Positions 1 through 64,000 of a stretch of 64,000 nucleotides of DNA are shown in pieces. This stretch comes from Citrus sinensis (Eukaryota > Streptophyta > Magnoliopsida > Sapindales > Rutaceae), in NCBI RefSeq assembly GCF_022201045.2, contig NC_068559.1:28093501-28157500 (forward strand), written 5' to 3'. Position 1 is the stretch's first letter. Every line of letters starts with the position of its first letter. A program made the position numbers and the translations under genes. Below the pieces are notes generated by a model. The model worked only from the letters and a program-made list of their open reading frames with translations, was not told the origin of the DNA and made no database searches.

Positions 1-66
1 TTTGCCGCAGCAGTTACGCTTATGCTAGTAATCGTTACATCAGCTGTAGCTCTCTCTCGATCCTAA
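1..66 (+). CDS. C-terminal end of a membrane protein, probably CASP-like (partial)
   Basis: The window opens inside a reading frame that ends at TAA (64-66). The 21 visible residues (FAAAVTLMLVIVTSAVALSR then S) form a hydrophobic membrane segment followed by a short basic tail. This is how CASP-like four-helix membrane proteins of plants end. The next gene is PNSL2, and in Arabidopsis the PNSL2 gene lies beside a CASP-like gene, which supports the guess. The start and most of the gene lie outside the window. Another small membrane protein is possible. Confidence 0.5.
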   Translation, partial: FAAAVTLMLVIVTSAVALSRS

Positions 67-464
67 TATATTTATGTATGTTATTTGGATGTGGCATAGT
101 GTTGTTGGGTTATAATTTGATCGGCACAATAATGCTTTAGTGACTGTTCACAAAAAGTTTTTGACGCTTTGACATTTGAATATTGTTTGTTTTTCTCAAA
201 ATATTTTGCTTCAATATATATTGAAGAATTTTAACATTCGGAATTTTTCACTTTATACACACACACACACACACACACAAAAGAATGAATAATTGGCAGC
301 AAGTTTGAATTAAAATGAAGAAATTTCTACTGCAATATATTCTACTCACATCACATTAACTCAAGCTGGTTTATATATCACAAACAGTGACAGTGTCACG
401 TACATAAATACCACTCAGAACAAAGATGCAGGAGGTCCATTAATATCAAGAAGTCTTGTGCTTA
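67..464. other. Tail-to-tail intergenic spacer
   Basis: Space between the 3' ends of the CASP-like gene (+) and PNSL2 (-). It should hold both 3' untranslated regions. I see an (AC)n microsatellite at 257-278 and no other feature. Confidence 0.6.
257..278. repeat. (AC)n microsatellite
   Basis: Eleven uninterrupted AC dinucleotides in the spacer between two convergent genes. Confidence 0.95.
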
Positions 465-1171
465 CTACGCAAACATCGCCACAATATCATCTAAATTTTT
501 CAATGCCTTCTCGTAGTATAAGTACGATTCGTATACCTTTGGCGTGCGCACGTAATAGTCAAACTGTAAATAAATAAAATTAACCCAATTCATCGTCGGG
601 TTAGTAATTAAAGTAAATAACTAAAATTTAAGTTAATAGACAGAGAGACAGCGTCTCACGTACGTACCTCAGCCATGTTATCAATCAAATCATTGGCTGT
701 ATTGACATACTCCCTTCTACGGACTTCTGGCAACGTACTGAAAGCGGTCTTCAAATCCTGGGAAAGATAAGCTTGCTTTAATCTTATATAAAATATCACA
801 TACCTCCAGGCCATGCGGTCCACCATTTCCCTGAGGCTATGCATTCCCTCAGCCGTCTGCTTGATTCTGGCCACCGCATCCTCCGGTGATAGCCCCGGTT
901 CAAAGAACCTTTCCTTCAAAAAGGACCGCGTGCCCCAACTCTCGGCTAGGGCTACACTAGCACCAGAACTGCTGCCAATGCCATCCCCGTGCAGCCCTAC
1001 CAGTGCTAGTGAAGTGGATATCAATGTGGTTACAAAATTTCTTCGGCTGGGTATTGGATTTTGAGTTGCTTTGGGTTTGATTTCTGGGAGTGACGTTTTG
1101 GGGTTGTGATTGTTGGTGACGTTGTGAGCTTGGAGGAGGCTTGTGGCCTTACTGAAGCTGCTGCTGTTCAT
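465..1171 (-). CDS. PNSL2: PsbQ-like photosynthetic NDH lumenal subunit 2
   Basis: Two exons, 1171-668 and 563-465, joined by GT-AG, give 200 residues. The protein is a lumenal subunit of the chloroplast NDH complex, which carries cyclic electron flow around photosystem I. The N-terminus is a bipartite transit peptide with a twin arginine (SRRNFVTTL, residues 42-50), a hydrophobic stretch and a likely cleavage site after VALA (residue 76), as expected for Tat import into the thylakoid lumen. The mature part is a PsbQ-type helical bundle containing ESWGTRSFLKERFF, RYVIFYIRLKQAYLSQDL and, across the splice, AEFDYYVRTPKVYESYLYYEK. The Met at 1171 was chosen because the transit peptide starts there; the frame stays open to 1315 but the extra residues look like untranslated leader. 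Arabidopsis PNSL2 is of similar length. Confidence 0.93.
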
Positions 1172-1274
1172 GATTCTTTTTGGATAAACTTTAATGGAAT
1201 ATACAAGTGTAGGCAGCGCATTCTCCTTTAAAAAAAAAAAATTTATTTCGGTAATACTTTCGCTAATTTTCCGA

Positions 1275-1280
1275 CACGTG
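1275..1280. promoter_or_regulatory. G-box upstream of PNSL2
   Basis: A perfect CACGTG core in the context ACACGTGGC lies about 105 bases upstream of the PNSL2 start codon. G-boxes bind bZIP and bHLH factors and are common in promoters of light-regulated photosynthesis genes. The link to PNSL2 rests on position only. Confidence 0.5.
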
Positions 1281-4200
1281 GCCCTCGTTATCTTGTCACC
1301 ACCCGGTTTGTGCATATACCTTCCTTCATCTACTGTTTATATCATTATATATGCAGTTGTAATTAGAAGGATATGGGATTTGAATTTTTCATAGTCTATT
1401 TCTTTTTTCGAACAAAGATAATAAACAAAAGAATTTGGATCCAAGTTAAGTTTTTTTTTTTTTAAACCGCGGATACATTTATAGTAATATAATGTTAAGA
1501 TTTAGTTACTTATTTACTATTATCTAATAACAACTAATTATATCCTTTTAAAAAGTTAAGATTTAACTATCTATTTATTCTTATCTGATAACTGCTATTA
1601 TTTTCTTATATAACTTAATATTTAATAATCATTAGTTGTATCTTATTGTTACTTGAACAATTAATCAATTTATTTCTAACTGTTTAATTTGTTGAAAATT
1701 AACTTTTGGGATTAAGCACTTAATGGATTGGATTGAATTTTTCATAACTAGTGCCACATGCAATTTGGGTGAGTTGGATGTCAACCCAATCTCTTCTGCC
1801 CAACCCAATCCATACCCACCCCATTGAAAAATTTGGTGCAAAATTGAAATTAAAAATTATAAATAAACTTCTATTTAAATGAATTGGTACGTATAATAGT
1901 AAAATCACCGACAATTTTAAATATCATTTGCCTTTCTTGTTTAGGAATTAATTACTCACAATTTAACCCATATTTAGTTAGAAGAAATAGTAGGAGAGAG
2001 GAAAGAGAAAATGAGTGAAAAGAAAAAAAAAAGAATCAATCTCATTTTCCATTATTTAATTAGATAAAAAATTCATTATTTTCCCTTATTTCTTTTTTCT
2101 CTCCTCTTTTCCTCTCTCCTCTCCTCTCCTCTCCTCTCCTCTCATTTTCTTTCTTCATACCGGACATGCAAATCCGACATCGTATTGTTGTCACAAATTT
2201 AAAGTTTCCATGGGTTCCATAAAGAGCTCCCTTTGCATGATCGGATCAATTGAGACATGGCGTAAAGACATAAAGTTGCCGAGCCCCATTGGGCTCTGGC
2301 CTAAGGAAAGCCGTATAAGCCCCATTCTAAAACCACACAAAATTTTATTGTATGTAGGAGAAAAAAAATACCTACAGCCCATTAATGATTTTATTTATTG
2401 CGTATAAATTGTAAGTAAATAAATAAGAAGACCCCTCCTTCAATTATTTTTCAAAATTAATTGGGATTATTCTATTTGTTTTCGTCGTTAAAGGCGTTGG
2501 ATAATCTGTCTTGATCATCTCATTAATCTACCGAATTCTGGAGCTAAGCTATTGTGCATCCGATGTATTTTACAATTCTTAGCCTTAGGCTCGAAAATTT
2601 GCATCTAATAGAAGTAATATTAACCACCAACAAATAACCACTGGATCTTCGCCCAGTGATTACAGCATTGCGAAAATTTAATTGATTTGATGTAAATTAG
2701 TCTCACTAATTCAATAATCTCATGTAATAAAAAATTACATATTAAAAAAAATGACTCCAATTGAATCCTCTATTTAGTATTGAATCGGGGCCACCGATGA
2801 AGAATTGCATATCCTTGCACCAGCCAATCCTACTCCTTCCCCATCATCGGTGTCATAACAATGCCAAGCCACACTTGTAAGTAATTCAATTCTCTCAGGG
2901 ATTCCGATTTTGCCAGCATGCCAGCAATTTTGTTGCGCGTTTGCTTGGCTTTTCGCTTGCTTCGAAGGTAATACTGTAATATATAATAGATTGCTTCATT
3001 CTTATTAGTTATTATTACTTTTAATTAATTTATGCTGAATTTGATACGAGGGTTGTGGGCTGTCGCCACAATGGAGAAACAGCAAAACGACAAGGCTATG
3101 ACATAAAACTGCAACACATTCGTAAAATTAGGCTGAATTTCCAGTTAAGCCTTTGTTTCTCCTTGAAATCAATATAGTAGTGTTCGTTTTCCTTTTTGTA
3201 TTGTGCAAAAGAGGGCATTCCAAAATTTTAATTAATTAATAATTCTGAAATCTAATAACACCATACAAGCTAGAAAATGAAATGTAATTGTACTATGAAA
3301 TGACTTGAGCTCATAATTCTTCAAATGTGAATGTGTTTTTCCAATATGCATTGCCAGTATCCCACCTAATGCATGAGAACTTCGGCCTGCAAAATTGACT
3401 TTGTATGGCTTCTTTTTATTGATCTCCGACGAAGAAAAGTAGACCATATGGCAATTGATAATATTATGTTGGCTTAGTAATTCAACCTCAATTTTCAAGT
3501 AGCTCAAATATTGTGTTGGACTGGACGGTTAATTGGTCTCGGAGTCTTATATAAATTATAGAAAATAAATAAAATTTTTTAATTTATATTTTATAAACCC
3601 AAACATTTTCCATAAGCACTTAATTAGGTCTATTCACAACGGATTTTAAAATCTCTAACCTATGTGCATAACCTCATAATAAGGGCCCGTCCTAAAGTTC
3701 ATGACTCACCTTAAGTTTTTTTACCTACTCTAAAGTCCATGATTATTTTCTCATAGGTATACAGAATTGAATCAAAATCTCAACACAATTCAAATAAAAG
3801 ATAAAAGCTTTTTCAACAACACAAAACAAATATATCCATTGCATTAGAAAATTATAATAGTCACCATTAATTAAATAGCTAAAAAAACATTGAATCTGAA
3901 TTGAAGCGTGATCCTTATTTTTTTTAATTTTTCATTTATCGACTGTAGAAATGAATGACTCGAGAAAACAATGGCATGACGATGATACCCGAGGCCGGAA
4001 GGTGAACTCACTCTAGGCCTCGTTCGGGTTGTCAGGGAACAATTTTGGCTGTGCCTTATAAGTTTGTTCTTGTGACTAGGAATACTTTACCAACAAGAAT
4101 TACAAATTTGATTAGCGACACATGCCAATCTTTGATTAATAATATTCCAAAATTTATCTTATACATTACGTGGCATGCGACGTGCCACTTTTCTTTTGGA

Positions 4201-4534
4201 AAATCTCAATTAGTTATGTTATCTTGTGCGCTATGACAAACAATTTCTATAGACTTTCTTGCTTGGCAACTGCTACCTTATACAATGTATTGAACGTGCG
4301 AACGTGGCCTTCGACTGAGAAGCTAAGCATAATTGACCTTCCATTCACTGGCAACAAATTAAAGAAGCTGGTGTTCTGAAATCTGGATCATTAATTTACT
4401 GAAACTTACTCCACAATCAGTGTAACATATATATGTTCCCAAAACCAATTTTCACGATTCTTGGTTAAAAATATATCTAACAAACCAATTTATATCATCT
4501 TTTTTGTTTTTTTTGTTTTTTCGAAGATCCAAAA
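1281..4534. other. Intergenic region between PNSL2 and the NAC gene
   Basis: AT-rich DNA with no convincing gene. It holds a CTCCT-type pyrimidine microsatellite at about 2098-2145. The stretch near 1720-1850, with several CAACCCAATC-like words, resembles a decayed DNA transposon end but could not be delimited. Short open frames at 2191-2407, 3232-3507 and 4045-4379 have no recognisable domain. Confidence 0.6.
2098..2145. repeat. CTCCT pyrimidine microsatellite
   Basis: Pure pyrimidine run containing about six CTCCT units. The sequence just upstream (near 1990-2035) is purine-rich, so local inverted pairing is possible. Confidence 0.85.
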
Positions 4535-5705
4535 TCACTGAAATTCGTACACCGTTGGGTTCACAAACAATGACTGCTGGTTTAACGAGTCACTGTGGTT
4601 CACTTGGTGCATGTCACTTGGCTGAAGTTTATTCTCGAATTGGTCATCGGAGGCAGCATTATTGTTAATGCCGTTCTGGAAATCATAGTTAAAATTGTAA
4701 GTGTTGTCATTGAGAAGTTGTGAAATCGGAGCAAAGTATTCCAGTTCCACTAGATGAGCAAGTGAACATGTCCTTGGAAATTTCACCATCAATTTCTGTT
4801 CATCACTAGCATTAGCATGCTCAACATAGCCTCCTGTTTTGCCTAATTGATCAACACATGATTGATCTTCCTCGACTTTTGCATCCAAAACTGATCTTGA
4901 TCCCGTTTGCCTCTTTTTGTAAATCCTACAAAGTACCCAATCATCCAGCTGAAACACACAGAACAACCCCAATTAGCTTGTCACATCACCATATAATTAA
5001 TTAAACACATATGTATAATATCGTCATGATGATTGATGATTTAATATGAGTACTTTATTGAAAAAATTAAACTATACAATTAACTAATGCTCATAGAGAA
5101 AACATGCACACAATTTATGCTCACTTTCATGGAACCATTATGTTTGTAGGGTTGTCTTGTTGGGTCATTTAGCCGATATTCATGCATGATCCAATCAGTC
5201 TTGATCCCCTTGGGGGGCCTGCCCTTATAAAAAACAAGAGCTTTCTTGACACCAAGATATTTAGACCCACCATATATTGCCTTATCAGTCCCCGTGGCCT
5301 TCCAATATCCCGATACAGTTGCCCTGTTAGGCCTCGTCCCATTGGGATACTTCCTGTCTCGTGGGCTGAAAAAGTACCATTCCTTCTCCCCGAATTCAGC
5401 TTTCTCTACATTTTCATACATAATTTGCAAACACAATCATTACTAACAAATTGTCTTAATTAGGCAGTACTCGTTCATAATAAATCATATAATCATTTAG
5501 TTAAACGAAAAATTACGGGCATGTAAGTAGAAAACAAACCAGGAAGTTGCCAGGGGTCAAACTTGTAAATATCCACTTCCGGGATTATTGACACGGGGCA
5601 GGGTCTCGACGTGGCTTGGTTACGAAGGTAATGAACAATTAGTTCTTCGTCAGTTGGGTGGAATCTGAATCCGGGTGGCAGCTCGGTGCTGGCTTGTGCT
5701 TCCAT
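4535..5705 (-). CDS. NAC029: NAC transcription factor, NAP/NAC029 type
   Basis: Three exons (5705-5540, 5405-5125, 4948-4535) with GT-AG borders encode 286 residues. The NAC DNA-binding domain fills about residues 8-162: [15 protein letters not shown] (subdomain A), [20 protein letters not shown] (B), [15 protein letters not shown] and [15 protein letters not shown] (C), [17 protein letters not shown]-like text and WIMHEYRL (D), and [12 protein letters not shown] (E). Introns fall at the usual NAC positions. The C-terminal half is acidic, Asn/Gln-rich and carries [16 protein letters not shown], very close to the [16 protein letters not shown] motif of Arabidopsis NAP, a nuclear activator of leaf senescence and ABA responses. 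That motif supports the NAP clade over other NACs. The role in this plant is inferred from family membership. Confidence 0.92.
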
Positions 5706-8320
5706 TGTTAAGCTTAATCAGCTCTCAATATAATGGTACAAAAAATAAAATAAAATCTTGAGGTTGAAGGGGGTTATTATTGTTTGCTAAGAGAAAAGAG
5801 AAATGAAGGTGTTTGAAATGTTTGCAAGGAGAGGGCTTGGCCTTTTATCTTTGAGCCTGCGCTGTCGTTTTGTGGGATTTGCATGGATTTGATTGGTCGC
5901 TGTCTTGACTTTTTTTCACTCTTTAATGTTATTCCTCGTATAATACTTGTCGGCAATACTCGCGGGATGGGTCTGAACACGTATACACGGATGTAGTTTC
6001 ACGCTGATTAATTTTGAATTTCATGCTTGGTTCAACGAACCACTTTGGTTTGGAAAAAGACCTTTTTTTTTAAAAAAAAAAAAAAAATTAGGTTGAATAT
6101 GAGAATATCCAATAGCAATATAATGAAGAGGGCCTCAACCTCCGTAGAAAGTTTGGCAGGTATTTTGTTCTTATCTTTTGGACACCATTCAAAGGTTTTC
6201 CTCAATAGAAAGTTAGTATTTATAAAAATATAATCATCAATCTAACCTTTACGTTTGAAAGTTTTACATTATTAATGAATAAAAAATTTAGATATTATGA
6301 AACATACCATCAAAAGTCTTAGAATTTTAATTTCTCTTATATAAAAATCAAAGAAATTTTAAAATTATTTAATAACGACTCAATCATATCTTATTTATGT
6401 AAAAAAATGTTCAAACTCATATTTCCTTCTTCTTTTTTTTTTACACCATTCCAATCACTTTTGAAAAATAAGTTAATTGATATCGCTAGGGGATTTTATT
6501 TAATTTTTTTAATTGAATGAAATGTTATTTAATTTTTTAATGTTATATAAAAAAATATGTTCAAAGGGAGTATGGTATTTTTCCTGAACTCGCGCGAGTG
6601 GAGTTTCAAAAATTATTGAATCCGATTATAAGTCCAATATCACAGTTGGCGAATCATTCTTGAGAAGGAATCGACACGTGCACCTATAAACCAGGATAAG
6701 CATGGTAAGAAATACAGGCCAATTTTAATTGCGGTTCTTATCCAGCCACCTCAACGCTGCTTCCTTGTTGGCGCTAATGTTAATATCTTAATTATAATCA
6801 TTTTTAAACATTTTTTTTAATGTCACGCGGTAAGGTTTAGTCCCTCGGATTAAGAACAGATCCACCACGTGCCGTGCTGATTATGTTTATCTCATGAAAA
6901 TTTTTAAGGGATCGGCAGAATATTCTATGAATCTCAGCCGCTAACGGGGGTCTAGTCGGCTCTAGCTTTTTTTTTTTTTTGTTTTTCTTTTCTTTAACTT
7001 AACCCTTGCTTAATTAATTGGTGATTGGCGTGCGAGGGCTGCTTGTTTTGAATCAAACGAAGGATAAGAATATTGAATCAAAGGTAGCAGAAAAATTAGT
7101 AGTCTGTAAAGGGCATTGATAAACTGGGGATTAAGTGGCTCATTACGTGTGCATGATCGTGATTTTAAAAGGCTTCTGGGTGCAAGAAAGATAAGATTAA
7201 GTCATCTAGTTACTAGTTGTAGCAAGTGTTATCACAGCAAGTGTGGCTATCGTGGGAAACAAAGCTTTGATTGAAGTGCTAGATTTTAAATATTATAGGG
7301 GCTGATGGATTATTCCATTATTATTTTTTTTTATAGAGATTATTCCATTATTTTAGGTAGCAACAACGGTTTCTTTTGTGCATGAAAAAAGTTTTTTTTT
7401 TTTTTAACCCAGTTATGTGATACAATTCTGACTTACTCTGAATCTAAATATCTAAATTATACAATAATAAAAGTAACTAGTTGGGGTATTCGTAAATATC
7501 TCTTCGTTGATAACAATAGCTTTTAGTATAAAAGTATTAAGTATTAACAAAAAAATTACCGTATCCTAATTGCACATTTGGACCTAATTTCCTAATTTGA
7601 AGAAAAGTATAGATGTATTTAGCAATTGGAGGGATGCATTTAGACAGGCTGCATGTCACATCAAAAGGCAGATTCACCGAATTTGCCTCTTCATGCGACA
7701 ATCATTAATTCTTTAAGTTGAAATTAACCTAAGCATGTTATTAAAAAATAGAGTGTTGATATTTGATCTTCTTAATTTATTTCATTAACCCATACTTTTT
7801 AATAAATATTATTTATTCTTAAATTGCCCTTATTAAAAATAAAAATTAATTAAAAATAATATATTTTCTTTACTCTCAAGTTCTTAATAGGTTAACTTCT
7901 CATTTCACTTTTTTATTTTTTTACAATCACCAATCCTAAGACCCCCTGTTTGGGATTAGACTGAAACTTAATAAGTTACTTATTTCATAATTTTTTATCA
8001 AAATAGTATTCAGTAAATTTTGTAAAAATTATTTTTTTCCCATGATTTTCTTCATTTTGACAGCAACTTTTAAAAGCAAGTAAACGATTACTTTTTATAG
8101 GCAACTTATTAAATAAGCAACCACATATTTCTAAAGTTCCTATTATAACTTTGATATTTTAATAAAAAGATAAGAGAGTTTGCCAATTTTTTCCTACTGT
8201 AATCAATATATACTATTTGTCTCATACTATTTTTATAATAATCAATAACCTCCTGACAACATAAATTTATAATATTACCATTATTTTTAAATACACTGTT
8301 ATTCATATTTATTATAGATT
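5706..8320. other. Intergenic region upstream of the NAC gene
   Basis: Contains the NAC 5' leader and promoter next to 5706, followed by AT-rich DNA with poly-T and poly-A tracts. The words CTGTTTGGGATTAGACTG at about 7946 resemble the terminus of a Harbinger-type element, but no matching end was found. No gene is visible. Confidence 0.5.
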
Positions 8321-8698
8321 AAATAAATCACATGAATGGAAATTAAAATAAAAAAATTAAGTATTAAGAATAAGAAATATATGTTTTCATGTGAAAAAAA
8401 TTTCTTGTACTTTTTTATTTTATAAACATTTTCTTATAATAAAATGATAAAAAAATATTATAAGAAAAATTGATGATAAATAAAAATTATTATAAAATAA
8501 ATAATAAAATATTTTTTCTTCTATTTTTTTACATTTAATTTTAAAATATTATAAAATATTTATTAGAATAAAATGTTTACAAAATAAAAAAGTACAAGAA
8601 AACATTTTATTACTAATTTTTTTGTTCACATCAAAACATATATTTCTTATTTTTAATACTTATTTTTTTTATTCAGTTTCTATTCATATGATTTATTT
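8321..8698. mobile_element. Foldback (long inverted repeat) element
   Basis: The left arm (8321-about 8450) and right arm (about 8561-8698) are near-complementary over more than 100 bases. The outer ends read AAATAAATCACATGAATGG and, reversed on the other arm, AAATAAATCATATGAATAG. Both arms share TTTTTTATTTT and AAGAAATATATGTTTT blocks, with one indel of about 13 bases. The loop is pure AT DNA with no open frame. This is the form of a foldback MITE; the superfamily is not clear because I could not fix a target-site duplication. Confidence 0.75.
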
Positions 8699-8878
8699 AT
8701 TTTTTAGGACTCAAATTTGAATCCATGTCATTTATTTTTTTAAATTGATTCATAATTTGAATTAAATATTAACTCTTGAAAAATATCCTCCATCCAAGGT
8801 ACAAAATAAGTTTCATGTCAAAAAAAATTATATATGTTTCTCTCTTATTATATCACCAGCCACACTTTTTTATTTATC

Positions 8879-8984
8879 TTATTATTTTTCAGAATTGCCC
8901 TTATTAAAAAAATATTATTTATTATTTTACTTTATTATTTTTCAGAATTGCCCTTATTAAAAAAATATTATTTATTATTTTACT
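8879..8984. repeat. 53-bp tandem duplication
   Basis: Two identical 53-base copies in direct contact, each containing TTTTTCAGAATTGCCC and an AATATTATTTATT block, followed by the start of a third. Perfect identity suggests a recent event. Confidence 0.9.
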
Positions 8985-9900
8985 TTATTATATTCTCCTC
9001 CCCTTCTCTAGCACTTCATCAACAAGAACTTTGCCACCATCACTACTGCTATCTTCTTCACCATCAACAATTATCTCCACCAACATATGATAATTTTCAA
9101 TTTTGTTTTTTTTTTTTTTAAAGTTCATGAATAAGTTGTGAGTTTTGTTATTATTGATGATATTGGTTTTGCTTTTGTGTGATAATTTAAGATTCTATTT
9201 AGCTTCAATTTGGGATTTGATTTGAAGTTAATATTCAATTTAAATTATAAATCAATTTTGGAAAAAAAAAGGAGAGATTTGAGAGATGATCTATTGAGTG
9301 CATGAGATACAACCAATTTTTTTTTTTTAATTTTTCAATAAGGGCAATTTTAAAATAAATAATATAAATTAAAAAATAAGCTAGTGAAATAATGTGAGGG
9401 GTTAAATATCACAACTCTTCTATATTGAGACTTAGTATGCAGTTGTGACAAAACATTGCTATTGTTGACTCACCCACTAGAACTTTTAAGTACACTTCTT
9501 CAATTTTGGATTCAAAACACGAAAAAAGAAAAAACAAAAAAAAGAGAGTGGAACTATTGGCACAACTCTAATATCATGTCGAAACCGTTTACGATTACAT
9601 AAAATTACATAAAAGGACAACCTTGATTATTATTGAACCCCTGCATAATAGCATTCTAAATTATCTTCTTTGACAATTGAAAGATCTACAAGTTTGTAAC
9701 AGACTTTAAAGTTATTTAATGTAAAAAAAAAAAGAGTTTCTATCTATAAAACTTTATATGAAAATAGACTGTCTAAACTATAAATAAGTATATATAATAT
9801 AATGGCAACAAAACATGTTCAATTTTAGAGTCTTTGATTTTGCTCTTATGGTAAGTGTTAAAAAAGAAGGGGAAATCACGAGTAATTCCGTCATTCTTAC

Positions 9901-10667
9901 TAGGGGTGGCAATAAAACCCACCCTATTTGAACCCAATCAATTTAGACAAAAAAGATGGTTCTAGGCATTGAAATTCAATACTCAGATATCTTGGCACCA
10001 AAAACAACCTGGATATGTGCCTAGTTTATTAATAAGTTAAAAATATATATAAATACAATACACCCAAAATCGAAATTAAAACCCTAATTTTCTATCCTAT
10101 CGTTAAGTAAAAACAAGCAGTGTTGCTAGCTGCTGTGCCTCCAACTCTTCAACACTCCAAGCTAGCAGCCACTACTCTTAACACTCCAAGCAAACACAAG
10201 TTGTCGGATGCAAAAAGCAAACACTCCAAGCCAGCATTGATTGCAAAAAAACATCTTATAAATCCGATAAAAACCAACATCTGATTGCAAAAAGCAAAAG
10301 GTCTTGACTCTTTAGTACTTTGACCACCATTTGATAGGCCCTTACTTGACGTTTTGTGGCTTATAGTTTTATGATTTTTTTTTTCTTGCTTTTGGCTTTC
10401 TCTAGCATGAGTCCTTTTTCAAATAAAGAATCTGCAAATGATTTACCATTTATGGCCAAAAAAAAATCTAAAACTAGCATGGCAGCATCTTATATGGGTA
10501 GGGGAAGCCATATAAAAAATTTGTGCCTAAGAGGTGGTAGGCTTGACCTGGCCTAGATGTGGAAAAAAGGGGTACCAACTCAGGTTTGGGCAGCTGTTTT
10601 ATTGATCAGACCAGTCCTAGGCAAGGCCAAACCTGGCTGGGGCCAAGGCCCGGGTTTGCCAACCCTA
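9901..10667. mobile_element. Non-autonomous hAT-type DNA transposon
   Basis: The left end reads TAGGGGTGGCAATAAAACCC and the right end GGGTTTGCCAACCCTA, an imperfect inverted pair typical of plant hAT elements. Flanking 8-mers are ATTCTTAC (9893-9900) and TTTCTTAC (10668-10675), an 8-bp target-site duplication with one mismatch. No transposase frame is visible in the 767 bases. The interior has repeated AACACTCCAAGC words (about 10150-10230) and a GC-rich right third. Confidence 0.75.
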
Positions 10668-11191
10668 TTTCTTACCAAATCTTAATTTTTATTTTTAGAA
10701 TTATGAGTATAATAGTTATAAATTTTAAAATTATCATCATCAGGGAGTTGTTGGGGAAGAAAACTCACAATAAAAGAATAAAGGAGAGAAAAAGAGGTAT
10801 GAACTTATGAAGAGAGAAAAAGACAGAAAATGGGTGTAAATATTTTAGGAATTCATTCAATAAGAAATCACGATTATTTTTGGAATTAAAATGGGTGACA
10901 TAAGAACTTTTTAATTTTTAAACAATTTTGATTGGGTAGAAAAAGATAAGTGGTTTTAAAAGGTGCTTAGGGGGGTGACAATAGTCTAACTAGAAAAAGT
11001 TTAAAAAGAGATGGTAGAAGTACGTGGGGCAACTGAAAAATTTAAACGGGCCCGAATCATTCTGAAGGCCCAATACCTCGTTTAATTCCGCAAACACGAG
11101 GGGAGTGGTTATTGTTGTATTTTATAATATCGTTCTATGCTTAGGGTTTTGGTCGTTGGAACAGAAAACTCTCGCGGTCAAATTGATCACC

Positions 11192-11339
11192 GTAAGTTCA
11201 ATCATCATTTAGCGTTATCTTTTAATTTCTTTGAGTTAAGAAACCATTTTTCGATTTAATCTCAATTTAAAATATAAAAAACTTATGAATTTCCGGCCAA
11301 ATTTTGTTTATTTGATAGTCACGTGTTGCTTTAATGCAG
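11192..11339 (+). other. Probable 5' UTR intron of the RSA1-like gene
   Basis: GTAAGTTCAA at 11192 and TTAATGCAG ending at 11339 are strong donor and acceptor sites 35 bases before the ATG. A leader intron is common in plant housekeeping genes. No transcript evidence is available. Confidence 0.55.
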
Positions 11340-11373
11340 GTTTTGCTGTTAAATTTTATGTGTTAATTGAGTA

Positions 11374-14300
11374 ATGTATTCTTCTAGAGGGAGTAATGCC
11401 TATGGTCAGCAGCCGTATGGTAGCCAATCTGCTTATGGACAAAATGTAAGTTTGTTTCGTTATTTATGTATTAATCAGGGTAATTATTTCAATTTTATTT
11501 TTCAGCTGACTGTTATTGTTACTTGTATGTTTTTCAATTCTTCTATGTATGTATAGTTTTGCGAGCTTTTAGCACCATGCGCCTGTTGAAATCTGTCAGA
11601 ATCTATTAAGCTTTAAGCACCACATGTTTGTTGAAGTCCGATGAGTGTCTATTGAGCTTTTAGCACCACTTGCCCTTTAAAATCTGTTTTTGTGTCTATT
11701 AATTAAATTTCTAGTTTGGCCTTTGTTCTTTTTTGGTATATTGCAGCTGGGACCTGGCTATTCTGGGAGTTCTGTTGGATTACCAGAGACTAGCTCTCAC
11801 ATTTCTTTGTCTTCTCGGCATTCGTCAATGCTGGGAGCTTCTCAGGAAGTAGAGGTTGGTGGGTATAGAAGCCATACATCAGCTGCATCTCATTACGGAG
11901 GACAGTATTCCTCTGTCTATGGCTCTACTGCGCTAACCGGGGCACAGCAAGTTAGTAATTTTAATTTAATTATTTACATTTCTAAGATTTTTCCTCCGTG
12001 GAGCCTTATTAGAATATCTGGAAAGGCTTTGGTTATTCATTAAGAAAAATTCAAGAACTTGTTTAGAAATACATCTTTATCACTTTATGTACATCGGAAG
12101 TGAAAAGTTTAGGAATCTACAGTATTTTCTTTTATATGACTGGATTCTTAATTTGAAATTTTGATTTATGTTGAAAAAGAGATGATTATGTGAGATATAC
12201 GAGTGATTGAAGAAAATGAGAGAAATGATCAAACAAAGTAAGAAAGATACATATTTATTGAAGGTTACATAAAATATTTCCCATGTGTTGCCTTTATTTT
12301 TTGGTGTGGTTGTAGGCTACGTGTATCGGATAGTATATCAGAGGTTAATATTTAAGAAGATAGATATTTATAAGTAAAAGGTTACGTTAAGTTTTGCCCA
12401 TGTGTTGCCTTTATTTAATTCATGGTTAAGAATAATTAAGGAATGATCAATTCTATGTTGCTTTAAATTTCTCAGACAGTCTGAAGTTTGGGATCTGTGA
12501 TTCAAAAGCTAAGTAGATCTGTGATTCATAAACTAAGTGCTTTGTATAGGAGTGGTTGCCTGGTCCAACCATTTGCTTCTAAAACCAGTGTTCTGGTACT
12601 ACTGTCTGTGACCGTACCTTGTGTCTTTCTTGGTTTTATTGCCTTTTAATCCTCACACAATGTACTACAATTATATGGTTGATATCTTTTATTAAAATTT
12701 TTTAAGTACATTATTGTTGGATAAACTAAGTCTGGTGCAATACAAATTTCATTGTCCGTCTTATGTTTAGTCTTCTATTTTACAGGTTCCGGCAATAAAT
12801 ATCAAGGGGGCTGCATCATCAGCTTTGGAAGGTCGTGGTGGCTACGCATCAGCTATACCTGATTCACCTAAATTTGCATCTGGTGACTATGTTTCAACAT
12901 CAAGCCTTGGGTATGGTCATAAAGGTGATCAAATATATGCAGAGAAGATTCCTGACTATTCTACAATGGACAGAAGACCGTATGGTGAACGACAAAGCAC
13001 TTACTTGGGAAGGGATTTGCAAAGTGAATCAACTGGACGCTTTGCTGATGCCGTCAGTTATGGTCATCAAAATCAGGTGTAACATTTTTTTTTTCAATCT
13101 CTTTCAAATGAAGCCTCTTCTTCTTTCTTTCTTTCTTTTTTTTGGTTTGCAAATAAAATACAATGAAGCCTGACCTTTTCTGACAACTTCCATGGTAATC
13201 TAAAGTTTTTTCTATCATCTTTTGTATCAGCCTGAGATTTATGACCGCCTTGACCAGACATCACTGCTTCGACAAGAGCAATTGTTGAAAGCACAGTCTT
13301 TGCAATCCTCTTCTCTTGATGGGGGTACCAGGTAAATAATTATTCATTATGTAACCAATTTAATTTAGCTTGATTTCTGATCTCAGCTACTGGTCATCAC
13401 TTGCAGTTGCAGTTAATAACCTTCTGTTGTAAATGGATGTTTAATGTCACCCTTTCCCTCTTAATGATTCGATAGGCCTATATCATAAGGTGATAGGTTT
13501 GTTGACACTTGTGCTAGATGGTAATATATTTCTTGCTACACTGAGTGGTACCACATTTCTGGCAGACAAGCTGATTATCTTGCAACAAGAGGTCCTCCTA
13601 GTCGTCATTCCACACAAGATCTTATGTCTTATGGAGGACGTATGGAAGCAGATCCTCGCAACATGTCCATGTTTAGTTCTTCTACGTATAGTGGACATCA
13701 TGCTCCATCAATATTGGGGGCTGCTCCGCGAAGAAATGTGGATGATCTCATGTATCCACAGAGTTCATCAAACCCTGGTTATGGAGTGAGTTTGCCTCCT
13801 GGTAGGAACTATACAACAGGAAAAGGACTTCATGCAACTTCTATCGAGTCAGATTATCCTGGTAGTATGTTTTCACGTAGTAATCATCCAAGTATTGATG
13901 AGCACAAGGATGATAGAGCAAGTTATCTTCGGGAGTTTGAGCTAAGGGAGGAGGAGCGTCGTCGTGAGCATTTGCGTGAGAGAGAGAAAGAAAGAGAGAG
14001 GGAGAAGGAGCGGGAACGAGAACGAGAAAGAGAAAGAGAAAGGCAGCGACAAAGAGAACGAGAGCGAGAAAGGGAACGAATGTTAGAACGGCGGGAGAAG
14101 GAAAGAGAACGAGAGCGCAAACGTGGGATTGAAATTAAGCGTGAGCGAACTTCGCCAAGAGTCTCCAAAGACCCGCGTGGTCCCTCATTGACAAAGGAGG
14201 GAAGATCCTTTCGACGAGATTCACCGCGTCATGAAGCTTTACATAGGTGTATCTTGATGTTTTATTTTACGTCCTGCTGTAGTTATGAATATGTAGCTCC

Positions 14301-17300
14301 CTGTGCATCTTTCAGCCTCACAACTAACTTGGTGTTCTGTTATGCTGAAGGCGTCATTCACCCGTTAGAGAAAAAAGGAGGGAATATGTCTGCAAGGTAA
14401 AAAAACAACACAAGAGCTTCGTCATGCGATGATAATAAGAACTTTCTCCTCTTCAAGGATCTTCTCTTCTCCTAGAGGGATTTACAGTCCATCTCTTTTG
14501 CTCTTGTTGTTCCTCTACTTGGCATTTTCCTTCTAAAACAGCTACCTTTGGATTGTGGCCAAGGGTTTTATTGTTTATCTTGAATTCTAAGTAATTTAAC
14601 TTCCTCAGCCTTGATAAATTCTTATTACTTTGCTTAAGCCGGGGTTTCCCTTGTATATATTGCTGCTTGATGATCTTTCTGCTTCAGGTCTCATTATCAA
14701 GTTTTTGGCATTTCCTTGCTCTCACTTCATAGTACATTCTTCAATTCGTCATTTTCACTTGTAATACAAGTACATTCATTTTTTTTGAAACTGTCTTGAT
14801 ATACTTTTATAGCTTCCTCTTTTATACTGCTGTTTCTTCTTCCCTTTTTAGGTCCTATTTTCATCTTCCTTGGACTTCGTTTTTCCTTCATCTTCTTTTT
14901 CATTCTTGTTCTTTATTTCTTGTATTGGAACTCTGTTGATTATGTTCATCTTATGAAGGCAGTTGCTACAGTTTTAATGCTTCCAGCTTTTTCCTCCAAT
15001 GTAGAAATTTTGTGTGGTATTATGTTCTTAAGCTGAGATGGTAAGTTATTAGTTGGAGCTGTTGTAACTCTTATCACTGAGGAATGTTCCATTTAAGGAA
15101 AGAAAAATGACCGAATAAAATTTGTGATTTTCAAGTTCCTTTTTTTGGGGGGGGGGGGGGGGGGATGACTATGTTTTATTGCTATAGTTGTTTGCAACCT
15201 GAATGTTTATGTGGATGAATCCTATATAATACTTTGCACTTGCAGGTTAACTCATCTAGTTTGGTAGAGGTAGAGAGGGATTATCTATCACTAGATAAGC
15301 GATATCCTAGACTCTTTGTATCTCCAGACGTTTCCAAGGTGTGTCTGTGTGACTTTATAATCTATTATTGTTTTGCGTATCAAGCTTGGGTGGTGCATTA
15401 TTTATTTACTATGTCATTCCATGTTTTTTTAGGTGGTTGTGAACTGGCCAAAGGACGCGCTCAAACTTTCTATTCACACTCCTGTTAGGTAATCTTTTAT
15501 TGGACACTGTATTATATTTAAACAGTTGTCATAGATTTCCATGTTCATTCAACTAGGATATAATTTTTATTATGGTCACTTTTGGTTTGTTTTTTACACC
15601 TAGTTAAAGGAGTTTTCTTCGCCAACTTATCTGTTTTAATTGTGATAATGAAACCATCTTTGAATTCCTCACTTAATGGTTGGGTCTGGTTTCTTGATAG
15701 ATTGTTGACATGAAATGATTTTAATATCTTAGACGGTGCTTCTGGTTTTAATCATTTTTGGAGTTCATTGTTTTTTACTTTTTTCTAAATGTCTTTTGCT
15801 TTAAACCATCGTTGAATGAATTTTTCTAAATTCAGAGCTTTGGTATTTCGGACTTAGCTGTCATGGGACTCAAACTGTTCTTTGCTTGCCCCCATATTTG
15901 TGAATATTTCTAATAGTAATTACAGAACACTCTATAAATTGTTCATCTTATAGTTTGGTCTGATTGCTGTTTAAGATTGTTTCAATTTATTTATTGTGGG
16001 ATTCTAATCAGTCTTTTGGCTTTTCTAAAACTTTCCTGTAACCAGCTTAATAAAAACTGTCTTTTAACTTTTATTCTTAAGAAAGAATAAAGAAGAGAAC
16101 CACTAATTAAGGCGTAATTGTGTGATTTGTTAAACATGTTGAATGGAGCAGTTTTGAGCATGATTTTGTTGAAGAAGAGAGTGAGGTTGACCCGAAGGTT
16201 ACTTCCACCAAGCTTTTGACCAGGGAACCACCAGAATCAGAACAAGGAAGTACAGTATGGAATGCGAAGGTGTGTTATCTGTTAATCATTCTGTTGTAAT
16301 TGCACTTGATTGGTTTGTATTCTCGCATTGCTGGTTAACATAATTTATCCTTTCTTATTAAACTGTATTTTGTTTAACTAGGTATATTTCTATATTTTCC
16401 CCCCTTGTTGAAGATGTAAACTGTTCTGGTCATTGCATTATTCTTTATCTTTTGGACTTTCTGTATTTGCATCTAGATTATTTGATCTTTTGGAGTTTTC
16501 AATTATTAAGTTTGCAGACATGGATTTTTGGGGGGTGGAAAAGATGCGATAACTTTAACAGAAGTAATTTTGCTTTTATCTTAGTGCATCTAAAGAACAT
16601 CGATTCATTATTTTATTTGGTATGTGTGGGAAATTTCCTGCATTAAGCAATTGCTATAAGCTTTATATGTCTTCCTGTTTCGCTATGACCGAGTTCCATT
16701 TTGTCGCAATGCTCAATATTGTACATTTTTCCCCCCTCCTAAGATGTGTTTTTCTTGAGTTTCTTCTTTATTTTGATTAATTGGGAGGAAGCTATGGTGT
16801 AATATCATTAGTTAGAATTTATGATCTTATAGGATTTGTAGCTTTTGGGCTTGGGGATTACTGATTTTTTCTTTGTGGACTTCTTGTCCCACCTCCATGT
16901 ACATTTCCTAGATCTAGTATAGTTGTTTTGTTTCTGACCTAAAAGGGGTAGAGGGGGGGGGGGGGGGGGCACCCTTAAACATGTCGATGGTTGTTGGTTA
17001 TAAACAGTTTGTTGTATGATGGATGCATTGGAGATTTTCAAACAGTTTAGTTGCTTTGGTATAATGTAATTAACTATTCCATTTGTTTTTTGGAGTAATG
17101 TGTGTTTCTGTTTTCCATTTCAGCTAATTTTGATGAGTGGACTTAGCAGAAATGCGCTAGAGGAGCTGTCATCAGAAAAAAGCTTTGATGATCGTGTGCC
17201 CCATATTTGCAATATCCTTAGATTTGCTGTTCTTAAAAAGGACCATTCTTTCATGGCCATTGGTGGACCATGGAATTCTGTTGATGGTAGTGACCCTTCA

Positions 17301-20300
17301 GTTGATAGTTCCTCTCTGGTCCAAACAGCCATTAGGTTTGTTCTGTATGCTTTTTTCTTGAATGAATTGGTTCTTTGGAATGTGATTCTTTTTCTCAAGT
17401 GGACGGTGTTGTTTCTTTGTAGATATGCAAAGGATGTAACTCAACTTGATTTGCAGGATTGTCGCAATTGGAATCGGTTTATTGAGGTAGCATTTTGCTC
17501 GTTGGTGATTATTTGTCTAAACAAGTTTAGAATTTTTACTACGGAGCAATAATATTGAAAAATTGCTCACTGGCTGCTGTTTCAGTGATTTCTGATATCA
17601 TATTGATATTTACACTTGTCTCTTTATGATACTAAGCTAAGATCTATTGTTCTTTACTTGGAAATTGCAGATACATTATGATAGAGTCGGCAAGGACGGT
17701 CTATTTAGCCATAAAGAGGTAACTGTATATTTTGTTCCGGATTTATCTGAATGTCTTCCATCATTGGATACATGGCGAACCCAGTGGCTTGCTCACAAGA
17801 AGGCTGTTGCAGAGAGAGAACGTCAACTTTCAATGAAAATGGAGGTTAGTCTTCTTAGCCTTTTTAAACTTTGATTCTCTGCTGGTTTTCTCATTTGCTA
17901 ATTTTGATGGTCTAAAGACAGCTGATTATAGAAACAACCCACATATACAAACAAATATATGTTGCATGCATGTTCCGCGAGAGTGCAGTGAGAATTAGAG
18001 TTTGGAATAAATTACATGTGGTCTACTTATTCTGTCTCATTTATACGAACCTTTTGTGTGAACCTTATGTTTTTTTATTGGTAAAAACAAAGAGAAGATT
18101 CCATGATTCTCACAAGATAAGTTTCTTAATGATTATGTTTTGCATTTACTCTTACTTATTCAGCCTGGAGCTTTTGTTCTTTCTGGGGCTGCTGCCAAGG
18201 AACTGTCTTTCCACAACCTAAATGGTTGGAAGTTTTTGTTCTCATCATCTTTGTAAAACCAAGTTCATAGATTGTTCTACCATATCTTGTAGCAGATAAC
18301 CTAATTTAGATATATTAGCACATCTAATAGGCATTCTAAGATATTGCAATTTGATATTACCCTCAAGACAATAGTAGGCACATAATCCTAAACTGGACTT
18401 ATTGAATTAGACCAGAAAACATTGATTCACACTATGTTCTAACAACATGGTGTGTACCTTATGAATAAAGATAATAAATGTATTAGAACTCGGAATATTT
18501 AAATCTAATCAATCGTAGCAAGGTCGGAACCTTGTAAGTACCTGGAGTTGGGTTATTGTTGATAACTTTTTTTTGTTACTTAAACCCTTTGGGAAAAACA
18601 AGAAAGGATGATGGATTTATTGTGTGTGTCGCTAATGTAATTTATATAAATCTTGCAGAGATCTAGAGAGAAGAAGGATGGACAGAAAGGTATGTGGAGT
18701 AAAGAGAATCCTTCATACATTGTTTTGCATATTTTTACTGTCCTTGGCATAAATGATCAATTTCAGATGCTAACTCTTTGTGTATCATCTTCATTGATTA
18801 AAAAATTTAGACAAGGAAATGGACACCTCAAAAGATGTTGAAAGGACAGTCAAATCTGAGAAAAAGAAAGCGTCTCCATATTCTGGAGAGGCAGTCAAGA
18901 TTAATGAAAAGGAGAAGAGTTTTACTGATTTGAAAGGGAAGGCAACCAACCAGAAGGGTAATGGAAGTGACAAGAAAGTTGAAAAAATAGATGGTAGTGA
19001 ATCAGGCAGGGAAGAAAAAAATGTTGAGGAAAAAGATCTGGTAGAAACTACTGCTGCTCAGACAGCTGGCAATGCAAAGCCTGGCAAGAGAAAGATTATT
19101 AGGAGGATCGTGAAGCAGAAGGTTGTTGACAAGGCAGCCGGTGGTGAGAACACTGTCGGCAACCAGAATGACAAGCTGGATGAGAAGGATGCTGTAGAGA
19201 AGAAGAACGCAAACTCAGAGGTCTCAGGTCATCAGGAAGAACCTTCAATTGAACTTGCTGGAGCTAAGACTTTCACTAGGAAGAAGGTTGCCAAAAAAGC
19301 TTCTGAGGAGAACACCTTTCAAAATGACAACAAAGGCATTCAGCCTGAGGTGACAGCTGAGGAAAAGGACCAAGCTGATGATAAACCAAAGGATGATTCA
19401 GTTCCCAGCGGCACTGCAGCTGTGCAAGATACCGGTGTGAGAACAACGATAAAAAAGAAAATAATTAAGAGGGTACTGAAAAGAAAGGTTGCTGGAAGGA
19501 CTAACAATGCAGTTGTTGACACAAAGATAGATGGCAATGGGGATCAGAAAAGCTTAGTTCAGTCAGAGAATAAAACTCAAGATGCAGGGACACAATTGGC
19601 TGACGCAGAAAAGAAAACAAGCCCTGAAATGAAATCTAAAACACCAGGAGCGCTGAAGCTAGATGTTGTGGCTAATTCAAGTAAAACTGAAATCAAGGTT
19701 GAAAAAGATGGTAAGAAAGCAGGGATGGGAGCAGATGTAGAGTCTAAAACTGCCAAGGAAAAAGTTTCTCTGAAGGATACTTCTATTGGCATAAGGGGAA
19801 ATTCTAAAGATGGGGAAAAGTCAAAGGATGAAAAGCCAAAGAATGACAAAGATGGAAAAGGTGAATCTAGAAGTCATTCAAATAAGGAAGGGAAAGAAAA
19901 GAGAAAACCCGAAGAACCTCCTCGGCATCCTGGATTGATTCTACAAATGAAATCGAACAAGGATTCTAAAGTAGGTGGACTGTAGCCAAAAAACCATCCA
20001 CCATACATTGAAAGTTAAAAAATTCACATGTTAATTTCATCTTATATATCTTCTGGTATTCCTTGTCTAATTGTGCAATTGTACTCCTATAGCTGCGTTC
20101 GTTGTCACTCTCGTTGGATTCACTTTTGGACTATACTGACAAGGATATTGAAGAATCATCTTTTGAGGTACTCTTTTCAACTTCATGCTTGCTAAATTCC
20201 TGCAACTCCCATTTAGGTCTCCAGTATAATACTCTGGTTCCTACCAGTGCTTGAAGCTTGTTTTCTAATTCCAACCATGTTCCTATTGCCCTTTCAGCTT

Positions 20301-21731
20301 TCATTATTTGGGGAAATGCTTTATGAAATGCTTCAATATCAAATGGGATGTCGTGTTTTAGAATTTCTCCAGGTTGGTTTTGACGCGGTCCCTCAAGTTG
20401 TATATTATTTGATTTCCTTCTGATATGCATTTTCATTAATGTGCTTGTTCTGCATAGAGACTTCGCATAAAATTTCTGTCTGAACGGAATGAACGTAAGA
20501 GGCAGCGGAGTGAAGTCCAAGAGAAGGAAAATGACAAAAAATCGCCAAAGCGTTCGAAGATTGATGAGCTTCCTGCAACAATTAAGTCTACTACGCCTGA
20601 AACAATGAATTCAGCACAACCAGACGATAAAACAACTGTTGTCAAGGAAGACACTTTGGTTGACCATGTCAACGAGGCAAAGGTAGAGGAGCAAAAGCTC
20701 AAGTCAAAGCCAAATGAGGAAACAGAAGATGAAGAAGATCCTGAGGAATATCCCGAGGAGGATGAAGAAATGGGGGATGCAAGTTCTCAACCAAACTCTT
20801 CTAATGGGGTAGGACCTCTCACTCTTCATCCCTCCTCTGTTAATTAATGCTAATTTATTAGCTGATTTTCTAGTTATACCATATTTCCTTTTAAGATCTT
20901 GTCACCTTGGCAGAAGTTATTTAAATTAAATGCAACTTTGATCAATTACCATTTGGTTGATCAATACTTATTTGCCAGTACATTGCCAATAGGCCCAATA
21001 CTTTTGAAATCCTTGAACACTTTTTATGTGCCTTTGGGAAACTATTTGATGACAGAATGACGAGGAAGAGGGTAAAACTGATGCAAATGCGCAGTCTGGA
21101 ATGGAGTCGGGGAATGAAAAGGACAAAGCAAATGAATCAAATAAGGAGAAAACTATTATGGAAGCTGCGGAGGTAAAACACTCTGATGTAGAAATGGGCA
21201 AAAAAGGGGAGAGAAATGTAGAGACAGGGAAGAAAGAGGTTTTTGATAAGGAATTATTACAGGTATGTTCCCAAAAACTTTCAAAAATCCTCTCCATGTG
21301 TCTTTATTTATGATGAAACATCCAAGATGCATCAATTTTTGTTAACGTGATAACATTTACCATCCGATGCAGGCTTTCAGATTCTTTGATCGAAATCAAG
21401 TTGGCTACATTAGGGTGAGTGAAATCTTCTGTTCATATTGTCCTGCAAAACCTTGTTCAAAAGAGTTGTTAGAAGTTTCTGTTGCCTTTTCAGGTTGAAG
21501 ATTTGAGGCTGATCATACACAACTTGGGGAAATTTCTCTCCCACCGGGATGTCAAGGTGAGAATTGATATTGAAGCATTTTCCTCTTTTTTTTTTTCAAT
21601 TAAATTACTCTTAAAAGCTTACATCCCTGTCATTGAATTAGGAACTTGTGCAGAGTGCACTCCTAGAGAGCAACACTGGACGAGATGACCGAATCCTTTA
21701 TAATAAGCTGGTGAGAATGTCCGACATTTGA
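11374..21731 (+). CDS. RSA1: SHORT ROOT IN SALT MEDIUM 1-like nuclear protein (CCAR1 relative)
   Basis: Twenty-one exons give 1401 residues in one frame: 11374-11445, 11747-11950, 12786-13076, 13231-13331, 13566-14246, 14351-14396, 15246-15338, 15433-15488, 16152-16269, 17124-17335, 17423-17486, 17671-17844, 18659-18689, 18811-19970, 20093-20167, 20298-20372, 20458-20808, 21056-21262, 21373-21414, 21494-21556, 21642-21731. Domains in order: Ser/Tyr/Gly-rich low-complexity N-terminus; Arg/Glu repeat near residues 340-430; S1-like segment from about 450 (REYVCKV then DYLSLDKRYPRLFV); DBC1/CCAR1-type inactive Nudix domain at about 555-700; Lys/Glu-rich region with RKIIRRIVKQK-like basic patches (715-1100); a RHPGLILQMKSNKDSK module; and an EF-hand-like end (FFDRNQVGYIRVEDL). 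Arabidopsis RSA1/EMB1579 is a nuclear protein needed for embryo development and salt-responsive transcription. The low-complexity parts fit its reported condensate formation. The tandem Pro/Gly-free RE repeat is coded by a purine-only tract. Confidence 0.9.
13975..14130 (+). repeat. Purine-rich Arg/Glu coding repeat
   Basis: Within exon 5 of the RSA1-like gene the coding strand is almost only A and G (GAGAGA, GAACGA, GAAAGA words) and encodes a long run of RE/ERE dipeptides. The reverse strand reads as an RS-like frame (13923-14168), which is only its shadow. Such tracts are prone to length change. Confidence 0.85.
15148..15164 (+). repeat. Poly-G tract in an RSA1 intron
   Basis: A run of about 17 G after a run of T, in the intron between exons 6 and 7. 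A similar G run lies at 16954-16970 in the intron between exons 9 and 10, in the same transcript. Confidence 0.9.
16954..16970 (+). repeat. Second poly-G tract in an RSA1 intron
   Basis: About 17 G after GTAGA, in the large intron between exons 9 and 10. Length may be imprecise because homopolymers are hard to sequence. Confidence 0.85.
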
Positions 21732-21855
21732 GATCTGGGAGATTTTTGGGTTCATTGTAGTCAGCTTTTAGAGAACTTGCGAGTTGTAATTATGTTTATC
21801 ATATCTCCTTTATAAACCTTGAATTTTCTGCGGTTGTCTTGATACTATGAAAGAA

Positions 21856-21861
21856 AATAAA
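21856..21861 (+). terminator. Candidate poly(A) signal of the RSA1-like gene
   Basis: AATAAA lies 125 bases after the stop codon, at a normal plant 3' UTR distance. Plant poly(A) signals are loose, so this is a candidate only. Confidence 0.4.
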
Positions 21862-22408
21862 ATTGTGATCGTCGAGTCTGCTCACAGTTTGAAAAGCAAT
21901 TGGTGTCGTGGATAAATTGCTATCTCTGGAGGGTAAATATTTAAAAGTGTTTCTGAAATCAGCTTATGATGTAAGATGGCACTGGTCAAATAATCATCAT
22001 TGAGTGGAAGAGTTGGAGGAGAAATTTTATATCAGCCGTGGCTCTCTTTTGTCACAGATAATGAGTTTTACCGGCGCTGTGGTGATATATATTAGGTGAG
22101 CAATGTGGCATTTTGATGTGGAACCTCAATAATGATAGAAATCATGAGAGGAAACCCTAATGAGGAGAGAAATCATTAAGGACTGAGACAAGTGACTCGT
22201 AATAATAGGTTTTGTAAGAAACAGATGGTTTCCGTTTACAAAGTGACAAACAGAATAAGATAATGCGAATATTCAAACGGTGAGTTTGTTTCACCATTTG
22301 TTTTATCGTTTCTCAACCCACACATTGGTTGGGACATAAATTCTGTAGGTTAATTTTGAGACGTGACTCTACTTGGAAGTCCGAACTAAAAACGTACAGC
22401 TTAATGAA
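21862..22408. other. Convergent spacer between the RSA1-like and TPR-SET genes
   Basis: The two genes end towards each other. The stretch should contain both 3' ends. I see no further gene or repeat in it. Confidence 0.6.
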
Positions 22409-24004
22409 TTAGATCTCAAGTAGAGATTTCAAAGCTTGTTTTTTGACCAATTTTCCATAGAGACCTTTTCCTAACTTAATTGGTCTCTCCATCTCCGGCA
22501 TCCCACAACTACTTCCCTTCAATCCTTCTATCAAAACCTTGAGCATTCTCTCATCGCACCCCACAGCTTCCACAACACTATCCACCACAGCTTCTGCTGC
22601 AGGAATTCGCTTTCCCCACCTCTTCATCAGCCTCTCTGAACCATAAGTCTCCGCATATGCACTCCAAATCGATGCCCTCAAATAGCCCTTCTCTTTTCCC
22701 CTCACAATCCATCTTTTCATGTTTTCCTCTAACCTAAAAACTGCATTGCCTGCATCTATGCCTCTTTCAAGTCCTATCTCTATCTCACTCAACTCTTGCT
22801 TTGAACTCATTCCTTCCTCAAACTTGCACCTCTTGCACTTGCAATGAAACCCCCACGTTTTTGACATTTCCTTGCGCTTCTCCAATGGCAGAAGCATGTC
22901 AAAGTAGGCAAATGTGATCTCCTCACCAGCCTTCACATCCCTTGAAGCATGAACTATGATATAATCTCCTACATGAACACGCCTTGCATTAGGACTACAA
23001 GAATGGTTGATGAATGAAGCAAGTGCCCATAGCCCAAGACCATAAAGACCTTTATTCTTCCCCAAAACTTTTGCTGAAATTGCATCCTCAACAAGGGAAT
23101 TCACGTCCAAGATACTCAAAATCTTACCCATATCAAGCTTCTCATTGGAGCTCCTACGCTCTTCTGCTTCGGGCCTAAAAGCACTTACATCAGGAACCTC
23201 AACCTCATCCTCATTGTCACCACTAGATAATATACTAATCAAGTGGCGAGTCCTTTGACATTTTGAAATCGATTCCATAACTTTATCAATGAAATTCTTC
23301 CACATAACCAATTGCTCATTCTCATTTGAATTTTCACCTGACAATATACCTCTCTCTGTAGCAATTGCTTTTGTGACTAGAAATAAAGTCCCAGCCTCAA
23401 CATTCTTTGTTGCAAATAAGCCTCGTCCACTGATCTCAGACTTACTAATCTGCACAGCACCAATGTACTCAGCCAATTCTGGACACTTGCCACGTAGCCC
23501 ATTAAGGATCCAATCCGAAAGATCCAAAGCACCTGTTCTTGATTGGTACTCAAGTTTCTTGCTTTTCTCCAAAAACCCATTAACAGTTTCAAGACTTCCA
23601 CTAGCCTGAGCATCAACTAAAGTTTCCTTGAAGCAATCCAAAGCCATTGAATATCTATTCAAACTAAGCAGAACTTTACCTTTGCAAAGAAGAGCCTTGA
23701 AATGGGAACTCTCTATTTTCAGTGCTTGTTCACAGTCACGCAATGCATCATCGAAATCTCGAAGCCTTGATCGTGCCTCGGCTCTGTTTGACAGGGCTAA
23801 GCAGAGGGATTTTTTGAGCTTGGATAGTTGGCTTGCTTCCTGCTTCGTTTCTGTGATTTGGCTTTGGCAAAGACCGATGAACTGAGTGTAGACTTGTACG
23901 GATTCTTTCCATTCTTCTCTCAAGAGTAGCTCAGTGGCTTTAGATCTCAGCTGTTGCATCAGCTCTTCTGCGGTTTGAAGCTGTTGTTGTTCATCTTCTC
24001 TCAT
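22409..24004 (-). CDS. TPR and SET domain protein, putative protein-lysine methyltransferase
   Basis: A single exon of 531 residues. Residues about 12-135 are TPR-like helices (SNRAEARSRLRDFDDALRDC; HFKALLCKGKVLLSLNRYSM). A split SET domain fills about 185-368: it begins at SEISGRGLFATKNVEAG, has an insertion, then shows the substrate/cofactor motif FINHSCSPNARR (NHSC at 333-336) and the catalytic Tyr region GEEITFAYFD (Tyr 367). A post-SET cysteine set follows (Cys 388, 390, 393 in FHCKCKRC). All key SET residues are present, so it should be active. The layout matches the plant SMYD-like/SDG35 (ATXR1) type of SET protein, but I cannot fix the exact orthologue. Substrate is unknown. The start Met is the first in the frame and lies just before the TPR part. 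Confidence 0.85.
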   Translation of the reverse strand: MREDEQQQLQTAEELMQQLRSKATELLLREEWKESVQVYTQFIGLCQSQITETKQEASQLSKLKKSLCLALSNRAEARSRLRDFDDALRDCEQALKIESSHFKALLCKGKVLLSLNRYSMALDCFKETLVDAQASGSLETVNGFLEKSKKLEYQSRTGALDLSDWILNGLRGKCPELAEYIGAVQISKSEISGRGLFATKNVEAGTLFLVTKAIATERGILSGENSNENEQLVMWKNFIDKVMESISKCQRTRHLISILSSGDNEDEVEVPDVSAFRPEAEERRSSNEKLDMGKILSILDVNSLVEDAISAKVLGKNKGLYGLGLWALASFINHSCSPNARRVHVGDYIIVHASRDVKAGEEITFAYFDMLLPLEKRKEMSKTWGFHCKCKRCKFEEGMSSKQELSEIEIGLERGIDAGNAVFRLEENMKRWIVRGKEKGYLRASIWSAYAETYGSERLMKRWGKRIPAAEAVVDSVVEAVGCDERMLKVLIEGLKGSSCGMPEMERPIKLGKGLYGKLVKKQALKSLLEI

Positions 24005-24482
24005 GTTTGATGTTCGAATTTTTTGATGGTGGGTGAGTGTAAGACCAAGAAAGATGGAGATTTTGGTTTCTTTGTGACTTCAGTAGTGGTGTTTTCTTTC
24101 TGTGTAGCGTTTAGATTTAAATTCGGGGGTTTTGTAACGGTCATATTTCTCTTTTCTAATTTTATACCTTTTCTAGACTGTATTCTTCTCTAACGACAAC
24201 GGCTATGCCGGGATTTTTTTATTTTATTATTTTATTCTTACAGCGATAACAAATATTAAATGAGGATTTTCAATATATATAATTATAATTATTTTCAAGT
24301 ACGGATGCCCGTATTTTTTTTAATGCGGACATATTTTTAAAGTACATGATTTAAAAGAATTAATTATTAAATAAATTATAAAATCACATGGTTTAAGAGA
24401 GTTAAAAACTAACTCTTTTAAATTCTACTATTTTAAAGTGTCTGCGTGAGAAATAAAAATAAAGACGCCCGCACTAGAGAAT

Positions 24483-24516
<34 letters not shown>

Positions 24517-25320
24517 AGAAAGTCTATTCCCAAATTTATTAGAATTTACTTAAATCAATTTTATTGTCTTTCATTGAGAAAAAAATATCTATCCCCACTC
24601 AATAATGAGAAAAGAAAAACCAATATTTTCAGGCTTATCTCAATCTTTATGGAAGGTTATCAGTCAGGCTTATCTCAAGAATATTGTCAATTTTTAGAAC
24701 TTCCACATTGAGCAAATTTATGAAAAAATTATTATACGATTTTTTTTCTTTTTAATTGGATATCTTGTTAAAACAAAAATAGCAGCTACTTTTCTTCAAG
24801 AACTATTTATACCTTACATCCAAAATAGAAGAAACTGATTCGAACAAAAAACAAGCTTCATTAAGCGATAACTAATTTTAATTTAATTTATAAGAAAAGC
24901 GCGAATCCAACCTAAAGCATGCATAATATATTAAAATGAATAACCTTTAGGCTACGTATTTTTTAGTTTAAATATCAACTGTTCGTATTCTTACATTTAC
25001 TAAGAAAATTAAAATATTTATTATAAATAAATAAATTTTAAGTAATTCATGAATGAAAAAACCAATCAATTAATTAATAACAATAAATAAATAAATAATT
25101 TTGAGTAACAAATAAAAATTGTAGAATAAATTATAGAAGATATCATAATGGATATATTTTTTTCTCGTTATTTAATCCCAATTAAACACACATGAAAATT
25201 AGGGTTGTTAATCCCATGAATTTAGGATTAAATTTTGAATTTATTTAATTAGTCTAATTTAAGTGAGCATGCCAAATATGAGATTAATATTTTATTTAAA
25301 AAATTAGTCTAATCATACAC
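24005..25320. other. AT-rich intergenic region upstream of the TPR-SET gene
   Basis: Holds the TPR-SET 5' leader and promoter near 24005 and a (TA)n microsatellite at 24486-24514. No gene is visible. Confidence 0.5.
24486..24514. repeat. (TA)n microsatellite
   Basis: About 14 uninterrupted TA units. Confidence 0.95.
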
Positions 25321-25323
25321 TTA

Positions 25324-25570
25324 AGGCGTTTGGGATTGAGGTTGGCAGCCGTATCTTAAAAGGTACAACACTAAATTGTTTGATAAACACTAACTGCCGT
25401 ATATTAGAAGCTATCTTGATATAATTTTTCACTTGTATGATGAAAAATCTATTATATCTTTAAAATTATTATTAACAAATTATATTTACTACATACTATT
25501 AACTTTTATTTCATAATTATAATTTTTTTCCACACCTTAAAAAGTACAACACTTCAATCACAAACAACTC
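25324..25570. mobile_element. Harbinger-type (Tourist-like) MITE
   Basis: A 247-bp element between TTA trinucleotides (25321-25323 and 25571-25573). Its ends are inverted: AGGCGTTTGGGATTGAGGT on the left and, reversed, GAGTTGTTTGTGATTGAAGT on the right. A TTA duplication and a GTTTGG-like terminus are marks of PIF/Harbinger MITEs. No coding frame. Confidence 0.7.
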
Positions 25571-26038
25571 TTAATTTTTATCTCCCAAAACATTGCCTTA
25601 ATGACTAATAGTATAAATTCATTCTCTACGTAACATTAGTTTTGATTGAATTTGCCCATAGCAAAAAATTGTTTTTCTTATATAACGAAAGATGATGCAT
25701 AACTTTTGAAACAGTTAGTCTATTTAATTTTTTTTCACGCAAATTAGAACTCACTTAGCAAACTTAGTCCATATTAGAACTCGTATAGTTTATTTCTATT
25801 ATGGGGTTCTTTTTTTTTTTTTTTTTCCCTCGATAGGTCACCATAAATTCTGGCAAGGGGAGCTAAAAAAATTCATTTGATGATTTTAAAAGAAGATTTT
25901 GAAATTAGGTGGTTTTCAAAGATTTTGGTTGAGTGGTGGACCGCTTGCGAGATGTGAGAGCAGTGGTTCGAGTTTTTATGAATTCAAATTCTCCCTCAAT
26001 TAAGCATGATTAAATGGAGTCAATTTATAATTTTTCTC

Positions 26039-26573
26039 GGGTAAAAGCTCATTTAGTTCATGTATTTTAAGATTTGTGTCAATTTAGTCCTTGTATTTTT
26101 TAAAATACCTCAAAATATACCTTCCGTTAAAGTATTGATACCCATACTGTTACTTTTCATTTCTTTTGGCTTACTTTTACAATATTACCATTTTATATAA
26201 TTTTTTTTGGGCATTAATAAAAAGAAAATAATTAAATTACCAATTTAACCCTAAAAAAATTTAAAAAAATTATATTAATTTTTAATTGTCAAAAATTGTA
26301 TGCAAACTACCAAGTGTGCAAATGGTGCTTGTAAAAAAATTAATATAATTTTTTTAAAGGTTAAATTGATAATTTAATTATTTTCTTTTTATTAATGTCC
26401 AAACAAAAAAATATTATAAAAGAGTAGTATTGTAAAAGTAAACCAAAAGAAATAAAAAGTAATAGTAGGGGTATCAATACTTTAATGACAGGGATGTTTC
26501 GAGGCATGTTAAAAAATACAGGGATTAAATGAACACTAATATTAAAATATAGGAACTAAATAAGCTTTTACCC
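26039..26573. mobile_element. Mutator-type foldback MITE with 9-bp target duplication
   Basis: The 535-bp unit starts GGGTAAAAGCTCATTTAGTT and ends with the reverse form (AACTAAATAAGCTTTTACCC). The arms pair over roughly 200 bases each, so the element is almost one long palindrome. The flanks are a perfect 9-bp duplication, ATTTTTCTC, at 26030-26038 and 26574-26582. A 9-bp duplication with long terminal inverted repeats is diagnostic of Mutator-like elements. There is no transposase frame. Confidence 0.88.
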
Positions 26574-26659
26574 ATTTTTCTCCCTTACGAAATGCGAGTA
26601 GAGCAAAAATTTCTCGAATATTTATGAAAGTTATTTGTTTGGGCAAGTGTTTCATGAAA

Positions 26660-26763
<104 letters not shown>

Positions 26764-27207
26764 CCAAAAACAAAAACAACAACTTTGCAGGAAAGATTAA
26801 TATGTAATAATTATTATTAAAATAAATAATAGTAATACCAATGATTGAGTAAGGACATTTTAATAATATGAAACAATTTATTCCTATTATTATTATTTTT
26901 AGTAATTTATTCATATTCTTAGTTAAAGTAAATATATGATGTTAATTTAGTTCATTCTGATTTTGAAGTAAATTGTTTATTTTAATTTTTATTTCTCATT
27001 CACCATTGAGAGTCTATTGTGATTCCAACGCATTCTATTTCTTCTCAACCAAAAGGGCAAAAAAAAATGTGGATCACCTCATTGGATATAGATCATATTA
27101 AAAGTTGGGTCCAAAGGTTACCGTGATTTTTTAAGTCAAGATTAAATTTAAACTGATCTTCAGATTAAGATTATCCTTGGTGATGCAGTACACAAAGAGC
27201 CAGTCAA

Positions 27208-27450
27208 GTGAAGTCTCTTCAGGCCAACTCCAAAACGAACAACAATTCTAACATGGCGTCTAAGTTCTATCACAGAGGATACCACCCCCAGATTTCAAGA
27301 AATTTCAAAACCAAACGACCTACTTTTAATTTGAAGGGAATTTTAGAGGAAACTCCAATAAAGCAATCGAATGACCAAATTACAACCTCTTTGGCCGTTG
27401 AAACTAAATATGCACTACAGCAGACAAGAAGCGAAGGCGGAAATGGTTGA
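27208..27450 (+). CDS. Unrecognised small open frame (80 codons)
   Basis: An ATG-to-TGA frame in a locally less AT-rich stretch. The predicted peptide is polar and basic (for example YHRGYHPQISRNFKTKRPTF), with no signal peptide, membrane segment or known domain. It sits between the promoter side of the TPR-SET gene and the 3' end of APC2. It may be chance or part of an untranslated region. I do not recognise it. Confidence 0.2.
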   Translation: MKSLQANSKTNNNSNMASKFYHRGYHPQISRNFKTKRPTFNLKGILEETPIKQSNDQITTSLAVETKYALQQTRSEGGNG

Positions 27451-28201
27451 ATTGTACATAGCGAAGAAGAAGCGTTTTATAGTTTTTTCGGTTACAACAG
27501 GGAAGTGAAAATTCTCAAGCTCTGCTGTGAATAAAAATTCGTTACATGTACATAATATTGGGACTTAGGAGTGCAAGAACTGTGAATCCTTAGTAAAGGA
27601 CAAGACGACATAAATCATAATAATCAAAAATGAAATTTTTTTTTTCTTTCCCCTTCTCAATCTATCCATGCAAGATTCTGCCTGACAAAACATAAACATC
27701 CTTTTGCGATTAAATAATTTAGGCTTATATTTGCATATCGGTCATTGAAAGGGACGGTATAATGTACAGAGCATTATGGCGATAGTGAAATACTCTTCTC
27801 ACGCAAGCGGGAGGATGTTCAATGTTGATAGAAGACTAGACACGATAGCCAGAAGCCAAAGTAGAGGTTAAGCTGCTGGGCCAAAAATGCTCCCAAATTT
27901 ACACGACCCATACAGATGGAAGAAGCGTTCCAATTTTTGCGATAGAACACTCTTGACTTCAGAAAGCTATCTAAGATGCACCAAAATCAATATTTCCAGT
28001 AACAGCAACTCCAATGGTCACTCAAAGACTTTCATGCAATCAAAAGATTCCATATAAGCACCAATGCTGTGATATATCATGCACAAAAAGGGAAACAAGA
28101 GAAAATTTTTGAAACAACATCCGAAGCAGCTAAAGAGAGACTCACCATTTCTCTTTGCTCATAGTTTTGGACTTTGGATGTGATACCACTCATTTATTTA
28201 A

Positions 28202-31200
28202 TTACTTTTTCAGAAAGTACATTCCATCTCTAAGCTCCAATTTCTCTTCAGAAACTAGTCCAGATAAAAAGCTTTGCAATTGTTGGAGTGATTTATCGTA
28301 AGGAGGATCAGCTACACAAAACATCTGCACAAATGCATTTTATCTAGTAAGTTATCAACAAAATCAAGCTATTTTTGGTTGGAGCATGTTAAAATCATTC
28401 TTACCTTGAGAGTGTTGTGAATTCGATCTAATGCCATGCTACCAAAATTTGTGAGCATTCCCAAGATAAATTTCTACAACAAAACAAATGTCAATTAGCT
28501 TGATAGCAAGCCAAGTAGAAAAATTTAAATTTAATGCACAATTACACCTGTATGATCATTTCTGTTCTTAATGTTTCTTATTCATTCTTGGAGGAAACAA
28601 TTTCTCTAAGCATGAACATCTTAAGTGCTCCATAGGCTCACAACTAGTGTACTGCTAAAAAAGGGATGGTGACTGATGTAAATTCCATTGGCCAGGAGAT
28701 GGTGAAGCTGCATAAATTATTTGCGGAGAACCTACTATCATGAACCAGGGGAAAATATAGAATGGGTATATGGTAATAGTTCCATATTGATACGAATCAA
28801 TCCATATGTACCCATTTTTAAAAAGATCCATACCCTGCCATGCCTCCTTAAACCCACATATTAAAGAGCTATTGTTGCAGAAGACTCTTCTGAGTCAAAA
28901 TGTTTGCAACATATCTTACTAGAAACAGAGTGGGCTGATTGAGAAGACAACCATCTATTATCACCATAACAGAATACAAACAACAATTGCATCACATTAC
29001 CACAAATTACATACCTCGTATACAGTCATTTCATTACGTATTTGATCCTCAACTGAGGCAACAGATCTCTCTCCATCCTCATCACCTCCCAGCAGCTCCT
29101 CACAACTGCCAGTATTATCGCCATTTTTACTACTGTCAACCATGCTTTCCACAAGATTATAAAGGTGATCATTGGAGCCTGTCCCCACTGATTCTTTAAT
29201 GATTCCCTGCACGCCAGACCGAATTATTAGTTAATTGCTTTACATATAATCCATGAAATTTTCTTATTAATAATTGAGCCCCAAACATTTCAAGCTTGGC
29301 ATTGAGCATTCCTATTCAGTTATAGCAAATAAAGATAGAGACAGTTGAACTTGTCTGATAGAGGATAATTACGTAAACATCTCATAGATTAACATAAAAA
29401 GATGAAGACTGGTACCAATGAACTAATGCAGAAATCATTGGCAACAAATAAAATTTTTCCTAATTACTAAAACTGGTTCTTTCATTCCACTAGTAAAGTT
29501 TTCTCAGTCAAGTCAAATATTTTTGGTCCAGTTTGTCCGTGGATAAAATTAAAATCACGAAATATAATACAAGCTTCTAACACAAACCTTGCTTATCCAA
29601 AAGTTTATCCTCCGACTCAGTACATCCACTGGTACCCCAACAGCAGCAGCAAGATTCTTGGAGGTCCAACTGAAATTAGAAAATGAAAATTGTTATACCA
29701 TCATTAAAGAGTATAGGATTTATCCAGATAACTCCTGAAGTTACCTAGTTTGGTCTTGAAATTGCATAATAATTGCAGCATGTATGGGAGCCACCGTGAA
29801 CTGCATCGCTCTATCATCAAACTGCAATTCCAACTACAACAGCATTCCCATATAAAGCGATGTTATTTGCATGATGCAAGAAAATAAACTGGGGAACAAT
29901 TAAGAGAGAGTTCTCTACCAAGATTGAATGCAGCAGAAAGCAAATAAAGTAGCATTCATATTGAGATATCAGGACCATTAGACATCGAGTGATAAAATGA
30001 ACCCAACCTTTACTGTGCCAAGATTTTTCTTCCAAAGTAGCTTACGAGGGGTTTTTATTTCATTAAACCTTTTTGCATAATCAGCAAGCAGCTGGTCAAT
30101 ATGTCCAGGTACAATAAGTGCCTCATCCTGGAATTCTCCTCAAGGTCAGTTACATTGATGTACTAAAGGGCAAAACAAAGAAAATAAAAGAAGATATTGC
30201 TATGAGAGGATATCAACCAGGAAATATCAAGTAAATCACGGACGACTATGCACTTACATGAGCCAAAATGGAATAGATTTTTAAGTGTTGAAGCAAGTCA
30301 AGGAAAAAGGGGGAGATTGGCATGAAAAAAATTGTCAACCACTTGAATGACCAAATAATTTAATGTCCTTGCATGTATAAGCTATGGATTTTTTAAGTGT
30401 TGAAAAAAAATCAAGTTAAAAGGAGAAGATTGGCATGAAAAAACTGCCGACCAGTTGCATGACCAAATAATTTAATGTTCTTGCATGTATAAGCTAAGGA
30501 GTGATAAGGGGCTTCAAGATAATATAAGCTGCCATTATAAGAAAAATTTCACGATGGTGATTTTATGCCTATCTTTTGAATATATTATTCATATCATTAT
30601 AAGAAAAAATGTACTCCATACCTGCATTGGAGGCCAGAAGTTTGATGATATGATTGTAGCATCAAGCAAACCCAGAGATACCCCTTCTTCCCCCAGCTCA
30701 GAACCTAAGAATACATTCGCCAAAAAGTTTTTACTGTTCTTTTAAAGAACAATGGTGGTATTTTAAAAAACAATAGAAAGTTAATATATTCAATGCATAC
30801 CAGCTAGAGATTGTTTCTCAATGGTTGCTTTGATATTCGCATTTGTTCTCTTTGAATCAATCAAATCATTAAGCATAATTTCACATCTTTGCATGCTACT
30901 CTCTCCAAAATGTATCTGGAAAGCGACAGCACAACAAACATACTTTCAGGTGTCCAGGGAAGATATGATCAAAACAACACCAAAAGAGCACAAATTCAAA
31001 TAGCAGAAATGTTTACATACAAAACACCTACTTTCAGGAGTTCTAACGTGCGTATTTCTGAATCAATTTCATAATCAGACTTATTCAGAAGCTTGTCTGC
31101 TAGCATAACACGATATTCATTGACAAGTTGGTCCTTCGAACCAATTATGCCAACAATCATGCCAAGTATGTCCACCTTCCTCCGATTCCGACTACCCTTC

Positions 31201-34200
31201 AAGGGGTCAGCCTCCACAGGGTCAGGCTCCCAGCTGAAAGGTCCAAACTCATGCAGGGAATGTCAAAACTGACCAGATAACTCATAGAAATCCAAATGTC
31301 ATCACATATCTTAAAAACAAATCATGATGGAAAACACGTACCACACAGCATTAATCCACGCTTGCTTGTCATCAATATTGAAACCATCATCAACACCAAT
31401 ATTCTCTTGATTTTCTTCATCTCTATTTAATTCTTCAAGAAGACTATCCCCAGCATTTCCAGATCCATTAGGATTTCCTCCAGTTCCGTCAGTAAGCATG
31501 GTCACAATGCATTTTATGGTATCCTTCCTTCCCCTTAGATAGTCCCTTATTGGTTCACCGACCGCTTCAAGAAAAACACCAGTTGGGTCGATTGTCCGAA
31601 GTGCTTTAATAGTTGAAACATATTGATGCAATATATCATTGGTTGAGGCACCCGCAGTGAGCAAACGATATTTTAGTGCCGATATAAATGACTCAACCAA
31701 CTTAGAATGTTGACCAGTATATTCAAGACACTGCTTTAAGTCTTCAATTGCGGGAGAGCTACAAGATTCAAAGGATAATTTTGATAAATTAGGAAATGCA
31801 AACTTTTTCCATTAATATCATTCACTTCCATAAATTCACTGTTAAGCGAAAGTTGGACATCACCGTATATCATCTCATTTTGATGATCCCTATCATCATC
31901 TCTATTCTCTTTATCAATTCTCCTATACCACCTAGGTTTATGAATTTTTCTTCTCATAACTAGAGCATTTATGAATTTTTCTTCGCATAACTAGAGCATG
32001 GGAAAAGGGTTTGTCCTTGGTCCACAAAATTGCCAAGCATCCCATTACATTTCCTCTAGAAAATTGATTTTTGTTGTACGGAATAGTTGCTATCAAGATT
32101 GAAGAATATACAAACTCATTCATCATGTTCCAGTTTGATTTTCACTCGCCAAACCTGCTACAACTAGTATTCAGGTGGGAAAAAAAAAGCAAATAATTTC
32201 TGCCGTGCCTTGGAAAAACGATGGAGATATGCTCCCCACAAACATAAATAACCTCAATAATAGCACAAGATAAAGATTCACACATGCAATGCCCAACATA
32301 CAAACCCTTCCCCAGTTCGAAGACTTAAAGCAGTGATTCAAAGGATAATTTTGATACAAGACTTATAATTTTGACCAGTGATTTATAGATATCACAAATA
32401 TTTACATTTACCTTTCAGGGTAGTCCACAATAATCTCAAATAGCTTAGCTATCCTCAAGTCTTGCAATGTTTCATAGGCAAAATACTCTAGCCGCAATCG
32501 CCATCTAACAAGTCCTTCTGAGGGATTGTGTGTTCCAGGACAGCACAAAGGGCGTGAGGCTAGAGGTGATTTAAGGCCAGCTGTAGGACTATCATAACTC
32601 TCAGATTCACCAAGATAAGCAAGAAGTGCATTCAAGAACTGAAGAGGTACAGCCTGTTAAACAAACTGTTAAGTATAAGAAATCACCTACCATAACATAA
32701 TTTTACAAACTTAACTAAAGTAGATGCCACAGGCAATATTAAAAAAGTAGGCAGAACATCGGAATAAACAACTGTTTTACTAGGGCTTTATATAAAGTAT
32801 GAACAAGATTAGAAAAGTAACAAGAAGAAATTGAAGCAATATGGCAAATGTTTATCAAAGAAGGTGCAACACTAACAAAATGTTAAAACCAATTATTTGA
32901 AAAGTCGCCCATATTTTTTATCAAATATACAGAGTCAGCATTACTGTAAAGGTGGCATGGTTAATATTCACAAACTATACAGTTACAAGAAAGGGAAAGC
33001 TATTTAAAGCAAAAAACAACCTGTATCCATGCTTTAATGGGCTCCAAAACAGAACTCCTGTAATCCTCGCCAGCCAGATTATGAACTTTAGCCTGCCATT
33101 CAAACAGGAAAATGTGCTGTTAGCAAAATAAACTGTAAATGAAAGCAAAAAGGAGGCAGATAACTTCGACGCTAAACAGCAATAAATAGTTTTAGTAATT
33201 ACAGTAGATCACCATCAAATGAAAAAACAACATTAGTAAAAATAGGAGAAGAAAATTTGACCAAAGGAACGGAATTCATTGAACAGCTACTGCATAATAA
33301 AACATATACCCACCTTCAAAAGCGAAAAGATGGCAGAAGCATAGGCATTTTCAGTCATAGATGTAAATCCAAGAGTTCGAAGATCATGGACAACCTTCCC
33401 AATGTGTTTCACCAGTTTGCCCTTCTCTGAAAATTTCCCATGGTTATTGGACTGATCAATATCCATTTCACCAGTTCTTTGTTTTCCCTTTTCATCTAAA
33501 TCCATGTCATCTTTATCTTGAGAATCATTTTCGTCCTCTAACTCACCATCCATGATTGTACTTAACTCCTCCAGCCTTCCCTTGAAATACCAGTACAGCA
33601 TTTCTGAGAACATTGTAAGGTATGTATCATTACCAAAACATGGCAGCAAAAATATTTAATAACAATCCAGAAAAATTGCCATTATAACAATCAAGCACAA
33701 TTACACAACATAACTAACAATTTGAGATAGACGTACCAGGAAAATGTGGAGGAAGACTAGCCATAAGAACCGAAGATACCATTAGTTGGTATTTAGCAAA
33801 AAGATGTACTTCGGAATCCAAAATGGGTTTCCCTTCTGGTGAACAGTCCCTAGGAGACTCTATAGCATGAACAAGCATAAACAAGCACTTTTCCTGATAT
33901 TGTATCTCCATACATATCTCTTCTAAAGCTTTACATAAAACCTCATGAACCTCATCATCATAAATCTGTAATTAACAAGAACAGCATATGACAATTAACT
34001 ACTAACTAAAATAAAATTTAAAAAAAATTACAATCTTTAAACAGATAACAGTTACATACAAGCGGTTTATTCTTCTCCAGTACTGCAACTTTGCTGTAGA
34101 CATCAAAATGCCGCCAAAATTTTGACACAAAAGTTCTCTCAAAAGTTTCCTGTCAGGAATTCAACACATATCATATCAATTAACTTTAAAAAACCCCGAA

Positions 34201-34599
34201 ACCCAAGAATCAACAGTATCCGTCTTCAATGAACCTATTTATTAACAAGAAAATCATTAATTTCAGCTAAAAGGTTCCGTTCAACTAGCTTGTTAAGCTA
34301 AAACATTTTTTTTTAATTAAATGATAAGAAGAAATATAGCGGCGAAAGTCGTGAGTTGAATTGAATACCTCAAGGGAGCGGAGAAAGTGGTCATGAGCGA
34401 GAGATTGGAGGCCGTGTTTACAGAGAGAGCGCACGTGAGTGACGAACTCCTTTCCGACGGCGATATCGCGGCCGCCATTTAGAAGAGAGTTTGTGGTGGC
34501 ACAGAAACCGTTGTAGCTTTCGATAATTTCTTGGACTGATTCGTCGTTAAGTTTTTCTAAAATCCCTAGATTACAGTACATTGAAGTTGATTCTTCCAT
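28202..34599 (-). CDS. APC2: Anaphase-promoting complex subunit 2
   Basis: Sixteen exons (34599-34369, 34149-34060, 33965-33737, 33603-33314, 33092-33021, 32653-32412, 31758-31342, 31233-31032, 30915-30801, 30704-30622, 30127-30008, 29833-29745, 29669-29588, 29206-29015, 28473-28405, 28324-28202) join in frame to 881 residues, near the 865 of Arabidopsis APC2. APC2 is the cullin-like scaffold of the APC/C ubiquitin ligase that marks cyclins and securin for degradation; its cullin domain binds the RING subunit APC11. Visible signatures are [38 protein letters not shown] and [19 protein letters not shown] (cullin homology), [19 protein letters not shown], and the C-terminal winged helix from [20 protein letters not shown] to the end. 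An acidic Asp/Glu/Lys insert (about residues 200-240) is likely disordered. No break is seen. The first Met fits the family start. Confidence 0.95.
30281..30500. repeat. Tandem duplication of about 112 bp in an APC2 intron
   Basis: Two direct copies share TTAAGTGTTGAA, GATTGGCATGAAAAAA, TGACCAAATAATTTAATGT and TTGCATGTATAAGCTA in the same order, offset by 112-113 bases (30281 against 30393), with scattered differences. The repeat lies in the intron between exons 10 and 11. Confidence 0.88.
31768..32356. repeat. Insertion-like segment in an APC2 intron bounded by 22-bp direct repeats
   Basis: The words GATTCAAAGGATAATTTTGA plus TA occur at the 3' splice end of the intron before exon 7 and again about 567 bases further on. 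Just before the second copy stands GAAGACTTAAAGCAGTG, an inverted copy of the first bases of exon 7. Inside is a 31-bp tandem duplication (31937-31967 and 31968-31998, one mismatch). Confidence 0.7.
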
Positions 34600-34876
34600 T
34601 TCGATTAATGTGAAGCAATAAGAAAAATATAATAGGCTCGCTCACTATCTAAATGTGAGTACACATATGTAGTGTAACTGAGCGAGTATCAGACGTGGAA
34701 GAGATGAAGTATTGATTTTGCCGCCACTACACTCGAGAAAAATTGCGCCCTGGCTGGCGCTGGGTATTTGAACAACCCCTGTGTTTGTCTTCGGATTAAA
34801 CGACACTGCTTTTTGCCTATTATTTTAATTTTATTTTTTCAAAAGGACGTTTTTCTTGTACATGTTATTTCAGACA

Positions 34877-35303
34877 GTTGGGGGTCTAATTGTGAAGTAT
34901 TCAAAGTACGCATGCAAACAATATAAAGAATTGCGGCTACAGGGGTTTACTGAAATTGACATTTAAAGAAAAGAATGTGCCTGGTTTTCTTCGCGTGATA
35001 TCCGGCTCATTTCTCATTAATCAGAACGAACGAATTCTGGTTGTTGTTGATTACAAACAACAATATTAAATGAAGGATATTAGCTCACGGTATCGATGCT
35101 ACCAATCTAATCTCATCTACGCCTTACATTACTGCTTGTATTATTAACAACAAACATCCTAAAATCATGAGTATTATTGTTTGTATTATTAACAGCAAAC
35201 CTCCTAAAATCATGAATGCTTGCTGTAATACACTTCCTGAATTTTATAATGTGAAACAAATATTATTATTATTATTAAGGGGTGGATAGATATATCCCAT
35301 AAT
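34877..35303. repeat. Left direct repeat flanking the Copia remnant (putative 3' LTR)
   Basis: Matches 39297-39681 in the same orientation with many differences. Shared words in order are GCATGCAA, AATATAAAGAATTG, CGGCTCATTTCT, AAATGAAGG, TTACATTA and GTGGATAGATATATC. This copy has an inner tandem duplication (TTGTATTATTAACA twice, 35136-35215). It is probably the 3' LTR of the reverse-strand element, but TG...CA ends and a target duplication could not be confirmed. Confidence 0.6.
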
Positions 35304-38300
35304 ATACTCTATTAGATATTCACTATTTGATGATAATTGTACTTAACTCTCACTAAGGAAAAATCTCATTGGATAAAAACTCCAAGCGAAAGAAATACAT
35401 TCAATGAATTATAAAGTGGTGCAAGACATACCTTAAAACTACCTTCTTAAAAATCTTTGTCGGAAAAACCTAGTGAGATAAAATCTAGACAATGAGAAAA
35501 GAATAAAGTGCACATATATTCACTTTACTCATTGAAATTCTTCCTAATAAAAAATACGCTCCCTCTGATGGGCGCTCCTTATGATGAGCGCTCTTCCTAA
35601 TGATAACAACTTGATAGTCTATGTACGCGACACATGGTGATCTCATGTACTATCTTCCCAAATGTTAATATAGGTAGAGCTTTAGATAATATATCGGCAA
35701 AATTATCAATGGATTATATTTGCTTAATGTCAATCTTTTTATTATGTTGGAACTCATGAGTGTAGAAGAACTTTGGTGATATATATTTTATTCTATCCCT
35801 ATTGACATATCCTCTTTAGAGTTGAGCTTTGCAAGTAATGTTATCTTTGTAGATTATTGTTAGATCGTCTATACCTAAAGATAATTTACAGACACTTTGA
35901 ATACAATGTATGACAGATTGTAACTATACATTCTTGACTTACCTCATATAATGTAAGGAATTCAGAATGATTAGAGGATCTAGCAACGAGAGTTTGTTTT
36001 GTAGATTTCCAAAAAATAATTTTACTAATGAACGTAAAAAGATATCTTGTATGCAAAGACACATTATGGGGATTAGACAAAACAACTTGCATCAGCCTAA
36101 CCAATAAGACTTTGGAATTTTTGTTAGTTCATTATAATAAAATAATCTCAAATCAATTGTTCTTCGAAGATGACGAAAAATATGTTTAATATCATTCCAA
36201 TATCTTTTGGTTGGTTCAATACTATATTCAGTCTAGTGTCTTAAGCTAAATATGTCAGAGTGCCAATTGTATTTATATATAGTATCTCAAGACCAAGTAT
36301 TTATTCATCAACCTCCTTAGGATGGAATGAATATTTTTTAGGATCAAAAGACTAGACTACTATTAGGTATTTAATGGATAATATTTGTCCATATGGTAAC
36401 ATTTCAAATTTTTCTCAGTATAAAGTGATTCATGGATAAAGATCCCATTAGATTTGTGCTCGATCTGCTACTTGAGACAATACCTAGTTTTCTGCATTTA
36501 TTTCATTTTTTTTTCAAGTAGATACCAGTCTTTTGGAGCTCTTTTAAAGTTCAAATCAACTTTATATCATCAACATTAACATAGCAAGGCCAAATTCTAT
36601 TTGCTTTATAAAAACACATGAATAGATAGGATCATTAACATAGTGTTCCTTTATCAAGTATTCACTAAGACAATTATACCACATACGTCTAGATTGTTTA
36701 ATCTTTACAAGGATCTCTATAGCTTTATCGGATATAAAGTATGATGTGGTGATTAACAAGCTTTTGCATTTTAAATCCTTTAAGATTTTTCATATAGATA
36801 TTAATATCAAGTGACCCATATAAATAAGTTGCAACCACATCCATGAGGTACATTTCAAGCCTTTAAATACTACTAAATTAATTAAAAATTAAAATGTAAC
36901 TGCACAGATAAAAAGAGTATATGTCTCCTAGTAATCAATACTAAGTCTATGCGAGAACTATTGTGCTATTGGTCGTGCTTTATATCTTATAGACCTCTTT
37001 TTATTTTGTTTTTATAAAAATATCCATTTGTACTTAATAGGTTTAACACCCTCTAGTGTTTGGGCTACAGGTCCAAATATATTATGTTTGGCTAAAGAAG
37101 TCAAGTATGCCTTGATTGCTTCTTTCAACTTAATCGAGTCTCAATATACATTTATTGATATATTGCATATTTTAACCATTTATAATATCAGTAGTTACTG
37201 TGTATGTAAACAAATCATTGATGAAATCTCTTTACAATTCCACATCTATGTTTTGTGCACAAAGTTTATAGAATTTTTTTTCTCCCTACTTTGAGCCATT
37301 TCTTAGGCATATACCTCTTCAAGATGATTTTCATGCTCTGTGCTTCAACTAAAGACTAGGCACCGTTTCAAAATATTACTTTAATTAAAATCAACAGAAA
37401 CTTCATTATTTATGGATTCATTTGCCTCTTTAAAGTTTGTAGCTCATCTTGATGTTATAATTTATCAAGGTCTTTTGTCTCTTCACAAATCATTGGCTAT
37501 TTTATAGTGATTTGTTCATTTTCATTTTGATCATATACAACAAGAACTTGGTCTTTTATTTTTCTTTTTTGTGGAATAATATCTTTTCAACCAAGCGGTC
37601 TACCATGCTTCAGGTGTGTAATGGACAATTCTTCAACTGCACTTTCAATAACTTATTCTTTAGGAAAGTGGTCCGGCCAAGGGATATTAATAATCGATAT
37701 AGATGAATTGGTTATTTTTGTCATATTTGTAAATTCATTCAGCAATTGGGTTGTTATATGCTTCAAATGAACTACCCTTTGTACTTCGTTTTCATTATAA
37801 GAGGTGCATGGATTTAGATGAGACATATCAACCACTTTTTATTAAGGATCATATCGAAACTTAGAGCATTTTTCTTTCTCTCAATAAAGGAAAACTTGTC
37901 TCATCAAAATAATAACCCATAAAAAATGCAATAAACAAATCATCAGTCACTGACTCAGATATTTGATAATTGATGGTAAGTCAAACTTATATAAATTTTC
38001 AAATGACATTAGGGTCCCATCTTAGTACACTGCGGTGGTACAACCAACACTTATACACAACAACCAAAGGTGTGTTAATGTGATATATTAGGTTGATGTC
38101 CCAATACCAATTGCAATAGGTATGCATAAGGAGGATTAATGCAGAATTACATGTCTTGGGTAGCAATAGGTAATTGATAGTGTAATAATAAAGAAATTAT
38201 CTACAGATGTCTAATGAGTAATTTTACTAATCCATTCTAAATATAAACGTACGTACTAAATGCTCTATATCGGTCCCAACCAACATACAATAGTCATCTA

Positions 38301-39296
38301 AAGTTTTATAAACAAACTCATTAGTATTATCTAGTTGTACGGTTTTGATTAGATAATTTACAAATTATACACGTAACTTGGTAATTAAATAATCAATCTA
38401 GCAAATGCAACATTACATGTATATAATAAGGAAACATGAGGCCATCGAGCAGATACATCAATCAAAACTATAAAATAACGAAATCGACTACTTTGTGGGT
38501 GAATAGGTCCACAAATATCTCCTTGAATTCTTTGCAAGAATGACGGTGATTCAAAACTGAACTTATTAGGTAATGGTCTAACCCCCAATTTACTTTGTGA
38601 ACAAGTAATTATTCTCATTGAATAATAGAATTTTTAAACTCTTCAATAGGTATCCATGAGAATTTTCAACAATCCTACACATCATTATTGATCCAGCATT
38701 ACAAGTTAGTCATGCGGAAGTATAAAAGCTTTTGAATCACATAACATTTGTTTTATGATTGTATACCTGTTTCTTGATTTAATTGTTATATAATACAAGT
38801 TAGATAAGAAAGTTGTAAGCTTTTCTAATATTAATTTCTGACCAAAGACATAAGATGTAGTGCAAAGATATTCTACATTATTCTTATTTATTATCTCAAT
38901 ATAAAAATCATTACAACGAATATCTTTTAAATTAAGTAGATTTCTTATACTCTTGGGTGAATATAGAGTATCATAGATACAAAATTATGTACCACTAACT
39001 AATATCAATACAGCTCTTTCAAAGCATCATGGATTGTATGTGTATTTTACACTATCAGCCAAACAATATCCTCACCAAGTGATTTGCTTTCAAGATTCAT
39101 ATCTTTTCAACAAGTAAGCTGAGAGATAAATATTATAACTATTACTTATTTTCTAATGCAGAAGGTCCAATTTAATGATAACCACAAAGCATATTTATAA
39201 GGATAATTTTTATTTAATAAACAGATAAAATAAAGAGTATGAAGGAATAAGAAACGTCCTATACAGTATACAGAGTAAAAGTCGTGTCACGAACGT

Positions 39297-39681
39297 GTTG
39301 TGGATCCAATTGGAAAGTATCCAAAGAAAGCATGCAAATAATATAAAGAATTGAAGGTAAAGGGGCTTGTCGAAAATTGACGTAAAAAAATGTGAGAGAA
39401 TGTGCATGATTTGCTTCTTTTGGTACGCGGCTCATTTCTGATTGATCGAAGAACAAATTCTGAAAGTTATTGATTACGAACTAAGTGCCCCCAATTTATT
39501 GTAAATGAAGGTTATTAGCTTGCGGGGTCGCTGATGCTATTCTCCTTTCAATTCCACCGCATTTTACGTACTTTACAGTTTACATTATTGTTTGCGTGTT
39601 GCAAATCACTTCTTAAATTTCATAATATGAAACGTACATTTTTTTTTTTTATCAAAGAGTGGATAGATATATCTCAAAACA
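39297..39681. repeat. Right direct repeat flanking the Copia remnant (putative 5' LTR)
   Basis: Partner of 34877-35303. It ends about 320 bases before the start codon of UCP3, so it may form part of that gene's promoter region. Confidence 0.6.
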
Positions 39682-40000
39682 GAACTTTTTTTTTTTCAGG
39701 AAATAAAATGTTTAAAATGATTTTTTTTTCTTTTGAATGATCAAAATACATTAACAAAAAGTAACAAATTTTTTCTTTTAATTTTCACAATTTTATAAGA
39801 TAGAAAGTATTAAATTGATTTAAAAGTGGGCTTCAAAGACTGACCCGTTATCATCCAAGTTCGGTCCGATAGGCAGGTATATTGACGAGGCAAACGACGG
39901 CATATAAAATTTGCTTTTTCGTTTCCCCCCCTCTCTTCCGGTTCGTTTCAGTTTCACTTTGACCGGCAACGTTCTCGGTAGACGGGTGTGCCCGTGAAGG

Positions 40001-41659
40001 ATGAAGCAAGGGGAAAGGCCTGGAGATGGAGGGGAGCAAACTGAGACGAAGATCTTACTGAGTTCGATTTCTGCTATGATTGCGGAGACTACAACATTCC
40101 CAATAGACTTAACCAAGACGAGGCTGCAGTTGCACGGCGAGTCGGACTCACTGGCTCGACCCACCAACGCGTTGCGGGTCGCATCGGAAATCGTACGCCA
40201 TCAGGGTCCTCTCAGCCTCTATAAAGGCCTTTCTCCTGCCATTATAAGACACCTCCTTTACACTCCCATTAGAATCGTTGGTTACGAGAATTTGAGAAAT
40301 CTTTTAGTTGGCGATAACATTACTGGTGGCTCCTTTTCCCTCCCTACTAAAGCCCTTGTTGGTGGAATCTCTGGCGTCATTGCCCAGGTACTATCAATTT
40401 CTTTTCTTTTGGGTTTATCAATTAAATTTGTATTATGCATTCAATTTCAAGCTGATTTTGATTTGCTTCAGCATGAACTATTCTTCTTTATCGCACAAAT
40501 TGTTTTATTGTGTAAATGTAGTATCATTTAGGGACATATGATGTCTACAATTTACAAGTGATAGGCCGGCTCAGGTTTAAATGGCGGGTTAATATAACAT
40601 ATACTTTGTTTCTAATTCTTGTCATTCAAAAGGAATTAGATGAATTGATCCGTTGGAACAAAGATTGTTGGTTGTAGTGCCTTTGTTTTACCTGTTGTCT
40701 TGTATGGCCTTGTTGTATGCTTGGGTTTGTTTTCTTGTTTTAACTCTTCATGAATTCCACCCCAACACACTGACTCACCACTTTGTTTGCTCTGGCAAGT
40801 ATAAATTGATTCCTAATGTTTGCTCTATGTTTGCTTTGGCAAGTATAAATTGATTCCTAATGTTCTGTGTTGGTTTCGTCGAGGATATATAGTGGTTGCT
40901 GAAATCCAGTAGTTTTAATATTAGGATGACCCTGAAATTTAGATGCCTTTGAGAATCTGCCGATTACTCTTATCATTTAGTAATCCATGACTTGTTGGGT
41001 AATTTGAATTGTGCATAGTATTCTAATAAATGTGCTGGTTGTTGTGCTAGTTATCTTTCCTTTCACTATCTAGTACTGTATATTTGTAACAAACAGTATT
41101 TCTTTCGATCTTAGTGGCACAGGTAGTGGCAAGCCCTGCTGATCTTGTTAAGGTGAGAATGCAAGCGGATGGTCGTATGGCGAGCAAGGGTCTCCAACCG
41201 AGATACTCAGGGCCATTTGATGCTTTCAAAAAGATCATTCAGACAGAAGGCATTGGGGGACTTTGGAAAGGAGTTTTCCCAAATGTCCAAAGAGCATTTT
41301 TAGTGAACATGGGAGAGTTGGCTTGTTATGATCATGCAAAATGTTTTGTTATCCAAAATCAGATAGCTGGTGACAACATTTTTGCCCACACTTTAGCATC
41401 TATTATGTCAGGTCTCTCTGCAACTGCTTTGAGCTGTCCAGCCGATGTGGTGAAGACTAGAATGATGAGCGCTGGCAAGGAAGACAAGATAACGTATATA
41501 AATTCATATGATTGTCTGGTGAAGACCGTTAGAACTGAAGGGTTGAAAGCACTGTGGAAGGGTTTCTTTCCGACCTGGGCAAGACTTGGTCCGTGGCAAT
41601 TCGTCTTCTGGGTCTCGTATGAAAAGTTTCGGCAAATTGCAGAGCTCTCTTCCTTCTGA
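40001..41659 (+). CDS. UCP3: Mitochondrial uncoupling protein 3 (plant UCP/PUMP)
   Basis: Two exons (40001-40387, 41123-41659) give 307 residues, the full length of a mitochondrial carrier. The three repeats each carry the P-x-D/E-x-x-K/R signature: PIDLTKTRLQ (from residue 34), PADLVKVRMQ (134) and PADVVKTRMM (235). Each is followed downstream by a GLxxLWKG-type segment, and the family's six membrane helices are expected. The protein sits in the inner mitochondrial membrane and belongs to the uncoupling/dicarboxylate carrier branch. Plant UCPs are linked to proton leak and metabolite exchange under stress. The sequence agrees best with UCP3 (At1g14140) rather than UCP1/2, and the gene structure is equally simple. 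The single intron contains a 42-bp-period duplication near 40790-40864. Confidence 0.93.
40790..40864. repeat. Short tandem duplication in the UCP3 intron
   Basis: GGCAAGTATAAATTGATTCC occurs twice, 42 bases apart, each time after TGCT(C/T)T and before TAATGTT. Confidence 0.9.
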
Positions 41660-42736
41660 ATATTCTGCTTCTTGTTCACAATGCCTGTTCCCTTCAAAAA
41701 ATAGTCGACAGGCCTTTTCTAGTCTTCACACAGGTTTTAAGGTCATCTCCACCAGTTTCATACTTTTGTTGGACTGATTCAAAATTTATGTAACCTTTGG
41801 TGATGATCAAGTTATCGTGAAATAGAGCAATGCAAGAATTATGTGATAAATAATCTTTGGTGTGGATTTCATTTATGAATGAAAAGAAAATGTCGCTTCT
41901 ACAACTTTTTTTAATGATCTGGTCGACTTGAGCAGTGCGGGAGACTGGGAAATCGACCGTGTAATCTCCGCTGGGGCCGGAAAAACAACAGACGAAGCTT
42001 TACTTAGATATGGCTTTACTTAGTCCTGGTTCATTCCGCCGTCTCCACTAACTTGTTGATACATGACTATTAATTATGAATGTGAAATGTTATCTCAGGA
42101 TGGAAGTTCAAATATTTGTTGATCGAAAAAGGACTAGGATATTTTCCCAAAAAAAAGGAACAATTTTTTAACTTCAAGACTGTAGCCTGTCATGTTATAT
42201 ATCAAAGTCTCTCACATAAAAATAGGTTTTAAAATAAATGTCGCTTCTACAATTTTGTGGACGATTTTTTCCTACTATTGGGTTAGAATCAAATATCCTC
42301 CACTGCATGCGGAGTGGAATTATTGGTTGATGAGATTTAGACTGATACAAATATTTAAATCGATACTTTTTATTACTCCCTAATTCCTAGAACAGTAGGA
42401 CTGTTATAGTCATTTCTGAACTTATTGAAAAGATAATATATAACTGAAGCATATTTTCGTTCTCAGGAGTAATTGATATTCAACCTAAGAATTACACCCA
42501 ATAAGCCTAAATATGCATCAATCAAACAATGAAATTATTGTGAACATCGTTGTTGCACCCTATTGGTGATAAACAATGAAAAATGCTATTTGTGAGAGAA
42601 AAATAAATATTCCCTCGGCATCATACACATGGACGTACGTAGTTTCTTTTAGTAAAATAGTAAGCGACAAAATGGATCAACAATTGAGAGCTCAAGCTCA
42701 AAACCTGACCCAGCACAAATCATTAGCAAAGAGAGA
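41660..42736. other. Spacer after UCP3
   Basis: Holds the UCP3 3' UTR. AAATGTCGCTTCTACAA occurs twice (about 41888 and 42236), a small dispersed repeat. No gene is visible. Confidence 0.5.
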
Positions 42737-44803
42737 ATGAATACTGGAGATTGGAGAAGGGAAGATGCTGTGTGAAACAGGAGCTTCAAGTTTCATAGAT
42801 TAATGACTGGTGAAGCTGTTACTGCGAAGAGGTTATACTGTTAAGGCTGTTATTCTTTACCCAAGTTAGTGCCTCTCTCTCTCTCGCTTCAGTTTTTCCT
42901 AATTTTGATAACTGTTATGGTGTTAAAAAGTTGTATCTTCTTCATGATTTAGTTCTGGGTTTAGTAGTTGTTTTGATTATTTTATCGCTACATATGATTT
43001 TGTTGCTTTTTCCTCCACTTGTGTAGTAATAATAATTAGTGTATCACTTTAATTCCTGGCCAAAATTGAATCTTTGGATAGAAAAATTGAACCAACAGTA
43101 AGCAAAATCAAGAGAAGCTGTGGTTTTGAATATGAAAGTGCCAGCAGAATTAGATCTTTCAGCATTCAGGCTCTTTAATCTTAAAAAATTTTAGGCATTG
43201 CAATTGTTGAACCGTTATTCAATTTACTGTACTCTGCAGACGATCCTTCAATGATAGAACATTTACAAGCACTTGCCGGAGCTAAAGAAAGGATTCATAT
43301 ACTCAAGGCGACAAACTTATTGGAAGAATGATCTTTTGATTTTTAAGTTGATGGATGTGAAGGTGTTTTCCTTACAGCATCTGCTGTTATTTTTTCATCC
43401 AAATGATCCACAGGTTGATCTGTTTTGATTTTGATGCATTGCATGATTCTGATTCAGCAGATTCAGCCAATCTTTTTCATTACTTCAAGAATCTTACATA
43501 AGCCATTTGTATGTGTGTGCGTGCAATGTGATGACAATTTTTGTAGCATAGCTTGATAGAACCGGCTTGAAATCATCTGTTTCTACATTCTTTCCCCATA
43601 ATCTTTTTAGGCAGAAGTAATTGATCCTGCAGTGATGGGAACAGTTAATGTTCTTAGATCGTGCGCAAAAGATCTTTCTATCAAGAGAGTAGTTGTAACC
43701 TCTTCAATGGTTGCAATCGCATACAATGGAACTCCTCTAACCCCTCACGTGGTATTCAATGCGACTTGGGTTTCAAATCCAGACATATGTAGGGGGTCGA
43801 AGTTGTAAATCTTCTAATTTCATAAAATTATTGTCTTCTACAATATATATTATAATTTCTCTGATTTCCTTCCAGAACTGGTACACACTTTCGAAGGCCT
43901 TAGCTGAACAGGAAGCTTGGAGGTTTGCAAAAGAGAGTGGCATTGACTTGGTTAAGATACATCTAGGATTTACATTTGGTACTTTTCTACAGCCAAACCT
44001 TAACTTATATGTGAAGCTGATACTGAATCTCATAAACAGTAATAACTAGCAACCATATGTTGAGAATAACAAGAATCAATGTCTAACTTCTGACAAATAA
44101 TGCTAATTAAGTTTTGGAGGTATTGGAAATGCGGGAAATCTAAAGTATGCCGGCCTTTGTAGATTTGTTGATGTTAGAGATATAGCATACGCATAATCAA
44201 GCTCTCGAGGTTTCAACAGCTAATGGTAGATACTTGGTAGCTGGAAAAGTTATACACCTTTCTCAGGTTTTGAAGATTTTTGCACCAACATTACCCTGCT
44301 TTGCACCTTCTAGAGAAGTATGTTTCAGTAGCATTTTCATTTCACTGAACTTCCCTTTGATGTAAATTTTGCAAGTTCTTTGATCTCAATGTTAACATGG
44401 CAAGCTAATTCTGTCCAAATAAGAAATATCCCAAGAAATCTTAAGTAATAGAAGTGATTCTCTAATTGGTAGGAACATTGAAAGAGCTGATGCCACTGCC
44501 ATATTGACTTCTGAAGCTGGAAATGAAAACTGTATAATACAGAAACGAGTCACTGATGGGACTTCTATTAGCATTCTGTCCAAAACGTTTTTGGTAAACA
44601 CTTTTTTTTATTTGACAGTTCGTCAATCACGCGCCCACTTATACCTGACAGTTATGATTTCGTCTCACAATACTCGCAAATTAAAAGACAGAAAAGTCCA
44701 ATCTCAAAAATATACCCGATGGCTCTCACAATTTGTTCTAGTATAATTAGGAACTTGGGATCAACTTATGCATGCTGCATCAAATCATAAAAGAATATTT
44801 TGA

Positions 44804-44836
<33 letters not shown>

Positions 44837-45004
44837 CTGGGTAAATTTGCTGTTAGCAGATTCCTGAGATGCCAAGGACGAGCAAATATACCAGGTTTCT
44901 AAAGAAAAAGAAAAAGTTCGGGCATGTTCAACTTAATACCATGTGAGGTGAGTCTTAAAGGCACTCTTGAAAGTTTGAAGGAGAATGGCCTTTTGAGTTT
45001 CTGA
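42737..45004 (+). pseudogene. Broken cinnamoyl-CoA/phenylacetaldehyde reductase-like SDR gene
   Basis: Fragments of all parts of an atypical short-chain reductase follow one another. About 42737-42862 is the NAD(P)-binding start (TGAS, then two stops, then LVKLLLRRGYTVKAV). About 43240-43400 has EHLQALAGAKERIHILKAT then stops. 43610-43800 has [28 protein letters not shown]. 43876-44010 has the catalytic YxxxK as YTLSKALAEQEAWRFAKESG. About 44150-44330 has FVDVRDIAYA and then a shift before ANGRYLVAGKVIHLSQ. 44900-45004 has SLKGTLESLKENGLLSF and a stop. Multiple stops, frameshifts and an interruption by about 500 bases with a 32-T run (44806-44837) before the last exon show that the gene is dead. 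Intact relatives reduce cinnamoyl-CoA or phenylacetaldehyde. Confidence 0.85.
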
Positions 45005-45439
45005 ATGATGCTACCATCAGAAAAGCAAAGCAAGTATTAAAAAGAAATATTATTGAAATATCAATTTCTTGTCAATGATTCACATAAATAAGTACAATTG
45101 AGTACTATAATTGAGCTGTACATGTAATATGGTAGCTATCTTCACTCATAATGATCAATCCTTTTGATATCAATATACCAAATGCATCTTATTAATTTAT
45201 ATCACATGTGACAAACAACCATAGTAGAAATGAGAAATAAAATGTAGCATTTTCAATATGGTTAGTTAAGAATCTATTTTTGTAAATTTCCCTTTAAGAA
45301 GTCTATTTGATTCAACAGGAAAGTGTTCATGAGAGCAACGAGCCCAGCGCCAGCACCCACCAGGCCACCACAGCAGGCAAGGGCCATATGAAAATTACTA
45401 TAGAGCAGGAATTTTAATTGTCCATTTTCATGCGACTCA

Positions 45440-45686
45440 GATCATATTTGGTATTAAGGTGTTATAAAAAATTATTAATTATAAAATAAAAGTTGATAGT
45501 GTATAATAAATCAGATTTTTAAATTATAATTTTGACAAAAATAATAAAAATATTATAGATTTTTTATCACACAAATATAGATCAACTCAACTTATTTTAT
45601 AAGTTACAATAGTTAATATTTATTAAATATTTTAGTACTGTATCTTTTAAATTATAACTATCTAACATTAATATTAAACATATCTT
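45440..45686. mobile_element. Probable AT-rich MITE
   Basis: The ends ATCATATTTGGTATTAAGGT and, reversed, AAGATATGTTTAATATTAAT are an imperfect inverted pair about 245 bases apart. The interior is AT-rich with no frame. No target duplication was fixed. Confidence 0.35.
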
Positions 45687-45722
45687 AAATCAGTTTGAAA
45701 TTAAATTTGCTTCCACTTAATT

Positions 45723-45743
45723 CCCCCCCCCCCCCCCCCCCCC
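45723..45743. repeat. Poly-C tract
   Basis: A run of about 21 C in AT-rich intergenic DNA. Confidence 0.9.
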
Positions 45744-45999
45744 AAACCCACTTTTTTTCTCTCTTCGTGTTGAATTGGATGCCATGTGAATGAAAAATCG
45801 TACCCAAATCAATTATCAATTTTTAAAACTGATAATCATTCAGTGGTGATTGAAATGAATTATAGAGAAGGTTTCTCTCTCCTAAATTACAAATTGGTGA
45901 TATATCATGTATTTTTTTACCTCATTTATGAAGTTCATCTAAAGTTCTAGAGAGAAATTTAATAAAGCAAATTAAACAATATATAGATATATAAATCAC

Positions 46000-46005
<6 letters not shown>

Positions 46006-46044
<39 letters not shown>
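46006..46044. repeat. (TA)n microsatellite
   Basis: About 19 TA units about 140 bases left of the Mutator-type element at 46181. Confidence 0.95.
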
Positions 46045-46048
<4 letters not shown>

Positions 46049-46180
46049 GTGAACTCCTAATTTAAGAAATAATTAAAAAAAACATAAATTTTAATACAGC
46101 ACATGATGAAATCTAATTTTTTTTATTTTTTTATCTCATTCTTGATTTTAATATAATTAGAAAGCTCACCTATAATTGCA

Positions 46181-47350
46181 GGCAAAGCTTATGTTACATT
46201 AGCTGTATGGTACAGTTATAAATTTTTAAACCCTCAGAAAATATAATAATTATTAAAAAGGTCAATAAGTTTTAATGTTTTACATTATACCCCAGGTTGT
46301 TTACACCCAAGCTGCAATATTTCAATTTTTTTGAAGTTCTTCATTTATATTTATAGCAAAGTTAGTATCAAACTGCTCAACAATTTTTTCTATTTTATTT
46401 AATTGAACCTTTAACTTGTTTAATTTAATATCTATTGAGTTTTTATTCATTATATTAATAATCTCTTGGTTTAATATATCATGATTTTTAATGTTGAAGT
46501 CTTTTATGAATTGTTTAACTTTATTAAATTCTTTACTTAGTTGATCACTTGATCTCTTAACTTTTTAATTTATTTTGTATTCCTTCATTGAAATTATTAA
46601 TTTCTAATATTTTGTTTACCATTTCTATATCATTTATAGATAAATTTAGATTTTCTAATTTATTTAATAAATATAGTGACATTCAATTTAATTGATTATT
46701 TCTCCACATGTTTGAATTATTGATAAGATCAAAGAATTGGAATATTTTTATTAGAGGTTTTGGTAATTTATTCATTGTACCATCTTTCTAATAATTCATT
46801 AGATTTATAAGATATTTATTACATATAATATCTCTTATAATTCATGATACTACATATAATATCTCTTATAATTCATCATACTAAATTTAGATTACAAAAT
46901 CTGTGTGATGGCATTGATGATATGTATTTAAGAAGGAAAATAGATTGAATGTGTGTGTGTGTGTGTGTTCGAAAAAAATTTAGTTTATGTCTCAAGAGAG
47001 ACAAGAAATTATAAATGTAAGTGCAAAAATATATTCAAAATTTGTGGATCTTTATGAATATAATAATCATTTAAATCTTTACAAAAATGTTGTAAAAACT
47101 TTATAAAGTTTTAAAAATAAATGTAGAAAAGACGGATGAAAAAATCATTTAATTATAAAAAATCAATGAGGACTTATTTGAAAAAATAAGTAAACATATA
47201 ATTAGAAATAAAATTTTCTGTAAATATCTATTTCACATGTACTTTATTTTATGTTAAAATTATTTTTATCCATTGAATTTAAGGAATATCAAAATCAATA
47301 ACCTATATTCATTGGTTGTTTGTTACATTATATGTAACGTGAGCTTTGCC
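46181..47350. mobile_element. Mutator-like element (1.17 kb) with 9-bp target duplication
   Basis: The left end reads GGCAAAGCTTATGTTACATT and the right end, reversed, GGCAAAGCTCACGTTACAT. The flanks are a perfect 9-bp duplication, ATAATTGCA (46172-46180 and 47351-47359), which fits Mutator-like elements. The interior has no transposase signature. It holds a broken reading frame on the reverse strand (46322-46775) and a (TG)n run near 46951-46967. The element is non-autonomous as seen. Confidence 0.82.
46322..46775 (-). pseudogene. Broken Asn/Lys/Ile-rich frame inside the Mutator-like element
   Basis: On the reverse strand an ATG at 46775 opens a frame that is stopped once after about 32 codons, resumes, is stopped again, and then continues after a one-base shift to a TGA at 46322. 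The second half stays open for about 80 codons (for example QLSKEFNKVKQFIKDFNIKN and LNKLKVQLNKIEKIVEQFDT). The text is rich in Leu, Ile, Lys and Asn at helix-like spacing, which suggests a coiled coil. I recognise no family. It may be a captured gene piece, a relic accessory gene of the transposon, or other foreign DNA. Confidence 0.45.
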
Positions 47351-47527
47351 ATAATTGCATACCCTCTACTTTAGAGTACTACCCTGTATATAGTTTGTAA
47401 CTTAGCTACTTTGGGTAACCCCACGACCCCGTGTCTGACAACTTTTCAGCAAATAAGTTCCGTGAAAATCTGTAAGAAAAATTTATGGTCCGACTTTCAT
47501 ATAAGTATTATTATTAGGGTTTGCCTA

Positions 47528-47620
47528 CCTTACGTTAAGCGTAAGGTACAATCATCTCTCCAGCAGTGGGTCTTAGTATAACCCACTTCTTAATTTTGTG
47601 AGAGGGTTGTACCTTAGCAG
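47528..47620. repeat. Nested small hairpins
   Basis: CCTTACGTTAAGCGTAAGG (47528-47546) is a palindrome with a 5-base centre. AAGGTACAA (47543-47551) pairs with TTGTACCTT (47607-47615), and AGTGGGT pairs with ACCCACTT inside. It may be a very short MITE. Confidence 0.5.
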
Positions 47621-48101
47621 CTCCCTTATTATTACTATTACCAAATTATTATTATTATTAAAAATAATTATCAATTTACTATAATAATAATAATAATCAC
47701 AATTATTATAATAAATAATGACAATAGTCAACTAAGGTCAATTTAATAACTTGCAACAATCTATTCTAATTTTAAGATAAAGTAAATACATCAATGGCAA
47801 TACAGTTCATTGTGATTCCGATTCCTATAGTTAAAATAAATAAATAATTCTAATTTTCATTCCCAATTTCGATTCTAACTTATTTTTATTCTAGTGCGTT
47901 TCAATTCTAGTAAATTCTGATTAATAATAGATAAATGCACCATATATGCATTGTAGTAATTCATAATCTTTAGCCGGACAAGTATATCAGTATATGTTAT
48001 AAATTTTGTTCAGAGAACTAAAGTCAACAGTTGAGCAAACAATTTTCCAATACAGGGGAGAGTGATTAATTCTACATATTAAGTAAACTATACCCTCACT
48101 T

Positions 48102-48242
48102 TTTTTTTAAAGGTAAGGGGGTTGGGTAAGCCCAAATACAATTTTTACCCCCCTTACCACTTCCAAGAATCAAACCCAAATTTTTGTAGAGGATACAGGT
48201 GCACTGCAACCAACCCGACCACACTCTTGGGGGCAGCTGTAA
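48102..48242 (-). mobile_element. tRNA-type SINE on the reverse strand
   Basis: Reading the reverse strand there is an A-box-like TGGTCGGGTTGG (48221-48210), then after 33 bases a B-box GGTTTGATTCT (48176-48166), then a 3' tail ending in nine A. The unit is flanked by an 8-bp direct repeat, CCTCACTT (48094-48101 and 48243-48250). Pol III boxes, A tail and target duplication define a short interspersed element. No protein is expected. Confidence 0.7.
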
Positions 48243-48465
48243 CCTCACTTGGTTAGTTAGCCAGCCAGTAAAGTAGGCTCTAGTTTTGTTGAATTTTTCG
48301 AACAATAGAGTATATCATATAAGTAGTCTAGATTTCACTAACATTTAAGACCACTCCAATTTGTAAACTGATTCAAGTACGATCTTTGATTTTTTTTTTT
48401 TTTAATAGTTGCATTCTCATGGCATTCATTCTGGATCTAGATTCTAGTTGGAGACGCAAGTAGAA

Positions 48466-48657
48466 GAGTAATGATAAATATTTTAAATTTTTTTATTACA
48501 AATATAATCTTAGAAGGTATGTCATTTATTGAATAGTAAGTAATTTTTTTTATAAAATTTAAATGAATTAATTATATTATTTTATCATTTAATTGATGAA
48601 TGTTACATTATTTTAGATAATTTTTTTTTAAAAAAATGTGAGATGTATACCGCTACT
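48466..48657. mobile_element. MITE of the GAGTAATGATA family
   Basis: The left end GAGTAATGATAAATATTT resembles the starts of the elements at 49186 and 63351. The right end reversed is AGTAGCGGTATACATCTC. The flanks are only loosely alike (AAGTAGAA against ATAATAGAA). Confidence 0.45.
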
Positions 48658-49185
48658 ATAATAGAAACAGTTAGACCATATCTGATAATATAAGCAACAA
48701 CATTAGATGTTTGATAAACACTTGTTTGTGACTTTGTGGTATAAATGCTTGATGAATTTTATCTCGTGCTCATATAATGAAGAATTTATAATATATGTAT
48801 TCTTTTATCAAAATTATTATTTAAAAATCATATTTATTATACTATTAATTTTTATTTTTAAAATAATCAAAATCAATTTTGCTATAAGCTACAATTGACA
48901 TCAGATCAAGGTTTAGTGGCTCACCGGCAGCTTCAGAACTAGGGCTCTTTGGGTCGAAGGGGTTTGCAAGCTTCGGTTAGAAATTTAAGATCATGATTTG
49001 TCAGACCCAACAAATCATCTGCCTCACTGCTGCATGCAAAAGCTCTTCAACCAGGGTCCAGGGGCTTAATAATAATAGAGGAATAATCACCTTGTACAAA
49101 AAATGTGTATAAATTAATGTGACATAAAAAATTGATTGCATAAAAGTAAAATCACCATAGGTACACATAATTGGAAAGCATAATT

Positions 49186-49387
49186 GAGTAATGATATAGC
49201 CACAAACTCTTGTACAAACTTATTTTGTACAAACTGATGTGGCGTTAATTCATTGATTGAATTAAATATCTCTTGGCCCACATGATTTGTTTTTATTATT
49301 TTATATTTCCATTCAACCAATGAATTAATGCCACATCAGTTTGTACAAGATAAGTTTGTACAAGAATTTGTGGTTGTATCATTACTC
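49186..49387. mobile_element. Foldback MITE with 9-bp target duplication (GAGTAATG family)
   Basis: The 202-bp element has arms of about 80 bases: GAGTAATGATATAGCCACAA on the left, and reversed on the right GAGTAATGATACAACCACAA. The repeated word TTGTACAAACT occurs in both arms. The flanks are a perfect AGCATAATT duplication (49177-49185 and 49388-49396). The 9-bp duplication points to the Mutator superfamily. Arm fragments recur near 49080-49130, 49425-49475 and 52168-52226, so the family is active in this neighbourhood. Confidence 0.85.
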
Positions 49388-49399
49388 AGCATAATTATT

Positions 49400-52300
49400 A
49401 TCACTTTTAAGCTAATCTCTTTATACCATATCGGTTTGTATAAAATTATTTGTAGCTTTATCATTATTGATACTAATGACTACTCTTTCTTCAATTTTGA
49501 GAAACGAAACACATTCAAAACGATTATAAAAAAACTTTTTAAGTAACCATGAAAGTAAAAGTTTTTTTATTTTCCTATAAATTTGTGTAAATTTATAAAA
49601 TATTTGTACCAATTTGAAAATGAAATGAACAAATGCCACAAAGAAGATGTTGTGGAATTTAAGAAGAAAAAGAATCCATGACCAAAGAGAGTGAAACTGC
49701 GAGTTTTTAATTTGCAAGAAGTGATGTAAAGAGAGAATAAACACTGTGAGATACAGAAGGAAACAAACTAACAAGCAATTTTGAGATTTTAAAATTTTAA
49801 TTTAATAATTATTAAATTTTTTAAAAGAGCCATGTAGAAATGAATTTAGTGGATGTAAAATAGCCCCACCCCTATTCAATTAATTCCCATATTTTTTTTT
49901 TCAAAAAAATTACTCATAAAGTCCTTGATCTATATCTATTTGCGTTGAAATTTAAATTTAATTAATTATTCTCTCTCTCTTTTTTTATCTGTTTTTTTTT
50001 AGATTTGTTTGAGTTTTAAAATTATATTAAGCAAAGATTTACTTTTAATTCTAAAATAGTTACAGCGAAACAACAGATAGATCTGATACTGATTCCTGAA
50101 ACAAGATCAGGGAAAAGAAAAGAAAAAAAAAAGAAACCAAGGAAAAATGAACTCTCAAGACAAAAACAAACAAACCTAACTCACTTTATTTGAGAACTAG
50201 AGTTTCAATTCCACTCCACATCACCCTATAATAATAATATATAATAATTACAAGGGTCCTTCAAGTTCACTATTTATATGAGAGAAATGTATCTTACATG
50301 CATATAAGATAGAATGACCCAAAATCAATATATACATATATTTACAATTCACAATAGGTAATAGGTTAGCAAAAAAAGAGCCTCTAAATTATAATAATTA
50401 TAACATACATCCCTCATGTAAACCACATAAAATTATAAGATCTATAATTTATGTAATTCACGTAAAAAATATATATTACAATTATTATAACTTAGAATTT
50501 GCCTAGCAAAAATATATGTAAATATACCGTGTGTTAGCTTCAATATTTGTGGCGGCAGCACAATCCAGCATTCTTCCAGCTAGCTAGCTGGGTCGTTGGG
50601 TTTCTTTGATTCGGCCGGAGGCCCGGAGCTTGCATTGAATGGGAACAGACAGATGAGAGAGAAGCAACTGACACGATGAGGTCCATATCAATTAATTGAA
50701 CTTCTAGACCGGACAGGCTTTATCAATTAATCATTTAATTGGGAATTCAATTATGGTGCAACTACAGTATCATATTATAATTGTATCTAATCATTAGATT
50801 TAATTATAATGAAAGATCGAATGGCTGGGTGCACAGCCGTGGTGCCGCTTTTAGTCGTTCAATTGGATGATTGATGTTTCCATCAGAGGACCACAGAGGA
50901 TGGCAGCAACTGTTGTTTTCACTAATTATTTGACGTTGCCGTTTTATTTTACAGCCTCCAGCACCAGCAGAATGCTCCTGATTGTAACGTGGTTGTGTGT
51001 GTGTGTGTAGAATATTAATATTTTAACACCATCAAAATAAAAAAAAATGCGATACTGTTTATAACTTCATTATCATTATAGCACACAAAATACAGCATTA
51101 TTTATGTTACAGAACTATCTTCTTTATCATAATAATATTTTATTGCTGGTCAAATATCATTTTTCATAGATGTCCCTTCACCTTCAATTCTTTATATTTT
51201 TTGCATGCATATTTTGGATACTTTCCGATTGGATCCACGATACGTGAGAACACAACTTCACTTCGTATAGAAGGTATGCTATTTTTTTTTATATACTTTT
51301 TTATTTTATCTTTTTTTTTTTAATAAAACTATTCTTATAAGTATGCTCTTTGATTGCCATTAAATTAGACTTTCTACATCCAAAAAAAAAAAAAAAGAAA
51401 AAAGAATAGTTATAATATTTATCTTTTACCTTATTTGTTGAAAATTGTATATGCATGTCATTGGTCTTATTTTTGTAGGCTTACATTAATTGACCATATC
51501 ATCGCTAAATTTTCTTTATAATCACAGGGAGAGCGATACTTTTAGTCTCTTGCTAGTAAAAGGTGTTTTTACCATTTAAGTTTCTTGTAAATTTTTAATG
51601 CCACAATCAATTCCTAGTATTGAAATATCGACCAAAAAAAAAAGGGTTGAAAAGTAAAGATATAAAAAATTTTAATACACAAATTAAATTAACTAATTTT
51701 ATTTATTTCTACATAAGTCTGATAATTAATTTAAGGGTGAGGTTATTTGAACCTACTAAATTTTACACTACACAATTTTTTGAATTAAAAATTTTATTGT
51801 AAAAATATAATATTATTGACCTTACTCTCTCTCCCTCATCTCCTTCCATTATCAAAATTTATCATGATACATGAATTAAATATTGCATTTAACAAATAAA
51901 ATTGTTTAAAAATTAACAAATTGAGCCCTATTGTAATCTAAACAAAATAAAAGTGTCAATACCCATCATGTAAAAATAAAAAATAAAAGTTTCTGTGCCA
52001 CTTTAAATGTATTAGAATTTTTTTAGTCAAATCTCAATAGTATAAATTCTAAATGATAATATTAGGCAAAATTGATGGTATCATAGTAAAAACTAAGAGA
52101 AAGATAAATTTGATGGGGCAAGAAAGAATTAAAAAAAATTGAAAGAGAAAAAAATTTAATTTTATCATGTCATATCAGTTTGTACAAAATAAATTTGTAT
52201 AAGAGTTTGTAGCTATATTATTATTTAAAGATTAATATCATTTAATCCATTAATAGATCTTGACCGTTGATAAGCTTTTAACCTAAAGACTTAAAATGAA

Positions 52301-52537
52301 TGGACAAGTACGTGTAATTTTAGAAAATTTCTCAGTCACAATCCTATAAAAAGGTAAGCACAAATCTAAATCCCTAAAACGGATACCAACAACTTTTGGT
52401 GATTGGTTGATGCTTAAAAATTGGGAAAATTTTTTATTCCAAAGTTGCCCGTTACACCAGCATGAACGAAGATTCTTATAATTAGTCTACTAACTGACAA
52501 TACCTACCTACTCTTGAACGATTTTTCAACGGTACTT
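49400..52537. other. AT-rich intergenic region
   Basis: No gene is visible. It contains fragments of the GAGTAATG MITE family (49425-49475 and 52168-52226), a (GT)n run at about 50992-51008 and several poly-T tracts. The open frame at 49421-49774 on the reverse strand is AT-driven and has no domain. Confidence 0.5.
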
Positions 52538-54083
52538 CTAAAACACTGGCGACCAAGTCGTTGAAGCGCTAACCAGATTCATCAGACCGTTCCAAAAATT
52601 CTTGTTCTCTTGATCAAAGTTGCCGCCAACATTTCCAGTAGAGCTCTCTGCTGCATTAATAATTATTGACGAATTGTGATCGTTATCAACAGAATCACAA
52701 ATCATCAGATCCGATGATAAGCCCTCCATAATATTCTCAGCTGTCCTAAACGAATCTTGAAACCATGTGGCAACAGAACCATCCGTAGCGTAAGTCATTT
52801 CATGCAACCCTATCGGCATTGATGAATTGTCCAAATTGTCCTTCGTTCCTTCAATTATTTGGCCCGATTTCTCAAAGCATGGAATTGAATTTCCCACTAA
52901 GTTGTCACTAAATAATCCAACGGCTGGTGGTCCACTTAGTAATACATGTTCGTTGAAGTTCAAAGTTGATGTTGGAGACTCAAGATTATTGTCCCTGCAG
53001 GCTGCCCCAAACATCCCGGAAACTACCCCTTGCCAAGCTTTCAGCACGTCAAGGCACTGGGGTCTACCCGCCGGAGCGGCGGCTTTGCTGGAGCCAAGGC
53101 CAAGCTGATGATCGTGAGGATGATTAGCAGGAGGAGGTTTAGAAACTAGTTTTGATTCTCTGACAAGTCTTGCTTCAGCTTCGAGCCGAGCGCTCTCCCA
53201 CTGAGCCATGTGGCTAAGATTAGCGGTGTCCTTAGGCTGGCCAAGAGGGTTGGTTTTGGGCTTATGGGTCACAGGATCAATACCCATCTTTGTCAGTCTT
53301 TTCTTAAGATGTGTGTTCCAGTAGTTCTTGATCTCATTATCAGTTCGTTTTGGCAAGTGAGCTGCTATTGCCGACCACCTGATCAATGACATTCATTTGA
53401 TTATATATTAGCAATTTAAATTAATGTCCATAATGCTGCTAAATTATAAGTGCAAAAATAATATAATGACAAATCAAATCAGTCTAGCTAGGAATAACCG
53501 AGCTAGCAAAACCAGAAATTAATTAAAGTGTACGTACTTGAAGCACCCTTCGGACATGTACCCCTAGTCATTAGCTCTATCACTTGCTTAGCATTAATAT
53601 TTCTTTAATTATTTTTCATTTGTTAAGAAGCTAGCTCTAGAAAGCAAGAAAAAAGCAACATTTACAATTCTTATATGTTAATTAAAAGAGATCAAAAATT
53701 AAGTTGACCTGTTTCCGAGAAGAGCGTGAAGTTGAATTATGGTTTGTTCTTCCTGCAAACTGAACTTTCCTCTCTTGATATCAGGTCTTAGGTAATTTAT
53801 CCACCTCAATCTACAGCTCTTTCCCCATCTCTGAAGCCCTGCAAGTGCAAACACCCCCAACACCACCCCCCAAAGGAAAAAAAAAATGAGTAAAAATAAT
53901 CGCAAGGTATAATGACAAATATTCTTCGTTATGAAAGCTAATCATATCACCAGCTTTTGCAGGCAAGGCTCGCCAGCTTCCATGGCCATGTTGTTCAATG
54001 AAAGCCAAGAGTTTCTGGTCCTCTTCAGGAGTCCATGGCCCTTTCTTCAAACCCACCTTCTCACAACATGGAGACCTCCCCAT
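52538..54083 (-). CDS. MYB16/MYB106-like: R2R3-MYB transcription factor, MIXTA-like (subgroup 9)
   Basis: Three exons (54083-53951, 53838-53709, 53378-52538) give 367 residues. R2 begins at [20 protein letters not shown] and R3 at [20 protein letters not shown], followed by [20 protein letters not shown]. Introns sit at the two standard R2R3-MYB positions. The motif [20 protein letters not shown] (about residues 155-174) is the subgroup 9 signature of MYB16/MYB106, which in Arabidopsis control cuticle formation and conical or trichome cell shape. [11 protein letters not shown] also fits this clade. An oddity is Trp at residue 49 ([12 protein letters not shown]), where nearly all plant R2R3-MYBs have Cys. 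The rest of the domain is intact. The C-terminus ends STTWSPVF, with no break. Confidence 0.93.
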
Positions 54084-54205
54084 TTTTCCCGAGTCAAAAT
54101 ATGTAAAAATTATGCAACGAATGGTTCTAGAGAGAGCACTGGAATTAAAGAAGTAAGATCAGAACGACGACTTTTTAATAATTAAACGAGAGAGTAGCCC
54201 TAGCT

Positions 54206-54215
54206 ATATATAGAG
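54206..54215 (-). promoter_or_regulatory. TATA box of the MYB gene
   Basis: CTATATATAG-type motif about 125 bases upstream of the MYB start codon on the coding strand. Distance fits a short 5' leader. Confidence 0.55.
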
Positions 54216-54486
54216 CAAGATTTATTTTGATTGGTCATTACTTATCGGTGGTGATAAATATGATGAGGTCCTACCTCCTACGTACCAAAGTTTCATGAAC
54301 CAACGCGCCGTTACTCTTGCTACCCACTTGGGAAATTTAATCAATTTATATTTACTTCTGATTATTAGCACTGAGCTGTTTGTTTTTGTAAGTCAAAACG
54401 CTTGAAAATTAGTATTTTTACTAAACCGATTCCCTAAAGTCATCTAAATATATTATAAGATTTTACAAGTTCAATATTTTGATAAA

Positions 54487-55120
54487 AGTAAAAGTTTGTG
54501 TAGCCCGTACATATTTAGTTCTTATATTTTGAAAAATACATTAAAACATCTTTGTTAGTAATTATATTATAATTTTACCCTTACTTTATCTTTGCTTTTA
54601 CAATAATATCATTGCAAAAAATATTCTTGAATGTATTAATGAAAAAAAAATGTGAATTTATCAAATTAGCCTTAAAAGTAAAATAAAAATTAGTTGTTAT
54701 TATTTTACTTTTATGATTAATTTGGTAAATTATTTTTTTACAAAAAAAATATTATTAAGATTGTTGTGAGGGTATTAAACATTGCTTTAAATTGGCTTGT
54801 ATTAATTAATTTATAAATAATAATTAGCAAGATTGTCATAAGGGTATGGAAAAGACTAGTTGTTTCATACCAATATTTATTTCTTAAATTGCTAATAAAT
54901 AATTACTAGTTGATTTGATTTGCTAATTCATTTTTTTATAAATTAAAAAATTAATGTAAAAAAATACTGTTGGAAGGGTATTATTATAAAAGCAAAGAAA
55001 ACATAAGAGTAAGAGTAGTGCAACGTATTAAATATTAGGGGTATCTTGAGATATTTTTTTAAATATAGAGACTAAATAGGCATTGAAGTTAAAATATAAG
55101 AACTAAACGAACATTTACCT
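54487..55120. mobile_element. Large foldback element, Mutator-like
   Basis: The left end (GTAAAAGTTTGTGTAGCC, then ATTTAGTTCTTATATTTT) and the right end reversed (GGTAAATGTTCGTTTAGTTC) resemble the ends of the 26039-26573 element. A 10-bp direct repeat TTTTGATAAA flanks it (54477-54486 and 55121-55130). The arms are diverged and the inside is pure AT with no frame. It is probably an older member of the same family. Confidence 0.6.
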
Positions 55121-55808
55121 TTTTGATAAAATCTAAATAAATTTATTTGAATATTTCAAAGTGAATTAATATGAATTCAAAAATTCTATAATGTTGTAAT
55201 TAAAATTATGGTACTAATAACATGATAAACATATATTTTATAAATTAAACTTGCAACTAGTAAATAAAAGGTCAAACAAGTAAATTAATTATCAAAGCAA
55301 TTAGCATGGTTCTTACATAATTTTAATGAAAAATAGTTTATTCATTTACTTTAATTAAACAAAGAAAAAAAATCACTCATCAATTGAAAACAGAAAAAAA
55401 TGCACTGAAAACAAGTGTAATAAGTTTCATTGAATTGATTTAACCATAAATTTTTCTACATTCATTTTAGGACATTTATAATTTTTTTTTCATTTTCTAT
55501 AATAGTATTTTTTTTCTATACAAGTTAATTAAGTGAAATTATTTATCTTTTGTTTACTACAGAAGTTAATTAAGCGAAATTATTTATTTTGATGTGGATT
55601 AAGCCAAGACAAAATAAAAAGATATTCTTACATTACTAGATACACATATGATATATCAATGAAATTATATCTAATTTTGAGTTTTATACATATTCCATAT
55701 AGTTTTAAATTTTGCTCCTTATTTATACTTGGAGACTATTAAGGGTAGTTGTTGAGGAGATGTATACAAAACCACACACCTTACAACAACTTTAAAAAAC
55801 ATTAAGAG

Positions 55809-56139
55809 GCCACTTCGGCCTTGGCCGAAGTGGTGGGCTGCTGCCCTCACAAACATTGTGAGGGCAGCGGTTCTAGCCCCCACAAAAGCATTGTGGGGGC
55901 TAAATGTTCTTTATATCATTCTCCCTTGCAAAATGCAAGTGGAGTATGGACATCCTCTCCTGTGAGGGGTTATTTGTATTTGGCATGTACTTCATAGAAT
56001 TCATTGTAATAATGTAAGTCCCAATCATGTATATCTGATTGTAAATATCAGTGTAATACCTCTGCTACAATAAGCAGTTGTTGTAAATATCTGTGTAATG
56101 CAGTAATCTGATGATTAATCAGTCTCAAAAAAAAAAAAA
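55809..56139 (+). mobile_element. tRNA-type SINE with three 5' hairpins and poly(A) tail
   Basis: The unit is flanked by a 15-bp direct repeat AAAAAACATTAAGAG (55794-55808 and 56134-56148; the A part merges with the tail). It has a pol III A box TGGCCGAAGTGG (55822-55833) and B box GGTTCTAGCCC (55869-55879) spaced by 35 bases, and ends in a poly(A) tail. Three inverted repeats lie in the first 95 bases: 55810-55820 with 55823-55833, 55841-55850 with 55858-55867, and 55874-55883 with 55893-55902. The last two stems have related loops (AAACATT and AAAAGCATT). No protein is encoded. Confidence 0.8.
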
Positions 56140-56208
56140 CATTAAGAGAATAACTTTTAAAATCTGATTTTAAAAATAAATTTTGTTCTTTATAAAACAT
56201 CAAATGTA

Positions 56209-56903
56209 TAGAGATGGCAATGAGGTGAGGTAGGGGTAGGAAGGCCTACCACATTCCCCACCCCATTAAAAATTTCATCTCCATTTCCCACATCATCTCC
56301 AAAACTTTAGTGTGGTGGAGATGGGGAATCCCTATGTGGAGAATGATTTCTCCATCCCTACCTCATTTCCTATTTACTTATTTTATAGTAAGTATGGATA
56401 AATGATTTCAATAAGTTAAAAACTAGAGATTTAAATAAAATCATTATCATATTATAAAGTATTTAAATTATTTTAAAAAAATCTCTAAAAGGTTGACAAA
56501 ATATCTTGAAATGATATTAAAGATAAAAAATGTTTGAAGAGAGCAACATCTTAAGAGAGAAAAGAAAATATAACAATGTTTTAGAGTTGAATAAAAATTA
56601 TAATGTAGGGTTTTCTTTTAGTTATATTTATTTATATTAGGTAAAAATAAAAAGAAAACTTATTAACCAATAATGTAATTGATAAAACAAAAATTATTGA
56701 ATAAAAATTTAAAAAAAATTCATGCATAATGGGGATTGGAATGTGGTTAGGTGAGGAATGCAAAATCAAACCCCACCCCATTAAGGATTTGGGAAATATT
56801 TTTCCCCCATTTTCCATTCTATTCCCTAAAAATTTTTCAAAATTCACCTCATTTGGGTGGAGCCTTATAGGGCTCCAAACTGCAAAGGATTTTGCCATCC
56901 CTA
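56209..56903. mobile_element. Non-autonomous hAT-type transposon
   Basis: The left end TAGAGATGGCAATGAGG and the right end TTTTGCCATCCCTA are an inverted pair. The 8-mers CAAATGTA (56201-56208) and TAAATGTA (56904-56911) are an 8-bp target duplication with one mismatch. Inner sequence repeats CCCCACCCCATTAA near both ends. No transposase frame. Confidence 0.75.
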
Positions 56904-57029
56904 TAAATGTATTACATAACTCAAAACTAAGATTATTCAATTTCAATACAAAAATCAGTAAATATATAAAGATAATCAATATTATAATGAGTTTTATTTT
57001 AAATTTCTAATTTGTTTTAATTTCTTCTA

Positions 57030-57560
57030 TAACTTTCATATTAATTTATTTGTTTTACCTTTTATTTGTAAGTCTGATATTCCATTTCTAAATTTTGTGT
57101 TTATTTTACACCTACTATTTGTAAGTTTTTGTCTGTTTACATGTAATACATCAATTTACTTGTTTTACATTAATTTACTTGTTTTAACTTTTATTTACAA
57201 CTCTTATGTTCCGTTTCTAAAATTTATGTTTTATTTTGCGCTTATTGGTGATTCACTATTTTTATGTTTTATTTGTAAATTTTGTTTGCTTACCAGCAAT
57301 ACATCAATTTATCGATTTTATGTTAATTTATTTATTTTATCTTACATTTACAAATCTTATGTTTTATTTCTATATTTTATATTTTATTTTGCACTAAATA
57401 TTAATTTACTAGTTTTATATTATATTTGTAAGTTTTTTTATTTACCAGAAATACATTAATTTATCAATTTTACATTAATTTACTTATTTTACCTTCTATT
57501 TACAAGTCGTATATTTCATTTTTGAGACTTATGTTTTATATGGTGAATGCCAATTTACAA
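57030..57560. repeat. 153-bp tandem repeat array
   Basis: Two full and two partial copies. Full copies run at 57127-57279 and 57280-57432; each contains AATACATCAATTTA, TTATTTACAA-like, TTATGTT and TTATTTTGC words. A forward frame (57097-57459) reads through, with the unit repeated every 51 codons, but the residues are only Phe, Tyr, Leu and Ile from AT-rich DNA, so I treat it as non-coding. Confidence 0.75.
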
Positions 57561-58983
57561 ATTTTGTATTAAATTTACGAGTTTTATATTAAGAATGATC
57601 CGAACAAATTACATTAAGTTAATTCAAAGGAGATAACAAGTTTATATTTAGGGTTCAGATAAGTTGGAGCGGCTACACGGTGAAGTATTGATGATGACTG
57701 CACAATCATAGAGCTAAAAATTAAATATGTACTTATTGTTATGATCTGATAGTCCTCATCAGTGCTCTACCGTAGAGCCATCCAACTTAACCAATGCCTT
57801 ATCTTTATTTGAGAATTAACAGGTGAAGTTATTAATTCCCCTCTCTCCACCCATTTTAATTGCAAGGTAAATTTTCTGAATAAAAGAAAGTGGAATATTC
57901 TTATTTTGTAATGGAAAAAGTTGGTTTTCATAATTTTAGTTATGAATATTTTTAATAAATTGATATTGAGCAATTCTCTAATGAGGAAGCTTTTATTATA
58001 TTCAAGATATAACTAAAAGTAATAAAAATACACACGTCAATATCATGTTTTTTTTTTTTGGTCATTTAGCATATTGAAATTTGTCTTGTTTTTCTATTAT
58101 AATTTAGTCCGCATTTTTTTAAAGTGAAGGAACCCTTCACTTGAAAAAGAAGAGATAACCAAATATTATGATGATTGTAAGAGAATCAATGACAAAAAAA
58201 AAAATAATAATAATATGGGCAAAAAATGAAATTCAAGTGGCACTGTCCCTTAAAAGAAAGCAATATTTTTTTTTATATCTATTCAATTTTAATTGAATTA
58301 AAAACTATTCGGATTTCATAAAAAATTATTGTGTAATTTTTTTTCATATTGAAAATATTGATGTAATAATTTATAATTTGGTCCATGCGATTGATAAATT
58401 TAATTTTAATTTCACCTATTGTTTATCATTTTTAATCATCCTATCATTGGGAAGGGTATAGTCATAATTTAGAGTGGATAATTTGGACAAAAGGTAATTA
58501 CAACTCAATTTTAAGTTTTAAATAAAAAGTTATTAATTTCATTATACACGTTATCAATGATATGTTTTAAACTAATATATTGAATTATTTATTATAGGGA
58601 TATAATAGTAATTGTAAATTAAAAATAAATTTACTATTAAATTACATTTGGGGGTTATATGTCTTTTTTGAAACATTAAAGAATTTTATGTCATTTTTTT
58701 CCAAACGTTAGGGGGTTCACTGTCTTTTTACTACGTTTTAATTCTATCTAAAAATCTAAGTGCATTTAAAAAAGTAATAATAATTTAAGTAGCTAGGTTC
58801 AATATCTCTGATTTAGGTTACTGCAAATTGATTATTCATAAGCATTCATGATGTTAATTTTTTCTAGTGAAATTAGGCGCATCATGTTTATTAATTACAA
58901 AGCGTGAGAGGAAAAGAAAAACATAAGGATATTACTGCTCTTAGATGCCAGACCATGATCTTTTACAATTTTTTAAAGGAAAT
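57561..58983. other. AT-rich intergenic region
   Basis: No gene recognised. A short hairpin GCTCTAC-GGTAGAGC (reverse strand, about 57762-57777) is followed by CTGATGA but lacks a full ribozyme core. Confidence 0.45.
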
Positions 58984-59661
58984 GATAGCTACATCCCCTA
59001 CGGTTTGAAGAAATAGTTATAGAGAACTATAAATTTTTAATAAAAGACACTAAGACTCTCATTTTTTCAATAGAATACCATTTGAATATAGTAATTAAAA
59101 AAAACTAACTTTAAAATTTTTAATAATTAAAATAATTAATTATTTTATAATTTTATATGTTTAGTAGACCAATGATATTAAAATACTTTAATATTTAAAA
59201 TAATTTAAAAAATATAATTATTTTAGTTATTTTAGTAATATACTTGTATTTGTTATAAAGATTTTAAATAAATCTTTTGGTTAAATAGCTTTTACAATTA
59301 ATAAAATATATCTAAATTGTTAATAACATTAAAATTATTTTATGTAATATTCAAAATAATTTAATTTTATATATTTATTTTAATATTATGTTTCTACTCA
59401 TTATAAAATTTACTTTAATATAATAAAATATGTCTAATAGATTGTAGAATATTGAAATATTCTTCTAATATTGAAATTATTTTAAAATATATATTATTAC
59501 GTTTATTTTAACAGAATATTTCTATTTTTAGAAATATCAGAGTTAATTTTTTGTTAGTTAATAGAGGCAAAGGCTATCATAATCAAAAAGAGTTTTGGTG
59601 CCTTTTATTGAAAATAAAGTGGTCTGCACTGTTTCCTCAAATCTTACGGGGGCCAACTATC
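58984..59661. mobile_element. Probable long-TIR DNA transposon
   Basis: The left end GATAGCTACATCCCCTACGG and the right end reversed GATAGTTGGCCCCCGTAAGA match imperfectly, and the match continues inward over about 90 bases (AATAAAAGACACTAAGACTC against AATAAAAGGCACCAAAACTC). No clean target duplication was found. Confidence 0.5.
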
Positions 59662-61948
59662 TTTTTTTACCTTTTTTTTTAGTTACTTTTATATGTATTG
59701 TGGATAAATGTACAGGTCCTTAATGCATTTATCAATCAACAAAATATTACTTCGACCCAAAAAAAAAATGTTACAAAATTTTGACAAAAAAAGAACTGAA
59801 TTTGTTCACAATATTATGCTCCGGAGTTGAGACTTCAGTACTAAATGTTTAAGTTACTACAAATTAATGTTAAAAAGAGATAGAAATGATGTCTATACGT
59901 AAAATTGAGCTCACCTAAAATTTTGTGCAGATTGAATATGATTCTGATAAGCTTATAAAGTAGCAGTAGTGTGAAATGAAATTAATCGCTTGGCCTAAGA
60001 ATAAGGCCAAAACTACGTTGCCACATGGGTTTCGTACCCCCTTTTTTTTTTGTCTTTTTCAAGGTTAATTGCAATAGAGTCCATTTATTTGTTTAAAGAA
60101 CAAAAAAACTAAAGACTTTTATGTTTCACACGTTAGTCCTGTACCTAAAAATTTTCAATTATAATGATGTTTTTGGAAGCCACAATCTATTTCAGAAGCA
60201 CTTTTCAAAGATGCCGACATGAATACAATACTCTGACATCATAAACTTGTCAATTTGGACAATATAAGTTTTTTTTCTTTTTTTATTGTAAATTGCAATA
60301 TATGTAGAGAAGAGAATGCATAAATTGTTAGAATTGAAGGAAAAAAAAAATCCATTTCACTACCAAACTAAAAAATAAAAAATTAGTCATGACCGTGGTT
60401 CTGTTTTCCAGCACTTAGCCATTAATCCAACAAGAATGTAATCAGGAGGCATATATATATTGTAAGGGTAAACATGCATATTTAATTTTTATTATAAATC
60501 ACTATGCATTTTATAATATGAAAAATTAACTAATGTGTTTTACATAAAAATTCTTATTTCTTTATTTCTTTATTACAAAAATTAATAAAGAAATATTTAA
60601 ATTATTTTCAAATAGAGTAATTGTTTAGATTTATTTTTTTACCCTTCTTTACTGAAATTAAATGAAATATTTTAAATGTGTGCTAATGACTATTTAAAAT
60701 GTTGGAGTGGAATAACAAAAGCCAATTTAGTTAATTTAGTTAAGTGTGTAATTAAATTTACTCTTTTTATTTAAGGACAAAAATACAAAATTCTTGTTCA
60801 AATGAACAAAAATGATTTTATGAATTGATAAACTAATGATTTTACGAATTGATAAACTAACGCTTTATTATTATTTTTAGTAAATTAATATATTTTTCTA
60901 CATGATCAAATAATTTATAGTATGTTAAATAAATATTATGTTACAAGAAAATAATAAAACATTAATTATATATAATATGAAATTAAATTCATTTTCATAT
61001 TTTGTGCATTTCATCCATTTGAGATAGTAAAATCTCTTGCGATAGAGAAAACAAAAAGGTATAATGTCTCTCAAATGGGAGGAAATTGGCTACCATTTTG
61101 TTAAATTAATATATATATATCGTCAATTATGGTTAGTAAAAAAAATGTTTAGCTATATATTAAATTAATTAATAAGAGAATTATTAATTTAAATAAATAT
61201 TAATAAATGTAAGAATAAGTCATTTAATTGAAAATCTAGTTCAATATTCTAACAAAATTTAAAATATTATGGACTTACATGTTAAAATTTAAAAACTTTT
61301 AATTTTTCTTATTTTGTATAAACAACAAGGGCATTTAATGTTAATAACCCAACAAATGTATCAAGCCGTTGTACAACTTTTGGGTTGAATCTAAAGGTGG
61401 ATTTGAAAAAGACAAAAAAATGGGGTATCAAACACCATGGATAACATAGCTGGACCCCTAAGAATAAATATATATAAAAAAAAAAGGTCAGAACATTAAT
61501 ATTGCTAAATTAAAAGCCGGGGGCAATCAGTTGAGAATTTGTGACGATTATAAATTCTCATAAAGTTAGACGATCCGTTAATGAATTAAAGTCTGACTAT
61601 TGTTTTACGGGCATCCAAAACTTTTTCAGGAAGTAAATAAAAGAAAATTAATAAATGCAGTAAAAAAGTACTAACAAAGAGTAAGTAGGCTTTGTTTTTT
61701 TTAACTTAATAGACTTAATTTTAATAAGTTAAATCATTAATTTTTTTTATTTAATAAAAAATATTTGGTGACTAAACTATTAAGCCAATTTTCTTTTTTT
61801 CCTTTTTTACTTAATCAAAAAAGTCTAAATAAGAACATTAAAAGACAATCGTTAAAAATATCTCTATCTAATTAATTAATTTTCATTCATATCTAAATAA
61901 AACTTACTAATTAGCATTATGATTTATCTCCATGAATTTTTTTATAGG

Positions 61949-62169
61949 ATAAATTTTGGATTATCATCTTGTAAATTGGTCTTCAAATTACTCCATTATT
62001 TTTAAAAATCTCAATTTACTCTTTTTTTAAGAAGATAAAAAAAAAATCATTAACCTACCCTCAATTTTCCCTTACCTTTCAAACAAAAATAGGGATAACT
62101 TAAGGTTTTTAAAAATAAAGAAGGAAATTTAAAGACAATCAATTCATGGGGGAGTAATCTTAAATTTAT
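61949..62169. mobile_element. Probable foldback MITE
   Basis: ATAAATTTTGGATTATC on the left and, reversed, ATAAATTTAAGATTACTC on the right. Pairing continues through AATTG, AAATT and TATTTTTAAAAA blocks. It is AT-rich, with no frame. Confidence 0.45.
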
Positions 62170-63350
62170 TTTTTTTTCATATAATACATCATAAGGTACA
62201 ATAAAATTGATTAAGATGTTTCAATTTAGAATATCAAAGGGTGGTATTCACTTGAACATGATTTATGTTATGATAAAATACTATCGTATTTATGTTTGTT
62301 GATATGTTTATTTATTATTTATTTAATATTTAAAATTTACAAGGGTACAAATGCAAAAGTAATGGTTTTCAAATCTTTTAAGCTAGGAAAAAAAAGGCAA
62401 CTCAATTCTTATTATTAAAGAATTAGAAAAAAAAAACAAATATGTTGTTTAGACTCAATTCATTTAACAAAAACAATTCATTTAGACTCAATCATTTAAC
62501 TCTATTTAGAATCATACTAGTTTAAGTTTATTCAAATTTCAAATTAAAAAAAACAAACACTATCGAAGTATAACTAACTACATTTTAACTTTTTAATTAG
62601 TCATAAACGGAGTGTATATTTTTTGCTTTTTTTTGTCAATATTTTTTTTTTGAGCTCAACAAAAGTATTCTCAATATATATGGTGTGAAAACAATGATAA
62701 GTTAATACATATTAACCTTCCGAAAAAAAAAGACGACTAGTTTTCAAGTAGCTTTATTTAATTGGCCATTCAAATTTAAATTATGGAGATGTTAAAAAGT
62801 TTATTTGAGCTTTGTCCACCCAAAACATAAATATAAAAATAAAAATTTCTAAAAAGAATGTTAATGATATAATAGGTAAGATATGTTTTTTTAATTAAAA
62901 TAAATAGTATTTTCAAACAAAAAAATAAAAATATTCTTTTTCGCATATTGAGACATCTAATTTTTTTTTTTAAAAAAACCTCCTCCTCAATTTTTTTTCT
63001 ATAACTTGCGGATACTTATGAGCTATAAAAATCAATTACATGTTTACATATTTATACATCCAAAAGAAATCCAAGACAATTGAATTTATGATTAGCACTT
63101 TTATTATTGTATTTTATTCAAGGTTTAGGGTTTCCGCTAACCACATTTCAGATTGTATTAGAAGTTTAATTTGTATAGCATTTTGTATATATAATTATTG
63201 GTATTCTACTTATTGGCTGCAGGACTTAACAGCCCGTCTGGCTATGTTTAGTGTCATATATTACCAATCATAAATTTATAATCCTATCAAATAAGAGCCA
63301 ACGGGACTCTAATACTTTTGCAATTGGCCGGCTCGATGTAGAAATTTGAG
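62170..63350. other. AT-rich intergenic region
   Basis: No gene, RNA or delimited element is visible. The open frame at 63040-63273 has no recognisable domain. Confidence 0.5.
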
Positions 63351-63525
63351 TAATGATAGATATTTCACAAATTTATCGTAAGTAATGTAACATATAATTT
63401 ATTATTCATTAAGTAGTTAATAACTTTTTATAAGTTCCAATTGAATTAATTAGTTATCTAACACCACTTAATGAATATCACATTATTTGTGAATAAAATT
63501 TTGGAATATCTAGCGCTACTTGTAA
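63351..63525. mobile_element. MITE of the GAGTAATGATA family (diverged)
   Basis: The left end GAGTAATGATAGATATTTC pairs with the right end, reversed AGTAGCGCTAGATATTCC, and with TTTGTGAATAAAATTTT next to it. It resembles 48466-48657. No clear target duplication. Confidence 0.45.
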
Positions 63526-64000
63526 AAATAAAAAATAAAATAAAATATTTAATTTGACAATTGTTGTTACTTTCATTGCTGTTGGATTTAATGTTTCAAT
63601 CATAAAATAGTAATTATGTATGATATAGAACAAGTGAAATGGAGAATAATTAAGTAGACTGGATTTTAATGAAAACAAATATACAACAGGGACGTATTGG
63701 CTAATCTTTAAAACAACAGGGACTAGTTAAACAATTAACTTAAATAGTAGGGTCTAAATAAATATTTATATGCAACAAGAGTAAATTCATACCACTGCAT
63801 GGTATATAATCGAAATTTCGATATTACATATTATATATACATGGTCAAAAAGTTATGTAGTCCATACGTTTACTTTTTTTATAAAAAAAATTTAATCTAT
63901 GCAGAAATGTAACTCTTTACAGAAAGAGTTTTAAGTAAATATTTATCCGCCTGAGATAAGAACTAATATTTATATGATCAATATGGATTTTTTTTAAACA

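Follow-up and report, generated by a model that had tools for sequence, protein, structure and literature searches.

A Citrus SINE with its promoter boxes in three predicted hairpins, and the loop inversions and arm losses found at those hairpins

What kind of element carries its putative promoter in a row of three hairpins, and how such hairpins fare as the element multiplies, are the questions raised by a short A-tailed sequence in a 64,000-nt stretch of the Citrus sinensis genome (contig NC_068559.1, positions 28,093,501 to 28,157,500; hereafter the window). The element measures 318 bp and is flanked by a 15-bp target duplication ( Table 1 ). A previous sequence-only reading had reported this duplication together with the A tail, and the repeat is exact on both sides, although the six As at its start run into the tail, leaving 9 bp as the unambiguous part.

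Table 1. Features of the SINE copy and of its borders, in window positions
Feature	Position	Strand	Remarks
Left target-site duplication, AAAAAACATTAAGAG	55794..55808	.	Exact 15-nt repeat
SINE copy, clade A	55809..56126	+	318 bp
Hairpin 1	55810..55833	+	11 bp; arms 55810-55820 and 55823-55833; 2-nt loop, TT; second arm = A box
A box, TGGCCGAAGTGG	55822..55833	+	Presumed, by consensus
Hairpin 2	55840..55868	+	13 bp; arms 55840-55852 and 55856-55868; 3-nt loop, ACA (GCA in most copies)
B box, GGTTCTAGCCC	55869..55879	+	Presumed, by consensus
Hairpin 3	55874..55902	+	12 bp; arms 55874-55885 and 55891-55902; 5-nt loop, AAGCA
SINE body	55903..56126	+	Basis of the trees and of the body-chosen sample
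A tail	56127..56139	+	Final six As also counted in the duplication
Right target-site duplication	56134..56148	.	Exact 15-nt repeat

The window also contains a PsbQ gene and, on the minus strand at 52538-53392, an exon of a MYB-domain protein, with the SINE about 2.4 kb away on its upstream side. Directly 3' of the SINE, positions 56217-56360 are richer in G+C and show internal inverted similarity (GGGGTAGG versus runs resembling CCCCACCCC); this segment may be another repeat.

The same reading had called the element a SINE, for which many copies with one 5' end and different target duplications were to be expected, and the genome (299.7 Mb in 11 contigs) bears this out. Among 710 candidates there are 40 scored copies at 95-100% identity, and copies are spread over contigs C1 to C9. 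A 20-base pattern from the head, allowing up to 3 mismatches, has 198 genome matches versus 11 for its reversed control, and a 21-base pattern from the body, allowing up to 2, has at least 437 versus none. The copies share a common 5' end and have A-rich 3' ends. In a first set of 132 copies, reduced to 130 by removal of the segmental duplicates L136 and L146, target duplications of at least 10 bp ending at the element start were found in 87 of 130; all 87 are different and 70 begin with AA. When flanks were swapped between copies, a duplication appeared in only 5 of 2581 combinations. Three pairs of copies (L130/L136, L135/L146 and L189/L190) share their flanks and each represent one insertion lying inside a later segmental duplication. 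Perfect inverted repeats and an A tail might equally be looked for in a fragment of an inverted-repeat DNA transposon or MITE, or in a processed mRNA copy; however, no terminal inverted repeats frame the element, its duplications are long and variable, and the A and B boxes and the 5' end shared among copies are those of a SINE, so that such an origin is extremely improbable.

A tree of the body (about the last 212 bases, 132 rows) yields clades A, A1, S, E, B, F, C and D, some of them weakly supported. Clade A is the youngest, with a median body divergence of 1.4%, and the window SINE is a young copy of its family. Candidate A and B boxes (GGCCGAGTGG and GGTTCAAGCC, by the box consensi) are present also in the consensus of clade D. 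The pol III stop TTTT is absent from the consensi of A, A1, E, B and D, and occurs once in each of S, F and C; composition shuffles of the former five contain it in 889-940 of 1000 cases. Searches of the window copy and 7 old copies against the tRNA models of Rfam (E<=10) gave no match, and ARAGORN found no gene. Because no tRNA model matches, descent from a tRNA is argued from the A and B boxes, and the family is probably a tRNA-derived plant SINE.

Three adjacent inverted repeats, with stems of 11, 13 and 12 bp, occupy the first 95 bases of the window copy. The sequence-only reading had placed them correctly but made the stems 10-11 bp long; its location of the A box in the second arm of hairpin 1 and of the B box over the start of hairpin 3 agrees with the measured coordinates. 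Both boxes (TGGCCGAAGTGG and GGTTCTAGCCC) are presumed, being assigned by pol III box consensi; the B box lies partly at the foot of hairpin 2 and partly in the first arm of hairpin 3. It is the window's sole exact instance of the motif GGTTCNANNCC, of which at least one occurrence is found in 47 of 100 shuffles as well. The sequences of hairpins 2 and 3 agree to 82% over 22 nt. RNA folding, which had been proposed as a check, gives -123.6 kcal/mol for the 318 nt versus a shuffle mean of -79.9 (sd 5.0; z -8.77), and none of 100 dinucleotide-preserving shuffles folds as well; in the predicted fold hairpin 2 is lengthened to 18 pairs, G.U pairs included.

The layout recurs across the family. Predicted folds of the consensus heads of A, A1, S, E, B and D contain all three hairpins at -67.7 to -75.3 kcal/mol, and hairpin 2 is shortened in the predicted heads of F (-64.4) and C (-51.4), whose consensi derive from 7 and 10 copies, respectively, under biased sampling. 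The short hairpin 2 of these two consensi reflects its loss from several copies, with differing junctions, and we take it that the sources of both clades had it, as L070, L129 and L138 retain it. A sister family, G (L154 and L206-L223), has the same body joined to a head of different sequence, in which the consensus again folds into three predicted hairpins (-51.9 kcal/mol); hairpin 1 contains the A-box arm, and hairpin 2, with the B box at its foot, has 15 pairs and a further 4. That the promoter boxes lie within three hairpins thus holds, in predicted structures, for the window copy and for the folded consensus heads, and the modelled three-hairpin layout has persisted in the source lineage across several subfamilies.

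Conservation of the stems by paired changes, named in the sequence-only reading as what would support a selected structure, has weak to moderate support. Between clades A and B, hairpin 1 reads GGCCGAAGTGG versus GGTCGGAGTGG, two Watson-Crick versus two G.U pairs, with 11 of 11 positions paired in each. In clade D hairpin 1 has 10 bp and its middle pairs vary (G.U in L075, A-U in L113, C-G in L112), other copies having an internal loop or a mismatch in mid-stem, and the hairpin 2 loop is of 4 nt. Between clade A and family G, 6 of the 15 pairs of hairpin 2 have changed, 2 of them by double change, and all 15 still pair; when the same substitutions were randomly placed on like bases, all 15 pairs were kept in 1337 of 20000 trials, which taken alone is not strong. 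Within clades, arms swapped among copies paired as well or better in 1078 of 20000 permutations for clade D hairpin 1 (17 copies; 752 with distinct arms only), 1571 for hairpin 2 (30 distinct arm pairs, partly hairpin 3 arms from copies lacking hairpin 2), 4799 for hairpin 3 (42), and, in family G, 13213 for hairpin 2 (17) and 16076 for hairpin 1 (15). To judge from these sequences, arms within clades drift nearly independently, with no clear covariation, and the evidence for compensatory pairing is modest. Old copies decay freely, as one would anticipate of dead sequences, and they give no ground for claiming compensation. For individual copies this comes close to a refuting condition of the sequence-only reading, stems decaying without compensatory changes; its other one, a single copy in the genome, is contradicted by the copy count. 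Covariation was dropped as the main proof of the fold, the arm-swap tests being without clear signal, and a MAFFT alignment of 31 heads was left unused for pair counting, as it misaligned hairpin 1 of clade D.

The loops of these hairpins occur in two orientations. Copies were chosen by their body, as the first 100 exact matches listed among at least 437 at up to 2 mismatches, and 98 distinct ones were kept after removal of L164 (the copy already present as L163) and L190 (same flanks as L189). The hairpin 1 loop reads TT in 58 of them, AA in 5 and TTT in 1, with 34 unscored; no one-step intermediate between TT and AA was seen among the scored loops. At hairpin 2 the loop reads AAGCATT in 36, AATGCTT in 10, AAGGCTT in 4, AAGTATT in 3 and AAGCCTT in 2, with nine further forms once each (that of L088 actually belonging to hairpin 3) and 34 unscored. 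At hairpin 3 the same sample has one flip, in L107. The flipped loops are exact reverse complements with length kept; substitution would need three steps from GCA to TGC and two from TT to AA. With one-base variants included, 41 copies of this sample have the forward loop at hairpin 2 and 11 the flipped one (A 25/6, A1 6/2, B 7/2, S 3/1), and the flipped AATGCTT form occurs in all four clades. All loop calls rest on one assembly, in which errors at loops are possible. The GGC/GCC loops of clade E were discarded as flips: they differ by one base and prove nothing.

In the first set, larger but biased by similarity to the query, hairpin 2 is forward/flipped in 29/0 copies of A, 13/6 of B and 10/0 of D; the contrast between 0 of 29 for clade A there and 6 of 31 in the body-chosen sample is one that we attribute to copies of the first set having been ranked by how closely they match a query without a flip. 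The first set also has AAGC in 8 and GCTT in 1 (L070) at hairpin 2, and at hairpin 3 AAAAGCATT in 62 versus AATGCTTTT in 1 (L069), and AAAAGTATTT in 6 versus AAATACTTTT in 1.

The history of the flips was assessed on a body tree of 170 rows, drawn up without L048, L043, L123, L124, D-like copies from the body-chosen sample and any copy lacking the end motif. The 15 flipped among 88 scored hairpin 2 loops require 15 changes on it, against a mean of 14.1 for shuffled labels (range 11-15), and the 8 flipped among 123 hairpin 1 loops require 8 (shuffles 7.9), while membership of clade B, as control label, requires 1. A single clade of flipped copies is rejected for hairpin 2 (p=0.0009) and not rejected for hairpin 1 (p=0.099). 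This tree is weakly resolved, and recombination of RNAs moving flipped loops would also scatter the labels. Because 15 changes are needed on the tree and one clade is rejected, the flips, at least those of hairpin 2, are recurrent or have been spread by recombination. Two or a few source genes with flipped loops, spread by recombination among SINE RNAs or copies and involving no frequent inversion, would account for the identity of the flipped GCA/TGC loops in A, A1, S and B and for the hairpin 1 result. However, L044 and L100 of clade B keep their own hairpins 1 and 3 beside a flipped hairpin 2, which would take a double exchange within about 30 bases, and the flips of L107, L069 and L070 affect loops peculiar to their own clade or hairpin; with the rejection of one clade for hairpin 2, this makes a spread from few sources improbable.

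Hairpin 2 is also a hotspot of deletion. In the body-chosen sample, 73 of the 98 copies align within 20 bases of the 5' end; the 25 others were excluded, at least one of which (L064) does have a head. The 73 copies contain 21 deletions of at least 4 nt: none in hairpin 1, 13 in hairpin 2, 5 in hairpin 3 or running from hairpin 2 into it, and 3 in the body. By length, 2.1 would be expected in hairpin 2 (binomial 1e-8). Damage in the region of hairpins 2 and 3 affects 16 of the 73. Many junctions join the loop to a foot in which the loop triplet recurs: GCA loops are joined to the 3' foot GCAGC, and TGC loops to the 5' foot GCTGC. Among 185 copies, the biased first set included, alignment gives 28 deletions on the 3' side (that of L152 not being real), 11 on the 5' side in 10 copies, and 4 spanning both sides. 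Inspected by eye, the 10 copies with 5'-side deletions comprise 7 that read GCTTGTG, a flipped loop, 2 forward and 1 loopless, and for the 27 real 3'-side deletions L061 and L176 read CACAATG, L071 is ambiguous and the rest are forward or loopless. Loop orientation thus tends to go with the arm lost. An initial count of 30 of 59 deletions in hairpin 2, from the first set, was unusable, since the head pattern required the 5' arm and the queries L040, L075 and L086 lacked the 3' arm. Tandem gains occur as well: one copy, L195 (C5:37423541-37423961), has hairpin 3 and the B box three times in tandem, and L047, L148 and L097 have other duplications of hairpin or promoter units.

The contrast between the sources, which retain hairpin 2, and the many copies in which it is lost suggests that the hairpin may be useful for transcription or mobility. 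If the structured head is what matters, loop flips would be tolerated side effects. Three hairpins are predicted in every subfamily consensus and in family G in spite of the damaged copies, and RNA of the SINE SB1 binds HYL1 in vitro, according to the part of PMC2408557 available; on the other side, the covariation between families is not significant alone. Arguments for and against this account seem to us evenly balanced.

The interpretation that we favour, and consider probable, is that the element is a pol III SINE and that template switching edits its structured head at the hairpins. Transcription by RNA polymerase III would begin from the GCCAC end, directed by the internal A and B boxes, and the A-tailed RNA would be reverse-transcribed by a presumed L1-like machinery. 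In place of a tRNA fold, the head would form three hairpins with the promoter boxes in their arms, and these would be mutational weak points, at which synthesis may switch template inside a hairpin while a strand is being copied. Such a switch could flip the loop between its two arms or, alternatively, use GCA/TGC microhomology to connect the loop with the hairpin 2 foot and so remove an arm. For a flip, we infer that the polymerase copies the loop from the same-sense strand, which would be at hand when the RNA and both DNA strands are together, in second-strand synthesis, or at a replication fork.

The last alternative places the changes in the chromosome. Flips and deletions would then arise after insertion, without retrotransposition, when short palindromes are replicated, as is described for chloroplast DNA and rRNA genes; loops are reported to be inverted by template switches during replication (PMC8794818), and small hairpin-linked inversions to be common in plastomes (PMC12371153). 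Yet the youngest clade, A, already has 6 of 31 loops flipped versus 0 of 10 in the oldest, D, a comparison of small numbers, with the stem of D shorter and its copies drawn by similarity. This contrast makes an origin in the chromosome rather unlikely and, for template switching at the hairpins, leans towards switching at retrotransposition. In a bolder version, the enzyme would change strands within the hairpins in every cycle of retrotransposition, affecting hairpin 2 in about 10-20% of new copies and flipping its loop or dropping an arm. The head would be both generated and damaged by its own copying, and the family would act as a natural counter of template switching; we advance this version tentatively, as somewhat short of an even chance.

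How perfect RNA hairpins originate and persist is an old question, to which template switching is one proposed answer. With about one fifth of the scored hairpin 2 loops flipped in the body-chosen sample (11 of 52) and 16 of 73 copies damaged, the process would become countable, datable and testable between alleles. The family also offers a concrete case in which, in the predicted structure, promoter boxes double as hairpin arms of a plant SINE RNA. A Citrus library with 57 SINE models is described in PMC11397423, as far as the accessible text goes. In the literature covered, with most subscription journals outside the search, no report of loop inversion in a SINE or of this Citrus SINE was recognised.

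The three-hairpin architecture is not new, because it has already been reported for SB1: as described in the available part of PMC2408557, SB1 RNA forms three stem-loops instead of a tRNA cloverleaf, HYL1 binding mainly the first, and a similar fold is possible for most tRNA-derived SINEs (Sun et al. 2007, as cited there). SB1 (S1) of rapeseed and SB2 of Arabidopsis are likewise plant SINEs with a head of three stem-loops, which in the present family is predicted. Compared by description, the stems of SB1 are bulged or mismatched, whereas here they are perfect or nearly so, with the boxes in the arms and the loops in both orientations. In RNA genes, loop inversion is described as a signature of template switching, a process said to create and maintain hairpins, and was only rarely found in rRNA genes (PMC8794818, in the part available). 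The present case shares with that process the inversion of loops between perfect arms and the extension of stems; that work concerns rRNA and microRNA genes and DNA replication, the accessible text being free of the retrotransposon terms looked for, whereas here a retroposon with hundreds of copies is affected. Small inversions linked to hairpins are known from plastomes too (PMC12371153, citing Kelchner & Wendel 1996, in the part available), and they are likewise small, recurrent and tied to hairpins, but they occur in plastid DNA, and those described here in copies of a nuclear SINE.
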